The position numbers and the translations under genes were made by a program. A stretch of DNA of 58,529 nucleotides from an uncultured Planctomycetaceae bacterium (GTDB lineage Bacteria > Planctomycetota > Planctomycetia > Pirellulales > Pirellulaceae): positions 1 to 58,529 of the forward strand of contig CAIPEB010000090.1 of the NCBI GenBank assembly GCA_903863885.1, read 5' to 3'. Under the pieces are notes generated by a model, which worked only from the letters and a program-made list of their open reading frames with translations, did not search any database and was not told the DNA's origin. Of this stretch, positions 1 through 58,529 are shown in pieces. How positions within the stretch are numbered: position 1 is the first letter of the stretch; every line of letters begins with the position of its first letter.

Positions 1-2
1 GC

Positions 3-116
3 TTTCCGGACCGCGGCTACGTGGCCGTGGTGCGTCCACATGGCGAACGTGAGCCCCTGGAAGTCTTCATCCCGCACGACGCGTCAGGCCTGACGCTGTG
101 CGATCAGAGGAGTTGA
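3..116 (+). CDS. C-terminal end of an unidentified protein (5' truncated by window)
   Basis: An open frame enters the window and stops with TGA at 114-116. The 37 residues include PDRGYVAVVRPHGERE and end in LCDQRS. I do not recognise the family. It reads in the same direction as the following small genes, and the next ATG lies only 5 nt after its stop, so they are probably co-transcribed. The sequence GAGGAG near its 3' end likely serves as the ribosome binding site of the next gene. Confidence 0.5.
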   Translation, partial: FPDRGYVAVVRPHGEREPLEVFIPHDASGLTLCDQRS

Positions 117-121
117 TACCG

Positions 122-421
122 ATGGACGCAACCCCCGGTGCGAACCTTCATGATTCGAAACGACGCAACTCGACATCGTTCAAGGTCTGCTGGAGTCAAC
201 TGGCTGCCCGGCAACCCCGACTGCGCGACCTGGAGCGAATGGCTGAGAACGACCACCAACGCAATCTGGACTTTTGGACGGGGTGGCATGGAATCGGAAC
301 AGAGTTGCGGCAACTCGTCGGGCCGCAAGCAAGCACCGCAGATAAGAGCCTGCAGTCTCAGGAGGCTTTCGAGGTCGCGTATTCGCACCTGTTTCGGCGG
401 TTCTGGAAGGGACGGCCGTAA
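122..421 (+). CDS. Small protein of unknown function (99 aa)
   Basis: The ATG at 122 is preceded by AGAGGAG with good spacing, which makes it preferable to the in-frame GTG at 98. The product is about 99 residues, mostly polar, with tryptophans around residues 23, 51 and 54 and a basic C-terminus (FRRFWKGRP). It has no signal peptide or membrane segment and I recognise no family. It belongs to the run of small plus-strand genes at the left of the integrated element. Confidence 0.5.
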   Translation: MDATPGANLHDSKRRNSTSFKVCWSQLAARQPRLRDLERMAENDHQRNLDFWTGWHGIGTELRQLVGPQASTADKSLQSQEAFEVAYSHLFRRFWKGRP

Positions 422-516
422 TCCCCGGTGAATGGGACCACGTCGATCGACGAAGTGGAACGTCAGCGATTGTCAGTGCGGAATTTCAAAACACCAATTC
501 GAAACTGGAGACTTCA

Positions 517-801
517 ATGAGCAACTCGCTCGAAATCGTCAGCCTGTCACGCGAAGGCGGAATTGTGCAGATGGTCCTCAAGGACGGAGAGGTAACGCGA
601 AGCCTGTCGTGTGCGGCCGAAGTGGCCGAAGACCTCGGCAAACTGACGCAGCTGATTGCCGGCGATGGGAAGCGGTCATTCAGCCTCGACGTCGCTTCCT
701 GGAAACGCTGCCTGTGTGCCGCCGGATGCGATGACCAGGTCATCACTGGCGTGCCGCGATTGGAGTGCGGGACCATCGAGGCGGTCGCACCCCCAACATG
801 A
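517..801 (+). CDS. Small protein of unknown function (94 aa)
   Basis: The ATG at 517 follows a CTGGAG ribosome binding site. The 94-residue product starts MSNSLEIVSLSREGG and reads like a compact alpha/beta domain (QMVLKDGEVTRSL, then a helix-like AAEVAEDLGKLTQLIAG). Three cysteines cluster at CLCAAGC. No family was recognised. It lies between two other unknown genes of the element and is on the same strand as them. Confidence 0.5.
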   Translation: MSNSLEIVSLSREGGIVQMVLKDGEVTRSLSCAAEVAEDLGKLTQLIAGDGKRSFSLDVASWKRCLCAAGCDDQVITGVPRLECGTIEAVAPPT

Positions 802-865
802 CAACCACATCACCCCCCATAGGTTTGGTGGGTCCTTCCCCCGACTTTTGGCGGGTGTGCCCGAC

Positions 866-904
866 GGGAACAGGCACTTTTCTGCACAGACACTTTTTGT
901 TCCC
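866..904. repeat. Short REP-like inverted repeat
   Basis: GGGAACA at 866-872 is the exact reverse complement of TGTTCCC at 898-904. Between them are two near-copies of a motif, CAGGCACTTTT and CAGACACTTTT. The element lies in the spacer ahead of the gene at 926. It resembles REP-like palindromes, but one copy in the window cannot establish a repeat family. Confidence 0.35.
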
Positions 905-925
905 CCTCACATGAAGGGTAAAGAC

Positions 926-1642
926 ATGCCCACCGACAACGAGTTGCTGATCGACATCCTCGCGGCGACGGACGCGATTTTCGCTCCGTTGCGGCAAGCG
1001 GACTGGAAGTCCGAGAACGCCCGTTCGATCTTTCAGCGGGCACAACGTTTCTTCAGCTGCGGGGTTCACTGGACAAGCGGAGGAACGTCGGCCAAGCGAA
1101 AGGCGAGCTTCAATCAAATAGCCCGTCTTAGTGCTGAATCACGCCTGGAGCTCTTTCCGCCGCACGGTCTGCGACTGACCGATCAAGCGGAGTGGAACGC
1201 CCGCTCGCTGTGCGGGCTCCCCGGACTCGACGCGTCTTTGAAGCTCGTGGATCGCATTGAGAAGGCCGGGGGCTTCCGGGTCGAAGAGAACACGCTTGCC
1301 AGAACCGAATACGGCAGACCTGGGGTTACCGAAAAGCTCGTCGCCATCGAGTACCAGGCCGCACCCGCATTGGCCCGCGGATGGCTCGTCGCCGAATCGA
1401 ATCGTTCCGGGCATGTGGCCTACAGCTGCCACCGGTCGCCGGCAGCGAATCGAGTTGGTGCTGAACTCCCCGCGTCGGATCCGGAGATGCGGAAACGCTA
1501 CGAGGCCAAGTTCCGTGAGTTCCGGCACGAACTGCGATTCGCCGAACCGCTCGATGATCGGGACATCGCCCCGATTCCGCTCCCTATCGGTTGCGTACCA
1601 AAACTCTACACCGTCGCCATTACCGCCCCATGCGGACTGTGA
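926..1642 (+). CDS. Protein of unknown function (238 aa)
   Basis: The ATG at 926 (MPTDNELLIDIL) is preceded by AAGGGT at suitable spacing; an in-frame ATG at 911 is possible but has a poorer site. The 238-residue product starts with an acidic helix-like segment, has a polar middle and ends in PIPLPIGCVPKLY. It has no signal peptide or transmembrane helix. Its TGA at 1640-1642 is two bases before the ATG of the HEXXH/coiled-coil gene, so the two are almost certainly co-expressed. No family was recognised. Confidence 0.5.
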   Translation: MPTDNELLIDILAATDAIFAPLRQADWKSENARSIFQRAQRFFSCGVHWTSGGTSAKRKASFNQIARLSAESRLELFPPHGLRLTDQAEWNARSLCGLPGLDASLKLVDRIEKAGGFRVEENTLARTEYGRPGVTEKLVAIEYQAAPALARGWLVAESNRSGHVAYSCHRSPAANRVGAELPASDPEMRKRYEAKFREFRHELRFAEPLDDRDIAPIPLPIGCVPKLYTVAITAPCGL

Positions 1643-1644
1643 CT

Positions 1645-3099
1645 ATGAACACCAGAGATGCCATCGCCCTGACAAGGACCATTGCACCCGATCTGCGATT
1701 TGTGCCGGTCTACTTGTTTCGATCATCGCAGGCGTTTCCGCGTGCCCTCACACCGTTTGGTGCGTTGGGGTACACCGGCCCATTCCTGGACGTCACCTGC
1801 AGAACCTGGTTGGGTTCCTCGTGGCGAGGGCGGGGCGCCGCGATCTTCGTCAACGACGTGGCCATCGACGAGTATTGCAGCGACATCGGGATGGATCCGC
1901 GTCAGAAGTTTCTCGGCACGTTCCTGCACGAAGTTGCACACGTTCTGTCGCGAGAAATGCAGCTGTCTCCAGTCACCGACTTCCAAGCCGAAATGATGGT
2001 GACACTCACCGAACGATGGGTGGCCAGCCCAATTTGTGTCCGACAAGCTCCGTGGATTGGTCACGATGCCGCGTGGCTTCGCATTCTGTTGCATCTGCTC
2101 TACCGGGCGAATCAAGAACTTAACGAACGCATTCCGCTGAGCCTCGCTGTTCCAAACGGGAATTACGAGCTCAACACGTACGGCTTCGCGATCGACATCG
2201 GCGATGAGCCTGAACGGCTGTCGCACTTGAGCCTTGCCGAGATTCAATCTGTTTCCCCGCCTGAACCGTATCGCGAAAGATGGCTGCGTGAGACGCGGCA
2301 GTGGTTCGATCACTTGCCGGACCATGAACTATCTGATCTTGAAACGCTGGCGTGTGCCAAGCGATTGTTTCCCGTTTCTCAAAAAGGAGGATCGAAAGTG
2401 GTAACGGATCTGCTGGAAAAAATTCGCCGGAAACTGAAGGACAATGCGGCGAAGGCCGAATCGCGATTTGCAAAACTCGCGGGCCAAATCGCGGACGGAA
2501 CGGAACCGCCTTTGGCGACCGTCTCGGAAACTCTGGCTGATTCAGGCAAGACGGTGGACGACCTCAGCCAGAAGGTCTCCGATATCCGCCGTCGACGTGG
2601 TCTGCAGGCCGCGATGGAGAGATCGAAAGAGCTCGAGCAGGAGCGTTCGCAGATTGCCGCGAAGGTGGCGAAAGCCAACCAGGATCTCGAGGCGGCTGAA
2701 AGACGGCACAACGACGTGACCTGGCCGCTTCAGATTCGCATTGACGAACTAAACGCGGCGATCGCGGAGGCCAACAACGCCCGGCAACAACTACTGGTCT
2801 CCTGCAACGACGCGGAGCTTCTTGCCCAATTGGACGAAGTGTCGCGTGAATCGGAGAAATGCGTTGCCAGCCAGGCCCGAGCCCGTGGCGAGATCGAGCG
2901 ATTCAAGGAAGAACTCGACGGTCCGCGTGGTTTACGGTCGCATCTCAAGTACGAGCGAAACGCTGTCACCGAAGACGACGTTCGCCGGGTCGAAGGGTTT
3001 CTCCGCGACGCCGAGCAGCAACTTGCCACGCTGCAGTCCGAAGCCGCTGAATTGAAAGCCAAGCGGCAGCGGATCGAGGGCCTGATGATCGACGCTTGA
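1645..3099 (+). CDS. HEXXH putative metalloprotease domain followed by long coiled coil
   Basis: The 484-residue product begins MNTRDAIALT. Near residue 90 it has FLHEVAHVLSRE, a zinc-peptidase-type HEXXH helix, followed by a conserved-looking AEMMVTLTERW segment that may supply the third ligand. From about residue 252 the sequence is almost all heptad-like and charged (EKIRRKLKDNAAKAES, KELEQERSQIAAKVAK), typical of a long coiled coil with a loose resemblance to PspA-like proteins. Protease activity is inferred from the motif only. A strong internal ribosome binding site and GTG at 2398 could make the coiled-coil half separately. It lies downstream of, and close to, the gene at 926. Confidence 0.6.
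   Translation: MNTRDAIALTRTIAPDLRFVPVYLFRSSQAFPRALTPFGALGYTGPFLDVTCRTWLGSSWRGRGAAIFVNDVAIDEYCSDIGMDPRQKFLGTFLHEVAHVLSREMQLSPVTDFQAEMMVTLTERWVASPICVRQAPWIGHDAAWLRILLHLLYRANQELNERIPLSLAVPNGNYELNTYGFAIDIGDEPERLSHLSLAEIQSVSPPEPYRERWLRETRQWFDHLPDHELSDLETLACAKRLFPVSQKGGSKVVTDLLEKIRRKLKDNAAKAESRFAKLAGQIADGTEPPLATVSETLADSGKTVDDLSQKVSDIRRRRGLQAAMERSKELEQERSQIAAKVAKANQDLEAAERRHNDVTWPLQIRIDELNAAIAEANNARQQLLVSCNDAELLAQLDEVSRESEKCVASQARARGEIERFKEELDGPRGLRSHLKYERNAVTEDDVRRVEGFLRDAEQQLATLQSEAAELKAKRQRIEGLMIDA
2381..2400 (+). promoter_or_regulatory. Internal ribosome binding site and GTG start
   Basis: AAAAAGGAGG at 2381-2390 is followed by a 7-nt spacer and GTG at 2398-2400, in frame with the HEXXH gene. 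This is a better initiation site than the one at 1645. Initiation here would give a 233-residue, almost purely coiled-coil protein starting VVTDLLEKIRRK. The alternative is chance, since the stretch encodes a QKGGSK linker. Confidence 0.5.
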
Positions 3100-3111
3100 T
3101 TCATGTCGTGT

Positions 3112-3160
3112 CTCGCGTCCGGCGACCGCCTTGAGCCATTGGGCGGTTTGCCGGCGCGAG
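3112..3160 (+). terminator. GC-rich hairpin after the coiled-coil gene
   Basis: The arm 3112-3130 (starts CTCGCG, ends CCGCC) pairs with 3142-3160 (starts GGCGG, ends CGCGAG) around an 11-nt loop. There are about 16 pairs with a small internal loop. It starts 13 nt after the stop codon of the upstream gene, as a terminator or mRNA-stabilising hairpin would, but no U-tract follows. It could also be a protein-binding or repeat element. Confidence 0.5.
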
Positions 3161-3240
3161 TGCGACTGCCGCCCGTTGCGTGCGGTAACCCATCCAGGAC
3201 GAATGATCCTTACCACCTTTGCGAAAAGGGACAAACGCCA

Positions 3241-3597
3241 ATGAAAACGAAACAACCAAAGATCGACAGCAATCGGAAGCGGGCGAAGCTGTCGGATTTC
3301 ATCGCTCGTGGCACGACAACCTATTCCGTGGAAATCGATCTGATTCGCAATGAATCGATAATCCATTGGATCGTGCTGCTGACGCAGGAACTGAAAGACG
3401 CGATGGCAGCGGCGAACTATCTCGCCGAGTCGTTCAACGCGGCCGCCGCGGACTGGTTTGACGGAAACGTCATCACCAACGATCAGCTGCTGAAAGTGTC
3501 CGTACTGAAGTATTCCCGAGGAACGCTGCTCGATTTTGTCTACGATGTGCAGCCGGTCAACGCGTTCTGCCTGCCGGAAGATGACGACCAGGTGTAA
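3241..3597 (+). CDS. Protein of unknown function (118 aa)
   Basis: The ATG at 3241 follows AAAAGGGAC at 3224-3232. The product starts with a very basic stretch (MKTKQPKIDSNRKRAK) and continues with predicted helices (IIHWIVLLTQELKDAMAAAN) and an acidic tail (LPEDDDQV). It has no membrane segment or known motif. It is the last small gene before the structured leader of the recombinase operon. No function can be assigned. Confidence 0.5.
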   Translation: MKTKQPKIDSNRKRAKLSDFIARGTTTYSVEIDLIRNESIIHWIVLLTQELKDAMAAANYLAESFNAAAADWFDGNVITNDQLLKVSVLKYSRGTLLDFVYDVQPVNAFCLPEDDDQV

Positions 3598-3760
3598 CCA
3601 ATGACGGCCACAGCCGGGCGAGTCGCCGAACGACGCGGAAACTTGCCGCAAGGTTCACGAGCACAGCGATGTTGACTTCGAGTTTGGTGGTCGGCTATGC
3701 TCGTGGCGGATCGAGGTTGCTCGGTCCTGGGCTTAAGAACCCAACGTAGACAGGTGGCAA

Positions 3761-3916
3761 TCTGATGTTTTCGATCAGAGCGGGAAGGCCCGCTAGCTTG
3801 GGACTGCGCAGAAGCTGTGATCCGGACAGCCGGGGAGCAAGGCGCAATCGGACGCGTCTACGCGTCTTCTTAACCGAGTTGGCGGGCCTTTCCGTTTCTT
3901 GTTGCGCCCACGGCGC
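3761..3916 (+). ncRNA. Candidate structured leader RNA of the recombinase operon
   Basis: Positions 3781-3801 pair with 3874-3894 in 21 consecutive base pairs, four or five of them G-U wobbles, which points to RNA rather than DNA symmetry. Inside this stem, 3805-3809 pairs with 3842-3846 and encloses a hairpin (3814-3818 with 3826-3830); a second hairpin forms from 3851-3856 and 3861-3866. Flanking hairpins are 3761-3766 with 3774-3779, and 3904-3908 with 3912-3916. The last ends just before the GGAGGAA ribosome binding site of the gene at 3929. It could be a cis-regulatory leader, an attenuator (TTTCTT follows the long stem) or a recombination site that folds. It matches no riboswitch class I know. 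Confidence 0.5.
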
Positions 3917-3928
3917 GGAGGAAGCCAC

Positions 3929-4198
3929 ATGCGAGCCTCTCGACTCATGTTCGCAGGCGACGAGATTCTGAAGCACGCCAGCGAGATCACGGTCCGTCTA
4001 GTACGAGTGCAGGGACAGGTTGCCTTGCACTACGAGATCCACGGCAACGTCAACGATCCGATCTGCGATCGATTCACTCAGGGCGATGACGAGGACGACG
4101 ACTGCGACGTGCTGGAATCGCAGCCCGAGGTCGACCCCCACGAGCTGGCCCGCATGCTGCTGGGCGCCATGCAGCCGGCGAAAGGGGGTGCCGTATGA
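3929..4198 (+). CDS. Small acidic protein, first gene of recombinase operon (89 aa)
   Basis: The ATG at 3929 is preceded by GCGGAGGAAGCCAC, a strong ribosome binding site directly after the structured leader. The product starts MRASRLMFAGDEILKHAS, has a beta-like middle, an acidic run (TQGDDEDDDCD) and the tail AKGGAV. The tail is encoded by the GAAAGGGGG sequence that also forms the ribosome binding site of recombinase 1, and the stop overlaps that gene's start (ATGA at 4195). It may be a regulator or accessory factor of recombination; that is inference from position only. Confidence 0.55.
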   Translation: MRASRLMFAGDEILKHASEITVRLVRVQGQVALHYEIHGNVNDPICDRFTQGDDEDDDCDVLESQPEVDPHELARMLLGAMQPAKGGAV

Positions 4199-5400
4199 CT
4201 CCAGAAACCGTTCTGGATTTCTTCCACCGAGTTAGCGCCCGCAAGCGATCACTCAGCGCGGTCACCATCGACCAGTATTCCAGCTTTCTGCGGATCATCG
4301 AAAATGCGATGGGGCGTCAGGTGCTCATCGATGAACTGACAGAAACGATGATTCGCCAGTGCACGGAATGGATGATCAAGCAGAAATACACGCTGTCCTA
4401 TCAGCGAGTCTGCCGCGATGCAGCGGCCAAGGTGCTCTGCGACTACGCGGAACAGACGCTGCGGCAATCGGTCAGCGAAAACCCGTCCCCTGAATGGCCG
4501 CTGCTGTTGTTCCTTCGCGATGTGTACGAAGTCGAACGGAATATCAAGCCCTGCACGGCGAGACGCTACGACAAGTCAATCCGGACGTTTGGCGAGTTTG
4601 TGGGGCATCCGGTACGGCTGAATGAACTCAACGACAACCTGGCCTCCCGTTGGGTGAAGTGGCTGGGAGACGGGGGAGCACGTCCCAAGACGGTTCACGG
4701 ATTGCGACGCGACGTCCTGACGGTGTGGCGGCGCGCGGCGAAGATGAAACTCTGCCAGCCGCCAGGTGATGATATCCGCCAGGTGAAGATACCGAGGCCG
4801 ATCCCGGATGCTTGGAGCGTTGAGGAACTGTCATCCATCGTCAACGCCTGCCAGCGGATCAGCGGTTTTCTCAGCAACGGATTGCCGAGATCCAGGTACT
4901 TCCGCTGTCTGATCGAAGTTACCTACGAAACGGGCTTGCGTCGTTCGGACGTCCTGCAGCTGAATGTGTCCGATTTCAACGAGAACTGGATGATTTCGAC
5001 CATCCAGGACAAGACGCTCGACGGCCATGTGTGCTCCGTGTCGGCCGAGACGGGCAAACAGTTCATGTGGCTGGCGGATCGGCTCAAGGAGTGCGGGGAT
5101 AAGCATTGGTCGCAGCCGCTTCGCTATCCCGGCAACATGCGTCGTTGCTACGCGGTCCTGACTCGCATCCGGAAACTGGCAGGCATCACCAGCCGCGGAG
5201 CGCTGCAGAAGCTCCGCCGCACCGGGGCGACCTATGTCGAGTCGCAGTACCCGGGCGCGGCAATGCGTTTCCTGGGGCACCGCACGCCCGGTCTGGCGTA
5301 CAAACACTACGTTGATCGAACCAAGCTGGGCCCGCCGCCGCGTCCGCCGGCATTGGTTCTTTCGCTGTCATCCGTGGAACAGAAAGGGGGCACGCCATGA
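4195..5400 (+). CDS. Tyrosine recombinase 1 with two core-binding domains
   Basis: The 401-residue product is a tyrosine recombinase. The catalytic positions read R249 (TGLRRSDVL), K273 (QDKT), R341 (LQKLRRTGAT), H362 (FLGHRTP) and Y372 (KHYVD). The His usually two residues after the start of the second box is Gln338 here. Residues 5-90 and about 101-185 each look like a SAM-like core-binding domain, so the N-terminal part is doubled; typical family members have one and are about 300-350 residues. The second domain ends LTVWRRA and is followed by PDAW, a pattern shared by the other two recombinases. Start and stop overlap neighbouring genes by 4 nt (ATGA), so translation is coupled. Confidence 0.88.
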   Translation: MTPETVLDFFHRVSARKRSLSAVTIDQYSSFLRIIENAMGRQVLIDELTETMIRQCTEWMIKQKYTLSYQRVCRDAAAKVLCDYAEQTLRQSVSENPSPEWPLLLFLRDVYEVERNIKPCTARRYDKSIRTFGEFVGHPVRLNELNDNLASRWVKWLGDGGARPKTVHGLRRDVLTVWRRAAKMKLCQPPGDDIRQVKIPRPIPDAWSVEELSSIVNACQRISGFLSNGLPRSRYFRCLIEVTYETGLRRSDVLQLNVSDFNENWMISTIQDKTLDGHVCSVSAETGKQFMWLADRLKECGDKHWSQPLRYPGNMRRCYAVLTRIRKLAGITSRGALQKLRRTGATYVESQYPGAAMRFLGHRTPGLAYKHYVDRTKLGPPPRPPALVLSLSSVEQKGGTP

Positions 5401-5840
5401 CAACGCAACTCACTCGCAGACAAATGCTGTTCACGGCCGCCGCACCTCTTTCGGCCGGCGTGATTGCCGCCCCTTCGAAGCGATCGCCAAGTCTCGTCGA
5501 GCTGGCTCCGCTGCTGGCAAGCGCTGAAGCCGAATCAAACGATGGCTGCGGGTATGTCCGGCGGTTCGGTGCGATCCAGTGGAAAGAGAACGTCGTCATG
5601 TTGTACGCCAGGTGCGAGGTCAACCTGGCGGAACAGTTGCTCGAGATGGTCGGACGAATCACCGAATCGCCGCTGGCATGTTCGTGGGCACGTACCGGCG
5701 GGGCGTGGTGCCTGTTCGTCAACGGAGACTTGCCAGCAGTTCGCGAACGACTGGCGGCCATCGTTCCGCCCGGCTGGCGTCAATCAACGGATCGCGTCGC
5801 CAGTGTCTGCTGGGGCGATCCGAAAGGAGGTGTGGCATGA
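5397..5840 (+). CDS. Small protein with Tat-like signal between recombinases (147 aa)
   Basis: The start overlaps the stop of recombinase 1 (ATGA) after AGAAAGGGGG. The N-terminus, MTTQLTRRQMLFTAAAPL, has the twin arginines followed by a short hydrophobic stretch and AAP, as in Tat signal peptides; cleavage would fall near residue 25. The rest is about 120 residues with cysteines in CGYVRRFG, ARCEVNL, ACSW, WCLF and VCWG. I recognise no family. An exported protein inside a recombinase operon would be surprising, so the Tat reading is tentative. The C-terminus PKGGVA is again encoded by the next gene's ribosome binding site. Confidence 0.55.
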   Translation: MTTQLTRRQMLFTAAAPLSAGVIAAPSKRSPSLVELAPLLASAEAESNDGCGYVRRFGAIQWKENVVMLYARCEVNLAEQLLEMVGRITESPLACSWARTGGAWCLFVNGDLPAVRERLAAIVPPGWRQSTDRVASVCWGDPKGGVA

Positions 5841-7102
5841 CTGGATTCAAACAGAAGCGTATCAGCCACGCCCGGGCGAACAGCCTGGTTCGCTATTTTC
5901 ACCGCCATTTCTATCCGGACAAGCTGGCCGACAAGTCACCGCACACGCCGACGCAGTACGAGCGGGCAGTCACGAAACTGTGTCAGTACGCGGCCAGGGA
6001 TATCACCATCGGCGAAATCAACGAGCGGATCCTGGACCGTTTCGCCGAATGGTGCATCACTTCCGGCATCGCCTACGAAACCGCCAGGAAGTATCGGGCG
6101 TACGTCCGAGCCATTGTCAGGCATGCTCGCCCTGGAATGTGCCCCAAGCAGTCGGGACGCAGGCCGCACGAAGAACCGCCCGGCGACGATCCTGAGGCGG
6201 AATTGAAACCCGCCGGATCGCTCTGGGAGTTTTTCGAGACCAAGTATCGCCGCCAGCGACTGGCCGGAGGCACTGAGGGACAGGGGCAGCAAATCGAGAT
6301 TGCAATGCGGCGATTGTGCAAGCAACTGGGCCGAGCAGCGATGCTCGCCGATCTGACGGACGAACTGATCCGCGAGCATCAGGCGTGGATGCTCGACGAC
6401 GGATACAGTCCGAAGACGGTCAACAGCGCCTGCGGGCATCTGCTTTCGGTCTGGCGATTCGCGTATCAGTTGCGAGCGATCCAGGAACTGCCGAGAGTGG
6501 CGAGGATTCGGGAATATCAGCGGCTGCCGGTCGCGTGGAAGCTGGATGAATTCGAGCGACTGTTGGACGCCACCAACACGCGCCGCGGGATGTACGGCGA
6601 TGTGCCGGCCGCTCAGTGGTGGCGGGCCTTGCTCCTGGTTGTGTACGACACGGCGATCCGCTGCCGAGCGGTGCTGTCGATCGAGCGGTGCCACCTAGAC
6701 ATCGAAACCGGCTGGCTGATGGTGCCCGCCGAGAACATGAAGGCACGTGTTGAGCAGCGTTTCAAATTAAGCGACCAGACGACAGAGGCGGTGCGGGCGA
6801 TCTGGTTTCCAAGACGTCGATTCCTATTCCCGCACAAGTCGCGAAACTGGTTCCACCGGAACTACGGCCGCTTGCTTGAGGCAGCCGGACTACCGAGGAC
6901 CGCGAGGGACCAACTGCACAAGATCCGCAGGACAACCGCGAGCATCGTCGCGAAAGAAGTCGGCATCGCTGCTGCGGTGCGTCTGCTGGGGCACTCGACC
7001 GAGACGGTGACGAAGAACTACATCGACCCGACGTTCATCTCGACGCATGAAGTTGTCGAATCGCTGCCGCGACCCGTCACCACGAAAGGGGGTGCGGAAT
7101 GA
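5837..7102 (+). CDS. Tyrosine recombinase 2 with two core-binding domains
   Basis: The start is at 5837, after AAAGGAGGTG with 5-6 nt spacing, and overlaps the previous stop by 4 nt. The 421-residue product has the complete catalytic set: R275 (DTAIRCRA), K302 (ENMKAR), H361 and R364 (LHKIRRTT), H386 (LLGHST) and Y395 (KNYIDP). Two core-binding-like domains lie at about residues 14-97 and 128-212; a polar linker rich in Pro and acidic residues joins them. The second ends LSVWRFA, followed by PVAW, as in its neighbours. It is the only one of the three with His at the first position of the second box, so it may be the most canonical catalyst. Confidence 0.88.
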   Translation: MTGFKQKRISHARANSLVRYFHRHFYPDKLADKSPHTPTQYERAVTKLCQYAARDITIGEINERILDRFAEWCITSGIAYETARKYRAYVRAIVRHARPGMCPKQSGRRPHEEPPGDDPEAELKPAGSLWEFFETKYRRQRLAGGTEGQGQQIEIAMRRLCKQLGRAAMLADLTDELIREHQAWMLDDGYSPKTVNSACGHLLSVWRFAYQLRAIQELPRVARIREYQRLPVAWKLDEFERLLDATNTRRGMYGDVPAAQWWRALLLVVYDTAIRCRAVLSIERCHLDIETGWLMVPAENMKARVEQRFKLSDQTTEAVRAIWFPRRRFLFPHKSRNWFHRNYGRLLEAAGLPRTARDQLHKIRRTTASIVAKEVGIAAAVRLLGHSTETVTKNYIDPTFISTHEVVESLPRPVTTKGGAE

Positions 7103-8610
7103 TGCGAATCCAGCGATTCCTGGATGAAGTGATGATGCCGGCACGTCTCGCCGACGCAGCGTCTGGAACTCGCCGCAAGTATCAGACAGTCGTCTCGAAG
7201 TTCAACGAGTACCTCGGGCATGACGCGGGCCTCGATGAACTGTCGGCGGATTCGATCAACGTGTTCCTTGCCTGGTTGGAATCCGAGGGCATGCGGCCTG
7301 AACGCCTGCAAGTGTACCGCACCGTGCTCAGGACGATCGCCAGCGACGCCCACGAGCGAGGACAGCCAACCGGCCCGATGACGGCCACGCAACGCGAGAG
7401 ACGCCGTCAGAAGCTGCAAAGGGCACTCCGCGGACCGAAAGCCAAGATCAAGCGAAGGATCGTCCGGGCTGCCGCGTTGTTCGCCAACGGCCTGACACTC
7501 GAGGAGATCGGCGAGCGGCTGGGAGTCACCGCGCACGCAATCCACAATTGGCGGGGTCGCCATCGCGCCTTCTGGGATTCGGCCTACAACGCAGCGATCA
7601 AAAACACGATTGAAGTGGTCATGCGGAAGGCCGATGGGAATGCAAAGAGTGTTCCGGATGCCGGCTTTTTTGCGCAAACCAATCGTGCGGAAGTGGCGCT
7701 TCAAGCTGCCGGCGAGTCATTGGTAAGACCTCCGGACAATTCCCAATCGTCGAGGACGTTGGCGGAGTTTACCGCTGACTTGTCCGTCGAGCGGAGTTGG
7801 GGAGAAAGCAACCAGAAGAATTACCTGTGTGTGGTGAAACGAATCGAGAAGTGGCACGGACGAACCATGTACGTCACGCAGTTCTCGCGGGACTGGGTGA
7901 ATCGTTTCATCATGGACATGGAGGCGAGCGGATTGTCCGCAGCAACGGTACGCGGAACGAGGGTTCATCTGCTCTCACTGTGGCGTGCAGCCTGTGAAGC
8001 GGAACTGTGCTACGAAGAACCGAAACGCATTCGCAAGGTAAAGCTTCAGATGCCGGCTCCGGAAGCATGGGGGTGTGACGACGTGATTCGCATGCTCGAT
8101 CAGGCCGGAAAGCTAACGAACGAATACCGGTTCAAGGATGGCAAGATTTCGGCGTCAGAGTTCTGGACGGTGGCGGTCCGCGTTCTCTGGGAGACAGGGC
8201 TGCGGATAGGAGACGCAAGAAGGCTTCGCAAAAGCGACATCCGATCGGGAGGTATCATCGTGGTCGTCCAGCACAAGACTGGTCGCGAACACGTTGTCAG
8301 GCTTTCCGGGGGCACGCTAAAAGCCATCAACGCGATGAACGCCAGCGATGACGCGATTCTGCCTTTGAAGTTCAGCCACGAGATGCTACGGCGTGAATTC
8401 AAAGTCCGGATTCTTGATCCCCTTGGCCTAACTGGCTCCCTGAAGAAGATGCGGAAATCGTCGGCCACCAGTGTGGAGCTTCAGCAATTCGGCGCGGGAG
8501 CCCGCCAGTTGGGACACGCACCAGGCAGCAAGATTGCGGCCGTCCACTATCTTGACCCCGCCTTGATCGGCGCCAACTGGCCGATGCCGCAATCCCTGGA
8601 CGTGGAGTGA
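7099..8610 (+). CDS. Tyrosine recombinase 3 with HTH insertion
   Basis: The start overlaps the stop of recombinase 2 (ATGA) after CGAAAGGGGGTG. The 503-residue product has R369 (TGLRIGDA), K393 (QHKTGR), K449 and R452 (LKKMRKSS), H473 (LGHAPG) and Y484 (VHYLDP); Lys is accepted at the 449 position in this family. Core-binding-like domains lie at about residues 3-87 and 219-302. Between them, residues 118-152 form a helix-turn-helix (LTLEEIGERLGVTAHAIHNW), like those of transposases or sigma-like regulators. It ends the operon; a terminator follows 80 nt downstream. The HTH suggests it gives the trio sequence specificity or autoregulation, which is inference. Confidence 0.88.
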   Translation: MMRIQRFLDEVMMPARLADAASGTRRKYQTVVSKFNEYLGHDAGLDELSADSINVFLAWLESEGMRPERLQVYRTVLRTIASDAHERGQPTGPMTATQRERRRQKLQRALRGPKAKIKRRIVRAAALFANGLTLEEIGERLGVTAHAIHNWRGRHRAFWDSAYNAAIKNTIEVVMRKADGNAKSVPDAGFFAQTNRAEVALQAAGESLVRPPDNSQSSRTLAEFTADLSVERSWGESNQKNYLCVVKRIEKWHGRTMYVTQFSRDWVNRFIMDMEASGLSAATVRGTRVHLLSLWRAACEAELCYEEPKRIRKVKLQMPAPEAWGCDDVIRMLDQAGKLTNEYRFKDGKISASEFWTVAVRVLWETGLRIGDARRLRKSDIRSGGIIVVVQHKTGREHVVRLSGGTLKAINAMNASDDAILPLKFSHEMLRREFKVRILDPLGLTGSLKKMRKSSATSVELQQFGAGARQLGHAPGSKIAAVHYLDPALIGANWPMPQSLDVE

Positions 8611-8689
8611 ACCAACGGAAGCGTCCCGTTCCTGCCGCCATCCATAGAACTAGATCGGCGAACGTGGCAACACCTCGAGCGAGACGCGG

Positions 8690-8720
8690 AGCCCGGTGGC
8701 GAAAGCTGCCGGGCTTTTTT
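8690..8720 (+). terminator. Rho-independent terminator after recombinase 3
   Basis: AGCCCGG at 8690-8696 pairs with CCGGGCT at 8709-8715 around a 12-nt loop and is followed by a run of T (to 8720). This is a canonical intrinsic terminator and closes the recombinase operon. Confidence 0.9.
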
Positions 8721-8868
8721 CGTCAGATCGCACAGGATGCGTTTAAACGCACGCAACGCTCTGACGACCCAGATATCGACCTGACTGCTGATCGTGCGTC
8801 AGGCGAAGTCCTGTGCGACGTGTTTCGCCGATTCTTGCCGCGTACAATCGTCGTGGGAGGTTCACCGC

Positions 8869-9099
8869 ATGATTCGATCACGGAAGACCATCAGCAAGCC
8901 GCCGGCATCGCCACGCACGATCTACGACATCCTGCGGCATCCACGAACCGATGCCGAAGAGCACCAGGCCGACGAGCATATCCGGCGTGAGCGTGACCGG
9001 ATTCAAGAGTCGTGGAGCGAACGGGAGCGGGAGAGTCGCGAAGTGCAGTCGGCAGGACCGTGGCGAGCACCGTCGCTTGAGTGGATCGGCGAGCGATGA
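8869..9099 (+). CDS. Small highly charged protein (76 aa)
   Basis: The ATG at 8869 follows GTGGGAGGTTCACCGC, a good ribosome binding site. The 76-residue product has a basic N-terminus (MIRSRKTISKPP) and a long Arg/Glu-rich helix (EHIRRERDRIQESWSERERE). It has no recognised family. It is the last gene before the element's right end and lies beyond the recombinase terminator, so it has its own promoter or none. It could be a small DNA-binding or directionality factor, but nothing in the sequence proves that. Confidence 0.45.
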   Translation: MIRSRKTISKPPASPRTIYDILRHPRTDAEEHQADEHIRRERDRIQESWSERERESREVQSAGPWRAPSLEWIGER

Positions 9100-9140
9100 A
9101 CACAACCCGAAGGCTACTTTTTTTCGAGTGGTCTCTAACG

Positions 9141-9190
9141 GGGGTCAGTGACCCCTCGTAGTGCTTTTTTGTGCTATCTAGTGGGGGTCA
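9141..9190. repeat. Three GGGGTCA repeats near element end (candidate arm-type sites)
   Basis: GGGGTCA at 9141-9147 faces its inverted copy TGACCCC at 9149-9155, and a third direct copy lies at 9184-9190. They are 90-140 bp from the tRNA-Ser break. Clusters of short direct and inverted repeats beside an attachment core are what recombinase arm-binding sites look like. No binding data are available. Confidence 0.4.
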
Positions 9191-9225
9191 AATCCGCATC
9201 AAGCGATGAGTGATGATCTTTTCAG

Positions 9226-9266
9226 AAACATGCGGTTTTCCCGAGTATTTTGCATGTTTTCCGCGG
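9226..9266. repeat. Inverted repeat abutting the tRNA-Ser break
   Basis: AAACATGC at 9226-9233 and GCATGTTT at 9252-9259 are a perfect inverted repeat with an 18-nt spacer. A further small palindromic stretch, CCGCGG, lies at 9261-9266. The repeat is on the element side of the tRNA break and may belong to the attachment site. Confidence 0.45.
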
Positions 9267-9279
9267 ACCAAAGAGCCGC

Positions 9280-9319
9280 GTTTCAAGACTGCCGCCTTAG
9301 ACCACTCGGCCACCCATCC
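9280..9319 (-). tRNA. 5' half of tRNA-Ser(UGA), cut after the anticodon loop
   Basis: Read on the minus strand from 9319, the sequence has a 7-nt acceptor strand GGATGGG, the D-arm pattern GCCGAGTGGTC...AAGGC, the anticodon-stem strand GCAGT and the loop CTTGAAA with anticodon TGA (9283-9285). The expected ACTGC partner strand, variable arm, T-arm and 3' acceptor strand are absent; the sequence continues CGCGGCTC. The break falls after position 38. It is best explained as an integration junction where the element entered the anticodon loop. The missing 3' half should lie at the other end of the element, outside the window. Confidence 0.85.
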
Positions 9320-9725
9320 GTTTTGTGAAGCGTGCACCCTATGCGGATTAAGAAAACAGGGATTCATCCGGACGCCGATGCGCCTCGTACCGATACGTGC
9401 GTGCTTCCCGGAGTTCCCGGTGCTTTAGGTTTACCAAAGGCGAACGCCGGCGCGCAGCCCCCCTCCAATACGGACGAGACGCCCAAATACCACATTCAGG
9501 ACGAACGGCACTCGGCCAACCGTTTTGAACTTCTTTTGGCGGCAGTCTATCGCATCCGGATGCTGGCGCAAAGCATCTCCCTGACACCCGATCGCATCCG
9601 CGTCCCGCGCGTGGTGTTTCTCGTTCACTGCTCCATGTCGATCCGATAATTCCGGCTTGAAGATCCCCTGCCTTATCGCGAAAAATGGCTGCTTCCGTTG
9701 CTCCCTGCCAACCCGAGGTGCATTC
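9320..9725. other. Spacer between tRNA-Ser half and GH32-like gene
   Basis: About 400 bases with no convincing gene on either strand. The part next to 9320 would hold the minus-strand promoter of the former tRNA-Ser gene, and the part up to 9725 the promoter of the GH32-like gene, but I cannot pick out clear -35/-10 boxes. GAGGTG at 9715-9720 is that gene's ribosome binding site. Confidence 0.5.
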
Positions 9726-11255
9726 ATGTCGATCTGCAGACGCCGTGGTACTGAGCCGGTCCCGGGCATTGCATGTGTCTTGTTTCTTCTCTGCCTGGCG
9801 ACCCCGGCGATTGCGGTTGCCGTCGAAGAAGGCGAGATCGCTGCGCCGGCCGGATCGACTGCGAATCCCGGGGCCTCGCAGCAGGCCTCTCCGTCCGCGG
9901 CCTTTGCGGGCGCGCCCAACCCGTTCTTCCTGCCGGAAGGCCGAAAGCTGGGAGATACTTTCCCCTTCTTCAAGGACGGAGTGTGCCACTTGTTCTGCAT
10001 GTGGATGCCGACATTCGGACACTTCACTTCGCGCGACCTGGTTCACTGGGAAAAGCGTCCTCCGACCTCGTTCGGCGGAGCCACCGGTTGCGTCGTGGAA
10101 CATGAGGGCAAGTACTATTTCTTCTACACCGGCGCCCAAAACATCTGCCTGGCGACAAGCACCGACCTGGAACACTGGACTCAGCATTCGGAAAACCCCG
10201 TCCTGAGGGGTGACGACCGCATGTATGCAACCGGCGACTTCCGCGATGCGTTCGTCTTCTTTCACGCGGGCGAGCGGCAATGGTGGATGCTGTTCGGGAC
10301 GCGGCGCGCCGACCGACCGGCCCAGCGGGGCGGCTGCGTTGGACTGGCCAAAAGCCAGGATCTGCTGCGCTGGCAACTCCACACGCCGCTCTGGTCGCCG
10401 GACATCGGGCCGCATGCGGACTGCCCGCAGGTAATCGAGCACAAGGCCCATTGGTATCTGATCTATCTGCAGCGACAGACGCGCTATCGCGTCGCTGACT
10501 CACTCGACGGTCCCTGGCGGCGTCCTCCGATCCGAGACCTGGGTACCAAGTTCAGCGCCGCGGGTTCGCGGCCTGCATTCGACGGCCGGCGCTGGATCAG
10601 CTTTCCATTCCTGCTGGATCTCGAAGGCCAAACGGATCTCGGCCAGTGGGGCTACGGCGGCCCGCTGGCAGTGCCCCGTCAATGGGACTTTCAACCCGAC
10701 GGATCGATCACTCAGCGGCCAGCCGAAGAGATCGTGGCGGCAATGACGGCTCCAACGTCGCGGGAATCGCGCCGCCCGCTCGAAGGCGCCAAGTCACTGG
10801 TTGGTCAGTGGGAACTTCACGATGGTGCAACAGCGCGCAGCCTGAACGCCAGCGGCGGCACGCTTCAACTCGGTGAGTGGCCCGAGAACTTCTACCTCGA
10901 GGCCGATATCACCATCGAAGCCGAAGACGCCGACTTTCACCTGCTGTTCAACGCGAGCGACGACCTGTTGCAGGGCTACCAGTTGGCCATCCGCCCGCGG
11001 CTCGATGTGGCCGACCTGCGCCCGATCTCCCGCTGGGATGTCGACCGGACGCTGGAGTCGGTGCCGTTTGCGATCGAGGCGAATCACCCGACGAAACTGC
11101 GCGTTTTTCGCCACGGCACGATGCTCGACGTGTTCATCGGCGACCGCGCCACGCTGACGCACCGGCTTTACGCGCACCGAGGCGGGCGGGTCTTTCTGGA
11201 GTTTCGAGATGCGACGGGCTGCGTTGCGAATCTGACCGTGCGGCGACTCGAGTAA
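9726..11255 (+). CDS. Secreted GH32-like glycoside hydrolase
   Basis: The start at 9726 is followed by a signal peptide (MSICRRRG..., hydrophobic IACVLFLLCLATPAIA). The 510-residue protein aligns by eye with the GH32 five-bladed propeller: LGDTFPFFKDG holds the nucleophile position D77, GDFRDAFVF the RDP-like D174, and HADCPQVI the ECP box, where the general acid Glu is Asp232. A beta-sandwich-like C-terminal region (about 380-510) follows, as in invertases and levanases. It probably acts on a fructose-containing or related polysaccharide outside the cytoplasm. The Glu-to-Asp change makes substrate and activity uncertain. It is the first chromosomal gene beside the tRNA junction. Confidence 0.75.
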   Translation: MSICRRRGTEPVPGIACVLFLLCLATPAIAVAVEEGEIAAPAGSTANPGASQQASPSAAFAGAPNPFFLPEGRKLGDTFPFFKDGVCHLFCMWMPTFGHFTSRDLVHWEKRPPTSFGGATGCVVEHEGKYYFFYTGAQNICLATSTDLEHWTQHSENPVLRGDDRMYATGDFRDAFVFFHAGERQWWMLFGTRRADRPAQRGGCVGLAKSQDLLRWQLHTPLWSPDIGPHADCPQVIEHKAHWYLIYLQRQTRYRVADSLDGPWRRPPIRDLGTKFSAAGSRPAFDGRRWISFPFLLDLEGQTDLGQWGYGGPLAVPRQWDFQPDGSITQRPAEEIVAAMTAPTSRESRRPLEGAKSLVGQWELHDGATARSLNASGGTLQLGEWPENFYLEADITIEAEDADFHLLFNASDDLLQGYQLAIRPRLDVADLRPISRWDVDRTLESVPFAIEANHPTKLRVFRHGTMLDVFIGDRATLTHRLYAHRGGRVFLEFRDATGCVANLTVRRLE

Positions 11256-11491
11256 CCCGGCAGAAACAAGCAGTGCCTCGCCAAGTCCCGGTTATCCGAG
11301 GTCGCTCAGGCATGGGGCACCCGCGAAGACGCCCTCAACCGGCGTGAAGATCCTGCACGCCCGACCTCTGACACCCCGGACTCGGCAAGGCACTCGATTG
11401 CTGCCGTCAGCTGCCGCGCGACTGCCGGGCAGGGATTCATCCCGCAGTCGCCTGCCGCTGCGATCTGCGAACGGCATCAAGCCAGATCGTC

Positions 11492-12343
11492 TCAGCGACC
11501 CAGCTTGGCGAGATTCTTCAGCGCCCGCTCGCAGTCCAGCAGGGCTTCGGGTCCGTCGCGGCCTTCTTCTTCGATAACGTACTGCTTGGTTCCGCCCGTG
11601 GTTTCAAGGATCTGGAATACCTCTTCCCATTTCACCGTTCCCTCTCCGAACACGAATCCCGGTTTTCCTCCGTAGTCCTTGATGTGAATGCTGGTCGAAC
11701 GTCCGGGGAACTTCTTGAGCATGGCGATCGGGTCGCCGCCGCCCCCGAGGCAATTGCCGATGTCCAGCTGCATGATGACGTCAGGACTCGTGTTCTCGGC
11801 CAGGACTTCCCACGGCGTGGTGCCTTCGACCTTCTTGAAGTCGCCGCCATGACAATGGTAGCCGATCTTCATGCCGTGCGGCTTCAGTTGCTCGGCAAGC
11901 TTGTTAAACAGCTTGGCCGTTTCGCGCAGAGCAGCCAGTGTCTCGGCCTTGTCTGCGGGCAGCGACGCAATGATCAGATACGGCGTCCCGATGGTCTTGT
12001 GGATTTCGACGGTCTTGGCAAACTGATCGCCTTCGAGCGCGGGAAGCCCCATGTGCATGCCGCAGCTTTTCAATCCGCTTTCGTCAAGCAGCTTTCGCCA
12101 GGTGGCAGCATCACGACCGTAGTAACTGTGTGCCAATTCCACGGCCTGGTAACCCATCTTGCCAATGGCCTTCAGGACGGGGGGCAGGTCCTTTTCGCAC
12201 TGTGTCCGGACCGACCACAGTTCCAGCCCGACCGGGATCTTCTTTCCGGCGGCCGCTTCGACTCGCGGCAGCCATGATCCCGCAGCCAGCATGCCCGCCG
12301 CGCCAGCCGTACATCGAAGCAGTTCTCGTCGCGAAAGCGTCAT
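11492..12343 (-). CDS. Tat-exported sugar phosphate isomerase/epimerase-like protein
   Basis: The start at 12343 follows AGAGGAG. The N-terminus (MTLSRRELLRCTAGAAGML) is a Tat signal. The mature part is a xylose-isomerase-like TIM barrel: KIPVGLELWSVR opens strand 1, then GYQAVELAHSYYG, GYHCHGGDF, QLDIGNC and IHIKDY place His, Asp and Glu residues that normally bind a divalent metal, and YVIEEEG supplies a final acidic ligand. Such Tat-exported barrels are common in planctomycetes; their substrates are mostly unknown. About 283 residues, normal for the family. Confidence 0.8.
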   Translation of the reverse strand: MTLSRRELLRCTAGAAGMLAAGSWLPRVEAAAGKKIPVGLELWSVRTQCEKDLPPVLKAIGKMGYQAVELAHSYYGRDAATWRKLLDESGLKSCGMHMGLPALEGDQFAKTVEIHKTIGTPYLIIASLPADKAETLAALRETAKLFNKLAEQLKPHGMKIGYHCHGGDFKKVEGTTPWEVLAENTSPDVIMQLDIGNCLGGGGDPIAMLKKFPGRSTSIHIKDYGGKPGFVFGEGTVKWEEVFQILETTGGTKQYVIEEEGRDGPEALLDCERALKNLAKLGR

Positions 12344-12527
12344 GAATTTCTCCTCTCTTGGAAGGTGTAGCAATGTCGCTCACTAGTCCCGCGATTGTAG
12401 TCGCCGCAACCGCACGGGTACACCTCGCGATATCGATCGCCGAAGCACCGGAAGCCCAACGCTGCCGCCGAGCAACATCTCGGCGCTGCGTTATGGCGGG
12501 TACGCTGAAAGCGACGCGAGAATTGCG

Positions 12528-13580
12528 TCATCCGCCAAGCATGGCGGTACCATGTGAGACGACGCCGGGCGGACGGCGACAGAGTACGAATGTCGTGCAC
12601 TTGGAAAGGTCTTTGAGTCGATCCGCGCCGACGTACGCACACGCGCTGCGGATCCCGCCGGAGATCTCCTGGATCGTCGCAGCCACAGGACCTCTCCACG
12701 GGACGGTCGTTTCGCGCCCTTCCGCCGCCCGGTAGTTCTTCAATCCGCCAGCGTATTTTTCCATCGCGGTTGCGCTCGACATGCCGTAGAACTTCATGGC
12801 GACGCGCCGCCCGTCGCGCTCGATCCACTCCCCCTCGCATTCATCGTGGCCGGCCAGCATGCCGCCCAGCATCACGTAGTCCGCGCCGGCCGCGAGAGCT
12901 TTTACGACGTCGCCCGGCGTGCGGCACCCCCCGTCCGCGCACACATGGCCGCGCAGCCCGTGTGCGGCATCCGCGCACTCGATGATCGCGGACAGTTGCG
13001 GATAGCCCACAGCCGTCTTGACTCGAGTCGTGCAGACACTGCCGGGGCCGATACCGATCTTCACGATATCCGCCGCTCCGGTGATCAGCAGCTCCTGGAC
13101 CATTTCCGGCGTGGCCACGTTACCGGCCATGATGGTCAGTTCGGGAAACTCTTCCCGAACCCGCTGGACCCACTGCACGAAATATTTCGTGTAGCCGTTG
13201 GCCGCGTCAATGCAGACGTGCTTCAGGCGGACCCTGCGATGCACGGCCCGGAGTTTCTCCAACTCGGAATCCTGAATACCCAGCGTGAAAAAGACGCTCT
13301 GCCGGAGTTCCTCGCTTCGAAAGAAGTCCAAGAGTGATTCTTCGGAGTAGTACTTGTGCAGGCATGTCATCATCTCCGGGTGAAGCGCGCGGGCCATCGA
13401 CAGCGTGCCGACCGTATCCATGTTCGAGGCGATGATCGGAATGCCGCCCCAGGTCTGGCCGCTGTTGAGAAACTCGTAGTCCCGCCGCAAGACAACGGCC
13501 GCCCGGCTGGGAGACTCCGAACGCTTCGGCCGGATCAGTACGTCGTCGAAATCCAGTTTGAGTTCGTAGTCGATTCGCAT
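12528..13580 (-). CDS. guaC: GMP reductase
   Basis: The 350-residue product matches GMP reductase in length and sequence: it begins MRIDYELKLDFDDVLIRPKR, has the catalytic-Cys loop GIGPGSVCTTRVKTAVGYPQ, the phosphate-binding DGGCRTPGD and LGGMLAGHDE. It lacks CBS domains, which separates it from typical IMP dehydrogenase. It converts GMP to IMP with NADPH and returns guanine nucleotides to the adenine branch. Start at 13580 gives the family's usual N-terminus. It stands alone between two isomerase-like genes on the same strand. Confidence 0.92.
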   Translation of the reverse strand: MRIDYELKLDFDDVLIRPKRSESPSRAAVVLRRDYEFLNSGQTWGGIPIIASNMDTVGTLSMARALHPEMMTCLHKYYSEESLLDFFRSEELRQSVFFTLGIQDSELEKLRAVHRRVRLKHVCIDAANGYTKYFVQWVQRVREEFPELTIMAGNVATPEMVQELLITGAADIVKIGIGPGSVCTTRVKTAVGYPQLSAIIECADAAHGLRGHVCADGGCRTPGDVVKALAAGADYVMLGGMLAGHDECEGEWIERDGRRVAMKFYGMSSATAMEKYAGGLKNYRAAEGRETTVPWRGPVAATIQEISGGIRSACAYVGADRLKDLSKCTTFVLCRRPPGVVSHGTAMLGG

Positions 13581-13674
13581 GGCAGCTTCGCCTGAAGGCC
13601 GACGGGATACGCACAGCGGAGGAACGCCGCCCCGATTCTAGCCTGAGGTCAGCCCATGCGGTATCGCGCCGCGG

Positions 13675-14562
13675 TCAGCCCGCGATCAACTGGTTCATTC
13701 GAGCCAGGCTCGCGCGAGCCGTCGCGTCCAGATTGACTTCGCCCCCGCCACCTCGCAACGGGGAACACATCTCGTACGCGACGCAACCGTCGAAACCACC
13801 GTCGCGTAAACCGCGAAAGAAGGCCGGAAGATCCAGGAAGCCCTCGCCCAGAGGAACGGCTCGCACCATGGCTCCCAGCGAACGGTAGTTCACGAGCCCA
13901 GGCTGGTAGGCATACCGCGGCAGACGCACGTAGTCGGCCAAGGTGGTCTGCACCATGTACGGCGCAACCCGCCTGGCTGCCGAATACAGATCCTCACCCT
14001 GCAGCGCAACGGCCCATGGATCAAACATGGCGCGGCAATTCGGATGCCCCACATCGCTGAGCAACTCGAGATATGCGTCCACGCCGACGCCCACGTCATG
14101 GTGGTTCTGGATTCCAATGACTACCCCGAATTCACCGGCCAGACCGGCACACTCGCGGATCGCCCGCACGCAAGCCTCCCAGTCGCGCTGGTAGGCATCG
14201 ACCTGCGTCGTATATCCCGTGAATATGCGCACCTGTCGGGCGCCCAGCCTGCGGCCCATTTCGGCCAACCGGCGGACGTAGCCGATTTGGATTTCAATCG
14301 CCGGTGTCTCCGTTCCGGCCCCCAGCGTGAAATCGGTATAGCCCGCTATCGTCGCGACCTCGATTCCCAGCCGGTCCGCCAATTGCCGCAGTTCCTCCAA
14401 TTCACGCTCCCCGAAATCCAACGGCGACAAGTGCGGCCGCTTGGCCATCAACTCGACCGCCGGGAAGCCGAGTTCCTTGGCCTTTACCAGAAACCCGGGC
14501 AGGTCCAAAGCGTGCTGCCCCCAGAGCCCCGCATAGCTGACGGAAAACAGTACAGGCACCAC
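13675..14562 (-). CDS. Sugar phosphate isomerase/epimerase-like TIM barrel
   Basis: From the likely GTG start at 14562 the product is about 295 residues, beginning VVPVLFSVSYAGLWGQ. It has xylose-isomerase-like barrel features: GFPAVELMAKRPHLS, GVVIGIQNHHDV, CRAMFDPWAV, and CVAYEMCSPLRGGG, with Glu, His and Asp at positions that usually bind metal. It has no signal peptide, so it acts in the cytoplasm. The frame stays open further upstream, but that would overlap the YqgE-like gene, and GAGGGAG lies before the GTG. Substrate unknown. Confidence 0.7.
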   Translation of the reverse strand: MVPVLFSVSYAGLWGQHALDLPGFLVKAKELGFPAVELMAKRPHLSPLDFGERELEELRQLADRLGIEVATIAGYTDFTLGAGTETPAIEIQIGYVRRLAEMGRRLGARQVRIFTGYTTQVDAYQRDWEACVRAIRECAGLAGEFGVVIGIQNHHDVGVGVDAYLELLSDVGHPNCRAMFDPWAVALQGEDLYSAARRVAPYMVQTTLADYVRLPRYAYQPGLVNYRSLGAMVRAVPLGEGFLDLPAFFRGLRDGGFDGCVAYEMCSPLRGGGGEVNLDATARASLARMNQLIAG

Positions 14563-14629
14563 GGCAGTCAGGCTCCCTCGCTCGAGGCACGTTCTCAGGG
14601 AAGGTGGTGAAACGGGAACTGAACCAGAG

Positions 14630-15076
14630 TCAATTGAGTATCGAGTCGTCGGGCAGTTCGCGGACATGCAGCGCATCGCAGAGCACGGAACGCCCGATGC
14701 CGCGAACCAGATCGAGCCAGAGATCGCCATGGTCAGCCAGGGCGCATTGGAAGGTCGAAGGGCCCCGCATCCAGAAGCCGATGCGCAGTTCCCGATCCAA
14801 TTGCTTCGGCCCCCAGGCCACCGCCGTCAGCGATAGGGGCGCAAAGTTCTGCAGCAACCGCCCGGAATCGAGGGCCTCCGGCGTCACAACCGCATGCCGG
14901 AGCAACTGCAAGGTCTGCCGCAGATTGCCGTCCAGCAACAACCCCAATGCTCCTTTGTCATTGTGCTGGAGAATGTAAACCACCTGCTGATCGTACGGAG
15001 TTCCATGCAGGTGCGGCGAACTCACCAGAACCGCGTGCGTAGCTCTCCGAGCGTCGCTTTGTTCTCGAGTTGCCAT
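14630..15076 (-). CDS. YqgE/AlgH (DUF179) family protein
   Basis: The 148-residue product has the family opening after a short leader (THAVLVSSPHLHGTPYDQQVVYILQHNDKG), then GALGLLLDGN. E. coli YqgE is about 187 residues, so this one is shorter at the C-terminus, where the usual closing segment is replaced by a short tail. The function of YqgE/AlgH is poorly defined. The gene lies just upstream of the TIM-barrel gene on the same strand, probably in one transcript. Confidence 0.65.
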   Translation of the reverse strand: MATREQSDARRATHAVLVSSPHLHGTPYDQQVVYILQHNDKGALGLLLDGNLRQTLQLLRHAVVTPEALDSGRLLQNFAPLSLTAVAWGPKQLDRELRIGFWMRGPSTFQCALADHGDLWLDLVRGIGRSVLCDALHVRELPDDSILN

Positions 15077-15580
15077 GGCTTGCGCCTTTCAATTGGGCCT
15101 GTCAATTTGGCCGTGAACTCTGAGTATCACCATGGAATATCTTCTGTGCACATTTTATGCCAAACACACAGACACGCAGCCGATACATCGCTAAACAATT
15201 TGCCATCAACAACTTAAACACAAAAAGCACTTAACAGACAGCCCCCCGAACAATGTACCAATCGCGCTGCAACAGGGCACAATCCGCCCACACACTACGC
15301 CCACTGCGCGGGTATCAACTTGCCGGTCGCGTGCGATAGGTGCTCCAGAATCGCCCGTACCACGCAGGACGGACGCCAGATCGAGTTAAGCAATGCCGCT
15401 TGATATTTGGCGCAAACCGGACGCCCCGAACGGTCGAGGCCCATTGCTGCGTCTGGACGCAAGTCGCCACTTATTATAAAAGGCGCGAAACGCAAACCGG
15501 TTTCCGTGTTCAGGCCGGCAGGCGGCATGTCGCCAGCAAGCAGGCCGACACATTATCCGTGTACGAGGCAGCGACCCTTC
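15077..15580. other. Divergent intergenic region, partly AT-rich
   Basis: About 500 bases between divergent genes. The part 15110-15260 is clearly AT-richer than the surroundings. TATTATAAAA near 15470-15480 could be a -10 region for the plus-strand gene, about 100 bases before its start, but no convincing -35 box is present at the right distance. No gene or structured RNA was recognised. Confidence 0.4.
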
Positions 15581-16741
15581 ATGACGAATCTAACCGTGGT
15601 GCCTGTTCAGACCGGCCGCCAGAAGCGGCAATTCCTGCATTTGCCGTGGCAGATTCAAGGGGCGGATCCGAATTGGATTCCACCGCTTCGTACCAATCAG
15701 AAGGAACTGGTCGGCTTTTCGTCCCATCCTTTCTACGCCGAGAACGCTCGGCAGGCCTTTCTTGCGATGCGAGGCGACCGACCGGTCGGCAGGGTGCTGG
15801 CCATTGAAAACAAGGCCCACATCGCCCGGTATCACGAGCAACGCGGCTTCTTTGGTTTTTTTGAGTGCGAGAATGACCAGGAGGCGGCAAACGGGCTGTT
15901 TGAAGCGGTCCGCAAGTGGTTTGAGGGCCGCGGGATACCCAACATCCGCGGGCCGGTGAATCCTTCGCTGAACTATGAGTGCGGACTGCTTGTCGAGGGA
16001 TTCGACAGCACGCCCATGTTCATGATGACCTACAACCCGCCCTACTACGCAAACCTGATTGAAGGCTTCGGCTTTCGCAAAGTCCAGGATATGTTTGCGT
16101 TCTGGGGCCACGTCGAAATGCTGGAGAAACTCGACCAGAAGTTGAGTTTTGTGGTCCAGGAATCGAAAAGGAGGTTCGGCATCACCCTTCGTCCCATGGA
16201 CCCCAAACGGTTTCGCGACGACGTCCGCGCGTTTCTGCGGATTTACAACGAGTCGTTGCAGGGAACCTGGGGTTTCACGCCGTTGTCAGCGGGTGAAATC
16301 GACCATATGAGCAGCGGCCTGCGGCACTTGATCGCCCCTGAAATGACAAGCTGTGCCGAGGTAGATGGCCGTCCGGTGGCAGCCTCGTTCGCGTTGCTGG
16401 ACTACAACCCTCGCATCCGGCAGATCGACGGTCGATTATTCCCGTTCGGCTTCATTCGGCTGCTGACGCGCAAGAAGCAGATCCAGCGGATTCGCGTAAT
16501 CAGCACCAATGTGCTACCCGAATACCAGAAGTGGGGGCTGGGTCTGGTGATCCTGTCGCGACTGGTGCCCGAGGCGAAGGCATGGGGAGTCAAGGAAGCG
16601 GAATTCTCGTGGGTACTGGAAAGTAATCACCTTTCCTATGCGACACTGACGCGAGGCGGGGCCAAGCGAACCAAGACTTATCGAATTTATGACTTCGGCC
16701 CCGACGTAGACCCGATCGTGGAGCGATCCGCGGCTCAATGA
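15581..16741 (+). CDS. GNAT-superfamily acyltransferase-like protein (YghO-like)
   Basis: The start at 15581 gives 386 residues beginning MTNLTVVPVQTG. Segments such as FLHLPWQIQGADPNWIPPL, RGPVNPSLNYECGLLVEGF, MTYNPPYYANLIEGFGF and the GNAT-like C-terminus (STNVLPEYQKWGLGLVILSRL, then LESNHLSYATLTRGGAKR) match the large uncharacterised acyltransferase-like family that includes E. coli YghO. Substrate unknown. It precedes a ketosynthase-like gene on the same strand, which hints at lipid or acyl metabolism, but a 337-bp gap separates them. Confidence 0.7.
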   Translation: MTNLTVVPVQTGRQKRQFLHLPWQIQGADPNWIPPLRTNQKELVGFSSHPFYAENARQAFLAMRGDRPVGRVLAIENKAHIARYHEQRGFFGFFECENDQEAANGLFEAVRKWFEGRGIPNIRGPVNPSLNYECGLLVEGFDSTPMFMMTYNPPYYANLIEGFGFRKVQDMFAFWGHVEMLEKLDQKLSFVVQESKRRFGITLRPMDPKRFRDDVRAFLRIYNESLQGTWGFTPLSAGEIDHMSSGLRHLIAPEMTSCAEVDGRPVAASFALLDYNPRIRQIDGRLFPFGFIRLLTRKKQIQRIRVISTNVLPEYQKWGLGLVILSRLVPEAKAWGVKEAEFSWVLESNHLSYATLTRGGAKRTKTYRIYDFGPDVDPIVERSAAQ

Positions 16742-17078
16742 TTGTTGCCCGAACCGCGACCGGCGGTTTTGCGGCGTGATGCACTGCGGACGAGGTCGCA
16801 GGACGGGTCCCGAACGCAAGAATGGCCGATCGGAAAGTGGACGAACTTGAAGCCCGCCGGCGACCGCCTGGCAGTTCGATTGCAGGCACATGGCTTGATC
16901 GTTTACGAGGTTCCATGTAGTATCGCCGACGGTTCGGCGCGGAAATCTCCGTTGACGTGGAAGTTATCGACGCGGATCGGATCCGGCGAAATCTGACCGG
17001 ACGCAATGGTTCCGCCGCTGATACCTATCGAGCGTGTTCGTGGAATTACCCTGAAACGCCCACACTGTCTGTGATCTC
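16742..17078. other. Intergenic region before ketosynthase-like gene
   Basis: 337 bases with no supported gene; short open frames here lack ribosome binding sites. I see no terminator or clear promoter. Confidence 0.4.
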
Positions 17079-18347
17079 ATGACCTTGATTCGAAACGTAG
17101 TCGTCACCGGCATTGGCGTGGTTTCCCCTATTGGCGTGGGGAAAGCCGCGTTCTGGGATTCGCTGGTTGCCGGCCGCAGCGGGGTCACGGTCAGCGATTT
17201 TCTGACGACCTCGAACATGCCGGTGCCAATCGGCGCTCACGTCAAGGATTTTGACGCGAAGCAATTCGTTCGGCCGCGCAAGAGCCTGAAGGTCATGTGC
17301 CACGAGATCCAAATGGCGGTCTCGGCGGCCACGATTGCGGGCGATGATGCGGCCATCGCGCCGAATACGATCGATCCGGATCGGCTCGGGACCGTGTTTG
17401 GCAGCGAAATGTTCTACGGCGAGTTGGAGGAACTGGTCGAGGTCTACCGGCGCTGCCGCGAGGAAGGGCAGTTCCAGTTCCATCGCTGGGGCGAGAGGAT
17501 GGGGACCGACATCTTTCCGCTGTTCATGCTGAAGTACCTGCCGAACATGGCGGCGTGCCACGTCGCGATCGCCTATGACGCGCGGGGCCCGAACAACACG
17601 ATCAGTCTGGGCGAAGCTTCTCCGCTGCTGGCGTTGATCGAGGCTGCTCGCGTGATCCAGCGCGACCACGCGGATGTGATGTTTGTCGGCGGCGCCGGAA
17701 ATCGACTGCATTTGACTCCGATGCTGTATCGGGGCACGAGCAATCTTTCGAAGCGCGTCGACCGGCCCGAATCCGCCTCACGTCCTTTTGACCTCGATCG
17801 CGACGGACTGGTCAATGGCGAGGGGGCCTGCGTGATCGTCCTGGAAAGCGAGTCCCACGCGCAACGCCGCGGAGCGAAGGTGATCGCGAGGTTCCTGGGG
17901 GGCGGACAGGGCTACGAGTCGGCCGAGGTCGGCCACGTGCGCACCTCGAACGGAATCTCGCAGTCGATCCGACGTGCTTTGCGGGATGCCGAACTCGCGC
18001 CGGAAGACATCCGCTACGTCAAAGCCCACGGCCTGAGCACGGTGGAAGACGACATTCTCGAGGCCCAGGCGATTCGCGATTGCCTCGGTGACACTCCGGT
18101 CACGGCACCCAAGAGTCTGTTCGGTTCGCTGGGAGCCGGCGGGGCTGCCGTGGAAGCAGCCGTCGGCATGCTCTCGCTCGAGCACGGCCTGATCCCTGCG
18201 ACATTGAATTACGAGCGGCCGGACCCGCGATGTCCGGTGAACGTGATTCACGGCCAGCCCGAACCGATGCCCACTCCCTCGGCGGCCATGCTGCTGAACC
18301 AGTCGGGAACGGGGCAGACAGCGGCCGTAATCCTCGGATCTCCGTGA
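17079..18347 (+). CDS. Beta-ketoacyl-ACP synthase-like protein lacking catalytic Cys
   Basis: The 422-residue product is a thiolase-fold ketosynthase of normal length, starting MTLIRNVVVTGIGVVSPIG. The active-site Cys motif (TxSTACAS in active enzymes) reads TISLGEAS, so Glu179 replaces Cys. The first His is kept (H317, KAHGLST). The second His motif (KSxxGHxxGAAG) reads KSLFGSLGAGGA, so Ser350 replaces His. It cannot carry out normal condensation. It resembles chain-length factors (KS-beta), where Cys is usually Gln. It may form a heterodimer with a true ketosynthase encoded elsewhere; none is in the window. Confidence 0.85.
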   Translation: MTLIRNVVVTGIGVVSPIGVGKAAFWDSLVAGRSGVTVSDFLTTSNMPVPIGAHVKDFDAKQFVRPRKSLKVMCHEIQMAVSAATIAGDDAAIAPNTIDPDRLGTVFGSEMFYGELEELVEVYRRCREEGQFQFHRWGERMGTDIFPLFMLKYLPNMAACHVAIAYDARGPNNTISLGEASPLLALIEAARVIQRDHADVMFVGGAGNRLHLTPMLYRGTSNLSKRVDRPESASRPFDLDRDGLVNGEGACVIVLESESHAQRRGAKVIARFLGGGQGYESAEVGHVRTSNGISQSIRRALRDAELAPEDIRYVKAHGLSTVEDDILEAQAIRDCLGDTPVTAPKSLFGSLGAGGAAVEAAVGMLSLEHGLIPATLNYERPDPRCPVNVIHGQPEPMPTPSAAMLLNQSGTGQTAAVILGSP

Positions 18348-18643
18348 GCTTGCTGACGGCGGGATGCGGCGCTGACGGTTTGCTCCGTCGGTGATTCCGA
18401 GGCCGCCGCAGCTCGAATCTCTCCCATTCACGGCATGCCGAGAACCGGTCGGCCGAGTTCTCGGCTTTCTGAATTGCGCGCTGCGATTTCACAAGTCGGC
18501 TCTTGCCCCGGTGCTCGCGCGCAGGGCACTGCCGGACGTTCACCCGGTCGTCAACGCAGGGTTCGTTTGCTACGATTCACGTTCCAAAATCGTCGCCAAT
18601 CGGCCGCGATTCCAGCATGCAAATTCGAAACAAGGAAGCACCG
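18348..18643. other. Intergenic region before SEC-C gene
   Basis: 296 bases with no supported gene. AAGGAAG at about 18629-18636 is the ribosome binding site of the next gene. Nothing else stands out. Confidence 0.4.
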
Positions 18644-20779
18644 ATGTCCCTTGATCCCTACCGGCTGTGCCCCTGCGGCAGCGGAAAGAAAATTAAGTTC
18701 TGCTGCTCCAAGGACATCCTGAGTGACCTGGACAAGGTGATCCGGTCCATCGAGGGAGACCAGCGAGCTGCCGCTCTGGACCACCTGACCAAGCTGATTG
18801 AGGACAAGGGCGATCGTCCTGCGCTGCTTAGCCTGAAAGCCAGTCTGCAGTTGTCGATGTCCACGCTGGAAGATGCAGCGGCCACAATTGATCGTCTCTC
18901 GGAGATCAGCCCGAACAGTTCCGCCACGCTGGCGCTTCAGGCTCAGCTCAACGGCGAGCGGGGAGAAGTGGACGCCGCGATTGACGAGCTTCAGCGGTCT
19001 TTCGAATACGCAGACGGCACGCTGGCCGGGTCGATCTATCCGGCAATCATGGCGATTGTCGAAACCGCGATTGGAGAGGGCCGGTTCCTGACGGCCCGCG
19101 CCCACCTGATGCTGCTCACCGGTTTTTCCAACGGCAATGACCGGGCCGCACTGTCGCTGCTTCTGCGAATCGACAGCGCACGCGATCTGACGTGTCTGGT
19201 CAAGGAGGATTACGTTCCGGAGGTTGTCGAAGACGGCGCTCCCTGGGTGGGCGAATATCGTGCGGCCATGCTGTCGTCCAACCGGGGCAACTGGCGCGCC
19301 GCCTGTGAAAGCCTTGTGTCGCTCTCGCAGAAAGTGCCGCGTCAGCCTGCGATCGTGAGGAGCATCGCGATTCTGCAGGGCTGGCTCGGCCAGGAGCAGC
19401 AAGCGGCTCAAACCTGGCACGAGTATGCGGCCTTGGAAGGAGTACCGCAGGACCGCGCCGTCGAGGCGGAATCGCTGGCTCATATCCTGGACGATGACCA
19501 GATGGATACCATCGAAAAGGTCCGGGTGACTTACGCGGTGAATGATATGGATCGCCTGATGGAGCGACTCCTGTCGGATCGGCGGTTTGTGCGAGCGCCG
19601 GCCGGAGCCAACGATTTGTTTGCCGCACCGGACCAGCCGCCGCCGCGAGGACTGTTCGTTTTCCTGGATCGCCCGGTATCGGACGACAAGGCTGCGCCTC
19701 AGCCGGCAGAATTCCCCATGATGCTGGGAATTGTGGCCGTTTTCGGCAAGGAAACGGATCGCGAGGCCCGCCTCGAACTTCTGCTCGATCGCGATCCCGC
19801 GTTTGAAATCCACAAGAAGTCGATGTGTGAAGTCGGCGGCGAATGGCTGGGGGACGTCAAGAACGAAGAAAAACACAGCGAAACATCTCTCGACGAGTGG
19901 GTGTTCACGACCCGCTGGCACCCGCCCGAAGGCTGTCTCGGGGACGATCTGCAGAACGCGGCCCGCGTCCTGGGGCGCGAAGCCCTGCTGAATCGCTGGC
20001 CGACGTTGCCGCGGCGTGCGCTGGGCGGAAAGTGCCCGCGCGACGCAGCCGCAGAGCCGGCGTACCGGATCCGGTTGCTGGCAGCCATTCTATCGCTCGA
20101 ACTGGCTCCGTCGCTCGGCTTCACGCTGGACGACACGAACCAGCTGCGGCAGAACCTCGGACTGCCGACCGCCGAACTCATCGATCCGACCGGAAAGGAC
20201 ATCCACAAGATCCCGCTTTGTGAACTGCAGCGGCTGGAAATCGCGAAAGTCGCCGGCGACCAGCTCGCAGTCGTTCTGCAGCGGGCCCTCGTGAAGGGGC
20301 TGCAGCGGACGGTTTACGATGCGGCCACGGAAATGCTCTCGCGGGGTCTGACCAACGCGGAAATCAACAAACCGAGCCTTTACAAGCTTGCCGTGGAAAA
20401 CGCCCCCGACTCGCGACTGGCTTTGAAATGGGTGCTCGAAGCCGAGCAGTCTGCGGAAGCCGAAAAGAAATCGCCGGCTCCGTGGCTGGTAACGGAATTG
20501 TCGCTGCGTATCGTTCGGGCGGAATTCGAGGACGTCAACCGCGTGATGAACATCCTGCGGACGAGGCATCTGCGGGAGCCGGGCATCGCGCAGCAGGTCG
20601 CCGAGGTTCTTGCGCGATTCGGACTGCTGCCGCAGGCTCGCGGTGCGGAAGATGGACAGCCGGCTGCAGAGGCCGCTCCGCAGGCCGCCCCTGAAACGAA
20701 GAAACTCTGGACGCCCGAATCCGCCGCTGCACCAGCCAGCCAATCGCCGTCGAAGCTCTGGCTGCCGGGGATGGACTGA
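18644..20779 (+). CDS. SEC-C motif protein with repeat-rich helical body
   Basis: The start at 18644 follows AACAAGGAAG. The 711-residue product opens with a SEC-C zinc motif (YRLCPCGSGKKIKFCC), then a long mostly helical body. Residues 35-130 look like tetratricopeptide-type repeats (ALLSLKASLQLSM, SATLALQAQLNGERGE). The C-terminus is Ala/Pro-rich and ends PSKLWLPGMD. SEC-C binds zinc and in SecA contacts SecB and ribosomes; the function of this large architecture is unknown. Alternative upstream ATG at 18617 is in frame but has no ribosome binding site. Confidence 0.7.
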   Translation: MSLDPYRLCPCGSGKKIKFCCSKDILSDLDKVIRSIEGDQRAAALDHLTKLIEDKGDRPALLSLKASLQLSMSTLEDAAATIDRLSEISPNSSATLALQAQLNGERGEVDAAIDELQRSFEYADGTLAGSIYPAIMAIVETAIGEGRFLTARAHLMLLTGFSNGNDRAALSLLLRIDSARDLTCLVKEDYVPEVVEDGAPWVGEYRAAMLSSNRGNWRAACESLVSLSQKVPRQPAIVRSIAILQGWLGQEQQAAQTWHEYAALEGVPQDRAVEAESLAHILDDDQMDTIEKVRVTYAVNDMDRLMERLLSDRRFVRAPAGANDLFAAPDQPPPRGLFVFLDRPVSDDKAAPQPAEFPMMLGIVAVFGKETDREARLELLLDRDPAFEIHKKSMCEVGGEWLGDVKNEEKHSETSLDEWVFTTRWHPPEGCLGDDLQNAARVLGREALLNRWPTLPRRALGGKCPRDAAAEPAYRIRLLAAILSLELAPSLGFTLDDTNQLRQNLGLPTAELIDPTGKDIHKIPLCELQRLEIAKVAGDQLAVVLQRALVKGLQRTVYDAATEMLSRGLTNAEINKPSLYKLAVENAPDSRLALKWVLEAEQSAEAEKKSPAPWLVTELSLRIVRAEFEDVNRVMNILRTRHLREPGIAQQVAEVLARFGLLPQARGAEDGQPAAEAAPQAAPETKKLWTPESAAAPASQSPSKLWLPGMD

Positions 20780-20928
20780 AACGTCCGAACATCCACGAAA
20801 CTCCGAAATCGCACGAGCATTCGAGGTGTCCGGAATTCGAGGCGGCTCAAATTCAATGCGCCCGGTTGCGCGAGAACCTGTCGTGGACCGGGCACCGCTC
20901 ATTTCGAGAATCGGCGAAGGGGTGCTCG

Positions 20929-22032
20929 ATGGACGCCCGGTTTGATTGCCGCATGATGGCCCGCGCACTCGAGCTGGCGGCTCTGGGAGAAGGCTCGGTG
21001 GAGCCCAACCCGATGGTAGGCTGCGTCATTGTCCGCGACGGGCAGATCGTCGGCGAAGGATGGCACCGGCGATTCGGCGGCCCGCACGCCGAGGTCATGG
21101 CCATCGCAGCGGCGGGACCGGCGGCCCGCGGCGCCTCGCTCTATGTGACACTTGAACCCTGCTGCCACTTCGGCAAGACTCCGCCGTGCACCGAAGCAAT
21201 CCTGGCTGCGGGAGTCTCCCGCGTTGTGGCCGCACAGCGAGACCCTTTCCCGCGTGTCGATGGCGGCGGATTTCGGCAATTGCAGGCCGCCGGACTGACC
21301 GTCGAAGTCGGTCCGCTGGAAACGCAGGCAGCGCAACTTAACGCCCCCTACCGCAAATTGGTTTCGCGAGGCCGACCGTGGATGCTTGCCAAGTGGGCTA
21401 TGACACTTGACGGAAAACTGGCAACCCGCACCGGTGACAGCCGCTGGATTTCCAGCGATGCATCGCGCCGTATCGTTCATCAGATTCGAGGCCGCATGGA
21501 TGCCATCCTGGTCGGCAGCGGCACGGCGCGAATCGACGATCCGCAACTCACCGCCAGGCCGAACGGCCCCCGAACGGCCCTACGTATCGTGCTCGACTCA
21601 AAAGCCCTGTTGTCCGACCACAGCCAGCTCGTCAGGACCGCCCGCGAGATTCCCGTACTCGCCGCCGTGGGGACGGAAGCCGCGGCATACGACCGAACGC
21701 GACTCGAAGCTGCCGGTTGCGAGACGTTTCTTATGTCCGGCGACTCCCGCACCGAACGACTGCTGAGCCTGCTCGACGAACTCGGACGGCGCCGCATGAC
21801 CAATGTGCTGATCGAAGGCGGTGCTGAATTGCACGGGACCTGCTTCGATGCGGGCGAGGTGGATGAGGTGCACGCGTTCATCTCGCCCAGAATCATCGGA
21901 GGCGCGAAAGCGACAGCCGCAGTCGCCGGCCAAGGATGCGACCTGATCTCCCGGGCATTCCTTCTGCGCGAGCCTCAGGTCGCGAACATCGACGGCGACA
22001 TCTACGTGCGCGGCCGAACGGAAAGGCCGTAA
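20929..22032 (+). CDS. ribD: Bifunctional riboflavin biosynthesis deaminase/reductase
   Basis: The ATG at 20929 follows GAAGGGGTG. The 367-residue product has both RibD domains. The N-terminal deaminase has HAEV (after GGP) and PCCHFGKTPPC zinc-binding motifs; the reductase starts near residue 145 (RPWMLAKWAMTLDGKLAT) with SDASRRIVHQIRG, ILVGSGTARIDDPQL and IEGGAELHG. It carries out the second and third steps of riboflavin synthesis in the cytoplasm. No FMN riboswitch is visible upstream. Confidence 0.92.
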   Translation: MDARFDCRMMARALELAALGEGSVEPNPMVGCVIVRDGQIVGEGWHRRFGGPHAEVMAIAAAGPAARGASLYVTLEPCCHFGKTPPCTEAILAAGVSRVVAAQRDPFPRVDGGGFRQLQAAGLTVEVGPLETQAAQLNAPYRKLVSRGRPWMLAKWAMTLDGKLATRTGDSRWISSDASRRIVHQIRGRMDAILVGSGTARIDDPQLTARPNGPRTALRIVLDSKALLSDHSQLVRTAREIPVLAAVGTEAAAYDRTRLEAAGCETFLMSGDSRTERLLSLLDELGRRRMTNVLIEGGAELHGTCFDAGEVDEVHAFISPRIIGGAKATAAVAGQGCDLISRAFLLREPQVANIDGDIYVRGRTERP

Positions 22033-22058
22033 GCTCCAAGGCACAGACGTCCGATGGC

Positions 22059-22952
22059 TCAGATTGCCCGTCGTTCCTCGAATGAGTCGATCTCTAAATC
22101 GACCAGACAGGAGACGAGTTCGTCGATCTGAGGTCTCCGCGCGCTCTCCTTGGATAACATCCGCCGCACGAGGCGAACGATGTTCAGTGAAAGTCCCGGC
22201 AGCAAATGCCGCGGATCCGGCGCTGGCCGTGTAAGTACTGCCTCTGCCAGTGCTTCGGGCTCGGCCTGAACGAATGGGAGCTTTCCGGTCAGCAGTTCGT
22301 ACAGCGTCACACCAAGGCTGTACACATCACTCGCGCCGCTCCAGGACATCTCGGTGGAAAACGCCTCGGGCGGAAGGTATGCCGGCGTACCGGCCAGCCG
22401 ATCGCCGCTTCTGCTGTCAGATAGCAGCCTCGCCATGCCCAAATCAAAGACGGTCAGGAACCCGTTCGGGCCCACGAACAGATTGTCCGGTTTGATGTCG
22501 GCGTGGATCCACCCTCGAGCGTGGATTTCGGACAACGCTTCAGCGGTCTGACGCACAAGCCAAAGAGCCCGAGGAACGTCAAACGGCCCCCACTGCGTCA
22601 ACGCCTGACGCACGGTTGAGCCCGTAAGACGCGGAATCACCAGGAAGAACGGCGGCTCGTGCACATGGGCCGACAACACGGAAATCAGGTGGGGATGCGA
22701 TACATCGCGGGCCACGCGCATTTCGCGCTGCAGCATCGCCACAGCCTGGGGATCGCGGGCAAACTCCGGCTTGAGGGCTTTGACTGCGTAGTCGGAATGT
22801 GAGCAGTCGCCGCAAGGTCGAGCCTGATAAACGTTGGTCCAGTGGCCTTCGCCTATCTTCCGATCCAGTTGCCAGCTGCCCAATCTGCCGACAATCGGCG
22901 TTCGCAACGAGTCGCCGAGGTTTGCCGTTCGAATGTGTTTGACGGAATACAT
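22059..22952 (-). CDS. Soluble Hanks-type serine/threonine protein kinase
   Basis: The 297-residue product is a kinase domain with little else: Gly-rich loop IGEGHWTNVY, Lys58 (YAVKAL), a Glu in the following helix, catalytic loop HADIKPDN (Asp152; the usual HRD is HAD), Mg-binding VFDLG (Asp170, DLG instead of DFG) and PPE in place of APE. There is no membrane anchor or sensor domain. HAD and DLG variants occur in active kinases. It lies convergent with ribD; its substrate is unknown. Confidence 0.85.
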   Translation of the reverse strand: MYSVKHIRTANLGDSLRTPIVGRLGSWQLDRKIGEGHWTNVYQARPCGDCSHSDYAVKALKPEFARDPQAVAMLQREMRVARDVSHPHLISVLSAHVHEPPFFLVIPRLTGSTVRQALTQWGPFDVPRALWLVRQTAEALSEIHARGWIHADIKPDNLFVGPNGFLTVFDLGMARLLSDSRSGDRLAGTPAYLPPEAFSTEMSWSGASDVYSLGVTLYELLTGKLPFVQAEPEALAEAVLTRPAPDPRHLLPGLSLNIVRLVRRMLSKESARRPQIDELVSCLVDLEIDSFEERRAI

Positions 22953-23092
22953 CGAGCGTTCGCGGGATGTTCATCAGAAGCTAGCGGAGCCTGCATCGCA
23001 AACAGCGAGTTTCCTTCAGAGCATCGGCGATTTCACCTCGGGGAGTTGAGCATCAAATGGGAGCGGCTGGATCAAATTGCGACAGGGCGATC

Positions 23093-24121
23093 CTACGCAC
23101 CGACGTATTTGGCGTAAAGCGTTCGTGCGACTGCAACATCGTTCGTTCCCCCGATGATGGCGCGACCATCAGGAAATACGGTCAGCACGAAGTCGTCGAT
23201 CCAGAATCGCAGCAGATAGCGATTGTGCTCGACGCGACCGGCGGCAGCCAGTCGTGGGGCGAGTTGATCCAAAACAATCGGGCTTCGTTCGGAAAAAGTC
23301 AACTGCACGGCATTCCGCCCGCACAGAACGGCCGAATGACTCCCACGCTGTCGGTTCAGCCAGGAGAATTCGCGGCGCTGACAGGCAGGGCACGAGTTGG
23401 AATCCCGCAACGAATCAAGTTGCACCTGCCGGATGCGGTTGTCCCACAGGTCGAGTACCGTCAACGCACGATTCACGGCGGCCACATTGCCGCTGAGGAT
23501 CTTCAGCGCCTCGCAGGCCTGAATTGACGCGACGACATTGACGATCGGCGCCACGATGCCCGCCGTATCGCAGGTTGGGGTTGATCCAGGAAGTGGCGGC
23601 TCTTGGATCAGGCACCGGAAGCAGGGAGTCATGCCCGGCACGATCGTCATCGTCTGTCCTTCGGCGCCGATGCACCCGCCGAACACCCATGGGATGTTGA
23701 AGCGGAGTGAAGCGTCGTTGAGCAGAAAACGGGTCTCAAAGTTGTCCGTGCCATCCAGAATGGCGTCCACGCCCTCCAGCAGGCCCGCGATATTCTCGGC
23801 GTGCAGATCGGCGACGATGGCCTCGACCTCGATTTCCGAGTTGATCTGCTGCAATTTGGCTTTCGCAGCGACGGCTTTGGGGAGCCCGGCGATTACATCC
23901 GGTTCGTCATACAACACTTGTCGCTGCAGGTTGTTGAGTTCCAGAAAGTCACGATCGACGATCCGCAATCGCCCGACGCCGGCGCGTGCCAGCGTATTGG
24001 CGATGACGGAACCGAGCGCCCCGCACCCGCAGATCAACGCGCGCGACGCCCCGAGTTTCAATTGGCCGGTCTCGCCCATATTCGTGTATCGCATCTGTCG
24101 GACGTATCGATCGAGCGGCAT
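23093..24121 (-). CDS. ThiF/MoeB-family adenylyltransferase
   Basis: The start at 24121 (MPLDRYVRQMRY) follows GGGAGG. The 342-residue product has the E1-like nucleotide fold: GCGALGSVIANTLARAG, then RIVDRDFLELNNLQRQ, DGTDNFETR, and two CxxC zinc pairs (CFRC, CPAC). CDTAGIVAPIVN contains a likely catalytic Cys. It would activate the C-terminal Gly of a ubiquitin-like sulfur carrier (ThiS or MoaD) with ATP. An extra C-terminal region of about 90 residues (starting LCGRNAVQL, ending TLYAKYVGA) is not part of E. coli MoeB. Start chosen to match the family N-terminus. Confidence 0.85.
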   Translation of the reverse strand: MPLDRYVRQMRYTNMGETGQLKLGASRALICGCGALGSVIANTLARAGVGRLRIVDRDFLELNNLQRQVLYDEPDVIAGLPKAVAAKAKLQQINSEIEVEAIVADLHAENIAGLLEGVDAILDGTDNFETRFLLNDASLRFNIPWVFGGCIGAEGQTMTIVPGMTPCFRCLIQEPPLPGSTPTCDTAGIVAPIVNVVASIQACEALKILSGNVAAVNRALTVLDLWDNRIRQVQLDSLRDSNSCPACQRREFSWLNRQRGSHSAVLCGRNAVQLTFSERSPIVLDQLAPRLAAAGRVEHNRYLLRFWIDDFVLTVFPDGRAIIGGTNDVAVARTLYAKYVGA

Positions 24122-24272
24122 TTCGGCCTCCCGGTTGTTCAGTCGGCGTGAGAGTTTTTGCGATTGACCGCGGCAGCGAGCGCGATGCCGCACACAAATT
24201 ACCGATCTCGGCGGACGTCCGAACGGAGCACCGGGCGATTCACGAGGCAGGAATCCAGCACGTCCGCCGTGT

Positions 24273-27107
24273 CTAAGTTTCCCGCAGGCGATCCTGCAGG
24301 AAAGGTGCCAGGAATCTTCCGGTCGCCGAATCCCCGCATCGAGCCACTTTCTCCGGCGTCCCCTGGACGACGACCCGTCCCCCGTCATCGGCGGCCCCAG
24401 GCCCCAGGTCGATAATGTAATCGGCCGCTTTCATCATTTGCGGATTGTGTTCCACGACGATCAGCGAATGGCCGACGGACAGCAGCGCATCGAAGCAGTC
24501 GAGCAATTGGACGATATCGGCGTAATGCAGTCCGGTCGTCGGTTCGTCCATCAGAAACAGCGTCCGGCGGCGGCGTGCGGAAGAAATGTACGCCGCGAGT
24601 TTCAACCGCTGGGCCTCGCCCGCTGAAAGCGTGTTGGCCGGTTGCCCGAGCCGCAGATAGTCCAGGCCGACGTCGATCAACCGCCTCAGTTTCTGCTGGA
24701 CCTTGGCCTGGCCGCGGAAGAACGAAAACGCCTCGCGAACCGTCATTTCGAGAACGTCGGCGATGCTTCTTCCGCGATAGGTAATATCCAGGACTTCGCG
24801 ACGATACCGCCGTCCCTGGCACTGGTCGCATTTCATATACACGTCGGCCAGGAACTGCATGTCGATTTCGACATACCCGTCCCCTTCACATGCCGGACAA
24901 CGCCCTCCGTCCACGTTGAAACTGAAGTGGCCTGCGGAGTAGTTGCGGGTCCGCGCCTCAATCGTCTCGGCGAACACCGAGCGAATCTCGTCGAAGGCTT
25001 TGACGTAGGTCACGGGATTCGACCTGGGCGAACGGCCGATGGGACTCTGATCGATCAGCATCACATCGTCGATCTGACCGTCCCCGTACACGTCATCGAA
25101 GGCGAAAGGCTTGGGAGCTTCCTTGCGTTTGCGCTGGCAGAGGGCCGCATAGAGCGTATCCTCCACCAGCGTGCTTTTGCCGGCGCCGCTGACGCCCGTA
25201 ACCAGGCACAGAACGCCCAGCGGAAACTCCACGGTCAGATTCTTCAGATTGTTGCCTCGGGCGCCGACGAGCCGAACCCAGCCGTGGCTGGGGGAGCGGC
25301 GCCGCTCCGGAATCGCGACTCCGCGTCGGCCGGTCAAGAAATCGCCGGTGAGGCTCGTCTCGCACTCAAGCAACTCCGACAACGTTCCCTGAAAGACCAC
25401 ATCACCGCCGCGTTCCCCAGCACCGGGCCCGAGTTCAACGATGCTATCGGCCGCTTGCAGCAGCGTCTCCTCGTGCTCGACCAGCACGACCGTGTTCCCT
25501 CGATCCCGCAACGAACGGATCGCTCCAATCAACCGATGCACATCCGACGGATGCAACCCCACGGAGGGCTCGTCCAGTACGTAGAGCATGTTGACCAGGC
25601 TGGAACCAAGAGCGGACGTCAGCCCGACTCGCTGCACCTCGCCCCCGCTCAGAGTCCGCATCGTACGATCCAGAGACAGATATCCCAGACCGACGCTGTC
25701 GAGAAAGCCGAGCCGCTCGAGGATCTGGTCCAGCATCATCCGGCCGACACGACGCTCCCAATCGGAAAGAGGCAGCCCCCGGAAGAACTCCAGAAGTTCG
25801 CCGATCTTTGTGCTTTCCACATCCGCGATGTTCTTGCCGCCGATGCGAGTCGCCAGCGACTCGGGCCGGAGGCGTGATCCGCCGCATGCCGGGCAGGGAT
25901 AGTAGCTTCGCCAGCGACTGGCGAAGACGCGCAAGTGCATCTTGTATTTTCGTTTCTCGAGCCAGGCAAAAAACCCGCGCAAACCGCCGAATTTCCGCTC
26001 GGGAACTCCGTCCCGGATCAGCTGGCGCTGCTGTTCGTCGAGCAGCCGGAACGGCACGTCCACGCGGATTCCGTAATCCGGCGCCAGCGCAAGCAACTCC
26101 GCCAGCTCGTGGGCGTAAGCCGGAGTGTTCCAGGGAGCGATCGCGCCGTCGCGCAGCGACTTGCCTTGATCAGGGACCACCAGGTCCATGTCAACGTCGA
26201 CGACGTTCCCGAATCCCTCGCAACGAGGGCAGGCGCCGAGCGGACTATTGAAGCTGAACAGCCGCGGATCGGGCAGCGGATACTCGATGCCGCACGGCTC
26301 GCAACGCAGCGAATTGCTGAAGCCGGCTGGATTCCAGCGCCGGCCGTCAAGGAACACCGCACCGGGATTATCCGCTTCGGTTTCACTCCAGACCCAGCAC
26401 CGGCCGGCGCCCGCGGCAAACGCCGTCTCCAATGAGTCGAGCAGGCGTTGGGCGGAAGTCGAGCCGACTACGGCGCGGTCGACCACCACGTAAACACGCC
26501 CGTTCTGCGGGACCGGCAGAGAACCGGCCGGTAACGCGGTACCCGTATCCAGCAATTGATCGCCCACGATCAACCGCGGATAGCCCTCTTCCCGCAAGTG
26601 AGCCACGAGCTGCGGAATCTCGTCTTGCGACGAAATCTCACGGGTGAAACAAATCAGGAGGCGGGTCCCTGCCGGCATCAGTTCAAGCTGAGCGGCAACG
26701 GTCGTCGGCCAGTCGCGGCGCACTTCACTCTGGCAGCCCGCGCAGAAAACTCGGCCGATGCGGGCAAACAGCAACCGCAGGTAATCGTCGATCTCCGTCG
26801 CGGCACCGACCGTGGCGCGAGCAGATCGAGAAGCATCCTTGTGCGTGACTGCCGTCGCCGGAGGCAGTCCCTCGATGTACTCGACGTCGGGCTTCTCGAG
26901 CTGCTCGAGAAACTGGCGGGTGCTCGCAGAGAAACTCTCGATGTACCGCCGGCGCCCCTCGGCATAAAGGGTGTCCAGCGCCAGACTCGTCTTGCCGCTG
27001 CCGCTCACTCCGCAAAACACCACGAGCTGCCGGTGCGGGATGGACAAATCGATATTGCGGAGATTGTGGACTCGCGCGCCGCGTATCTGGATCTGGTTGA
27101 GCGACAA
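24273..27107 (-). CDS. uvrA: Excinuclease ABC subunit A
   Basis: The 944-residue product is a full-length UvrA (E. coli 940). It has two ABC ATPase modules: GVSGSGKTSLALDTLYAEG near the N-terminus and GVSGAGKSTLVEDTLYAA in the second half, signatures TLSGGEVQR and TLSAGEAQR, and Walker B regions YVLDEPSVGLH and FLMDEPTTGLH. Zinc-finger cysteines are visible (CEPCG..., GACPRCEGFG; CPACEGDGY, CDQCQGRRY). It recognises bulky DNA lesions with UvrB in nucleotide excision repair. The YCLD-type second signature has TLSAGE instead of TLSGGE, a small change. Confidence 0.93.
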   Translation of the reverse strand: MSLNQIQIRGARVHNLRNIDLSIPHRQLVVFCGVSGSGKTSLALDTLYAEGRRRYIESFSASTRQFLEQLEKPDVEYIEGLPPATAVTHKDASRSARATVGAATEIDDYLRLLFARIGRVFCAGCQSEVRRDWPTTVAAQLELMPAGTRLLICFTREISSQDEIPQLVAHLREEGYPRLIVGDQLLDTGTALPAGSLPVPQNGRVYVVVDRAVVGSTSAQRLLDSLETAFAAGAGRCWVWSETEADNPGAVFLDGRRWNPAGFSNSLRCEPCGIEYPLPDPRLFSFNSPLGACPRCEGFGNVVDVDMDLVVPDQGKSLRDGAIAPWNTPAYAHELAELLALAPDYGIRVDVPFRLLDEQQRQLIRDGVPERKFGGLRGFFAWLEKRKYKMHLRVFASRWRSYYPCPACGGSRLRPESLATRIGGKNIADVESTKIGELLEFFRGLPLSDWERRVGRMMLDQILERLGFLDSVGLGYLSLDRTMRTLSGGEVQRVGLTSALGSSLVNMLYVLDEPSVGLHPSDVHRLIGAIRSLRDRGNTVVLVEHEETLLQAADSIVELGPGAGERGGDVVFQGTLSELLECETSLTGDFLTGRRGVAIPERRRSPSHGWVRLVGARGNNLKNLTVEFPLGVLCLVTGVSGAGKSTLVEDTLYAALCQRKRKEAPKPFAFDDVYGDGQIDDVMLIDQSPIGRSPRSNPVTYVKAFDEIRSVFAETIEARTRNYSAGHFSFNVDGGRCPACEGDGYVEIDMQFLADVYMKCDQCQGRRYRREVLDITYRGRSIADVLEMTVREAFSFFRGQAKVQQKLRRLIDVGLDYLRLGQPANTLSAGEAQRLKLAAYISSARRRRTLFLMDEPTTGLHYADIVQLLDCFDALLSVGHSLIVVEHNPQMMKAADYIIDLGPGAADDGGRVVVQGTPEKVARCGDSATGRFLAPFLQDRLRET

Positions 27108-27383
27108 GCCGATGTCCTCGCCTGACTCGAACCCGACATCGCGGGCCGGTCAGCCCGTGCCCGTCTCAGGCACGCGGCTCCGGACCGCAAGTCGCGGGAT
27201 AACACATTCGCAAGAAGACCGATCGGGAAAGTGCCCGCCTGATCCGGCCAGAATCGGATTTCAGCTCGGATTACCGGGCATTTTCGGACAACTCGAATCC
27301 GTCATGGTACTCGCGTCCCGCGCTCCGGGCCAGGGCTCACCGGGTCGGGCTTCTCTGGCATGGGCCCGGCGGAACCGGATCCG

Positions 27384-28529
27384 TCACGCATCACCGGGCT
27401 GCGTCCCCGTTGGCGGCGGGGAGGTTGGCCGTGCCCGTTTCGTCCGCGGCGCGCGGCGCAGCGTGCGATCGCGCAGCGCCGCCAGACAGATCTCCTGACG
27501 ATTGAAGGCCAGTTGCCGCGTCCGCACGTAACGAAATCCCCACGAGCGGACTCGCGTTACGTACTCGGGGATGTGCTCCGCCAGTTCCCATTCCGGCAGT
27601 TTCAGAGTCAATAGCAGCCCGCGCACATTCACTTCGCGGTGTGTCACGATGTCTTCGACCATGGCGAGCGTGCGATCCGGCACCACGTTCGAGTCGGCCA
27701 TCAGCCAACGGATCCCTCGGAACTCGCGCCGTTTCATGTCCCCCGCGCGTTTCCTGACGTGCGTGAAACGCGGATGCTCCAGAAGTTCCTCGTCCATCTC
27801 AGCCGGATCGATTCCCGTGACGTGCAACCCGGCCCGAAGCAGGGCCTGAGACGCGCCGCCGGGAGCGCTGCCGATCTCCACACACTTGTCGCCTCTCACG
27901 ACGGGCAACTGCGACCAAGTCAGCGCCTCCATCATCTTCCAGTAAGCGCGGCTGATCACATCCTCGTCCCGTTTCATCGGCAGGCAGACGCCGCCGGGAT
28001 ACCGCGATGCGACCGAGTTTGCCAGGTGATATCCCACCAGCCACTCGTTAGGCTCGACAACGATGCAGTCCATCACATAATCGCCGGACCTGGCACGGTT
28101 GTTCGCCTGGGGTGGACGCCCTCCATGGATGACAGGCGCGGCCGCAGCGCAAATTGCATCGGCAACCTCGCCGCACAACGGCGACACTCCGGGCTCGTAT
28201 CCGCGATGTCCGGGGACGGAAACATCACGCTGCCAGACGTGCAGATGGGGAAAGTGCCGATCGCCGGCCATCTTCCAGAAATCGGCTGCCATCGACACAG
28301 CCTCGGTGCCGACCAACCGTCCCAGCGAGAACCCGTAGGCCCGGGCAAATGTGCTGCGCAGATCCACTTCGTCCGGCAACTCGTCGCTGCCCGTCCACTT
28401 GAACGTGACAAGCCCGGGACGCGAATAGGACAGATGCAGTTCCGGCCACTCGCGGGCCAGTTCATTCTTCAGCACTCCCTCCGCGCCGACCTGACAGACC
28501 ACATAGATATATCGGGCAGTATCACTCAT
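27384..28529 (-). CDS. RlmM-like rRNA 2'-O-methyltransferase
   Basis: From the ATG at 28529 (MSDTARYIYVVCQVGAEG) the product is 381 residues; a GTG 36 nt upstream is an alternative. The N-terminal part resembles a THUMP-like RNA-binding domain; the C-terminal part is an FtsJ/RrmJ-type SAM methyltransferase with CVEIGSAPGGASQALL as SAM motif I, an acidic GIDPAEMD and later LLLTLKLPEW. This architecture matches RlmM, which methylates C2498 of 23S rRNA in E. coli. The exact target here is inference. A basic Pro-rich tail ends the protein. Confidence 0.75.
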   Translation of the reverse strand: MSDTARYIYVVCQVGAEGVLKNELAREWPELHLSYSRPGLVTFKWTGSDELPDEVDLRSTFARAYGFSLGRLVGTEAVSMAADFWKMAGDRHFPHLHVWQRDVSVPGHRGYEPGVSPLCGEVADAICAAAAPVIHGGRPPQANNRARSGDYVMDCIVVEPNEWLVGYHLANSVASRYPGGVCLPMKRDEDVISRAYWKMMEALTWSQLPVVRGDKCVEIGSAPGGASQALLRAGLHVTGIDPAEMDEELLEHPRFTHVRKRAGDMKRREFRGIRWLMADSNVVPDRTLAMVEDIVTHREVNVRGLLLTLKLPEWELAEHIPEYVTRVRSWGFRYVRTRQLAFNRQEICLAALRDRTLRRAPRTKRARPTSPPPTGTQPGDA

Positions 28530-28823
28530 CAGCTTGCTCAACGAATCGCAGGTGTTTGGATTCACGCAGGCCGCATCGTAGCACAGGCGTCCGTCTCAGT
28601 GGGATGACCACCGCAGAGAGAAGATCCCGGACGGAAACACCACACCGCGACCACAACACCCGGACAGACGCGCAGAGATCACTGAGGCGTTACAGCGGTA
28701 CCCTGCCGGAAATCGGCACCAGCGGGGTGCACCGGGCGAAAGGGCGAAGCGACCTCGATGCTCAGCAAGCGAAACCTCTCGGCGAAGGCACCTGCGGGGC
28801 AATTCGACGGGTCTTCAAGCCGA

Positions 28824-30755
28824 TCAGCGTTTGGAATACCACTTTGTCAGTTCTTCGACCGTGATAACCTTGTTGCCGTCGGCGTCGGCTGCCGATGGAT
28901 CGCTCGACATGCTCTTCCATTCCGCCTCGGAGAGCATGCCGTCGCTATTGCGATCATACTTCCTGATCTGCCCCATCGAGTACTTCACATACTTCGGGTC
29001 GAGCCCCGCCAAATCCGGTGACGCGGCGGGAGTCACGGCGCTTGGAGGTTTCGCCTCGCCCGAAACGGCGGCCGACGGAGCGGGTACGCCTCCCATGACG
29101 GCGGCCGGCTGAGCCGGAGCGCCCGCACCGGGCTGGGGACCGGCCGGGGCCACGGAAATCCCGCGCACCGCGCCCTGTTCGTTTGCCTTGAGGCACTCGC
29201 GCGGCGTGATGATACCGTCGCCATCCAGATCGAACTTGTTGAAATCAGCGATAACGGAATCCGACCAACTCGTCGAAAACTCCGCCATGGCAACCTGTCC
29301 ATCGACGTTGGAATCACTGCGGGCAAACCAATCAGGCAGACCCTCCGGCAGCCTTTCAGCTGCCGACTTGAACCGATAGGACTTGCCGCCCGACGATTTG
29401 GACGAGTCCGAACCGCGGCCCCTTCCGCCGCCCTCATCACCTCCGCCCCCATCGCGCGACGCATAGAAACGGGGATCACCGCCGGGCGGGCCACCCATCG
29501 GACCACCACCCATCGGACCACCGCCCATGGGACCACCCATCGGGCCGCCTCCCATGGGACCGCCGCCGCCCGGATTTCGAAAGCGGTCACTCAGCCACGC
29601 TGCAATTTCTTCCTTCGTGATCACGTTGTCGTGGTTCTTGTCCGCGGCCGATGGATCCGACCGGAAACCACCCCACTCTTCCTTCTCGAATTTGCCGTTC
29701 TTGTTCGTGTCGTAGCGATCGAGAATCCCGCGCACGATGCCTTCCATCCGAGGATCAACCGCGCCGCCGGAACCAGCTCCGGATGAACTGCCTGCCAGCG
29801 GCGGCGGCGCGGCGCCCTTCTTGGCCGTTGTGGTTTCGGCGCCGCGGCGCAATGCATAACGAACCGCCAATTCCGCGGCCGTCAGCTTTCCGTCCGAGTT
29901 CCGGTCATAGGTCTTGGGATCTTCGCTCCAGCGTCCCTCGGCAATTTCCTTTGCATCGAGTATGCCGTCTTTGTTCTGGTCGTATCTGGCGATCCGGTCG
30001 TTGGCCTCGCGGAGATCCGCCTCATTGACTTTGACAGAGGCAGCCTCGCCGGCCGTGCCAAAACCGGGAGGTATCGGCAGAATGTCCTTGGAGCCAAACC
30101 CAGGCACGAGCGGCTCGGCCGCCGGAGACGCCGATCCGCCCCCTTGAGGCGTTTCGCCGCCGGGTGCTCCGCCACCCCGCTGTTCGCGCAACCGGTCCAT
30201 CGCATTGGCCAATTTTTCAATCGGAATCGGTTTGCTCAGATCCAACTGCGGAACCTGGCTGGCAATCCGCTCCAGGAAGAACCTTGCTCGCCCCTGAGCT
30301 TCATTGGGATCGATCATGCCGTTGCCGTTTTCGTCAAACCGCTTGATCATGTCCGTCGGATTGAACCCCGGCATACCTCCGCCGCCGAACGGCATGCCGC
30401 CGCCCATCGGCCCCCCCATCGGTCCGCCGCCGCCAAAGGGCATACCGCCCCCCATTGGTCCACCCATTGGACCACCCATCGGTCCGCCCATCGGGCCACC
30501 GCCACCAAAGGGCATGCCGCCGCCCATCGGGCCACCCATGGGCGGGCCACCCATCGGGCCACCGCCGCCAAAATCGGGGCCCCCGCGGAAGCCGCCGCCA
30601 TCACGGCCGCGATCGCGTCCGCGGTCCCTGCCTCCTCGCCCGCCTTCGCGACCACCGTCGCCATTGTTTTCCTGGGCCGAGACATTGGCAATCAGCAGAG
30701 CCATCGCCACAACCCAACCAAGCGGCGCCGGCCAGCGGGAAAAACTGCGGGACAT
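28824..30755 (-). CDS. Secreted multi-EF-hand protein with Gly/Met/Pro repeats
   Basis: The 643-residue product has a signal peptide (MSRSFSRWPAPLGWVVAMALLIANVSA). An Arg/Gly-rich stretch and a GGPMGG-type low-complexity region fill about residues 30-130, and a second shorter one lies near residue 400. Nine EF-hand-like loops are visible, for example DENGNGMIDPNE, DQNKDGILDAKE, DRNSDGKLTAAE, DTNKNGKFEKEE, DLDGDGIITPRE and DRNSDGMLSEAE. It is expected to bind calcium outside the cytoplasm. Large EF-hand proteins of this type are frequent in planctomycetes; their roles are unknown. Confidence 0.85.
   Translation of the reverse strand: MSRSFSRWPAPLGWVVAMALLIANVSAQENNGDGGREGGRGGRDRGRDRGRDGGGFRGGPDFGGGGPMGGPPMGGPMGGGMPFGGGGPMGGPMGGPMGGPMGGGMPFGGGGPMGGPMGGGMPFGGGGMPGFNPTDMIKRFDENGNGMIDPNEAQGRARFFLERIASQVPQLDLSKPIPIEKLANAMDRLREQRGGGAPGGETPQGGGSASPAAEPLVPGFGSKDILPIPPGFGTAGEAASVKVNEADLREANDRIARYDQNKDGILDAKEIAEGRWSEDPKTYDRNSDGKLTAAELAVRYALRRGAETTTAKKGAAPPPLAGSSSGAGSGGAVDPRMEGIVRGILDRYDTNKNGKFEKEEWGGFRSDPSAADKNHDNVITKEEIAAWLSDRFRNPGGGGPMGGGPMGGPMGGGPMGGGPMGGPPGGDPRFYASRDGGGGDEGGGRGRGSDSSKSSGGKSYRFKSAAERLPEGLPDWFARSDSNVDGQVAMAEFSTSWSDSVIADFNKFDLDGDGIITPRECLKANEQGAVRGISVAPAGPQPGAGAPAQPAAVMGGVPAPSAAVSGEAKPPSAVTPAASPDLAGLDPKYVKYSMGQIRKYDRNSDGMLSEAEWKSMSSDPSAADADGNKVITVEELTKWYSKR
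30361..30600 (-). repeat. GGPMGG-type coding repeat
   Basis: Tandem imperfect 12-18 bp units within the EF-hand gene encode repeated Gly-Gly-Pro-Met and GGGMPFGGGG blocks. The opposite strand reads as Pro-rich frames, which are shadows. Such tracts are prone to slippage, so length may vary between strains. Confidence 0.75.
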
Positions 30756-31063
30756 GTTTCAAGTTCCTCAGCGACGGAATGTCGGCAGGAAAGACAGAGC
30801 ACCCGGTCGGCGAAAATGAGCCGAACTCATGATGCAGTATACCATTATCACCAAGGCAGGGCGTTCCGCCAACAGTTGTATTTAACCCAATTTCGTCGGC
30901 AAAGTTCCGGCCATTCGGCCTGAACGACCGCGCGGCCGGTGAGTTTTATGTCCAATCCGACCGCGTTGACGATGACTGGGCAGGGCGCTAAATTGGGGCC
31001 ACGTACAGATTTCCCCGTGTTGTTCACGGGATTTCCACCTTTGCCAGCAAGGATCGGCGGACC
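30756..31063. other. Divergent intergenic region, EF-hand gene and tkt
   Basis: 308 bases between divergent genes. It should hold both promoters. The AT-richer part at 30835-30890 (CAGTATACCATTATC, GTTGTATTTAACC) is the likely location, but I cannot assign boxes with confidence. No RNA element recognised. Confidence 0.4.
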
Positions 31064-33121
31064 ATGTCGTTACCCTCCATCGACATCGAGCATTTGGCCA
31101 TCAATACGATTCGGACGTTGTCCATGGACGCCGTTCAACAGGCAAACAGCGGCCACCCGGGAACTCCGATGGCCCTTGCTCCCGTTGCGTACGTGCTGTG
31201 GAATCGGATTCTTCGATACGATCCGGCCACTCCGCTCTGGCCCGCCCGAGACCGATTTGTGTTATCGTGCGGCCATGCATCGATGCTGCTCTATTCGCTG
31301 CTGCATCTGGCTGGCGTCAAGGAAGCCAATCCGAAATCCCGCAACGGCAGGCAATTCGCCGTCACGCTGGAAGACATCAAGAACTTCCGACAACTAGGCA
31401 GTCCGTGCGCCGGGCACCCGGAATTCGGCGACGCGTCGGGCATCGAAACGACAACAGGCCCTCTGGGACAGGGTGTCGCCACGAGCGTCGGAATGGCCAT
31501 TGCCTCGCAATGGCTGGCGGCCCGCTACAACCGGCCGGGCTTTGACCTGTTCCAATACCACGTCTATGCAATGTGCGGCGACGGCGACTTGATGGAAGGA
31601 GTCGCCGCAGAGGCCGCGTCGCTGGCCGGCCACCTGCAATTGGGGAATCTCTGCTGGATCTACGACGACAACCACATCACGATCGAGGGCAAGACCGACC
31701 TCGCCTTCAGCGAGAACGTGCGGAAGCGATTCGAAGGTCTGGGCTGGAACACTCTGCGGGTCGAGGATGCCAACGACACGGAGGCAATCCAGCGAGCATT
31801 CGAGACGGCTCAGCGAACGATGGACCGCCCGACACTCATCGCGGTCCGCAGCGTGATCGGTTACGGCGCACCGAACAAAGCGAACACGCACGACGCCCAC
31901 GGGGCGCCGCTCGGCGCCGAAGAGATCCGGCTGACCAAACAGTTCTACGGATGGCCGGAAGACCAGCAGTTCAGGGTGCCGGACGAAGTCCGCGCGGACT
32001 TTGCCGAGGGCATCGGGGCTCGCGGCCACGACGCGTGCGAGGATTGGCACGAGCAGTTTGCGAAGTACCAGCGGGAGTATCCGGCTCTCGCCAACGAACT
32101 GAAGACAATGTGGGCCGGCAAACTGCCCGAGGGCTGGGACGGTTCGCTGCCGGTGTTCCCGGCGGATGCCAAGGGTCAGGCGACGCGAGTATCTTCCGGC
32201 GTGCTGGTGAATGCGACCGCCGCGTCCGTGCCGTGGTTCATCGGCGGTTCAGCCGATCTGGCGCCGTCCAACAACACGTTGGTGAAGGACGGGGGCCACT
32301 TCAGTGCAAAAGACCGTGCCGGCCGCAACTTGCATTTCGGGATTCGCGAACACGCCATGGCGGCTGCCGCCAATGGAATGTCGCTGGCCGGATTGCGTCC
32401 CTATTGCGCCACTTTCTTTGTGTTCAGCGACTACCTCCGCCCCTCGATGCGGCTGAGCGGTCTGATGCACCAGCCCGTGCTGTACATCCTCACCCACGAT
32501 TCGATCGGCCTGGGCGAAGACGGACCGACCCACCAACCCGTCGAGCACCTCGCTGCATGCCGCGCCATACCGAACCTGCTGGTGGTGCGCCCGGCCGATG
32601 CCAATGAAGTCGCCGAGGCTTACCGGACGATTCTGGGAATCAACAATCGCCCCGCAGCCCTGATTCTCTCGCGCCAGAACCTGCCCACACTCGATCGAGC
32701 GAAATTCGGCTCGGCCAAAGGGGTCGCGCGGGGAGCCTACATTCTCTCCGACGCACCCGGCGGGCGTCCCGACGTGATTCTCATCGGCACGGGCAGCGAA
32801 GTTTCGCTTTGCGTCGCGGCTCAGCAGCAACTGAACTCTGAGGGAATCGCCACGCGGGTCGTCAGCATGCCGTGCTGGGAACTGTTCGACGACCAGGACG
32901 CCGCCTATCAGGAAGGCGTTCTGCCGCCCGGCGTCTCGGCACGAGTGGCCGTGGAAGCCGGAATTCGCCAGGGATGGGACAGGTACATCGGCTCGCGCGG
33001 CCGATTTGTGGGCATGAGCACGTTCGGCAAGTCCGCTCCGGCTCCGAAGCTCTATTCGTATTTCGGAATCACCGTCGAGCAGATCGTGGTCGAGGCGAAG
33101 GCATCCCACGGCGGACTTTAA
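31064..33121 (+). CDS. tkt: Transketolase
   Basis: The 685-residue product is a complete transketolase: NTIRTLSMDAVQQANSGHPGTP near the N-terminus, LSCGHASMLLYSLLHL, the thiamine diphosphate motif (CGDGDLMEGV to DDNHITIEG), and the pyrimidine-domain segments FGIREHAMAAAANG and THDSIGLGEDGPTHQPVEHL. It moves two-carbon units in the pentose phosphate pathway. Length is near the E. coli enzyme (663). Ribosome binding sequence AGCAAGGATCGG precedes the start. rpe, 10 kb away, works in the same pathway but is not in the same operon. Confidence 0.95.
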   Translation: MSLPSIDIEHLAINTIRTLSMDAVQQANSGHPGTPMALAPVAYVLWNRILRYDPATPLWPARDRFVLSCGHASMLLYSLLHLAGVKEANPKSRNGRQFAVTLEDIKNFRQLGSPCAGHPEFGDASGIETTTGPLGQGVATSVGMAIASQWLAARYNRPGFDLFQYHVYAMCGDGDLMEGVAAEAASLAGHLQLGNLCWIYDDNHITIEGKTDLAFSENVRKRFEGLGWNTLRVEDANDTEAIQRAFETAQRTMDRPTLIAVRSVIGYGAPNKANTHDAHGAPLGAEEIRLTKQFYGWPEDQQFRVPDEVRADFAEGIGARGHDACEDWHEQFAKYQREYPALANELKTMWAGKLPEGWDGSLPVFPADAKGQATRVSSGVLVNATAASVPWFIGGSADLAPSNNTLVKDGGHFSAKDRAGRNLHFGIREHAMAAAANGMSLAGLRPYCATFFVFSDYLRPSMRLSGLMHQPVLYILTHDSIGLGEDGPTHQPVEHLAACRAIPNLLVVRPADANEVAEAYRTILGINNRPAALILSRQNLPTLDRAKFGSAKGVARGAYILSDAPGGRPDVILIGTGSEVSLCVAAQQQLNSEGIATRVVSMPCWELFDDQDAAYQEGVLPPGVSARVAVEAGIRQGWDRYIGSRGRFVGMSTFGKSAPAPKLYSYFGITVEQIVVEAKASHGGL

Positions 33122-33151
33122 AGTCTTCCGCAGGCCCGACCCCGACGGCGC

Positions 33152-34636
33152 CTATTCCGCAGTCGGTTCCACATCGAGCGGTTTTCCGGGCACCCAATGA
33201 AAGCGGAGGTCGCCCGGTTGAAGCCGTCCGGGTTCGCGCGCGCCGGCCCCTTTCTGCCTGGTGCGCGAGTCACCCAGATCAGCCCGCATCTCGTCGGCCA
33301 GCCTGGAGATCGTCGCCACGACATCGGGGTGCCGGTCGGCCACGTTCGTCGTCTCGCCCGGATCGTTCTGAAGATCGAACAGTGCCAGATCGATGGCCGC
33401 CTTTTCGTACCGAGCCGGCTTCCCGCCGGTTCCGCCGGGACGACCGCCAAGCGTTTGGTACGCATGGGGAAAGTGCAGTTTCCACTGCCCCATGCGCACG
33501 GCCTGCAATTCCTCCAACCAGTAGAAGAAAAGGGCATCGTGGGGGCTTCGAGCGCCGGGTTCCGCGGCCATCAGCGGCCAGATATTCCTGCCGTCAATCT
33601 TGTGGTCCGGCAGTTTGGCGCCGCACAGATGGGCCAACGTCGGAAGCACATCGATTGTCATGGCCGGATCGTGGCACTGCGTGCCCGCCGGTATGTGCCC
33701 CGGCCACCACATGACGGCAGGCTCGCGGCAACCGCCATCGAACATCGTTCCTTTGCCCTCGCGCAGCGGACCGGCGGAACCCGCGTGATCTCCATAGCTC
33801 AGCCAGGGCCCGTTGTCCGCAGTGAAAATCACGAGCGTGTCCTGCTCCAGTTTCTCAGCGCGCAGCGTGTCGAGAATCTGCCCCACCGACCAGTCGATTT
33901 CCATCACGACATCGCCGAAGAGTCCCCGCGATGATTTCCCGCGGAACTTGTCCGATACGTGCAGCGGCACGTGAACCATCGAGTGCGGGAGGTAGACCAG
34001 GAACGGACGCGTCTTGTTCCGCTGGATGAACTGCACGGCCCGCTCGGTGTACAGCGTCGTCAGCTGATTCTGGTCCTGATCGTCCACATCGGCATCGACG
34101 ATGCGGGTCCCGTCAAACAGCGGCAGTTTCGGAAACCGGTCTCCGGCCTCTGGGTGATTCGGCCACATATCGTTCGAGTACGGCAATCCCAGGTATTCGT
34201 CGAACCCGTTGTTCGTCGGCAGGAATTTCGGATGGTGACCGAGGTGCCACTTGCCGAAGCAGGCTGTCGCGTAGCCGCGCTGCTTCACGACTTCACCGAG
34301 CGTCATCTCGGCGGAATTGATGCCGTGCGCTGCCTGATGGGCCAGCGCTCCCTGAATGCCGACTCGCACGTTGTAGCACCCGGTCATCAGGCCGGCGCGC
34401 GAAGCGGAGCAGACCGCCTGCGTGACGTAGAAGTCCGTGAAGACGCGGCCTTCTTTGGCCATGCGGTCCAGATTGGGAGTCGAGTACCCCTGGGCACCGA
34501 ACGGGCCGATGTCGCCGTACCCCATGTCGTCGATGTAGATCACGACGAAGTTCGGCAGTCGCTCGGCGGCAACTCCGCAGCGAGGCATCGCCGCGGCGAG
34601 ACACAGCAGACCGGCCGCTAGTGAGAAACGCAGCAT
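33152..34636 (-). CDS. Secreted arylsulfatase-type sulfatase
   Basis: The 494-residue product has a signal peptide ([16 protein letters not shown]). Sulfatase signatures follow: [16 protein letters not shown] for metal binding and [13 protein letters not shown], where Cys76 in CxAxR would be oxidised to formylglycine by a maturase. Later GKWHLGHH and FTADNGPW also fit. Such enzymes remove sulfate from algal or mucin polysaccharides and are very numerous in planctomycetes. It is convergent with tkt and lies next to the carbohydrate cluster. Confidence 0.93.
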
Positions 34637-34684
34637 GACCGATTCTCCCGGGCTTTGACGGCGGATCCAGGGCCAACCGCGTCG

Positions 34685-35875
34685 TTACGGTTTCGCTTCC
34701 TCTTGATCTTTCAGCTTGCACCACCCGGCCTGAGGCTGGTCATGGATTTTCGCCGGCCCTCCGGCCTGCAGTTTCTGAACCTCGGCCTCCGCCGCCGCGA
34801 CCGATTTGGCATCCGCATGAACGCTCATGCGCAGATCAAATGCGCAGGACGCCTTCGGTGCGAGTTTGACAACGCGGTCCTGGGACTTCTCGTACGACCG
34901 CGGGTTGGGATAGTTCGTGCCGGGTTCGAGGCCGGTCACGTATCCGTCCGCCAGCGCCGAAGTATTCTTCCACAGGGAAAAACAGGGGAGTTGCTTCACG
35001 TTGAAATGGAGCGACACGCCGAGCGTGCCGTGAGCGTTGCGCAACAGCGCCATCGACTGGTCATGGCTGTCGCCTCGCAGCTTCAGGAAGTACACCTGCT
35101 CGGAATAGCCCGGCTCTTCGGCCGCGTAGCTGTCCCACGACGACATGCCTTCGGCGGCCCGTTTGTCGCGCGGCATCATGATCTCGACCGGCGCCATGAA
35201 GCGGGCCCCCGCGTCCAGCACGGGAACGCCGAAATTCACGTGGTAGAGAATCTGGGCTTCCGCCGGCACGTCGGAGAGATTGATGATCTCGTCGCGAATC
35301 GACAGGTCGGTCGAACCGGCTCGCGTGGTCACCGTCGTCCGCAGGCGGAGCTTCTGAAACAGGAATCGCGTCTCGTCGACTTCTCCGACCACTTTGATTT
35401 CGCCGGTCGCGTCGTCGAGCTGCACTTCGACGTGATGGGCCGGCCGGTTGGCGATGCGGCCGTGCAGCGGATAAGTCACGCGTCCCTTTTCGTCGAAATC
35501 GGGTGCACCGTTGCTTTCGATCCCGCAGCGCACGAGTAATTCGTCAAAACCCTCCAGCCACCCCAGACCGCTCGGCTCCTGGAACGGAACGAACTGGGGA
35601 TGCACAGGGCCGGACACGGGAGAATGCCAGCCGATTTCCTGACCGTCTACCCAGGCCTTCCAAATCCCCAGGCCGCGGGTCGGCAGTAAATCAAACGACA
35701 GCCGCCCATTGTTGACCCGAAGGCTGGAAACTCCTTCGCTGAGCCCTCCGTGCAGCGTTCGCTGCGCGACACTGCACCCGCGCAGCGACTTTGCGCCGTC
35801 GGCGGGCTGGATCACGAGTTCCTCGATTTGAGTTCGCGTCGCCTTGTCGATGATGGTCCACGTTTTGACGGCCAT
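34685..35875 (-). CDS. Aldose 1-epimerase-like protein (DUF4432 type)
   Basis: The 396-residue product has the beta-rich galactose mutarotase-like pattern: RGLGIWKAWVDGQEIGWHSP, LGWLEGFDELLVRCGIESNG, VTYPLHGRIANRPAH, YHVNFGVPVLDAG and SLWKNTSALADGYVTGLEPGTNYP (split here in reading). Conserved His and Glu occupy positions used for acid-base catalysis in epimerases. It probably acts on a sugar anomer. It is divergent from the cupin gene and belongs with the following carbohydrate genes. Confidence 0.75.
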   Translation of the reverse strand: MAVKTWTIIDKATRTQIEELVIQPADGAKSLRGCSVAQRTLHGGLSEGVSSLRVNNGRLSFDLLPTRGLGIWKAWVDGQEIGWHSPVSGPVHPQFVPFQEPSGLGWLEGFDELLVRCGIESNGAPDFDEKGRVTYPLHGRIANRPAHHVEVQLDDATGEIKVVGEVDETRFLFQKLRLRTTVTTRAGSTDLSIRDEIINLSDVPAEAQILYHVNFGVPVLDAGARFMAPVEIMMPRDKRAAEGMSSWDSYAAEEPGYSEQVYFLKLRGDSHDQSMALLRNAHGTLGVSLHFNVKQLPCFSLWKNTSALADGYVTGLEPGTNYPNPRSYEKSQDRVVKLAPKASCAFDLRMSVHADAKSVAAAEAEVQKLQAGGPAKIHDQPQAGWCKLKDQEEAKP

Positions 35876-36171
35876 CGCATATCTCCGTCGCGTTTGGAAA
35901 GCCGTGAAAGAAAGAGGCGGCCCGCGGCCGCGCGGTCACCGATGCCGAGGGACGACAGTTTACGTTGCAGGCCGTGCGAATTCCAGCGCGGGAACATTCC
36001 GAATTTGATTGACGTTTACTTGCGAGCCACTCCGAAACTGAATAAAACAACCATGCACCTGCCGCGCCGGCCCCTCAAGCGGCAGCGAATCTGCGTACGC
36101 AACTTTTCGCGTGGAACAAAGCCGGCCACTGGTTCCATGGACGCCGTAAAGCTTTGGAGACGACGGGAGCC
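35876..36171. other. Divergent intergenic region, epimerase and cupin genes
   Basis: 296 bases between divergent carbohydrate genes. TTGATT near 36005 and TTTACTTGCG nearby are AT-richer, but no clear promoter can be assigned. GACGGGAGCC just before 36172 is the cupin gene's ribosome binding site. Confidence 0.4.
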
Positions 36172-37416
36172 ATGATCGCGCAAAACATCGTGAAGGGTGA
36201 CAGTGTCCGCCAGGTGCTGGAACGTGCAATGGAAGCGGGAGGCGGTCTGCTGCGCCTCACCCCGACGTGGGTACCGCGCAGCTTTCTTCATCCCGGCAAG
36301 CGAATCAAGTTGCACCCGGACGATTACTATGCCTACGGCGCTCATCGCGGCGGCATCGACGAACGCTGGTTCGCCAGCACCACCGATGCGGCGAACGAAG
36401 GCCGCGTGTGGCATGAAGGCCAGAGCTTCTGCAGCTTCGGCGGCCAGCAGTTCCTGCTGAAGGACGCGGTCGAGGAAGCGGGCGAACGAGTGGTCGGCAA
36501 GGCCCTCTGGCAGAAATACAAGCGATGGCCGGTGTACTCGAAGTTCTTCGACAACATGGGCCCCATTCCGCACCACATGCACCAGAAGTTCGAGCATGCG
36601 AAGCTGACCGGCCAGGAAGGCAAACCCGAAGGCTACTACTTCGCTCCGCAGTACAACAACTGCGACAACGCGTTCCCGCACACGTTCATGGGCCTCGAAC
36701 CGGGAACGACCAAGGCCCAGGTTCGCAAGTGCCTTCAGGACTGGAGCAAGGGCGACAACGGCATTCTCGACCTGGCCAAGGCCTATCGGCTGAAGCGGGG
36801 CACGGGCTGGCTGATTCCGCCGGGCGTACTCCACGCTCCGGGTTCGCTCTGCACGTACGAACCGCAGTGGGGCAGCGATGTGTTCGGCATGTACCAGTCG
36901 CTGGTCGAGAGCCGCGAGGTGCCGTGGTCCCTGCTGGTCAAGGACGTCCCCAAGGACAAGCACCAGGACCTCGATTACATCATCGAGCAGCTGGATTGGG
37001 AAAAGAACGTGGATCCCAACTTCAAGGACCACAACTACCTCGAACCGATCTGTGCCGAACAGGGCCAGGGCTGGCAGGACGACTGGATCGTCTACGGCCG
37101 CGTGGACGGCACGCAGTACTTCAGCGCCAAGCGACTGACGGTCGAACCGGGCGCGAAGCTCACCCTGAAGGACCCGGGACCGAGCGGCTGGATCACCGTG
37201 CAGGGCAAGGGACGCATGGGCCGCCTCAACCTGCAGACCCCCGCGATGATTCGCTTCGGCGCCGAAACCGAGGACGAAGTCTACATCACGCACGAGGCAG
37301 CGACCGCCGGCGTCGAAATCGAAAACACGGGCAGCGAACCGCTCGTTGGACTCCGCTATTTCGGTCCCGATACGTTCACCAACATGCCCAACGTTGGCGA
37401 TCACAAGAAGGCGTGA
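36172..37416 (+). CDS. Cupin-fold protein, mannose-6-phosphate isomerase-like
   Basis: The start at 36172 (MIAQNIVKGDSVRQVL) follows GGGAG. The 414-residue product has cupin features: HHMHQKFEHA and FPHTFMGLEPG supply His residues, and GTGWLIPPGVLHAPGS is a typical cupin strand found in mannose-6-phosphate isomerases. A second cupin-like half (GAKLTLKDPGPSGWITVQGKG) follows. It likely isomerises a sugar or its phosphate; substrate unknown. It heads a run of carbohydrate genes to 40015 and is followed by a strong hairpin. Confidence 0.7.
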   Translation: MIAQNIVKGDSVRQVLERAMEAGGGLLRLTPTWVPRSFLHPGKRIKLHPDDYYAYGAHRGGIDERWFASTTDAANEGRVWHEGQSFCSFGGQQFLLKDAVEEAGERVVGKALWQKYKRWPVYSKFFDNMGPIPHHMHQKFEHAKLTGQEGKPEGYYFAPQYNNCDNAFPHTFMGLEPGTTKAQVRKCLQDWSKGDNGILDLAKAYRLKRGTGWLIPPGVLHAPGSLCTYEPQWGSDVFGMYQSLVESREVPWSLLVKDVPKDKHQDLDYIIEQLDWEKNVDPNFKDHNYLEPICAEQGQGWQDDWIVYGRVDGTQYFSAKRLTVEPGAKLTLKDPGPSGWITVQGKGRMGRLNLQTPAMIRFGAETEDEVYITHEAATAGVEIENTGSEPLVGLRYFGPDTFTNMPNVGDHKKA

Positions 37417-37439
37417 CAACGCCCCAACGACAACGCAAT

Positions 37440-37476
37440 CGCGGGGACGCGCGGCTGGATCCGCGCGTCCCCCGCG
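37440..37476 (+). terminator. GC-rich hairpin after the cupin gene
   Basis: The arm at 37440-37454 pairs with 37461-37476 around a 6-nt loop, giving about 15 pairs with one bulged C. It starts about 24 nt after the stop codon. There is no U-tract, so termination would be inefficient or factor-assisted; it may instead protect the mRNA end. Confidence 0.6.
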
Positions 37477-37537
37477 TTAACATCGGCACAGGGCGGCAGG
37501 GCCGCCAGCCGGAGCGGTGCCACGGCACCCGATCGGA

Positions 37538-37597
37538 CACCGGTTCCCGTTGGTCGCTGGACTTCGCGCGAAAAGTCACAATTCCGACGGTCAGCAC
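37538..37597 (+). repeat. Direct repeat, copy 1
   Basis: Copy 1 of a repeat of about 60 bp. A 22-bp identical core (37546-37567, starting CCCGTTGGTCGC) recurs exactly 110 bp downstream, followed by a diverged region sharing AGTC, CGATTC/CAATTC and CAG. It is in the spacer between the cupin and TIM-barrel genes. Confidence 0.7.
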
Positions 37598-37647
37598 ACT
37601 CGGCGGCCATACCGCCGGCCAAAGCGGCGTTACAGCACCGGAATAAA

Positions 37648-37710
37648 CACCGGCTCCCGTTGGTCGCTGGACTTCGCACCAAGAGTCGCGATTCTGACAG
37701 TTATTAGCAC
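37648..37710 (+). repeat. Direct repeat, copy 2
   Basis: Copy 2 of the repeat; its 22-bp core is at 37656-37677. It ends in TTATTAGCAC directly before the GGGGGG ribosome binding site of the TIM-barrel gene, so it may carry a promoter or operator. The rest of the 309-bp spacer holds the post-cupin hairpin and no gene. Confidence 0.7.
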
Positions 37711-37725
37711 TGGGGGGACGTGAAG

Positions 37726-38778
37726 ATGAGCAACGCTCGCAACAACTATCCGAAGCTGCACAACGCGGCATGGCCCGGAGTCGTCGGCAAGGGCTCTGAA
37801 GAAGAGCCGTTCATCGATCTGGATACCATGCTCGATCTGACCGCCGCGGCCAGCGTGGACGGCGTGAAGTTCGACGGGTTCGACCTTTTCCTGTTCGACC
37901 CGCACATCAGCATCGACGCTTCGGACGACGACCTGAAGCGATTAGCGGAAAAAGCCAGTTCGCGAGGCCTCGAGATCGGAACGGTGGTGGCGCCGGTCTG
38001 GGGCCCGACCAACGGCGGTTCCGCTATGGGAAACGACGCGGAACAGCAGCAGTTCCTGACCCAGGTCCGCAAGGGGTGCCGCATCGCAAAGCGTTTGCGG
38101 GAACTGGGTGTGCGCCCCAACGGCGCAGTGCGGATCGACTCGGCCTGCGGCGTCGAGGACTGGTCAAAGGATCCCGAAACGAACTCGAAACGGATCGCTG
38201 ATACCTTCGCCAAGGCCTGCGTAATCGCTGAAGCACACGGCGAAAGACTGGCCGCCGAAGGCGAAATCTGCTGGGGGGGCATGCACAGCTGCAAGGCAAT
38301 GCTCCAGGTGCTGGAACTGGTCAACCGCCCGCAGGTGCTCGGATTCCAGGCCGACATGGCCCACACGCTGCTGTACCTGATGGGCTACAACGCTCCGCAG
38401 GACGCACTGCTTCCGCCGAACTTCGACTGGTCCGACCGGCAGACGTTTGACAAGGCTTACCGCCAGTTGACCGATGCGCTGCGGCCCTGGACCATCGATT
38501 TCCACATCGCCCAGAACGACGCGACGGTGAAAGGTTCCGGTTCGCACGACAAGACCGGACGACACTGCCTTCCCGACGATCCCAACGGCAAGCTGGATGT
38601 CGTCGCCCAGGCGGGCTGCTGGATGAGGGACGGCCAGGGTCAGGTGACTCGCAAGTTCCGGCACGTCTGCTGGGACGGGTGCATGTTCCCCAACGAAGTC
38701 ATGAAGCAGCCCCGCACGTGGAATTCGATCCTGGCCACGATGATCGCCGTGCGCGACGCCCATGGCTGGCGCGAATAA
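37726..38778 (+). CDS. Sugar phosphate isomerase/epimerase-like TIM barrel
   Basis: The ATG at 37726 follows GGGGGGACGTGAAG; an in-frame GTG at 37720 is less likely. The 350-residue product begins MSNARNNYPKLHNAAWPG. Barrel motifs include DGVKFDGFDLFLFDPHIS, EGEICWGGMHSC, GFQADMAHTLLYL and WTIDFHIAQNDA, which place Glu, Asp and His like the metal ligands of xylose-isomerase-type enzymes. It has no signal peptide. With the cupin and oxidoreductase genes it likely serves one sugar pathway. Confidence 0.75.
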   Translation: MSNARNNYPKLHNAAWPGVVGKGSEEEPFIDLDTMLDLTAAASVDGVKFDGFDLFLFDPHISIDASDDDLKRLAEKASSRGLEIGTVVAPVWGPTNGGSAMGNDAEQQQFLTQVRKGCRIAKRLRELGVRPNGAVRIDSACGVEDWSKDPETNSKRIADTFAKACVIAEAHGERLAAEGEICWGGMHSCKAMLQVLELVNRPQVLGFQADMAHTLLYLMGYNAPQDALLPPNFDWSDRQTFDKAYRQLTDALRPWTIDFHIAQNDATVKGSGSHDKTGRHCLPDDPNGKLDVVAQAGCWMRDGQGQVTRKFRHVCWDGCMFPNEVMKQPRTWNSILATMIAVRDAHGWRE

Positions 38779-38851
38779 CGCGGCCTCCAACCAATCACTT
38801 TCTCCCCCTGGAAAGCCCACATTTCCCCTTGAAAAGAGAGAGAACTGAGTC

Positions 38852-40015
38852 ATGACAAAGAAACTGAATATCGGCATGCTCGGCTGCGGCTTCATGGGCC
38901 GTGCTCACTCGAATGCCTGGCTGCAGGTGAACCACTTCTTCTCACGCGAATATCAGCCCGTGCTGAAGACGTGCTACGGCCGCCTCGAAGACAAGCCCAA
39001 GCTCGAAGAGTTCGCCAAGCGATGGGGTTACGAGTCCATTGAGACCGACTGGAAGAAGGTCATCGAACGCGACGATATCGATCTGATCGACGTCTGCGTG
39101 CCGAATATCATGCACCGCGACGCGGTGCTGGCGGCGGCCAAGGCCGGCAAGATGATTGTGTGCGAAAAGCCTCTGGCCATGAACGCCCGTGAAGCCGAGG
39201 AAATGGCCGAAGCGGTCGAGAAGGCCGGCGTGAAGAACATGGTCAGTTTCAACTACCGCCGAGTGCCCGCGATCACGCTGTTCAAGCAGCTGGTGGACGA
39301 AGGGCGAGTCGGACGGCCGTTCCACTATCGCGCCACCTACAACCAGGACTACACGATCGGCGCCGACGTGCCGCAGGGCGGCATGGCTTTGTGGCGGCTG
39401 GACTCGAAAGTCGCCGGATCCGGCGTGACCGGCGACCTGCTGGCCCACTCGATCGACACGGCGGAATGGATCAACGGTCCGATCCAGAAAGTCACGGCCC
39501 ACGCGGAAACGTTCATCAAGGAACGCAAGCACGCGGACACGGGCAAAGTTGAAAAGGTCGACATCGACGACGCCTGCATGTTCCTCGCGGTCTTCGCCAA
39601 CGGTTCGCTCGGGACGTTCGAGAGCACCCGCTACGCCCGCGGCCGCAAGAACTACAGCTCGATGGAAATGAACGGCGAGAACGGCGCGCTGTTCTTCGAC
39701 CTGGAAAACGCGCACCAGCTCAAGATCTATCGCTACGCCGACCCGGGGACGGGCAAGAAGATCGAGGACCACCTGACCGGCTGGCAGGAAATCCTCGTGA
39801 CCAACTTCGAGCACCCGTACATGAAGAACTACTGGGTTCCCGGCTGCACGACGGGTTACGAACACACGTTCATCAACTCGTTTGCAGACTTCCTGGCAAG
39901 CCTCGAAGGCGGCCCGGCCTTCCAGCCCGACGTGCGGCAGGCAGTCCGCACTCAGAAGGTATGCGAGGCCGTGCTGCAGAGCGCCAAGAGCGGCCAGTGG
40001 GTCACGATCCCGTGA
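38852..40015 (+). CDS. Gfo/Idh/MocA-family oxidoreductase
   Basis: The 387-residue product has the NAD(P)-binding [12 protein letters not shown] at residues 7-18, [12 protein letters not shown], and the [14 protein letters not shown] motif whose Lys is catalytic in this family. A C-terminal alpha/beta domain follows ([20 protein letters not shown] carries the usual acidic and His residues). It would oxidise or reduce a sugar, inositol or related compound. Ribosome binding sequence AAAAGAGAGAGAAC precedes it. It lies 73 bp after the TIM-barrel gene and is followed by a terminator. Confidence 0.88.
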
Positions 40016-40046
40016 TCCGGATGCTGCAATGCCGATAGGAGATCCG

Positions 40047-40077
40047 ACAGCCAAGCTGTAGAATGCAGCTTGGCTGT
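40047..40077 (+). terminator. Intrinsic terminator-like hairpin
   Basis: ACAGCCAAGCTG at 40047-40058 and CAGCTTGGCTGT at 40066-40077 form a perfect 12-bp stem with a 7-nt loop, followed by CTTCGTTTC. It ends the carbohydrate transcript 30 nt after the oxidoreductase stop. Confidence 0.75.
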
Positions 40078-40114
40078 CTTCGTTTCAGCTCCGCTTGCGG
40101 GGAGGACCGCGTGC

Positions 40115-40813
40115 ATGTCGCGAGACCGTGCCACGGAGAATCAGACCGATCCATTCGCAGCGACCGCCTTGAACTCGGCAAACAACACCGGTTTTTTTGA
40201 ATTGGACGAGGATGGCCGCCTGAGGGTCCAACTGAACGGCGGCATCTGGATCAAGACGGGTACCGTCCTGATGTCCGACGGCCAGTTTGAATTCCGGAAG
40301 GAGAGATGGCGTGATACGGGGCTGATTCGTTTCTTCAAACGTATCGCCTGCCGGGCGCCGGCGATGACGCGGGCCGAGGGTTCCGGACGGCTCTGCCTGG
40401 CCGATTCACCGAAGAAGATCGTGGTGGTAAGACTGTCGGGCGAATCGCTGTGGGTTGGCGAGTCCGACATTCTCGCCATGGAATTGACGCTCGAGCGGGA
40501 CTTCGCGCCGCTGCGACGCATTGCGGGACTGGGGGCGACAAGCGGCCTCTGTGTGCGGCTGCACGGATCCGGACTGGCTGCGATCAGCACGCGGTACGAA
40601 TTGATCCGGCTGAAAGGCCCTTTGCGTTCGCGAACCGCGGCCCGGCGTGACGCGACCAACTGGCCGGGCGGTTTGAAGCCGGAATTCAAGGTCGGCGTCT
40701 CCCATCGCGGCGCGGGCACGACCGCGGCGCAGCGGCTTTCACGATGCCTTGTCAATCACAATATGTCGCGACTGGCGAATTCCGCGGATCCCGCGTGTGC
40801 TGCGAACTCCTGA
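40115..40813 (+). CDS. AIM24-family protein
   Basis: The start at 40115 gives 232 residues (MSRDRATENQTDPFAA). The middle matches AIM24/TIGR00266 proteins: RVQLNGGIWIKTGTVLMSDG, FFKRIACRAPAMTRAEGSGRL and GESLWVGESDILAMELTL. The C-terminus (WPGGLKPEFKVGVS) also fits. Function of bacterial members is unknown; the fold resembles tryptophan-RNA-binding attenuators. It lies between a terminator and an unrelated gene. Confidence 0.7.
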   Translation: MSRDRATENQTDPFAATALNSANNTGFFELDEDGRLRVQLNGGIWIKTGTVLMSDGQFEFRKERWRDTGLIRFFKRIACRAPAMTRAEGSGRLCLADSPKKIVVVRLSGESLWVGESDILAMELTLERDFAPLRRIAGLGATSGLCVRLHGSGLAAISTRYELIRLKGPLRSRTAARRDATNWPGGLKPEFKVGVSHRGAGTTAAQRLSRCLVNHNMSRLANSADPACAANS

Positions 40814-40877
40814 ATTCCGCGCGAGGCGCTGCCCGACGATGCGTTGAACACCAAGATCTGCTCCGGTCCCGGACGAA

Positions 40878-41546
40878 ATGAATTACTTCGCCCACGCTAT
40901 TCGTTTCCTGGATGACCCCTTCTTTCTGTCGGGAACCGCCCTGCCCGACTGGTTGTCGGTCGTGGACCGCCGGTCGCGGGTCCCGTCGAAATCCGCCCTG
41001 CGTTTTGTTCAGCATCACGACCATGAACTTGCGGCGTTGGCCCGCGGAGTTGTCCAGCACCATCGGGATGATGCGCGGTTTCACGGTTCCCACGCGTTTC
41101 TGTCGACCAGCGCCGCTCTGACCGCCGGCATCCGGCAGATTCTGCGGGGCGACGAGGGATTTCGCCCGGCTTTTCTCGGACACATCCTGGTGGAAATCCT
41201 GCTCGACGCCGAACTCATCCGCGACGCCCCCCTGCAATTGGCGCGTTACTACGAGTTGATGGACTCGGTCGACGCGGCACGAGTGGCCCACCTGGTCGGA
41301 CACATGGCGACTCGCCCGGTGCCTCAACTGGAGATCTTCATCCCGCTGTTTTCCGCGGAGCGGTTCTTGTACGACTATTCGGACGATGCCAAACTGCTGA
41401 AGCGATTGAATCGAGTCCTGCAGCGAGTTGGCCTTCCAACGATCGACGATGAGTTCCTGAAGCTGCTTCCCGACTTTCGCGAGCGGGTGCGCAGCGTGCG
41501 TGCGGAACTGTTCGACGACTGGACTCGAAAAGAAAACGGATCGTGA
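40878..41546 (+). CDS. Uncharacterised protein, weakly AcpH-like
   Basis: The 222-residue product opens MNYFAHAIRFLDDPFFLSGT, followed by ALPDWL, which recalls acyl-carrier-protein phosphodiesterases (AcpH: MNFLAH..., SGN..., D). Further His/Asp clusters appear in FVQHHDHEL and VVQHHRDDARFHGSHAF, suggesting an HD-like metal site. Hydrolase activity is plausible but unproven. It stands before the tagatose-epimerase-like gene on the same strand. Confidence 0.5.
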   Translation: MNYFAHAIRFLDDPFFLSGTALPDWLSVVDRRSRVPSKSALRFVQHHDHELAALARGVVQHHRDDARFHGSHAFLSTSAALTAGIRQILRGDEGFRPAFLGHILVEILLDAELIRDAPLQLARYYELMDSVDAARVAHLVGHMATRPVPQLEIFIPLFSAERFLYDYSDDAKLLKRLNRVLQRVGLPTIDDEFLKLLPDFRERVRSVRAELFDDWTRKENGS

Positions 41547-41679
41547 TGCCGCGGGAATTCCCTGCTGCGCGGACTCCGGGCGGAAACGGTTGCCCGCCGG
41601 CGCGGGGCAAATCTCTCGGTTCGGATCTCGACTGGCGCAAGACGAATCATTTGGTGTCCGTGAGCTGAGGAGCAAATTC

Positions 41680-42525
41680 ATGAAGTTCGGGTTGAACCTT
41701 TTGCTGTGGAGCGGCGAGATCAACGACGCCCTCATTCCGGCCGTCGAAATGCTGAAGAAAATGGGCTACGACGGAGTGGAAGTCCCCCTGTTCAACTACG
41801 GCCTGGACTACGCAGCCTGGGGAGGCCGGCTGGACAGCCTGGGAGTGCAGCGGACCGCGGTCACTGTCCGCGGAGTCGATGACAACCCGATCAGCCCGGA
41901 TCCGGCCGTCCGCGCCAAGGGGGTCGAGAACACGAAGCGGGCCATCGACTGTGCCGCGGCTCTCGGCGCCACGCACCTGGTCGGCCCGCTCCATTCGGCC
42001 CTGGGCCACTTCAGCGGCAAGGGCCCGACACAGGACGAATGGAAATGGGGCGTGGAGTCGATGCGCCAGGCAGCCGAACACGCCGGTCAGGCCAAGGTGA
42101 TCATGGGCCTTGAGGCCGTCAATCGCTTCGAGTGCTACCTCGTGAACACGCACTCCGACGTGGCGAAACTGGCACGCGAGGTCAACCATCCCAATTGCCG
42201 CGTGATGTACGACACCTTTCACTCGAACATCGAGGAAAAGAACGTGCCGGCTGCGATTCGCGCGTGTGCCGACGTTCTGTGCCACGTGCACATTTCCGAG
42301 AACGACCGCAGCACGCCGGGCACCGGCAACGTCCGCTGGGCGGAGAACTTCGACACGCTCAAGGCCATCAACTACGATGGATGGCTGATGATCGAGGCCT
42401 TTGGCCTCGCCCTGCCGGAACTCGCTGCCGCGACCAAAATCTGGCGGCGCATGTTCGACAGCGAAGAGCAACTGGCCCGCGACGGGCTGGCCTTCATGAA
42501 GGCCGAGTACGCCAAACGCTGGTAG
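41680..42525 (+). CDS. Tagatose/psicose 3-epimerase-like TIM barrel
   Basis: The ATG at 41680 follows GAGGAGC. The 281-residue product begins MKFGLNLLLWSGEIND and has the ketohexose 3-epimerase pattern: GYDGVEVPLFNYG, VIMGLEAVNRFECYLVN (first metal Glu), CRVMYDTFHSNIEE (Asp), VHISENDRSTPGTG (His) and GWLMIEAFG (final Glu). It probably interconverts ketoses at C3 in the cytoplasm. It completes the carbohydrate gene group. Confidence 0.82.
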   Translation: MKFGLNLLLWSGEINDALIPAVEMLKKMGYDGVEVPLFNYGLDYAAWGGRLDSLGVQRTAVTVRGVDDNPISPDPAVRAKGVENTKRAIDCAAALGATHLVGPLHSALGHFSGKGPTQDEWKWGVESMRQAAEHAGQAKVIMGLEAVNRFECYLVNTHSDVAKLAREVNHPNCRVMYDTFHSNIEEKNVPAAIRACADVLCHVHISENDRSTPGTGNVRWAENFDTLKAINYDGWLMIEAFGLALPELAAATKIWRRMFDSEEQLARDGLAFMKAEYAKRW

Positions 42526-42569
42526 ATTCGTCTTGCCAGTGCGGCGAGCGGCCTTCTATAGTGCCCGCT

Positions 42570-43340
42570 ATGGCGGAATCCAAAGGTCGCAGGAAAAAGC
42601 AGGAGGAGCCGGCCGATCTCGGACTGGGCGATTTTCAGCAGATCGTCCCCGCAGACGGCCTTTCCCTCGATGAACTGGGCGCTGCCTTCGCCCGCATGGT
42701 GGACGAAGGCAGCGACCCTTACGAACCGCTCCCCGCCGCGCCGGCCCCCGGTTCGGCCCCCGCGGAAATCGACGATCTGATTCTCGACGAACCCGAGGCT
42801 TCCGGGGAATGTCCGATTTCGCCCCAGTCCATTCTGGAGGCCATGCTTTTTGTCGGCTGCCCGTCGGGTCAACCGTTGACGAGCCGGCAGATCGCAGCAC
42901 TGATGCGGGGCGTGCGGCCCCAGGAAATCGACGCATTCGTCGCTGAATTGAACGCGGTTTATGCGGAAGAAGGCTGCCCGTATCGCATCGTGTCCAGCGG
43001 CTCGGGTTACCGCATGCAGCTTCTCGACGAGTATGCGGGCCTGCGCGACAAGTTCTATGGCCGCGTCAAGGAAGCGAAACTGACCCAATCGGCAGTCGAT
43101 GTCTTGGCAGTGATTGCGTATCGCCAGCCCCTGACGCGAGATCAGGTCGATGCGCTGCGGGGCAAACCCAGCAGCGGAGTTCTTTCCCAACTGGTCCGCC
43201 GACGCCTGCTGCGAATGGAACGCCCCCCGGAAACCCCTCGCCAGCCGCTGTACTACACGACAGAGCGTTTTCTGAAACTCTTTGGACTCCAGGATCTGGC
43301 GGAATTGCCGCAGGGTCAGGACGAAGATAAAGTTCTCTGA
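42570..43340 (+). CDS. scpB: SMC-Scp complex subunit ScpB
   Basis: The start at 42570 gives 256 residues (MAESKGRRKKQEEPADLG). The N-terminal 85 residues are polar and variable. The core matches ScpB winged-helix domains: ILEAMLFVGCPSGQPLTSRQIAAL, SGYRMQLLDEYAGL, LTQSAVDVLAVIAYRQPLTR and RPLYYTTERFLKLFGL (read in parts). ScpB bridges SMC heads for chromosome segregation. scpA is not in the window. No good ribosome binding site is seen. Confidence 0.9.
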   Translation: MAESKGRRKKQEEPADLGLGDFQQIVPADGLSLDELGAAFARMVDEGSDPYEPLPAAPAPGSAPAEIDDLILDEPEASGECPISPQSILEAMLFVGCPSGQPLTSRQIAALMRGVRPQEIDAFVAELNAVYAEEGCPYRIVSSGSGYRMQLLDEYAGLRDKFYGRVKEAKLTQSAVDVLAVIAYRQPLTRDQVDALRGKPSSGVLSQLVRRRLLRMERPPETPRQPLYYTTERFLKLFGLQDLAELPQGQDEDKVL

Positions 43341-43518
43341 CACGAGGCTTCCCCTTGGCCTGAAGCGCCCCCTCGGCTGAAACCGCCTGCCGGCGCTGAC
43401 GGCTCGCGCTGACGCATGGCCGCTTTGCTGCTAGAATTCCGAACGGTTCGTCGGAAGTCCAAGTACTCTTCGGAAGTCCAGGCACGGAGTGCACCGGAAA
43501 ACGCTGCAGCGGAATACG

Positions 43519-44262
43519 ATGTCGTCCCGTCACCTCCCGCAATCCCTTGAAAGCTCGGCGCCGGCCGTCCTGTCGTCTTTGCTGAATTGCGACTTTGGCA
43601 GGCTGGCGCAGGAAGTCGAGGACCTCGAGGCGGCGGGAGTAGCGGGTTTCCATCTGGATGTGATGGACGGCCATTTCGTGCCCAACCTGACATTCGGGAT
43701 GCCGATCGTGGCCGCCGTGCGGAAGCTCACGCGACTGCCCCTGGACGTCCACCTGATGATCTCGGATCCACAGCGTTATCTGCGGGATTTCCAGCGCGCG
43801 GGAGCGAATCTGATCACTTTCCACGTGGAAGCCGTGGCGGATCCTCGCCCCCTGCTTGAGGAAATCCACGAACTGGGAATGGGCGGGGGAGTTGCGATAA
43901 ACCCCGCCACGCCGTTACATTCCGTCGAGCACTGCCTGGACTTGTGCGATATGGTGCTGGTCATGAGCGTTCCGGCCGGCTTCGGCGGACAGCAGTTCGA
44001 CCAAAGTGCAATTGACCGCCTGCGGCAACTGCGTCAACAGGCCCACCCCGGCCTGCTGCTGGAAGTGGACGGAGGCATCAGCGACCGGACGATCGGCGAC
44101 TGCTGGCGGGCCGGGGCCCGGATGTTCGTCGTCGGATCGGCGATGTTCCGGCACCCTCCCTACAAAGACTACATGCACCGGCTGAAGTTGGCGGCCGGCG
44201 ATTGTGACGGCGACGGCGGCGACCATGACACGCCCCGAAGCTGCCATTCGACCCACCCTTGA
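43519..44262 (+). CDS. rpe: Ribulose-phosphate 3-epimerase
   Basis: The 247-residue product is Rpe: LSSLLNCDFGRLAQEV, GFHLDVMDGHFVPNLTFG (Asp and His metal ligands), LDVHLMISDPQRYL, GVAINPATPLHSVEH, MSVPAGFGGQQF and LEVDGGISDRTIG. It interconverts ribulose-5-phosphate and xylulose-5-phosphate. The usual VMTVNPGFGGQ reads LVMSVPAGFGGQ here. The C-terminus has about 25 extra polar residues. Start at 43519 (MSSRHLPQSL) chosen over an ATG 30 nt upstream; neither has a strong ribosome site. Confidence 0.92.
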   Translation: MSSRHLPQSLESSAPAVLSSLLNCDFGRLAQEVEDLEAAGVAGFHLDVMDGHFVPNLTFGMPIVAAVRKLTRLPLDVHLMISDPQRYLRDFQRAGANLITFHVEAVADPRPLLEEIHELGMGGGVAINPATPLHSVEHCLDLCDMVLVMSVPAGFGGQQFDQSAIDRLRQLRQQAHPGLLLEVDGGISDRTIGDCWRAGARMFVVGSAMFRHPPYKDYMHRLKLAAGDCDGDGGDHDTPRSCHSTHP

Positions 44263-44292
44263 TATCCCCAACCGATCGAGGTTGAAACGACG

Positions 44293-45117
44293 GTGACGAC
44301 GACGATGACGAAACGGCAAAAACGCGGCGTGCCTGAGGGACTCTGGGAGCGGTGTCCCGGATGCCAGACATCCATCTATCGCAAAGAAGCGGAGAGGCGG
44401 CTGAACGTCTGCCCGCACTGCGAGTACCACTTCTACGTTCCCGCGGCCGATCGGATCCGGCAACTGCTCGACGAAGGCACCTTTGAGGAATGCGATGCGC
44501 ATCTGCGTCCGACCGACCCGCTGGGGTTCAAGGACCGCAAGGCGTATATCGACAAGTTGCATGACGAGCAGGAGCGCACCGGCCTGCTTGACGCCGCCAT
44601 GACCGGAACCGGCATGATCCGAGCGCGCCGCGTCGCATTCGGCATGACGGACTCCGCGTTCTTCATGGGAAGCATGGGATCGGTGGTCGGCGAACGGCTC
44701 ACCCGGCTGATTGAGCGGGCGACTCAGCAGAAGCTCCCCCTGATCATCGTCAGCGGATCGGGAGGCGGCGCGAGAATGCACGAAGGCATCCTGTCGCTGA
44801 TGCAAATGGCCAAAGTCTCGGCAGCCCTCGCAAGATTCGATTCCGCCGGCGGGCTGTTCATATCGGTGCTCACGAACCCGACCATGGGCGGCGTGGCCGC
44901 CAGCTTCGCATCGCTCGGCGATGTCGTGTTCGCCGAACCGAAAGCCCTCATCGGCTTCGCCGGGCCGCGCACGATCAAAGCCACCATCAAGATCGAACTG
45001 CCCAAGGGATTCCAGACCAGCGAGTTCCTGCTGGAGCACGGCTTCATCGATCGAATCGTCCATCGCGAAAAGCTCAAGAGCGAAATCGCGCGCACGATCG
45101 ACTACTGCGGAAAATGA
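44293..45117 (+). CDS. accD: Acetyl-CoA carboxylase carboxyltransferase subunit beta
   Basis: The 274-residue product has the AccD zinc finger (CPGCQTSIY...CPHCEYHF) and carboxyltransferase motifs: [67 protein letters not shown] and [15 protein letters not shown]. It transfers the carboxyl group to acetyl-CoA to make malonyl-CoA. GTG at 44293 is used; ATG at 44305 is four codons further. accA is elsewhere. It lies 30 bp after rpe. Confidence 0.93.
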
Positions 45118-45177
45118 CTTAACCGCCGCCCCCGTTTTTCGACGCACTCCAGTCCCGTTGGGGATAAGGCAGACGCA

Positions 45178-46149
45178 ATGGGCTTCCTCGACCGACTCAA
45201 GGCCGTCTTTGGCTCCCGGAATAAAAGCACGGATCGGGACAAGGAACCGAGCAAGGACAGGGCGAAGGCCGCGGGCAAAGCCAGGAACAAAGGAAAAGCC
45301 AAGAAACTCGACGTCGATGCGCGGTTCGAACTGCTGCGCGAGGCCATTTCCGGCACCATGTCCAGTTTCTACATGGCGCGGGATCGCCAGAGCGGCGAAA
45401 TCGTCGGCCTGAAAATCGCCGACCCGGAAAAAGTCGATGCTTTCGAAGCGAGATTCAAAGGCCTGAACAAGCCGTCCGAAGGCGAAATCGCCGTCGAGAT
45501 GAAACACCCGAATATTGTGGAGACTTTCGAGTACGGCCTCACCACCAAAGGCCTGCGTTACGTCATCATGGAGTACCTTGCCGGCCCCGGCCTGAATACG
45601 CTGATCGCCACCCAGGCCCCGATCCTGGACGGAAACCGAGTCGCGCTGATCCGCCAGATGGCCGAAGCGATCGACTATGTGCACCGCGCCGAGTTCATCC
45701 ACCGGGACATCTGTCCGAGAAATTTCATCTGCACTCCGGATGCAAGCGGCCTCAAGCTGATTGACTTCGGGCTGACACTGCCGAATACCAAGACGTTTCT
45801 GCAGCCCGGAAATCGCACCGGCACGCCGATTTACATGGCGCCGGAAATAAGCCGCCGCCGCTGGACCGATCAGCGTCTCGATCTGTTCGCGTTCGGCGTC
45901 TCGGCCTACCAGCTCTGCACTTTCGAGTTTCCGTGGCCCGTTTTCGACAACCCGGCGTTGTCGGCGCTGCGATACGATACGGATCCGCCGCGCGATATCC
46001 TGGCCGTGCGGCCCGGCCTCCATCCGCAATTGGCCGCAGCCATCATGAAATGCCTCGCGGCCGACCCGAACCGGCGCCCCGCAACGGCCTCCGAAGTACT
46101 GCAAATGATCCGTGACGTGCGTTCTGAAACCGCGGACGCCGGCAACTAG
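45178..46149 (+). CDS. Soluble serine/threonine protein kinase without Gly-rich loop
   Basis: The 323-residue product starts with a basic Lys/Arg-rich tail (residues 5-45), then a kinase domain: Lys79 (VGLKIAD), Glu in GEIAVEMKHPNIV, catalytic loop IHRDICPRN (Asp177), DFG (Asp196, LIDFGLT) and APE (MAPEIS). The glycine-rich loop is missing; the region reads REAISGTMSSFYMARD. This may still allow catalysis or mark reduced ATP binding. No membrane segment. It follows accD by 60 bp; a regulatory link is not shown. Confidence 0.85.
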   Translation: MGFLDRLKAVFGSRNKSTDRDKEPSKDRAKAAGKARNKGKAKKLDVDARFELLREAISGTMSSFYMARDRQSGEIVGLKIADPEKVDAFEARFKGLNKPSEGEIAVEMKHPNIVETFEYGLTTKGLRYVIMEYLAGPGLNTLIATQAPILDGNRVALIRQMAEAIDYVHRAEFIHRDICPRNFICTPDASGLKLIDFGLTLPNTKTFLQPGNRTGTPIYMAPEISRRRWTDQRLDLFAFGVSAYQLCTFEFPWPVFDNPALSALRYDTDPPRDILAVRPGLHPQLAAAIMKCLAADPNRRPATASEVLQMIRDVRSETADAGN

Positions 46150-46223
46150 ACACCGGCGGGCGATCGCCGCAAGCAAGTCCAGAAGGTCCAGGTCACAATC
46201 GCTGCAACATGGAGACCTGATGC

Positions 46224-47168
46224 ATGGCCGTGGCGGATTTTCGCGAACGACTGCTGGAATGCCTCGGCGGCCCCTGGCCCGATCCGTCGCCGCTGAATGC
46301 GAAAGTGCTCGAAACCAAGGTCGTTGAATCCACGCAGGGTGACGGCTACCGCCTCGAAAAAGTCGAATACGACAACGAACCGGACGACCGCGTTGCAGCC
46401 CTGCTGCTGATTCCCTCGTCGTCCAGCCCCGCAAGACCGGTGCCCGGGATCTGCATCTGGCATCAGCACAACGGCGAATGGCATCTGGGAAAAAGCGAAC
46501 CGGCCGGACTCGCCGGAAACCCGATGCACCACACGGGCGTGGCTCTGGCCCGAGAGGGATACGCAGTGCTCTGCATCGATGCGATCGGTTTCGAGGATCG
46601 GCAGCGCAATTATCACCTGCAGGCCGGCAACCTCGAGAGATTCCTGTTCCTGAAATATGTCGTCGCGGGAAAGTGCATGGCCTGGAAGAATATCCTCGAC
46701 ATGCGGCGTGCCGTTGACTATTTGTCCAGCCGCGCTGAAGTGCGTGCCGACCGTCTCGGGTGTTATGGACATTCGATGGGCTCCACCCACACCTGGCTGG
46801 TGGGGCCGTGGGAACCACGCCTGAAGGCACTCGCAGGCAACTGCTGTCTGCCCACCTATGCCGGCATCCACAAGCACGAATTGCTGCACTGTTTCCCCAA
46901 CTTCGTCCCCGGACTGAACCGCTACGGCGACACGCCCGATATCGCGGCCCAGATCGCTCCTCGAGCACTGCATCTGAATTTCGGGGATCAGGATGACGGC
47001 AGCCCCATCGAAGAAGTCCATCGGGGAGTCGAGACGATCCAGCGTGCCTACCAGGCCCAGCATGCCGAGAACAGCTTCACCTGGTTCATCCAGGAAAACA
47101 CAGGCCACGTGCTGAGCCCCGAGATGTGGGAAAAGACCAGGACTTTCTTCGCCCGCCATCTCAAGTAG
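46224..47168 (+). CDS. Alpha/beta hydrolase (dienelactone hydrolase-like)
   Basis: The 314-residue product has the alpha/beta hydrolase core: PVPGICIWHQHNG (oxyanion-side strand), GYAVLCIDAIGFEDR, CYGHSMGSTHTWL with nucleophile Ser184, HLNFGDQDDGSP with an acidic residue, and ENTGHVLSP with His295. It has no signal peptide. Substrate unknown; likely an ester. It is the last core gene before the tRNA-Lys junction. Confidence 0.78.
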   Translation: MAVADFRERLLECLGGPWPDPSPLNAKVLETKVVESTQGDGYRLEKVEYDNEPDDRVAALLLIPSSSSPARPVPGICIWHQHNGEWHLGKSEPAGLAGNPMHHTGVALAREGYAVLCIDAIGFEDRQRNYHLQAGNLERFLFLKYVVAGKCMAWKNILDMRRAVDYLSSRAEVRADRLGCYGHSMGSTHTWLVGPWEPRLKALAGNCCLPTYAGIHKHELLHCFPNFVPGLNRYGDTPDIAAQIAPRALHLNFGDQDDGSPIEEVHRGVETIQRAYQAQHAENSFTWFIQENTGHVLSPEMWEKTRTFFARHLK

Positions 47169-47476
47169 CGCCCAATCCACCCGGGCCGCGACTGATCTCG
47201 AGTCACGCCATAAGACGCTCGTGACGCAGCTTGCAGAACGTGAGGCCCCAGCCGATCAGGTGGGGACTGCCGCAAGTTCGACGGGAGGCAGTTTCTTAAG
47301 TTGCGGATTGCCGCCGGACGCGGATGTGGTAGATTGGGATCGACGAATTGCTCGCGGCAACCGACGTCACCGATCCGCCTGCGATCTCCCGAACAGTCTT
47401 ACTGGGAGTCCGCTTCGGCCGCTCGTTGGTCCGCCGACAGCATTGCTGTCGTAAGCTGTTGCAGAATAACATTTTC
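47169..47476. other. Spacer upstream of tRNA-Lys half
   Basis: 308 bases with no supported gene. The part near 47443-47470 (TTGCTG ... GAATAAC) is a possible promoter of the former tRNA-Lys gene, weakly matched. No terminator for the hydrolase gene is obvious. Confidence 0.4.
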
Positions 47477-47514
47477 GAGGTTGTAGCTCAGTCGGTAGAG
47501 CAACGGACTTTTAA
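47477..47514 (+). tRNA. 5' half of tRNA-Lys(UUU), cut after the anticodon loop
   Basis: GAGGTTG (positions 1-7), TA, GCTC...GAGC (D-arm), A, the anticodon-stem strand ACGGA and the loop CTTTTAA with anticodon TTT (47510-47512). The expected TCCGT partner, T-arm and 3' acceptor strand are absent; the sequence continues GGGAAACTTATTG. The break is after position 38, the same place as in the tRNA-Ser half at 9280. To its right lies the prophage, so this is read as its attachment junction. Confidence 0.88.
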
Positions 47515-47520
47515 GGGAAA

Positions 47521-47603
47521 CTTATTGAGACTGGCGGTTCTGGAAAACGCGAAAAATGCCTTGTTTTCCAGTCTATTTGAGATTTTCGACCAGTCTCAAT
47601 AAG
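47521..47603. repeat. Nested inverted repeats beside tRNA-Lys break
   Basis: CTTATTGAGACTGG (47521-47534) and its exact reverse complement (47590-47603) enclose a second perfect pair, CTGGAAAAC (47540-47548) and GTTTTCCAG (47563-47571). A partial extra copy of the outer arm, CCAGTCTATTTGAG, lies at 47568-47581. The structure begins 7 nt after the tRNA break. It fits recombinase-binding sites of an attachment region. Confidence 0.7.
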
Positions 47604-47607
47604 CACC

Positions 47608-47628
47608 AAAAAACACCGTAAAACACCG
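47608..47628. repeat. Tandem AAACACCG repeats (candidate arm-type sites)
   Basis: AAACACCG at 47611-47618 and 47621-47628 are spaced 10 bp, one helical turn. They lie about 100 bp from the tRNA break. Arm-type integrase sites look like this, but binding is not shown. Confidence 0.4.
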
Positions 47629-47707
47629 CCTTCCGGTTGTCGGACAACCGCACTTCTCTTAAATCTAAACTCCGGCGCGCTAGATTCACTTTCCGCCGTC
47701 AGCGCAT

Positions 47708-47737
47708 AAAAAAACCCCACTGCGTTGGCAGCGGGGC
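47708..47737 (-). terminator. Rho-independent terminator (minus strand)
   Basis: On the minus strand CCCCGCTGCC...GCAGTGGGG forms a stem followed by seven T. It lies 20 nt beyond the stop of the gene at 47757-48077 and ends the outermost prophage transcript. Confidence 0.85.
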
Positions 47738-47756
47738 ATCGTGCGATCAGCGGGGC

Positions 47757-48077
47757 TTAGACCGTCTTTACAGATTGGAACTCTTTCCAGACGGACATAG
47801 CGCCTTCGGCGAAATCGCCTGGACATGTGGTCTTGAACGCTAGACCATACGACAAATCATGCGTTCTTCCGTTGTAGCGACGCTCCAGCCACGAGGAAAT
47901 ACCTGCGAGTTCCTCGTATGTCGCGGTGTTCTGCGCCCAAAGTACGCCAGCCTCGAAAGCCTCTTTGCGCCGTTTTTCACGCTGGGCTTCGTCCAACTCT
48001 CGCTCGCGGGCTCGATCCGCTGCGCGAGCAATCGATTCCGCCTGACTCTGTTGGAGTCTCTCTTTCCAGTCCGACAT
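47757..48077 (-). CDS. Prophage protein of unknown function (106 aa)
   Basis: The start at 48077 (MSDWKERLQQSQAES) follows CGAGG. The N-terminal half is a charged coiled-coil-like helix (ARAADRARERELDEAQREKR), followed by a globular part (EAGVLWAQNTATYEEL, WLERRYNGRTHDLSYG). No family recognised. It is the gene nearest the attachment junction, with its own terminator. Confidence 0.5.
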   Translation of the reverse strand: MSDWKERLQQSQAESIARAADRARERELDEAQREKRRKEAFEAGVLWAQNTATYEELAGISSWLERRYNGRTHDLSYGLAFKTTCPGDFAEGAMSVWKEFQSVKTV

Positions 48078-48251
48078 CGCATCCTCGTTTCTGCATGACG
48101 TGTGTTGTGTAGCCCAACTGCGAGCTACTTCTTTGGGCCATCGGCCCCCATACCTTGCCATGCCATGCCATGCGATATGCTGAATTGCCGATCTTTCGAT
48201 CGCGGCCAAATTGTAACGTGGTCGACACCGCAGGCAAGCATAATTTTCGAT

Positions 48252-48479
48252 TCACTTCCCGCCCGTCCAGGCCTTGCCCTCCACGGCGTGGAACCCAGGC
48301 GGAATCACCCGCGCCTGCGTGCCGTCCACCGCTCCGGCGTAGGCCGTGTGGAGTGTCACCGCCGCCCGTGCGACCTGCAGGGAAAGATGCCGGACGACCT
48401 CGTCGACCTGCCACCCGTTCCGCCCTGACCTGCTGATGTACGCTACCCCGAACTCGCTTGCGTAGTTGCTGCGACCCAT
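48252..48479 (-). CDS. Prophage protein of unknown function (75 aa)
   Basis: The ATG at 48479 (MGRSNYASEFGVAYI) follows TGAGGT. The 75-residue product ends with a short stretch KAWTGGK. No family, signal or membrane segment recognised. It lies just downstream of a minus-strand terminator. Confidence 0.45.
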   Translation of the reverse strand: MGRSNYASEFGVAYISRSGRNGWQVDEVVRHLSLQVARAAVTLHTAYAGAVDGTQARVIPPGFHAVEGKAWTGGK

Positions 48480-48512
48480 GTTCACGACCTCATATCAAGT
48501 TGAACCAAGAAA

Positions 48513-48543
48513 CAAAAAAAGCCCCAGGGGTTAGCTGGGGCTT
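48513..48543 (-). terminator. Rho-independent terminator (minus strand)
   Basis: On the minus strand AGCCCCAG, loop, CTGGGGCT is followed by seven T (A run at 48513-48520 on the plus strand). It would stop transcripts coming from the tape-measure side. Confidence 0.85.
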
Positions 48544-48651
48544 CATCACTCGAACTCGTCGGCGGTCCGTCCATGGGGCTGGATTCTGCCGCGCTGGGGT
48601 GCTGGCCGTCAAGACCAGGGTGGCACCGATCGGGTGTGGCTGTTCGGGCAT

Positions 48652-48837
48652 ACCCGATTTACCGCTGACGCCGACCGTCGCCCCGGCTCGGTCACGAGCA
48701 TCACCGTTACTTTTGCTCTCAATAGGTTCCGCCCGTTCGTCCGGAACCTTTTCCAGCGGTCTTCATCTCCCTGCCTTTATCCCACCTTCACGCTTGCGTT
48801 CCTTTGCAAGTCGCGCCTCCACCTGCTTGACGTTCAC
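48652..48837 (-). pseudogene. ParB/plasmid-replication-repressor-like fragment with in-frame TGA
   Basis: From a GTG at 48837 the frame reads MNVKQVEARLAKERKREGG, meets TGA at 48763-48765, and continues open as RPLEKVPDERAEP, then NGDARDRAGATVGVSGKSG. The R-D-x-A-G-x-x-x-G-V-S-G-K-S pattern recalls the helix-turn-helix region of ParB-like phage and plasmid proteins. The stop and missing N-terminus suggest a decayed fragment. The match is by eye and weak. Confidence 0.35.
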
Positions 48838-48859
48838 CGCTACCAGAGCGCGAGCGCGC

Positions 48860-48899
48860 AAAAAAAGCCCCGCCCGAGGATGCGACTACACGGGGGGGC
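48860..48899 (-). terminator. Terminator-like hairpin after the tape-measure operon
   Basis: On the plus strand GCCCC/CCC at 48867-48875 (one bulged G) pairs with GGGGGGGC at 48892-48899, and the minus strand carries a T run (48860-48866) after the stem. It lies 50 nt beyond the 47-residue gene. Confidence 0.65.
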
Positions 48900-48948
48900 C
48901 CTGCGCCGACTGGCGCTATGCTCCGGCATCCTGCCGGAAATGGATCGT

Positions 48949-49092
48949 TCAGCGCCGACAGTCGGGCGTGTCCGCCTGCGGGACCGTGGCGGGCTTGGGG
49001 ATCCGCCCTGACTCCACTAGTCTCCGGTACGTGGTCAGCGCCTGTTCAATCACCTGCCGATGGTCCGGTGCTGGTCGTTGGGTTTTCTTCAT
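48949..49092 (-). CDS. Small prophage protein coupled to tape measure gene (47 aa)
   Basis: Its ATG shares a base with the tape-measure stop (TGATG at 49090-49094), indicating translational coupling. The product MKKTQRPAPDHRQVIEQALT continues TTYRRLVESGR and ends TPDCRR. It is a short, basic, helical protein. No family recognised. Confidence 0.5.
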   Translation of the reverse strand: MKKTQRPAPDHRQVIEQALTTYRRLVESGRIPKPATVPQADTPDCRR

Positions 49093-51632
49093 CAGACGGC
49101 GTCCCTGCGTGCTTGGTTCCGCTGCATGGTCTGTAAGTTGATGGTCCCGAGTCGTGCGTTTAGGTCCGCCTGTATGCGTGCCCTCAGCATGGCGTCCCGC
49201 TGGTCTAGGTACGCGCTAACTTGGTTCGCGACGATGGCAGATACGCCGTTTAGGTTGTCGTTGATGGAGACTTGGACCGCGCGCCGGTCCTTCAGTTCGA
49301 CCTGCAGGCGTTTCTCGGCTTCTTTGCTGCTCTCGATCTTCTGGCGTTCGCTGCCGCCGAAGAACTTGTCGTAGCCTGCTGCCTCCGCTTTCCGAATGTC
49401 GGCGTCCTTCACGCCTTTGGTTTCCTCCTCGGTCCCGAGCGCCCGCAGGCGTTGGCGGTCCTTCTTCGACAAGGAGTCGTACCCGAACTCATCCGCCCGC
49501 TGCTTTGCCCTTATCGTCGCCTGCTGCTCCACCTCGCCCAGTTGGCCGAACCGCTCCTTGGAGGATTTCAAGTTTTCCTCGGCACCCGCGCCGGTCTCAC
49601 GCCGCAGTGCGATTTCTTCCTGAATGCCCTCGATCGACTTTTGGATGGAGTTGCTCCGGACGTCCGCCACCTGCTTCTCAACAGCGAGTCCATCACGGGT
49701 CAGGTCAGCCACTTTCTGGTGGAGTTCCGCAATTCGCTGCATTGCCGCTTCCTTCTCGGCGTACGACGAATCCGCCCCCAGGGAACCAGCGTAGCGCTGG
49801 GCGTCCCGCAGGTCACCCTTCGCAGTTTCCGTCGCCTGCTGGGCGACGTACTGCTTTTGCTGCACTTCAAAGGGAACCGCCCGAACCCGCTCGTCCCGCA
49901 TCATCCGGTTGAGCGCTGCGCCCTCCGCGTCGGTCGCCGCCGTCTGGGGCTTGAACCGGAGTGCGGCAGCGCGTTCCTGGAGCGCGTCCATCCGCCGCTG
50001 ACCGCTCCTGTCCTCTTGGAATGCGTCGATCCGCATCGACTGCCTGACGGCGCGTCGACTCTCCGCGATTGTCCGCAGTTGGTCGTCCGCCGAGACCTTG
50101 GCAGCGCCCTGGGCCTCGTTCCGCTGCTGCTGGTCGGTAAATGCGGCGTAGCGTCCCTCGGTCGCCTTCACCCGCGCCTTGCTCTCGCGCAGCCCCTTGA
50201 GTTCTGCGGCAGGTCCGAATGATATGGCGTCCCGTGCCCCCTGCGCCGGGAGCATGTCATCGGCCCAAGACATCGCGCCGACAGCGCCCTGAGCCACCTT
50301 TTCACGCCACGATCCAGGGGCAGCGCCTCCGCCGATGCCGTACTTTCTGGCGTCCCCGATCGTCTGGACGAAACTCACGACCGCCCCGATTGACGCAGCG
50401 ATCGCTGCCGCGAATGCCGCCACGGGTGCCGCGATACTACCACCTGCCGCTGCTCCCGCCGTGGTCGTAGCCGTGGTGCCACCTGCCGCTGCTGCTCCAC
50501 CGCCCATCAGCATCTTGCCCGCTACTGCCGCACCGCCGACCCCTGCCGCCGTGTTCGCCACATTGCCCACGGTGGACAGCGCCGACGCACCCTTGGAGAC
50601 GGTGCGCATGCCCGCCATGAGGTTACCGGCGTTCTTTGCCGTCGCCACCCCGCCGGACACCAGATCGAACACCGCCTGCACCTTAATCAGACCTCGGAGC
50701 AGCTTGTCCGTGTTTTCCTCGCCGACCAGCCCGAGCGCAGCGAACCCTCGGCCGAACCGCGCGATCGACTCGGTTGCAGCCACGAATCCCTCAGCCATCT
50801 TCACGCGTCCGGCGTGGATCTGACCCATAGCGCGTTCTTGCTCGCGCTGGGCGCTGCGGATCGCCTTGACGGAGTCCGCCTCCTCCTGCTCCGCCCGCTT
50901 TTTTGTATCGCGTGCCATCGACAGTTGGCGGGCGCGGTGCCGGTCGTGCAGGCGCTGCGCTTCGCGGTCCTGGGCGGTGTAGTGCGCGATCGTCTCCCGC
51001 ACCGTCTTCGCCGCCTCGGTCTGATCGGATGCCCGATACTTGGCCTCCAGGGTAGACAGTTGCTCAAGAGACTTCCGGCGGTCTTGTAGGAGTCGATCGC
51101 CGAAGGGCGTGGGGTTGGCGTTCATCACGCCGCTGACGCTCTGGAGGGCATCCAGCCGCTGCGTGGTATTCGCCCGCTGCCGAGCCGCTGCTGCGTTCTG
51201 GCGGTCCTGCTCCCGCTTCGCTGCCGCCGCTTCCCGCGCTTTCTCGCGCAGGATCGATTCCCGCTCAATCCGATCTTCGCGCTCCTGCCGGAGACGCTCC
51301 TGCGTGTCGGCCGACTGCCGCTGACGTACTGGGGATCCGCCGGACGTCACGTAACTGGTGGACGGCGTCGACGTGGATCTCGATCGCACCGACGAGTCGA
51401 ACCCTTTCGCCGCCAGTGCGGACAGGTTTCCTATTTGTCCCTTCGCCCGCTCGATCTCCGTTAGGATCGATCGTGCTGCGGCCTTTTCCGTCTGCTCGAT
51501 AGATTTCCGCGCCTCGCCCAGCGCCTTCAGCAGTTCGGAGATCGTCCGCCCGGTGCGCGGATCGCCTTCGACGCCGAGCCGAAAGACTACGTCCCGTTCG
51601 CCGCCGCTGCTGCTGCTCTTGGATTTTGCCAT
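49092..51632 (-). CDS. Tape-measure-like phage tail protein
   Basis: The 846-residue product is mostly charged coiled coil (RERQRQSADTQERLRQE-type stretches, about residues 100-290) with a central hydrophobic Ala/Gly-rich region (about 375-425, including AAPVAAFAAAIAASIGAVVSF) and more coiled coil to the C-terminus. This is the usual layout of tape measure proteins, which set tail length and cross the membrane on DNA entry. It lacks a chaperone pair with frameshift upstream. It starts 5 bp after the gp7-like gene. Confidence 0.65.
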   Translation of the reverse strand: MAKSKSSSSGGERDVVFRLGVEGDPRTGRTISELLKALGEARKSIEQTEKAAARSILTEIERAKGQIGNLSALAAKGFDSSVRSRSTSTPSTSYVTSGGSPVRQRQSADTQERLRQEREDRIERESILREKAREAAAAKREQDRQNAAAARQRANTTQRLDALQSVSGVMNANPTPFGDRLLQDRRKSLEQLSTLEAKYRASDQTEAAKTVRETIAHYTAQDREAQRLHDRHRARQLSMARDTKKRAEQEEADSVKAIRSAQREQERAMGQIHAGRVKMAEGFVAATESIARFGRGFAALGLVGEENTDKLLRGLIKVQAVFDLVSGGVATAKNAGNLMAGMRTVSKGASALSTVGNVANTAAGVGGAAVAGKMLMGGGAAAAGGTTATTTAGAAAGGSIAAPVAAFAAAIAASIGAVVSFVQTIGDARKYGIGGGAAPGSWREKVAQGAVGAMSWADDMLPAQGARDAISFGPAAELKGLRESKARVKATEGRYAAFTDQQQRNEAQGAAKVSADDQLRTIAESRRAVRQSMRIDAFQEDRSGQRRMDALQERAAALRFKPQTAATDAEGAALNRMMRDERVRAVPFEVQQKQYVAQQATETAKGDLRDAQRYAGSLGADSSYAEKEAAMQRIAELHQKVADLTRDGLAVEKQVADVRSNSIQKSIEGIQEEIALRRETGAGAEENLKSSKERFGQLGEVEQQATIRAKQRADEFGYDSLSKKDRQRLRALGTEEETKGVKDADIRKAEAAGYDKFFGGSERQKIESSKEAEKRLQVELKDRRAVQVSINDNLNGVSAIVANQVSAYLDQRDAMLRARIQADLNARLGTINLQTMQRNQARRDAV

Positions 51633-51636
51633 GACT

Positions 51637-52377
51637 TCACAGTCCTATTGATGCCGCCGCTTGCCGCAGCGCGTCCATGTTCGGTCTTGGGGTCGTCGCA
51701 TCCACGGGGACGATGTTCAACCAGCAGGCGCAGCGAACGTGCGCAGGGGGCCCGTTCGGTGCGAATATCCTCCAGATCGTTTCGTCGGTGCCATGGAGCG
51801 CCACACACAACGGGCAGTGCTCCGCCTCACCGAGTTGCCAGATCGATTTTCCGCCGGTGCCCGTGCCCGTGGTCATCATCGCCACGGTTGCCAAGATCGC
51901 CGCCGAGTTCGCTACCGTCGTTTCGGTGACCGCCACCGCTTCGGCACGGACGGGACCGAGGATCGATTCCAGATCCGCCGCTACCTGCGCCTTGCTGGGC
52001 TCCGCATTGATCCACCCGTCGATCGTGGATCCCAGCCGCTGCTGGGTATTCGCCACAAACTGACGGGCCACGTCCGCCGCCCTGCCGGTGGCGAAGACAA
52101 CGGCGCGGGGATCGTGGGGAATGATCTCCAGCCCGTGCTGTTCAGCGGATGCCATCCACGCCAGAACCAACAGCACCCCGACGTCGTCGGCAACGTCCCG
52201 CTCCATCTCGACCCACATGCGACCCCATGCCGCATCCGTGCGGGCCTCGGGGATCGTCTTGGCCAGCGGATCGGCACCGAGGAGTCGTGCGATCTCCTGG
52301 CGATAGCGCTCGATCGTTCTGGACAATCGAGCAGTTGCTGCCGCCTCGATATCGGATCTGCCGATAAGTTGGCTCAC
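51637..52377 (-). CDS. SPP1 gp7-like head morphogenesis protein
   Basis: A GTG start at 52377 overlaps the portal stop by 4 nt (GTGA) and gives 246 residues (VSQLIGRSDIEAAATARL). The C-terminal part has HCPLCVALHGTDETIW and PPAHVRCACW, a pattern like the zinc-binding C-terminus of SPP1 gp7/F-like minor head proteins. These lie beside the portal and help package or eject DNA. Gene order supports the call. Confidence 0.7.
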   Translation of the reverse strand: MSQLIGRSDIEAAATARLSRTIERYRQEIARLLGADPLAKTIPEARTDAAWGRMWVEMERDVADDVGVLLVLAWMASAEQHGLEIIPHDPRAVVFATGRAADVARQFVANTQQRLGSTIDGWINAEPSKAQVAADLESILGPVRAEAVAVTETTVANSAAILATVAMMTTGTGTGGKSIWQLGEAEHCPLCVALHGTDETIWRIFAPNGPPAHVRCACWLNIVPVDATTPRPNMDALRQAAASIGL

Positions 52378-53927
52378 GGGTAATTCTCCGTGATCAGCGA
52401 TCGCACCCGCTGCATGGATTCCGCCGCCGTTTTCGCGCGGGCCTCCACCATGTGCTGCGCTTCCTGTTCGGCGTCGAGACCTGACTTCGCCGCCCACGTC
52501 TCGCGGGATAGGACGCCATTGCGAAAGAGGATCTCCCTTTCCTGGGCCTGCTCAAGGGACTTTTTCTCATCCACGTCGGGCGGTTCGATATTGACCTCGA
52601 CGAGTTTTTCAAACTGGGCCCACGGCATCGAGAATCGGGAGAACCGACCAGCCGCGTACGCGTTCTCCAGCGCTCGCCAGACAATGCGGTAGAAACTCCG
52701 CGCGATGCGTGCCTGCGATGCCACGGCGTATCGATGGAATCTGCTTCCCGCGACGATCGACGAGGCGTAGTTCGCGTTTTGATCGTTGCCCGAAATCATC
52801 CCCTCGGATAAACACCAGCGCGTTGCCACCTGCCGGAGAATGCCCTGGACTACCTCCAGGAATGCCTGCCCGCGTTCGGCCCCCATCGGCCCCGGCAGAT
52901 ACTCCTGACCGCGCGGAACGTCCAACTTGCTGCCTGGCAGCTTGTGCTCCCGATAGATGTTCTTCGTGCCGTTGGGCGTGGACATCGATACCGTGTAGTC
53001 GGCGTTCGCGCTGCGCATCGAAAGTATCTGCTGCTGCGTGACCCCCTCCACGTGCTGAACGATGTAGCTGATCGCCGCCAGTTCGGCAGCGCCTTCGCCC
53101 GTGTTTTGCAGCAATCGTGCCTGCTGTTCAAGCCACTTCCAGGCAGGAAAGAAGTCCGTGAGACCGCGCGCCACGTTTCTGTCGACGTTGCTCCGGTGAT
53201 GCTCACATCGCGATGCTGGCAGATAGTCCGACATCTGGCCGGTCGACCACTGCACGTGATACCCGAACACGGTCTGCACGTCGTGATCGGCCTTGTGGAC
53301 GCCGAAATCCCAGTTCGTAGCAACGTCCACCTTGACGCCGTACCGCCGAGATAGCTCCGCCTCGCTGAACGGTGCGCCCGCAGGCTGCACGATCTGCTCC
53401 GGTTCGATGATGCGACACTGCGTTATGCCGGACCGATCAGGATAGAGAGCCAGAAAGAACTCTCCATCTCGGCGTGACCGCCAGAACAGTTCGCGGTCCA
53501 GATCACCCACGAAATCGTTAGCGTCGAGAAACTCGTCGATAACATCTTGGACGCACTCAACCAGCCCCTCGGGAGCGTCGGCGGTCCGCTTAGTTGCGGC
53601 CGAAAACTGAAAGCCCTTCCCGATCACATAGTTCGTCAGGTTTTCCCTGATGCCAAGTGCGGGGCAGTTCACCGTGGTGATGTACCGCGCGAGCGCCCTC
53701 GCGTTGTCAACATCCAATGCCGAAGTGATCCCCGGCCAGTCCGCTCCGTTATGTCGATCGTTAGGACCGCTGGGGTACGGTGCCGGATCGCCGATTCCAG
53801 GCATGAACCCGTACGAATCCATCCCGAACCCGATCGGCAGGTAATCCATTCGGTTCACGAGTTCCTGCCCGTTCAATCGAATGGACTCCGCCACGTTTCG
53901 CCGCTTCCTGCGTGATCGCCTCGACAT
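52374..53927 (-). CDS. Phage portal protein
   Basis: The 517-residue product has the lambda-type portal pattern: basic start (MSRRSRRKRRNVAES), ARALARYITTVNCPALGIRENL, VIGKGFQF, then a long alpha/beta core (FWRSRRDGEFFLALYPD) and a helical C-terminal part (RGQAFLEVVQGILRQVATRW, SEGMISGNDQNANYASS). It forms the dodecameric ring through which DNA is packaged. Normal length. It follows a small zinc-ribbon gene. Confidence 0.85.
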   Translation of the reverse strand: MSRRSRRKRRNVAESIRLNGQELVNRMDYLPIGFGMDSYGFMPGIGDPAPYPSGPNDRHNGADWPGITSALDVDNARALARYITTVNCPALGIRENLTNYVIGKGFQFSAATKRTADAPEGLVECVQDVIDEFLDANDFVGDLDRELFWRSRRDGEFFLALYPDRSGITQCRIIEPEQIVQPAGAPFSEAELSRRYGVKVDVATNWDFGVHKADHDVQTVFGYHVQWSTGQMSDYLPASRCEHHRSNVDRNVARGLTDFFPAWKWLEQQARLLQNTGEGAAELAAISYIVQHVEGVTQQQILSMRSANADYTVSMSTPNGTKNIYREHKLPGSKLDVPRGQEYLPGPMGAERGQAFLEVVQGILRQVATRWCLSEGMISGNDQNANYASSIVAGSRFHRYAVASQARIARSFYRIVWRALENAYAAGRFSRFSMPWAQFEKLVEVNIEPPDVDEKKSLEQAQEREILFRNGVLSRETWAAKSGLDAEQEAQHMVEARAKTAAESMQRVRSLITENYP

Positions 53928-53928
53928 C

Positions 53929-54126
53929 TTACCGCCCCTTTACTCGTTGCTTGCCGCCCAGCCGCTTGCCAGTATGCCAGCGCGAAATCTTGGTCTGCCG
54001 GACGCTCCAGCAATCCTCGCAATACTTCTCACACGACATTGCCGGTCGCTCCTTGCATTGTTCGCACATCGCGCGAACTATGTGAGACTCGGCTTTTTTC
54101 CGTAACTCACTTATTAGACCGAACAT
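53929..54126 (-). CDS. Small zinc-ribbon-like protein (65 aa)
   Basis: The 65-residue product has MCEQCKERPAMSCEKYCEDC, giving two CxxC pairs that could bind zinc, then a basic tail (KRLGGKQRVKGR). No ribosome binding site is seen at the ATG at 54126, and an inverted repeat (54081-54142) spans the start, which could regulate it. It ends one base before the portal start. Function unknown. Confidence 0.45.
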   Translation of the reverse strand: MFGLISELRKKAESHIVRAMCEQCKERPAMSCEKYCEDCWSVRQTKISRWHTGKRLGGKQRVKGR

Positions 54127-54142
54127 GACTTAGAGTCTCACA
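54081..54142 (-). promoter_or_regulatory. Inverted repeat over the small zinc-ribbon gene start
   Basis: TGTGAGACTC at 54081-54090 and GAGTCTCACA at 54133-54142 are perfectly complementary with a 42-nt loop containing the start codon at 54126. In the transcript the stem would enclose the start region. It may regulate translation. Confidence 0.4.
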
Positions 54143-54157
54143 GTTATTAGTAAAAGT

Positions 54158-54196
54158 CCCCGAGCGGATCGCAGGAGCGGGTTGACCCACTCGGGG
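54158..54196 (-). terminator. Hairpin after the protease gene
   Basis: CCCCGAG (54158-54164) pairs with CTCGGGG (54190-54196). On the minus strand it follows the protease stop and is succeeded by ACTTTTAC, so it may act as an attenuator between the protease and portal genes. Confidence 0.45.
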
Positions 54197-54206
54197 CGCA
54201 AGGAGA

Positions 54207-55109
54207 TCATCGCAGCCACTCGCGCGGTACTTCCATCGCGCCATGGTCGCAAAGGTGGATTGCCCCACCTACTTGATTTGGCTCCGCGCGGAACGCATCG
54301 GCTAGAGAGCCGGGACGGGAATAATCCGGCCGATGTGTGGGCGACTCGGTGTAATCACGGAAGTGCCGCTGCCGGTCTGCGGTCACGTCCCGCGCGGAGT
54401 GTTCGTTTTCGGCGAGTTCCGCCGTGTATTGTTTTCGCTGCTCGGTCGTCAGTTTGAGCATCGCCTCCAGTAGGGTCGGCTTCGGGCTGATGCCTGCGGC
54501 CTGCAGGATGCGAACGCAATCCCAGGATTCGCTAACGGCGTCCGGCGTGTGGGTGTTCTGGGACTCGAATAGACCCGAGGTCGTACCGCCGCGAGTGACC
54601 AGCGCCACGCAATCGACGCCGCTGATTGCTCCGATGACGACCCGTCCGCCCTCAAGGCGTGGAGCGTCGAAAGACGCCTCGTGCGACAGGGACAACAGCG
54701 CGGGGTCCCGTTCGGCGATCTCGACCAGCCGCGCCGAAAACGGGTGACTTTCCAGATAGTGCAGATCGGCATAGAGTCCTTCGCCCGCAACGAAACGGAC
54801 GTTGCGAAGTGCGCCAACGATGTGCTCAACCGAGTGATCGCCCGCCAGTGTCCGCGATCCATCCGGAGCGTTCTGGAATGCCGGATGATCGGTGACGACC
54901 TTCACGCCCTCATACATCTGGACCGCTCCCGCGAGCGCCTCCGGTGCGTACTGATAGGTCTGGTCGACCGCGTCCCCGAACTCGCGATAGGACAGCCCCA
55001 GGACCTTCGCCGCGTTGCGCGATTCCAGGCCCAGCACCTTAACTCCGCTGATGACTTTCGCGTTCGCGTCCACCCGAGACGCACTAAGTGACTCGATGAT
55101 TTTTGGCAT
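54207..55109 (-). CDS. Prohead protease-like protein (DUF2213 type)
   Basis: The 300-residue product has the DUF2213/prohead-protease-like pattern: YEGVKVVTDHPAFQ (His), SVEHIVGALRNVRFV, EGLYADLHYL, PALLSLSHEASFDA (Ser) and VVIGAISGVDCVALVTRGGT. The C-terminal 110 residues, normally scaffold, are rich in charged residues and end VPREWLR. It would mature the capsid. No major capsid gene follows it. Confidence 0.75.
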   Translation of the reverse strand: MPKIIESLSASRVDANAKVISGVKVLGLESRNAAKVLGLSYREFGDAVDQTYQYAPEALAGAVQMYEGVKVVTDHPAFQNAPDGSRTLAGDHSVEHIVGALRNVRFVAGEGLYADLHYLESHPFSARLVEIAERDPALLSLSHEASFDAPRLEGGRVVIGAISGVDCVALVTRGGTTSGLFESQNTHTPDAVSESWDCVRILQAAGISPKPTLLEAMLKLTTEQRKQYTAELAENEHSARDVTADRQRHFRDYTESPTHRPDYSRPGSLADAFRAEPNQVGGAIHLCDHGAMEVPREWLR

Positions 55110-55133
55110 CCGTGCCGCTCCTGTTAGTGGTGA

Positions 55134-55367
55134 TTAGCGCAGACCGACCAGACCGGTAGCCGTGGTATCCGTGGCGAATACCCGAGTGATCATCAGGCCC
55201 GCGAGTTGAACTCCCGTTCCGATGCCGGGAATGATCACATCGTCTCCGCCGACGGTCATTACTCGGACGTCCCCGCCCACTTCGGCGTAGAGTGCCGTGA
55301 TAGGGAAAGCTAAGTCGTCCGTGTCGGACGGGGTGATCGAGATTGCGCGCTTCCTGCGTATTGCCAT
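55134..55367 (-). CDS. Spike base protein-like (RCAP_rcc01079 type)
   Basis: The start at 55367 (MAIRRKRAISITPSDTDDLA) follows GGAGGGCGGAG. The 77-residue product continues ITALYAEVGGDVRVMTVGG and ends GLMITRVFATDTTATGLVGL, the pattern of the small spike base proteins known from gene transfer agents and phages. It likely forms part of a tail or head spike. Confidence 0.6.
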   Translation of the reverse strand: MAIRRKRAISITPSDTDDLAFPITALYAEVGGDVRVMTVGGDDVIIPGIGTGVQLAGLMITRVFATDTTATGLVGLR

Positions 55368-55442
55368 GACTCCGCCCTCCCTGGCGGTGGTTGCGAGTAG
55401 CGGCACGTCCTGAACCGCTACCCGCATTTTACCGCGTTTCCA

Positions 55443-55883
55443 TCAAGATTGCGCGATGGTCGTCCCGCGCGGAACGGGCTGAATCCGCCACGATTCGCAG
55501 ATCCGGCAATACTCGGCGTAGGCCGCATCTTCGTCGGCCAGTTCCACGATGACGGGTTGGCTCGTCGGCTCAAGGTAGGCCGCAATGCCAAAGTGCGACT
55601 CGAACCGCGATCGGGCGTGGAGCGGATCAGTAGCCCCGACCACGCGCCGCATGCGTCCATCCTGGGGCATGTCGACCAGATACTTTCGCGGTCCGCCGTT
55701 GAACAGCGAATACTCCCCGTCGCGGATCATCGAATCGAGGTCGGCGCGGTGCCGCGCCATCCGCTGCACCACGGTCTTCTGCGCCACCTCTTCCCGCTTG
55801 ACCGCGACCATTGCCACGACCGATTCCGTGAGTGACTCGACCAACTTCTCTAACCTCTCAACGCGTTCTGCTGTCGTCGACAT
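55443..55883 (-). CDS. Prophage protein of unknown function (146 aa)
   Basis: The start at 55883 follows GGAGG. The product has an N-terminal coiled-coil helix (MSTTAERVERLEKLVESLTE), a basic middle (RMARHRADLDSMIRDGEYS) and ends GTTIAQS. It lies between the terminase and the spike base-like gene. No family recognised. Confidence 0.5.
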   Translation of the reverse strand: MSTTAERVERLEKLVESLTESVVAMVAVKREEVAQKTVVQRMARHRADLDSMIRDGEYSLFNGGPRKYLVDMPQDGRMRRVVGATDPLHARSRFESHFGIAAYLEPTSQPVIVELADEDAAYAEYCRICESWRIQPVPRGTTIAQS

Positions 55884-55914
55884 CGTTCTCTAACCTCCAA
55901 GTGAAAAAGTAAAC

Positions 55915-57324
55915 TCAAGCAAGTGAATCGATTTCTTCCGCATCGCGTTCGCCGAGAAAATCCGCTCGGGTGCCGCGAGCCCAGCAGAGACCCATTAGGA
56001 ACGCCGCCGCCGCGTCCCCGTGCCCTTGATCGTCCCGTGGTAACTCGAAGGTCACACGCCCAGCGCGTTCGACTACCTGCGTTCGGCGTAGGTCCCGCAG
56101 CAGTTCCTGCTCGTCGTACAGGTCAACACGCCGATGCCGGAATGCCTCGGTCGCGTAGAGTGCCATCTTCTGCTTACTGGGCGGAGTCCAGGGGTAGCGG
56201 AACATGACGATGCCCCGCGCCGCTAACCGCTCCGCCAGTAGCGCCGCCTCGAACGGGTCGTACGCGATCCCCAACAGCTTCGCGTCCCTGGCGATGCGCA
56301 GTATGTCGGCCTCCACCTGACTCAGCGGCACCACGCCGCCGTACCGCGCGGGGTCCCAGGTCTGCACGTGGGCGAGCCGGAGCCGGGGGCCCATGATGTT
56401 GGTCCCGAGTACGACGAATGCGGTTCGGTCCCTTCGGGTCGCAATGTCGAGCGCCCCGATGTACGGCCCGTACTGCTCATCGAATCCGCCGGTAGGACTC
56501 GGAAGGGTAATCGCCGCCTCAAGATCCTGTTCGGTTACGAGGGGGCTGTCGGTCCCGATCGTCCATTCGTTGAGCCAGAGGCGCGAAAACTGAAATCCAG
56601 GCAGCAGCCGCCGCTGCTCGTCGAGCCGGTCTTGCGTGATCCAAGACGCGCGGGGACCGTCGAGCCGGGAGAAGAACCACGTCGGATCGTTGCGGATTGC
56701 TTCACGGGTTTTATGCTGCCAGCTATCGACGAATCCGGCGTTGGTGATGGTCAGCAGCAGACAGTGACCTCGCTTCGCCGCCGCGCTCAAGAGTGAGTCC
56801 CAGAGATCGCGGGAGCGCCAATGGCACACCTCGTCCGCGACGATGAAGTCCGGCAGCAAACCGTAGGCGCTGTTCGCGTCGGATGTGATGATCTGGAGTT
56901 CCGATTCCGTGCGGGTGTTCACGATGCGGTTCTACTGCACGTCGAGCGTCTGACCGAGCCACGGGTTTAGCGCGACAAGCCGTGAGATCGCATCTCGCAG
57001 CAGACGCCCCTGCTCGCGGTCCGCCGCCGCAGCGATCCCCACGAGACGCCGCGTCGAGAAGCAAAGCGCCCACGTGACCGACACCGCGATGTCCGACGTT
57101 TTGCTGTGACCGCGCGGCCGCTCCAACCAAGCCCGCGTGTAGCCCGAGGTCGTGGCCTGCCCAGCAACACGCCGCCACCCAGCGTCCAGGGCGGTGAAGT
57201 CCCGGCGCTGCCAGTCGTCGAGCACGTCGTCCAGGGGCTGGGGGCCCGCATCCGTGTCCACCAAAAGCCGCTCGCGGAACTCGGCAGGGTAGGAGACCAT
57301 GCGCCTGAGGGTTTGTGCGTCCAT
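55915..57324 (-). CDS. Terminase large subunit, interrupted by in-frame TAG
   Basis: The frame starts at 57324 (MDAQTLRRMVSYPAEF), has a Walker A-like PRGHSKTSD at residues 70-78, and meets TAG at 56932-56934 after LGQTLDVQ (codon 131). The frame continues open directly as NRIVNTRTESELQII, with Walker B FIVADEVCHW and the nuclease domain (GALDIATRRDRTAFVV, YDPFEAALLAERLA), ending DAEEIDSLA. The join is smooth, as if one Gln or similar codon became TAG. It is a pseudogene, or the stop is read through. It would drive DNA packaging. Confidence 0.85.
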
Positions 57325-57331
57325 GCTTTGC

Positions 57332-57526
57332 TCAGTTTGTTGACGGTTCGGGTTTTCGGTTCGGTGCCGGGAGTGCGTCCACCACGGATCGCAGGGTCGA
57401 GATAACCTGCTCGATCTGGCGGGAGTGGACGACACGGGAGCGCTCAAGTGACTCGATTCGCGCGGTCAAGGCCTCCAATGCCGTGGCGATACTCGCAAGC
57501 GAGTCGTGTAGTTGGGCGTCGGTCAC
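57332..57526 (-). CDS. Small coiled-coil prophage protein (64 aa)
   Basis: A GTG start at 57526 overlaps the previous stop by 4 nt (GTGA). The product VTDAQLHDSLASIATALEAL has a heptad pattern (ARIESLERSRVVHSRQIEQV) and a Pro-rich tail. It ends 8 nt before the terminase start. No family recognised. Confidence 0.5.
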   Translation of the reverse strand: MTDAQLHDSLASIATALEALTARIESLERSRVVHSRQIEQVISTLRSVVDALPAPNRKPEPSTN

Positions 57527-57903
57527 TTGCTGGCCTCCTGTTCGATTCGGTGCTTTTTCAGCAAAACGCGCGGGAGCGGTCCGACGGGTACGTACTGCCG
57601 CTGGACGCAGACCCGCGCCAAGATCCCGTGAGCGGTGCGAATCAAATCGCGCAGCGCTAAACGCGCCTCGGCGAACTCCCACCCAGCGAATAACCGCTGC
57701 CGGTAAATCACGTCGCCCATCCACTGGTCGATGGTGACTCCCGCCCACCGCAGGACCCGCTCGGCGAACAGCAGGATCGAGTCCGCCACGGGCGTGACCT
57801 CGGGTATCCGGCAGGGCCGGAATCGCTCGCCTGACTCGATCCATTTCGCTGCCGCCTTCAGGGCGTCGATGCCGTCGAGAACCGATACGCGTTCAGGTGT
57901 CAT
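57523..57903 (-). CDS. Prophage protein of unknown function (126 aa)
   Basis: The ATG at 57903 (MTPERVSVLDGIDALKAAAK) overlaps the previous gene's end by 11 nt. Motifs include WAGVTIDQWMGDVIYRQ and EARLALRDLIRTAHGILAR. The sequence is mostly helical. It sits between the putative small terminase and the large terminase. No family recognised. Confidence 0.5.
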   Translation of the reverse strand: MTPERVSVLDGIDALKAAAKWIESGERFRPCRIPEVTPVADSILLFAERVLRWAGVTIDQWMGDVIYRQRLFAGWEFAEARLALRDLIRTAHGILARVCVQRQYVPVGPLPRVLLKKHRIEQEASK

Positions 57904-58529
57904 CGCCTTGACCCTCCGTGCGCTTTTCTGGCGTCGCCTGGCGAGCGCTGGCCGTGTCCATGGTCTCCGAGGTCGTCTCGGGGTCCGGAGCGCGTTCTGG
58001 CGTGTCCTGGGGCGTGTAGGCGTTGATGCTCGCCCACGGGTCCGATCCTGCCTTGCGATCCAAGCCCAATCGTTGCAGACAACGGTCCCGCTGATCACTC
58101 GCGTCGGATATGGTCTTCAGCAGCGCCAGCCGCTTCTCGACGTCGAGTTTCTCGCCCTCGATCCTGAGCCACCTGCCCGCCAACTGGGCGCGGGTCTCGT
58201 GTCGTACGGCGGATAGCAGCAGCGCCTCCTCAAACAACGTGGCAGGGGCTCCCGTGCGTTCCTGAACGGCGTCCCGCATCGCCCTCCGGAATACTCTGGT
58301 CTGGTCTTCGATGAACCGTGCGGATCGCGGCAGGGACGATGCCCGCAGCCCGCTGGACATCGCGTTCTGATTGCCGATCGGTGGTCCACCCCCCCGACCT
58401 AGCGAGTTACCCTTACCCCAGCGCCCCTTGGAGTCCCGCCCCCCCAGATCGGTAGTGTCCTGATCGGATCCCCCCCCGCCCACGTCGTTCTGCTCGACCT
58501 CGACCGGAGCGCTGACCTGTTCGTCTTCC
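57893..58529 (-). CDS. Putative small terminase subunit (5' truncated by window)
   Basis: The frame stays open to the window edge (EDEQVSAPVEVEQNDV...), so the start is outside. A Gly-rich stretch is followed by helical segments (ARFIEDQTRVFRRAMRDAVQ, EALLLSAVRHETRAQLAGRW, KTISDASDQRDRCLQRLGL). Position before the large terminase and the helical, charged character fit a small terminase or DNA-binding packaging factor, but no HTH is plain. Confidence 0.5.
   Translation of the reverse strand, partial: EDEQVSAPVEVEQNDVGGGGSDQDTTDLGGRDSKGRWGKGNSLGRGGGPPIGNQNAMSSGLRASSLPRSARFIEDQTRVFRRAMRDAVQERTGAPATLFEEALLLSAVRHETRAQLAGRWLRIEGEKLDVEKRLALLKTISDASDQRDRCLQRLGLDRKAGSDPWASINAYTPQDTPERAPDPETTSETMDTASARQATPEKRTEGQGDDT

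What the first reader, a model, noticed from the sequence alone, without database searches (positions are those of the whole stretch)
4195..8610. Recombinase trio in which every member has two core-binding domains
Three tyrosine recombinases lie in one operon, 401, 421 and 503 residues long. Each shows two successive N-terminal segments that look like SAM-like core-binding domains before a single catalytic domain, and each ends the second with a shared L-x-x-W-R-x-A pattern and a P-x-A-W linker. RIT elements have three recombinases but single core-binding domains as far as I know. This suggests a RIT-related but distinct class.
Basis: partly seen in the sequence, partly recalled or inferred. 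Interest (0 to 1): 0.85.

Follow-up and report, generated by a model that had tools for sequence, protein, structure and literature searches.

The report
Phage-like recombinase trio behind new RNA
Three DNA-cutting recombinases, each with a doubled DNA-gripping domain, sit where related planctomycete prophages keep their integrase, and in front of them lies a strongly conserved folded RNA that matches no catalogued RNA family and precedes integrases of two unrelated kinds.

Summary
A (401 aa), B (421) and C (503) each carry two SAM-like core-binding (CB) domains before one catalytic domain: all six segments match Pfam SAM_5 on their own, and models of A and C show two four-helix bundles.

The RIT reading fails. 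A published survey already gives RitA two CBs; A, B and C fall outside the Cupriavidus Rit proteins in a tree, and no inverted repeats of 18 nt or more span the operon. They belong to a planctomycete phage-integrase family whose CB number runs from one to four.

The better find lies just upstream: a ~210-nt structured RNA (3700-3911), four copies in this genome, hits in 29 of 394 relatives, strong covariation over 45 sequences, a hypervariable loop pairing with its own 5' side, and no Rfam match. A recombinase usually follows it, often ending at a tRNA gene; in two loci it is a serine integrase.

Best reading: the trio is the integration module at the tRNA-Ser end of a prophage-like element, behind a new phage RNA family. 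Function is inferred; a conventional integrase beside the intact tRNA-Ser copy is an unresolved rival.

The parts
3700..3911 (+). Structured RNA: pseudoknotted, about 210 nt
   Evidence: Fold z -4.98, 0 of 200 shuffles fold as well; 4 copies in this genome; 45-sequence covariation 0.583 against 0.156 shuffled; pseudoknot test; no Rfam match
3929..4198 (+). s89, small protein of 89 aa, no Pfam family
   Evidence: 80% identical over 86 aa to L011; overlaps A by 4 nt; Shine-Dalgarno-like GAAAGGGGG before A
4195..5400 (+). Recombinase A: CB 5-101, CB 102-207, catalytic 206-376
   Evidence: 62% identical copy in L011
5397..5840 (+). p147, 147 aa, no family in Pfam, NCBIfam or PHROGs; N-terminus looks like a twin-arginine signal (by eye)
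   Evidence: 65% identical copy before A in L011; found in no other of 295 relatives
5837..7102 (+). Recombinase B: CB 16-121, CB 128-234, catalytic 233-401
   Evidence: nearest L012_583 in the catalytic tree
7099..8610 (+). Recombinase C: CB 2-94, HTH insert, CB 220-324, catalytic 323-490
7435..7635 (+). Helix-turn-helix insert of C, residues 113-179 in the model
   Evidence: HTH_23 6.4e-6 on residues 96-212; helices H113-179 in the model
8794..9099 (+). Small ORF (101 aa; shorter start 8869), conserved after A in L011
   Evidence: 48% identity to L011; related ORF beside the RNA in L072 (cluster 12)
9281..9320 (-). 5' half of a tRNA-Ser(UGA) gene, cut in the anticodon loop: candidate attachment-site end
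   Evidence: 39 nt identical to the intact tRNA-Ser at G000:C381, 40 nt on reading both flanks

Best explanation
The operon is the integration/excision module at one end of a prophage-like element lodged in a tRNA-Ser(UGA) gene. A, B and C are three lineages of one planctomycete family of phage tyrosine recombinases and are thought to act together on one attachment site. The CB next to each catalytic domain would grip the core site as in other tyrosine recombinases; the extra CB, and the HTH in C, would bind accessory (arm-like) sites, doing the job of an arm-binding domain by a doubled core-binding domain. In front of the operon lies a separate structured RNA of a new family that sits between structural or replication genes and the integrase in related prophages; it most likely regulates the integration module or the lysogeny decision, whatever the recombinase chemistry. 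Shown: domain doubling, intact catalytic motif residues, RNA structure by covariation, gene order, tRNA fragment. Inferred: joint action of the three, arm binding, RNA function.
For: All six CB segments match SAM_5 alone; models of A and C. Both Arg, the late His and the Tyr are kept in all three and in 5 relatives (R249, R341, H362, Y372 of A). Position: in 13 of 42 RNA loci a tyrosine recombinase gene following the RNA ends within -62 to +108 nt of a tRNA gene; here the operon reads towards the tRNA-Ser piece, 670 nt past C. 16 of 42 loci have a tRNA within 4 kb downstream, 2 upstream. Phage nature: L011 has a peptidase S49 next to the module, L012 a small terminase and a Clp-type protease; of 85 upstream-neighbour proteins some match PHROGs tape measure, head maturation protease, major head and primase families. 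RNA: 64 of 65 pairs show double-sided changes, 93.0% of cells paired against 61.2% shuffled; loop-to-5' pairing of 6 bp or more in 44 of 45, against 16.4% of 1980 mismatched pairs. Recombinase within 2.5 kb downstream on the same strand in 21 of 34 relatives' loci with that much DNA held (23 of all 38), upstream in 2 of 33; own genome 3 of 4, upstream 0 of 3.
Against: An ordinary single integrase (408 aa, Pfam Phage_integrase 3.2e-9) sits beside the intact tRNA-Ser in contig C381 and could be the enzyme that used that site. The 40-nt block could come from two separate elements; contigs C90 and C381 are not joined, and the one search for an empty site found no relative. In relatives the tRNA beside the recombinase is intact; here it is truncated. 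Clear virion genes are not recognised in the window's own first 3.6 kb. L072 has the RNA and no recombinase within 2.5 kb. 15 of 38 relatives' loci have no recombinase within 2.5 kb downstream, 2 of them for lack of DNA. Protein-first loci: the RNA is found in 3 of 11 (L039, L042, L045). A and C lack the box II His (Q and K). No binding or recombination data.
Confidence: 0.55

Rival explanations
1. The trio is an accessory recombination system of the element (dimer resolution, inversion, or a nested element) while the conventional C381 integrase does the tRNA-Ser integration.
For: Single integrase beside intact tRNA-Ser in C381; the 39-nt block occurs only at C90 and C381 in this genome; no RNA found in L014.
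Against: The operon occupies the RNA-recombinase-tRNA position seen in 13 of 42 loci. Linkage of C90 and C381 is unproved.
Confidence: 0.25
2. A RIT-type transposable module that carries only itself.
For: Three recombinase genes with ATGA-type overlaps; published RitA also has two CBs (PMC8138268).
Against: Outside the Rit group in the catalytic tree; no spanning inverted repeats of 18 nt or more in 3000-9800; only weak spanning pairs (23 nt 74%, 17 nt 82%, 14 nt 86%); extra genes p147 and s89; doubling in all three.
Confidence: 0.07
3. The RNA guides the recombinases to their target, as bridge RNAs guide IS110 transposases (analogy recalled).
For: Non-coding RNA next to recombinases with a hypervariable paired loop.
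Against: Longest shared word between RNA and own tRNA site averages 7.5 against 7.56 for mismatched pairs over 16 loci; for the loop hairpin 5.5 against 5.75. The RNA also precedes serine integrases (L092, L112).
Confidence: 0.03
4. A decaying prophage remnant without function.
For: L011 lacks B and C; an A fragment survives in L013; the tRNA here is truncated.
Against: All three frames are open, catalytic residues kept, ribosome-binding sites regular.
Confidence: 0.1

Closest known systems
RIT elements (recombinase in trio)
   Same: Three adjacent overlapping tyrosine recombinase genes; RitA reported with two CBs (PMC8138268 passages).
   Different: Not in the Rit group; all three doubled; extra genes inside and before; no terminal inverted repeats found; a structured RNA in front; phage setting.
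GInts (ginABCD islands)
   Same: Three recombinases plus a small protein at one end of an integrated island; all four genes needed (PMC5385486, abstract and parts 1-2 of 6 read).
   Different: GinC lacks the first Arg, here all three keep it; p147 lies between A and B, not last. No Gin sequence was compared.
Single-CB planctomycete and phage integrases (L015, L016, L008, L019, L020)
   Same: Same catalytic family (1e-63 to 1e-80; all five trained the model).
   Different: One CB, 275-290 aa, single gene.
Tyroviruses (Bacillus phages with three tyrosine recombinases)
   Same: Three recombinases in one temperate phage (PMC9703825 passages).
   Different: There the three genes are dispersed.
int-alpA RNA (RF02996)
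   Same: A known RNA near integrases by its name (details recalled).
   Different: 71 positions against 212; it occurs as a separate match about 0.7 kb from the new RNA in L066.

Membership tests
Tyrosine recombinase | Catalytic Arg, Arg, His, Tyr | tested here: met
   Invariant in A, B, C and five relatives; Phage_integrase domain
RIT element | Three adjacent overlapping recombinase genes | tested here: inconclusive
   B and C overlap; p147 separates A and B
RIT element | ~34-bp terminal inverted repeats (PMC10214605) | tested here: not met
   None of 18 nt or more spans the operon; weak 14-23 nt pairs; the pHG1 control was swamped by an 834-nt duplication
RIT element | Members belong to the RitA, RitB, RitC groups | tested here: not met
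   Separate in the catalytic tree with 5 pHG1 Rit proteins, support 0.89
RIT element | Two CBs in RitA only | tested here: not met
   Two in each of A, B, C. The first RitA CB was not detected in pHG1 by Pfam or my model, so the published statement was not reproduced
GInt | GinC-like member without the first catalytic Arg | tested here: not met
GInt | GinD homologue | not tested
   No Gin sequence was fetched
Rfam RNA families | Match to any of 4227 models | tested here: not met
   None at E<=1 in 12 kb; four chance-level matches (E 1.6-9) in 311 nt; gathering scan of 20 loci gave 3 tRNAs and one int-alpA, none at the RNA's place as I locate it
Planctomycete tyrosine recombinase family of L008, L015, L016, L020, L037-L047 | Grouping by catalytic domain | tested here: met

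The most novel reading that the evidence does not exclude
The RNA is an undescribed RNA family of planctomycete temperate phages that controls or takes part in the integration module whatever the recombinase chemistry. Its hypervariable loop, matched to its own 5' strand, could let RNAs of the same phage type recognise each other (domain-swapped pairing), giving type-specific control of lysogeny. Beside it, core-binding domains have multiplied up to four per recombinase as a home-grown substitute for an arm-binding domain, in heteromeric integrases.
Probability: 0.3. Interest if true: 0.82.

Novelty: new variant of a known kind. Interest (0 to 1): 0.62.

Why it matters
Multi-recombinase modules (RIT, GInt) are poorly understood; why three enzymes are needed for four strands is an open question in the papers seen (PMC3414803, passages). 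A family whose core-binding number varies from one to four with related catalytic domains gives a natural series to test what the extra domains do. The RNA family, if functional, would be a new regulator in phages of a phylum for which one literature search (six phrases) found no paper on its phages.

Tried and rejected
RNA as a target guide: tested on 16 loci, no signal. RNA tied to tyrosine recombinases: rejected, since serine integrases follow it in L092 and L112. Hammerhead or group I intron: considered by eye, no Rfam match. RIT filing: rejected as above. Empty site: GH32-like neighbour searched in 98 genomes, only the own genome matched. p147 as a wider marker: only this genome among 296, no relative in viral contigs. 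C in plasmids and B in phages: no match at 1e-5. Rfam gathering scan covered 20 loci. Literature on doubled CBs: searches returned no further case than RitA among the listings seen; 8 of 10 paper searches used, all papers known by listings or passages except GInt (abstract and parts 1-2 of 6).

Limits: gene calls in L072-L111 are from a home-made codon scorer. The 45-sequence alignment was fitted to the model's nested structure, which favours those pairs; the pseudoknot was not in the model. 38 of the 42 relatives' RNA hits were fetched. Two antisense matches (E 0.0035 and 0.0042) were dropped before counting. The kink-turn reading is by eye and recalled. Of 124 same-strand upstream proteins listed, 85 went to PHROGs. 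CB counts: 69 distinct proteins, 0:15, 1:39, 2:10, 3:3, 4:2; of the ten with two, L039_663 has its second after the catalytic domain and L045_629 has them far apart.

Full report
Setting. The window is the whole of contig C90 of an unnamed planctomycete genome of 11.0 Mb in 789 contigs. The operon reads: s89 (3929-4198), A (4195-5400), p147 (5397-5840), B (5837-7102), C (7099-8610); neighbouring genes overlap by 4 nt and a GAAAGG(A/G)GG motif precedes A, p147, B and C.

Check of the claim. Six N-terminal pieces were searched apart: each matches SAM_5, and the piece between C's two CBs matches HTH_23. AlphaFold gives A helices 6-16, 22-39, 50-62, 67-92, then 103-115, 119-136, 147-159, 164-183, then a catalytic domain; C repeats this with an HTH region at 113-179 in between. 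The nearest solved structures to A are lambda integrase and Xer proteins.

Family. A's nearest catalytic relatives are single-CB integrases L015 and L016 of a Planctomycetales MAG (support 0.92), B's is L012_583 of this genome (0.98), C's is L037_432 (0.84); five Rit proteins of pHG1 and the C381 integrase fall on the other side. CB number over 69 distinct proteins: 0 in 15, 1 in 39, 2 in 10, 3 in 3, 4 in 2. The four-CB proteins are L042_637 and L045_632. A at 1e-30 occurs in 1 of 392 phylum genomes, the own one; C at 1e-25 in 8 of 296 including the own.

In the own genome. The copy L011 (C639) has RNA, s89, p147, A and the small end ORF, with p147 before A and no B or C, next to a peptidase S49 gene. 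L012/L073 (C641) has a three-CB recombinase after the RNA, near a small terminase and a Clp-type protease. L013 (C627) keeps only a C-terminal A fragment.

The RNA. DNA just before the operon (3705-4198) is 82% identical to L011, more than the 69-74% of the other aligned pieces of 100 nt or more. It folds with z -4.98. A model from two copies found four in this genome and 46 hits in 30 of 395 genomes (42 hits in 29 of 394 relatives). Independently, three of eleven loci fetched by protein similarity (L039, L042, L045) carry it upstream of their recombinases. In a 392-genome phylum sample the second model hits 3, all of the same order or nearer. Covariation: 93.0% of 2387 cells paired, score 0.583, shuffles 0.156, none of 500 reaching it; slid versions at most 0.092. 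G-U pairs are frequent, which favours RNA over folded DNA. Pseudoknot: the loop of helix 11 pairs with the segment after helix 3; 6 bp or more in 44 of 45 (the exception, L097, is cut by its contig end), 7 or more in 35 of 45, against 16.4% and 4.3% of 1980 mismatched pairs. A conserved AAGC-NNU-GA...GA-GC element looks like a kink-turn (by eye, recalled). TTTT within 24 nt after the long helix occurs in 20 of 45, so a terminator-like end is suggested for fewer than half.

What it stands beside. Relatives' loci: recombinase downstream on the same strand within 2.5 kb in 21 of 34 with that much DNA held (23 of all 38), upstream in 2 of 33; own genome 3 of 4 and 0 of 3. Of the 23, 22 are tyrosine recombinases and one (L092) a serine integrase. 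The viral contig L112, found by an RNA-derived motif, holds capsid, portal and Mu-F-like genes, the RNA (1.2e-29), then a large serine integrase, all on one strand. tRNA genes lie within 4 kb downstream in 16 of 42 loci (15 on the opposite strand), upstream in 2; in 13 a recombinase gene ends within -62 to +108 nt of the tRNA. Upstream neighbours include tape measure, head maturation protease, major head and primase matches.

The end of the element. A 40-nt 5' half of tRNA-Ser(UGA) lies at 9281-9320, cut in the anticodon loop; the intact gene is in C381 with a different 5' flank and a single integrase beside it. Either one element has the trio at one end and that integrase at the other, or two elements used one site. 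This is not settled.

Mechanism. Inferred: A, B and C form a mixed complex on one att site, with the catalytic-proximal CBs on the core and the extra CBs on arm-like sites. The RNA probably regulates the module; the guide idea was tested and not supported.

Verdict. The doubled CBs are real, the RIT link is not supported, and the strongest new result is the RNA family.

Noticed in passing
window 3700-3911; L074-L111, L039, L042, L045, L112: Undescribed structured RNA family before prophage integrases, the main by-product of this work.
   Followed up: yes
L112 (IMG/VR contig, 9139 nt): Viral contig with capsid, portal, Mu-F-like genes, the RNA and then a serine integrase on one strand.
   Followed up: yes
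L042:1582-3495, L045:3187-5085: Recombinases with four tandem core-binding domains.
   Followed up: partly
L045:1301-3190; L039:3879-5870: L045_629 has a catalytic-like match between two core-binding matches; L039_663 has a core-binding match after the catalytic domain.
   Followed up: no
L044, L046, L047: Related recombinases with C-terminal helix-turn-helix domains.
   Followed up: no
L018:618-1016: A short reading frame on a viral contig runs from an unrelated start into a C-terminal recombinase A fragment (frame read by eye); L013 has a similar fragment.
   Followed up: partly
window 5397-5840: p147 starts with a twin-arginine-like signal, odd for a gene in a recombinase operon.
   Followed up: no
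window 1645-3099: 484-aa protein with an HEVAH metalloprotease-like motif and a coiled-coil-like tail; related protein in L088.
   Followed up: no
L066:2453-2522: int-alpA RNA (RF02996) about 0.7 kb from a copy of the new RNA.
   Followed up: no
L014:9991-11217: Ordinary single integrase beside the intact tRNA-Ser(UGA).
   Followed up: partly
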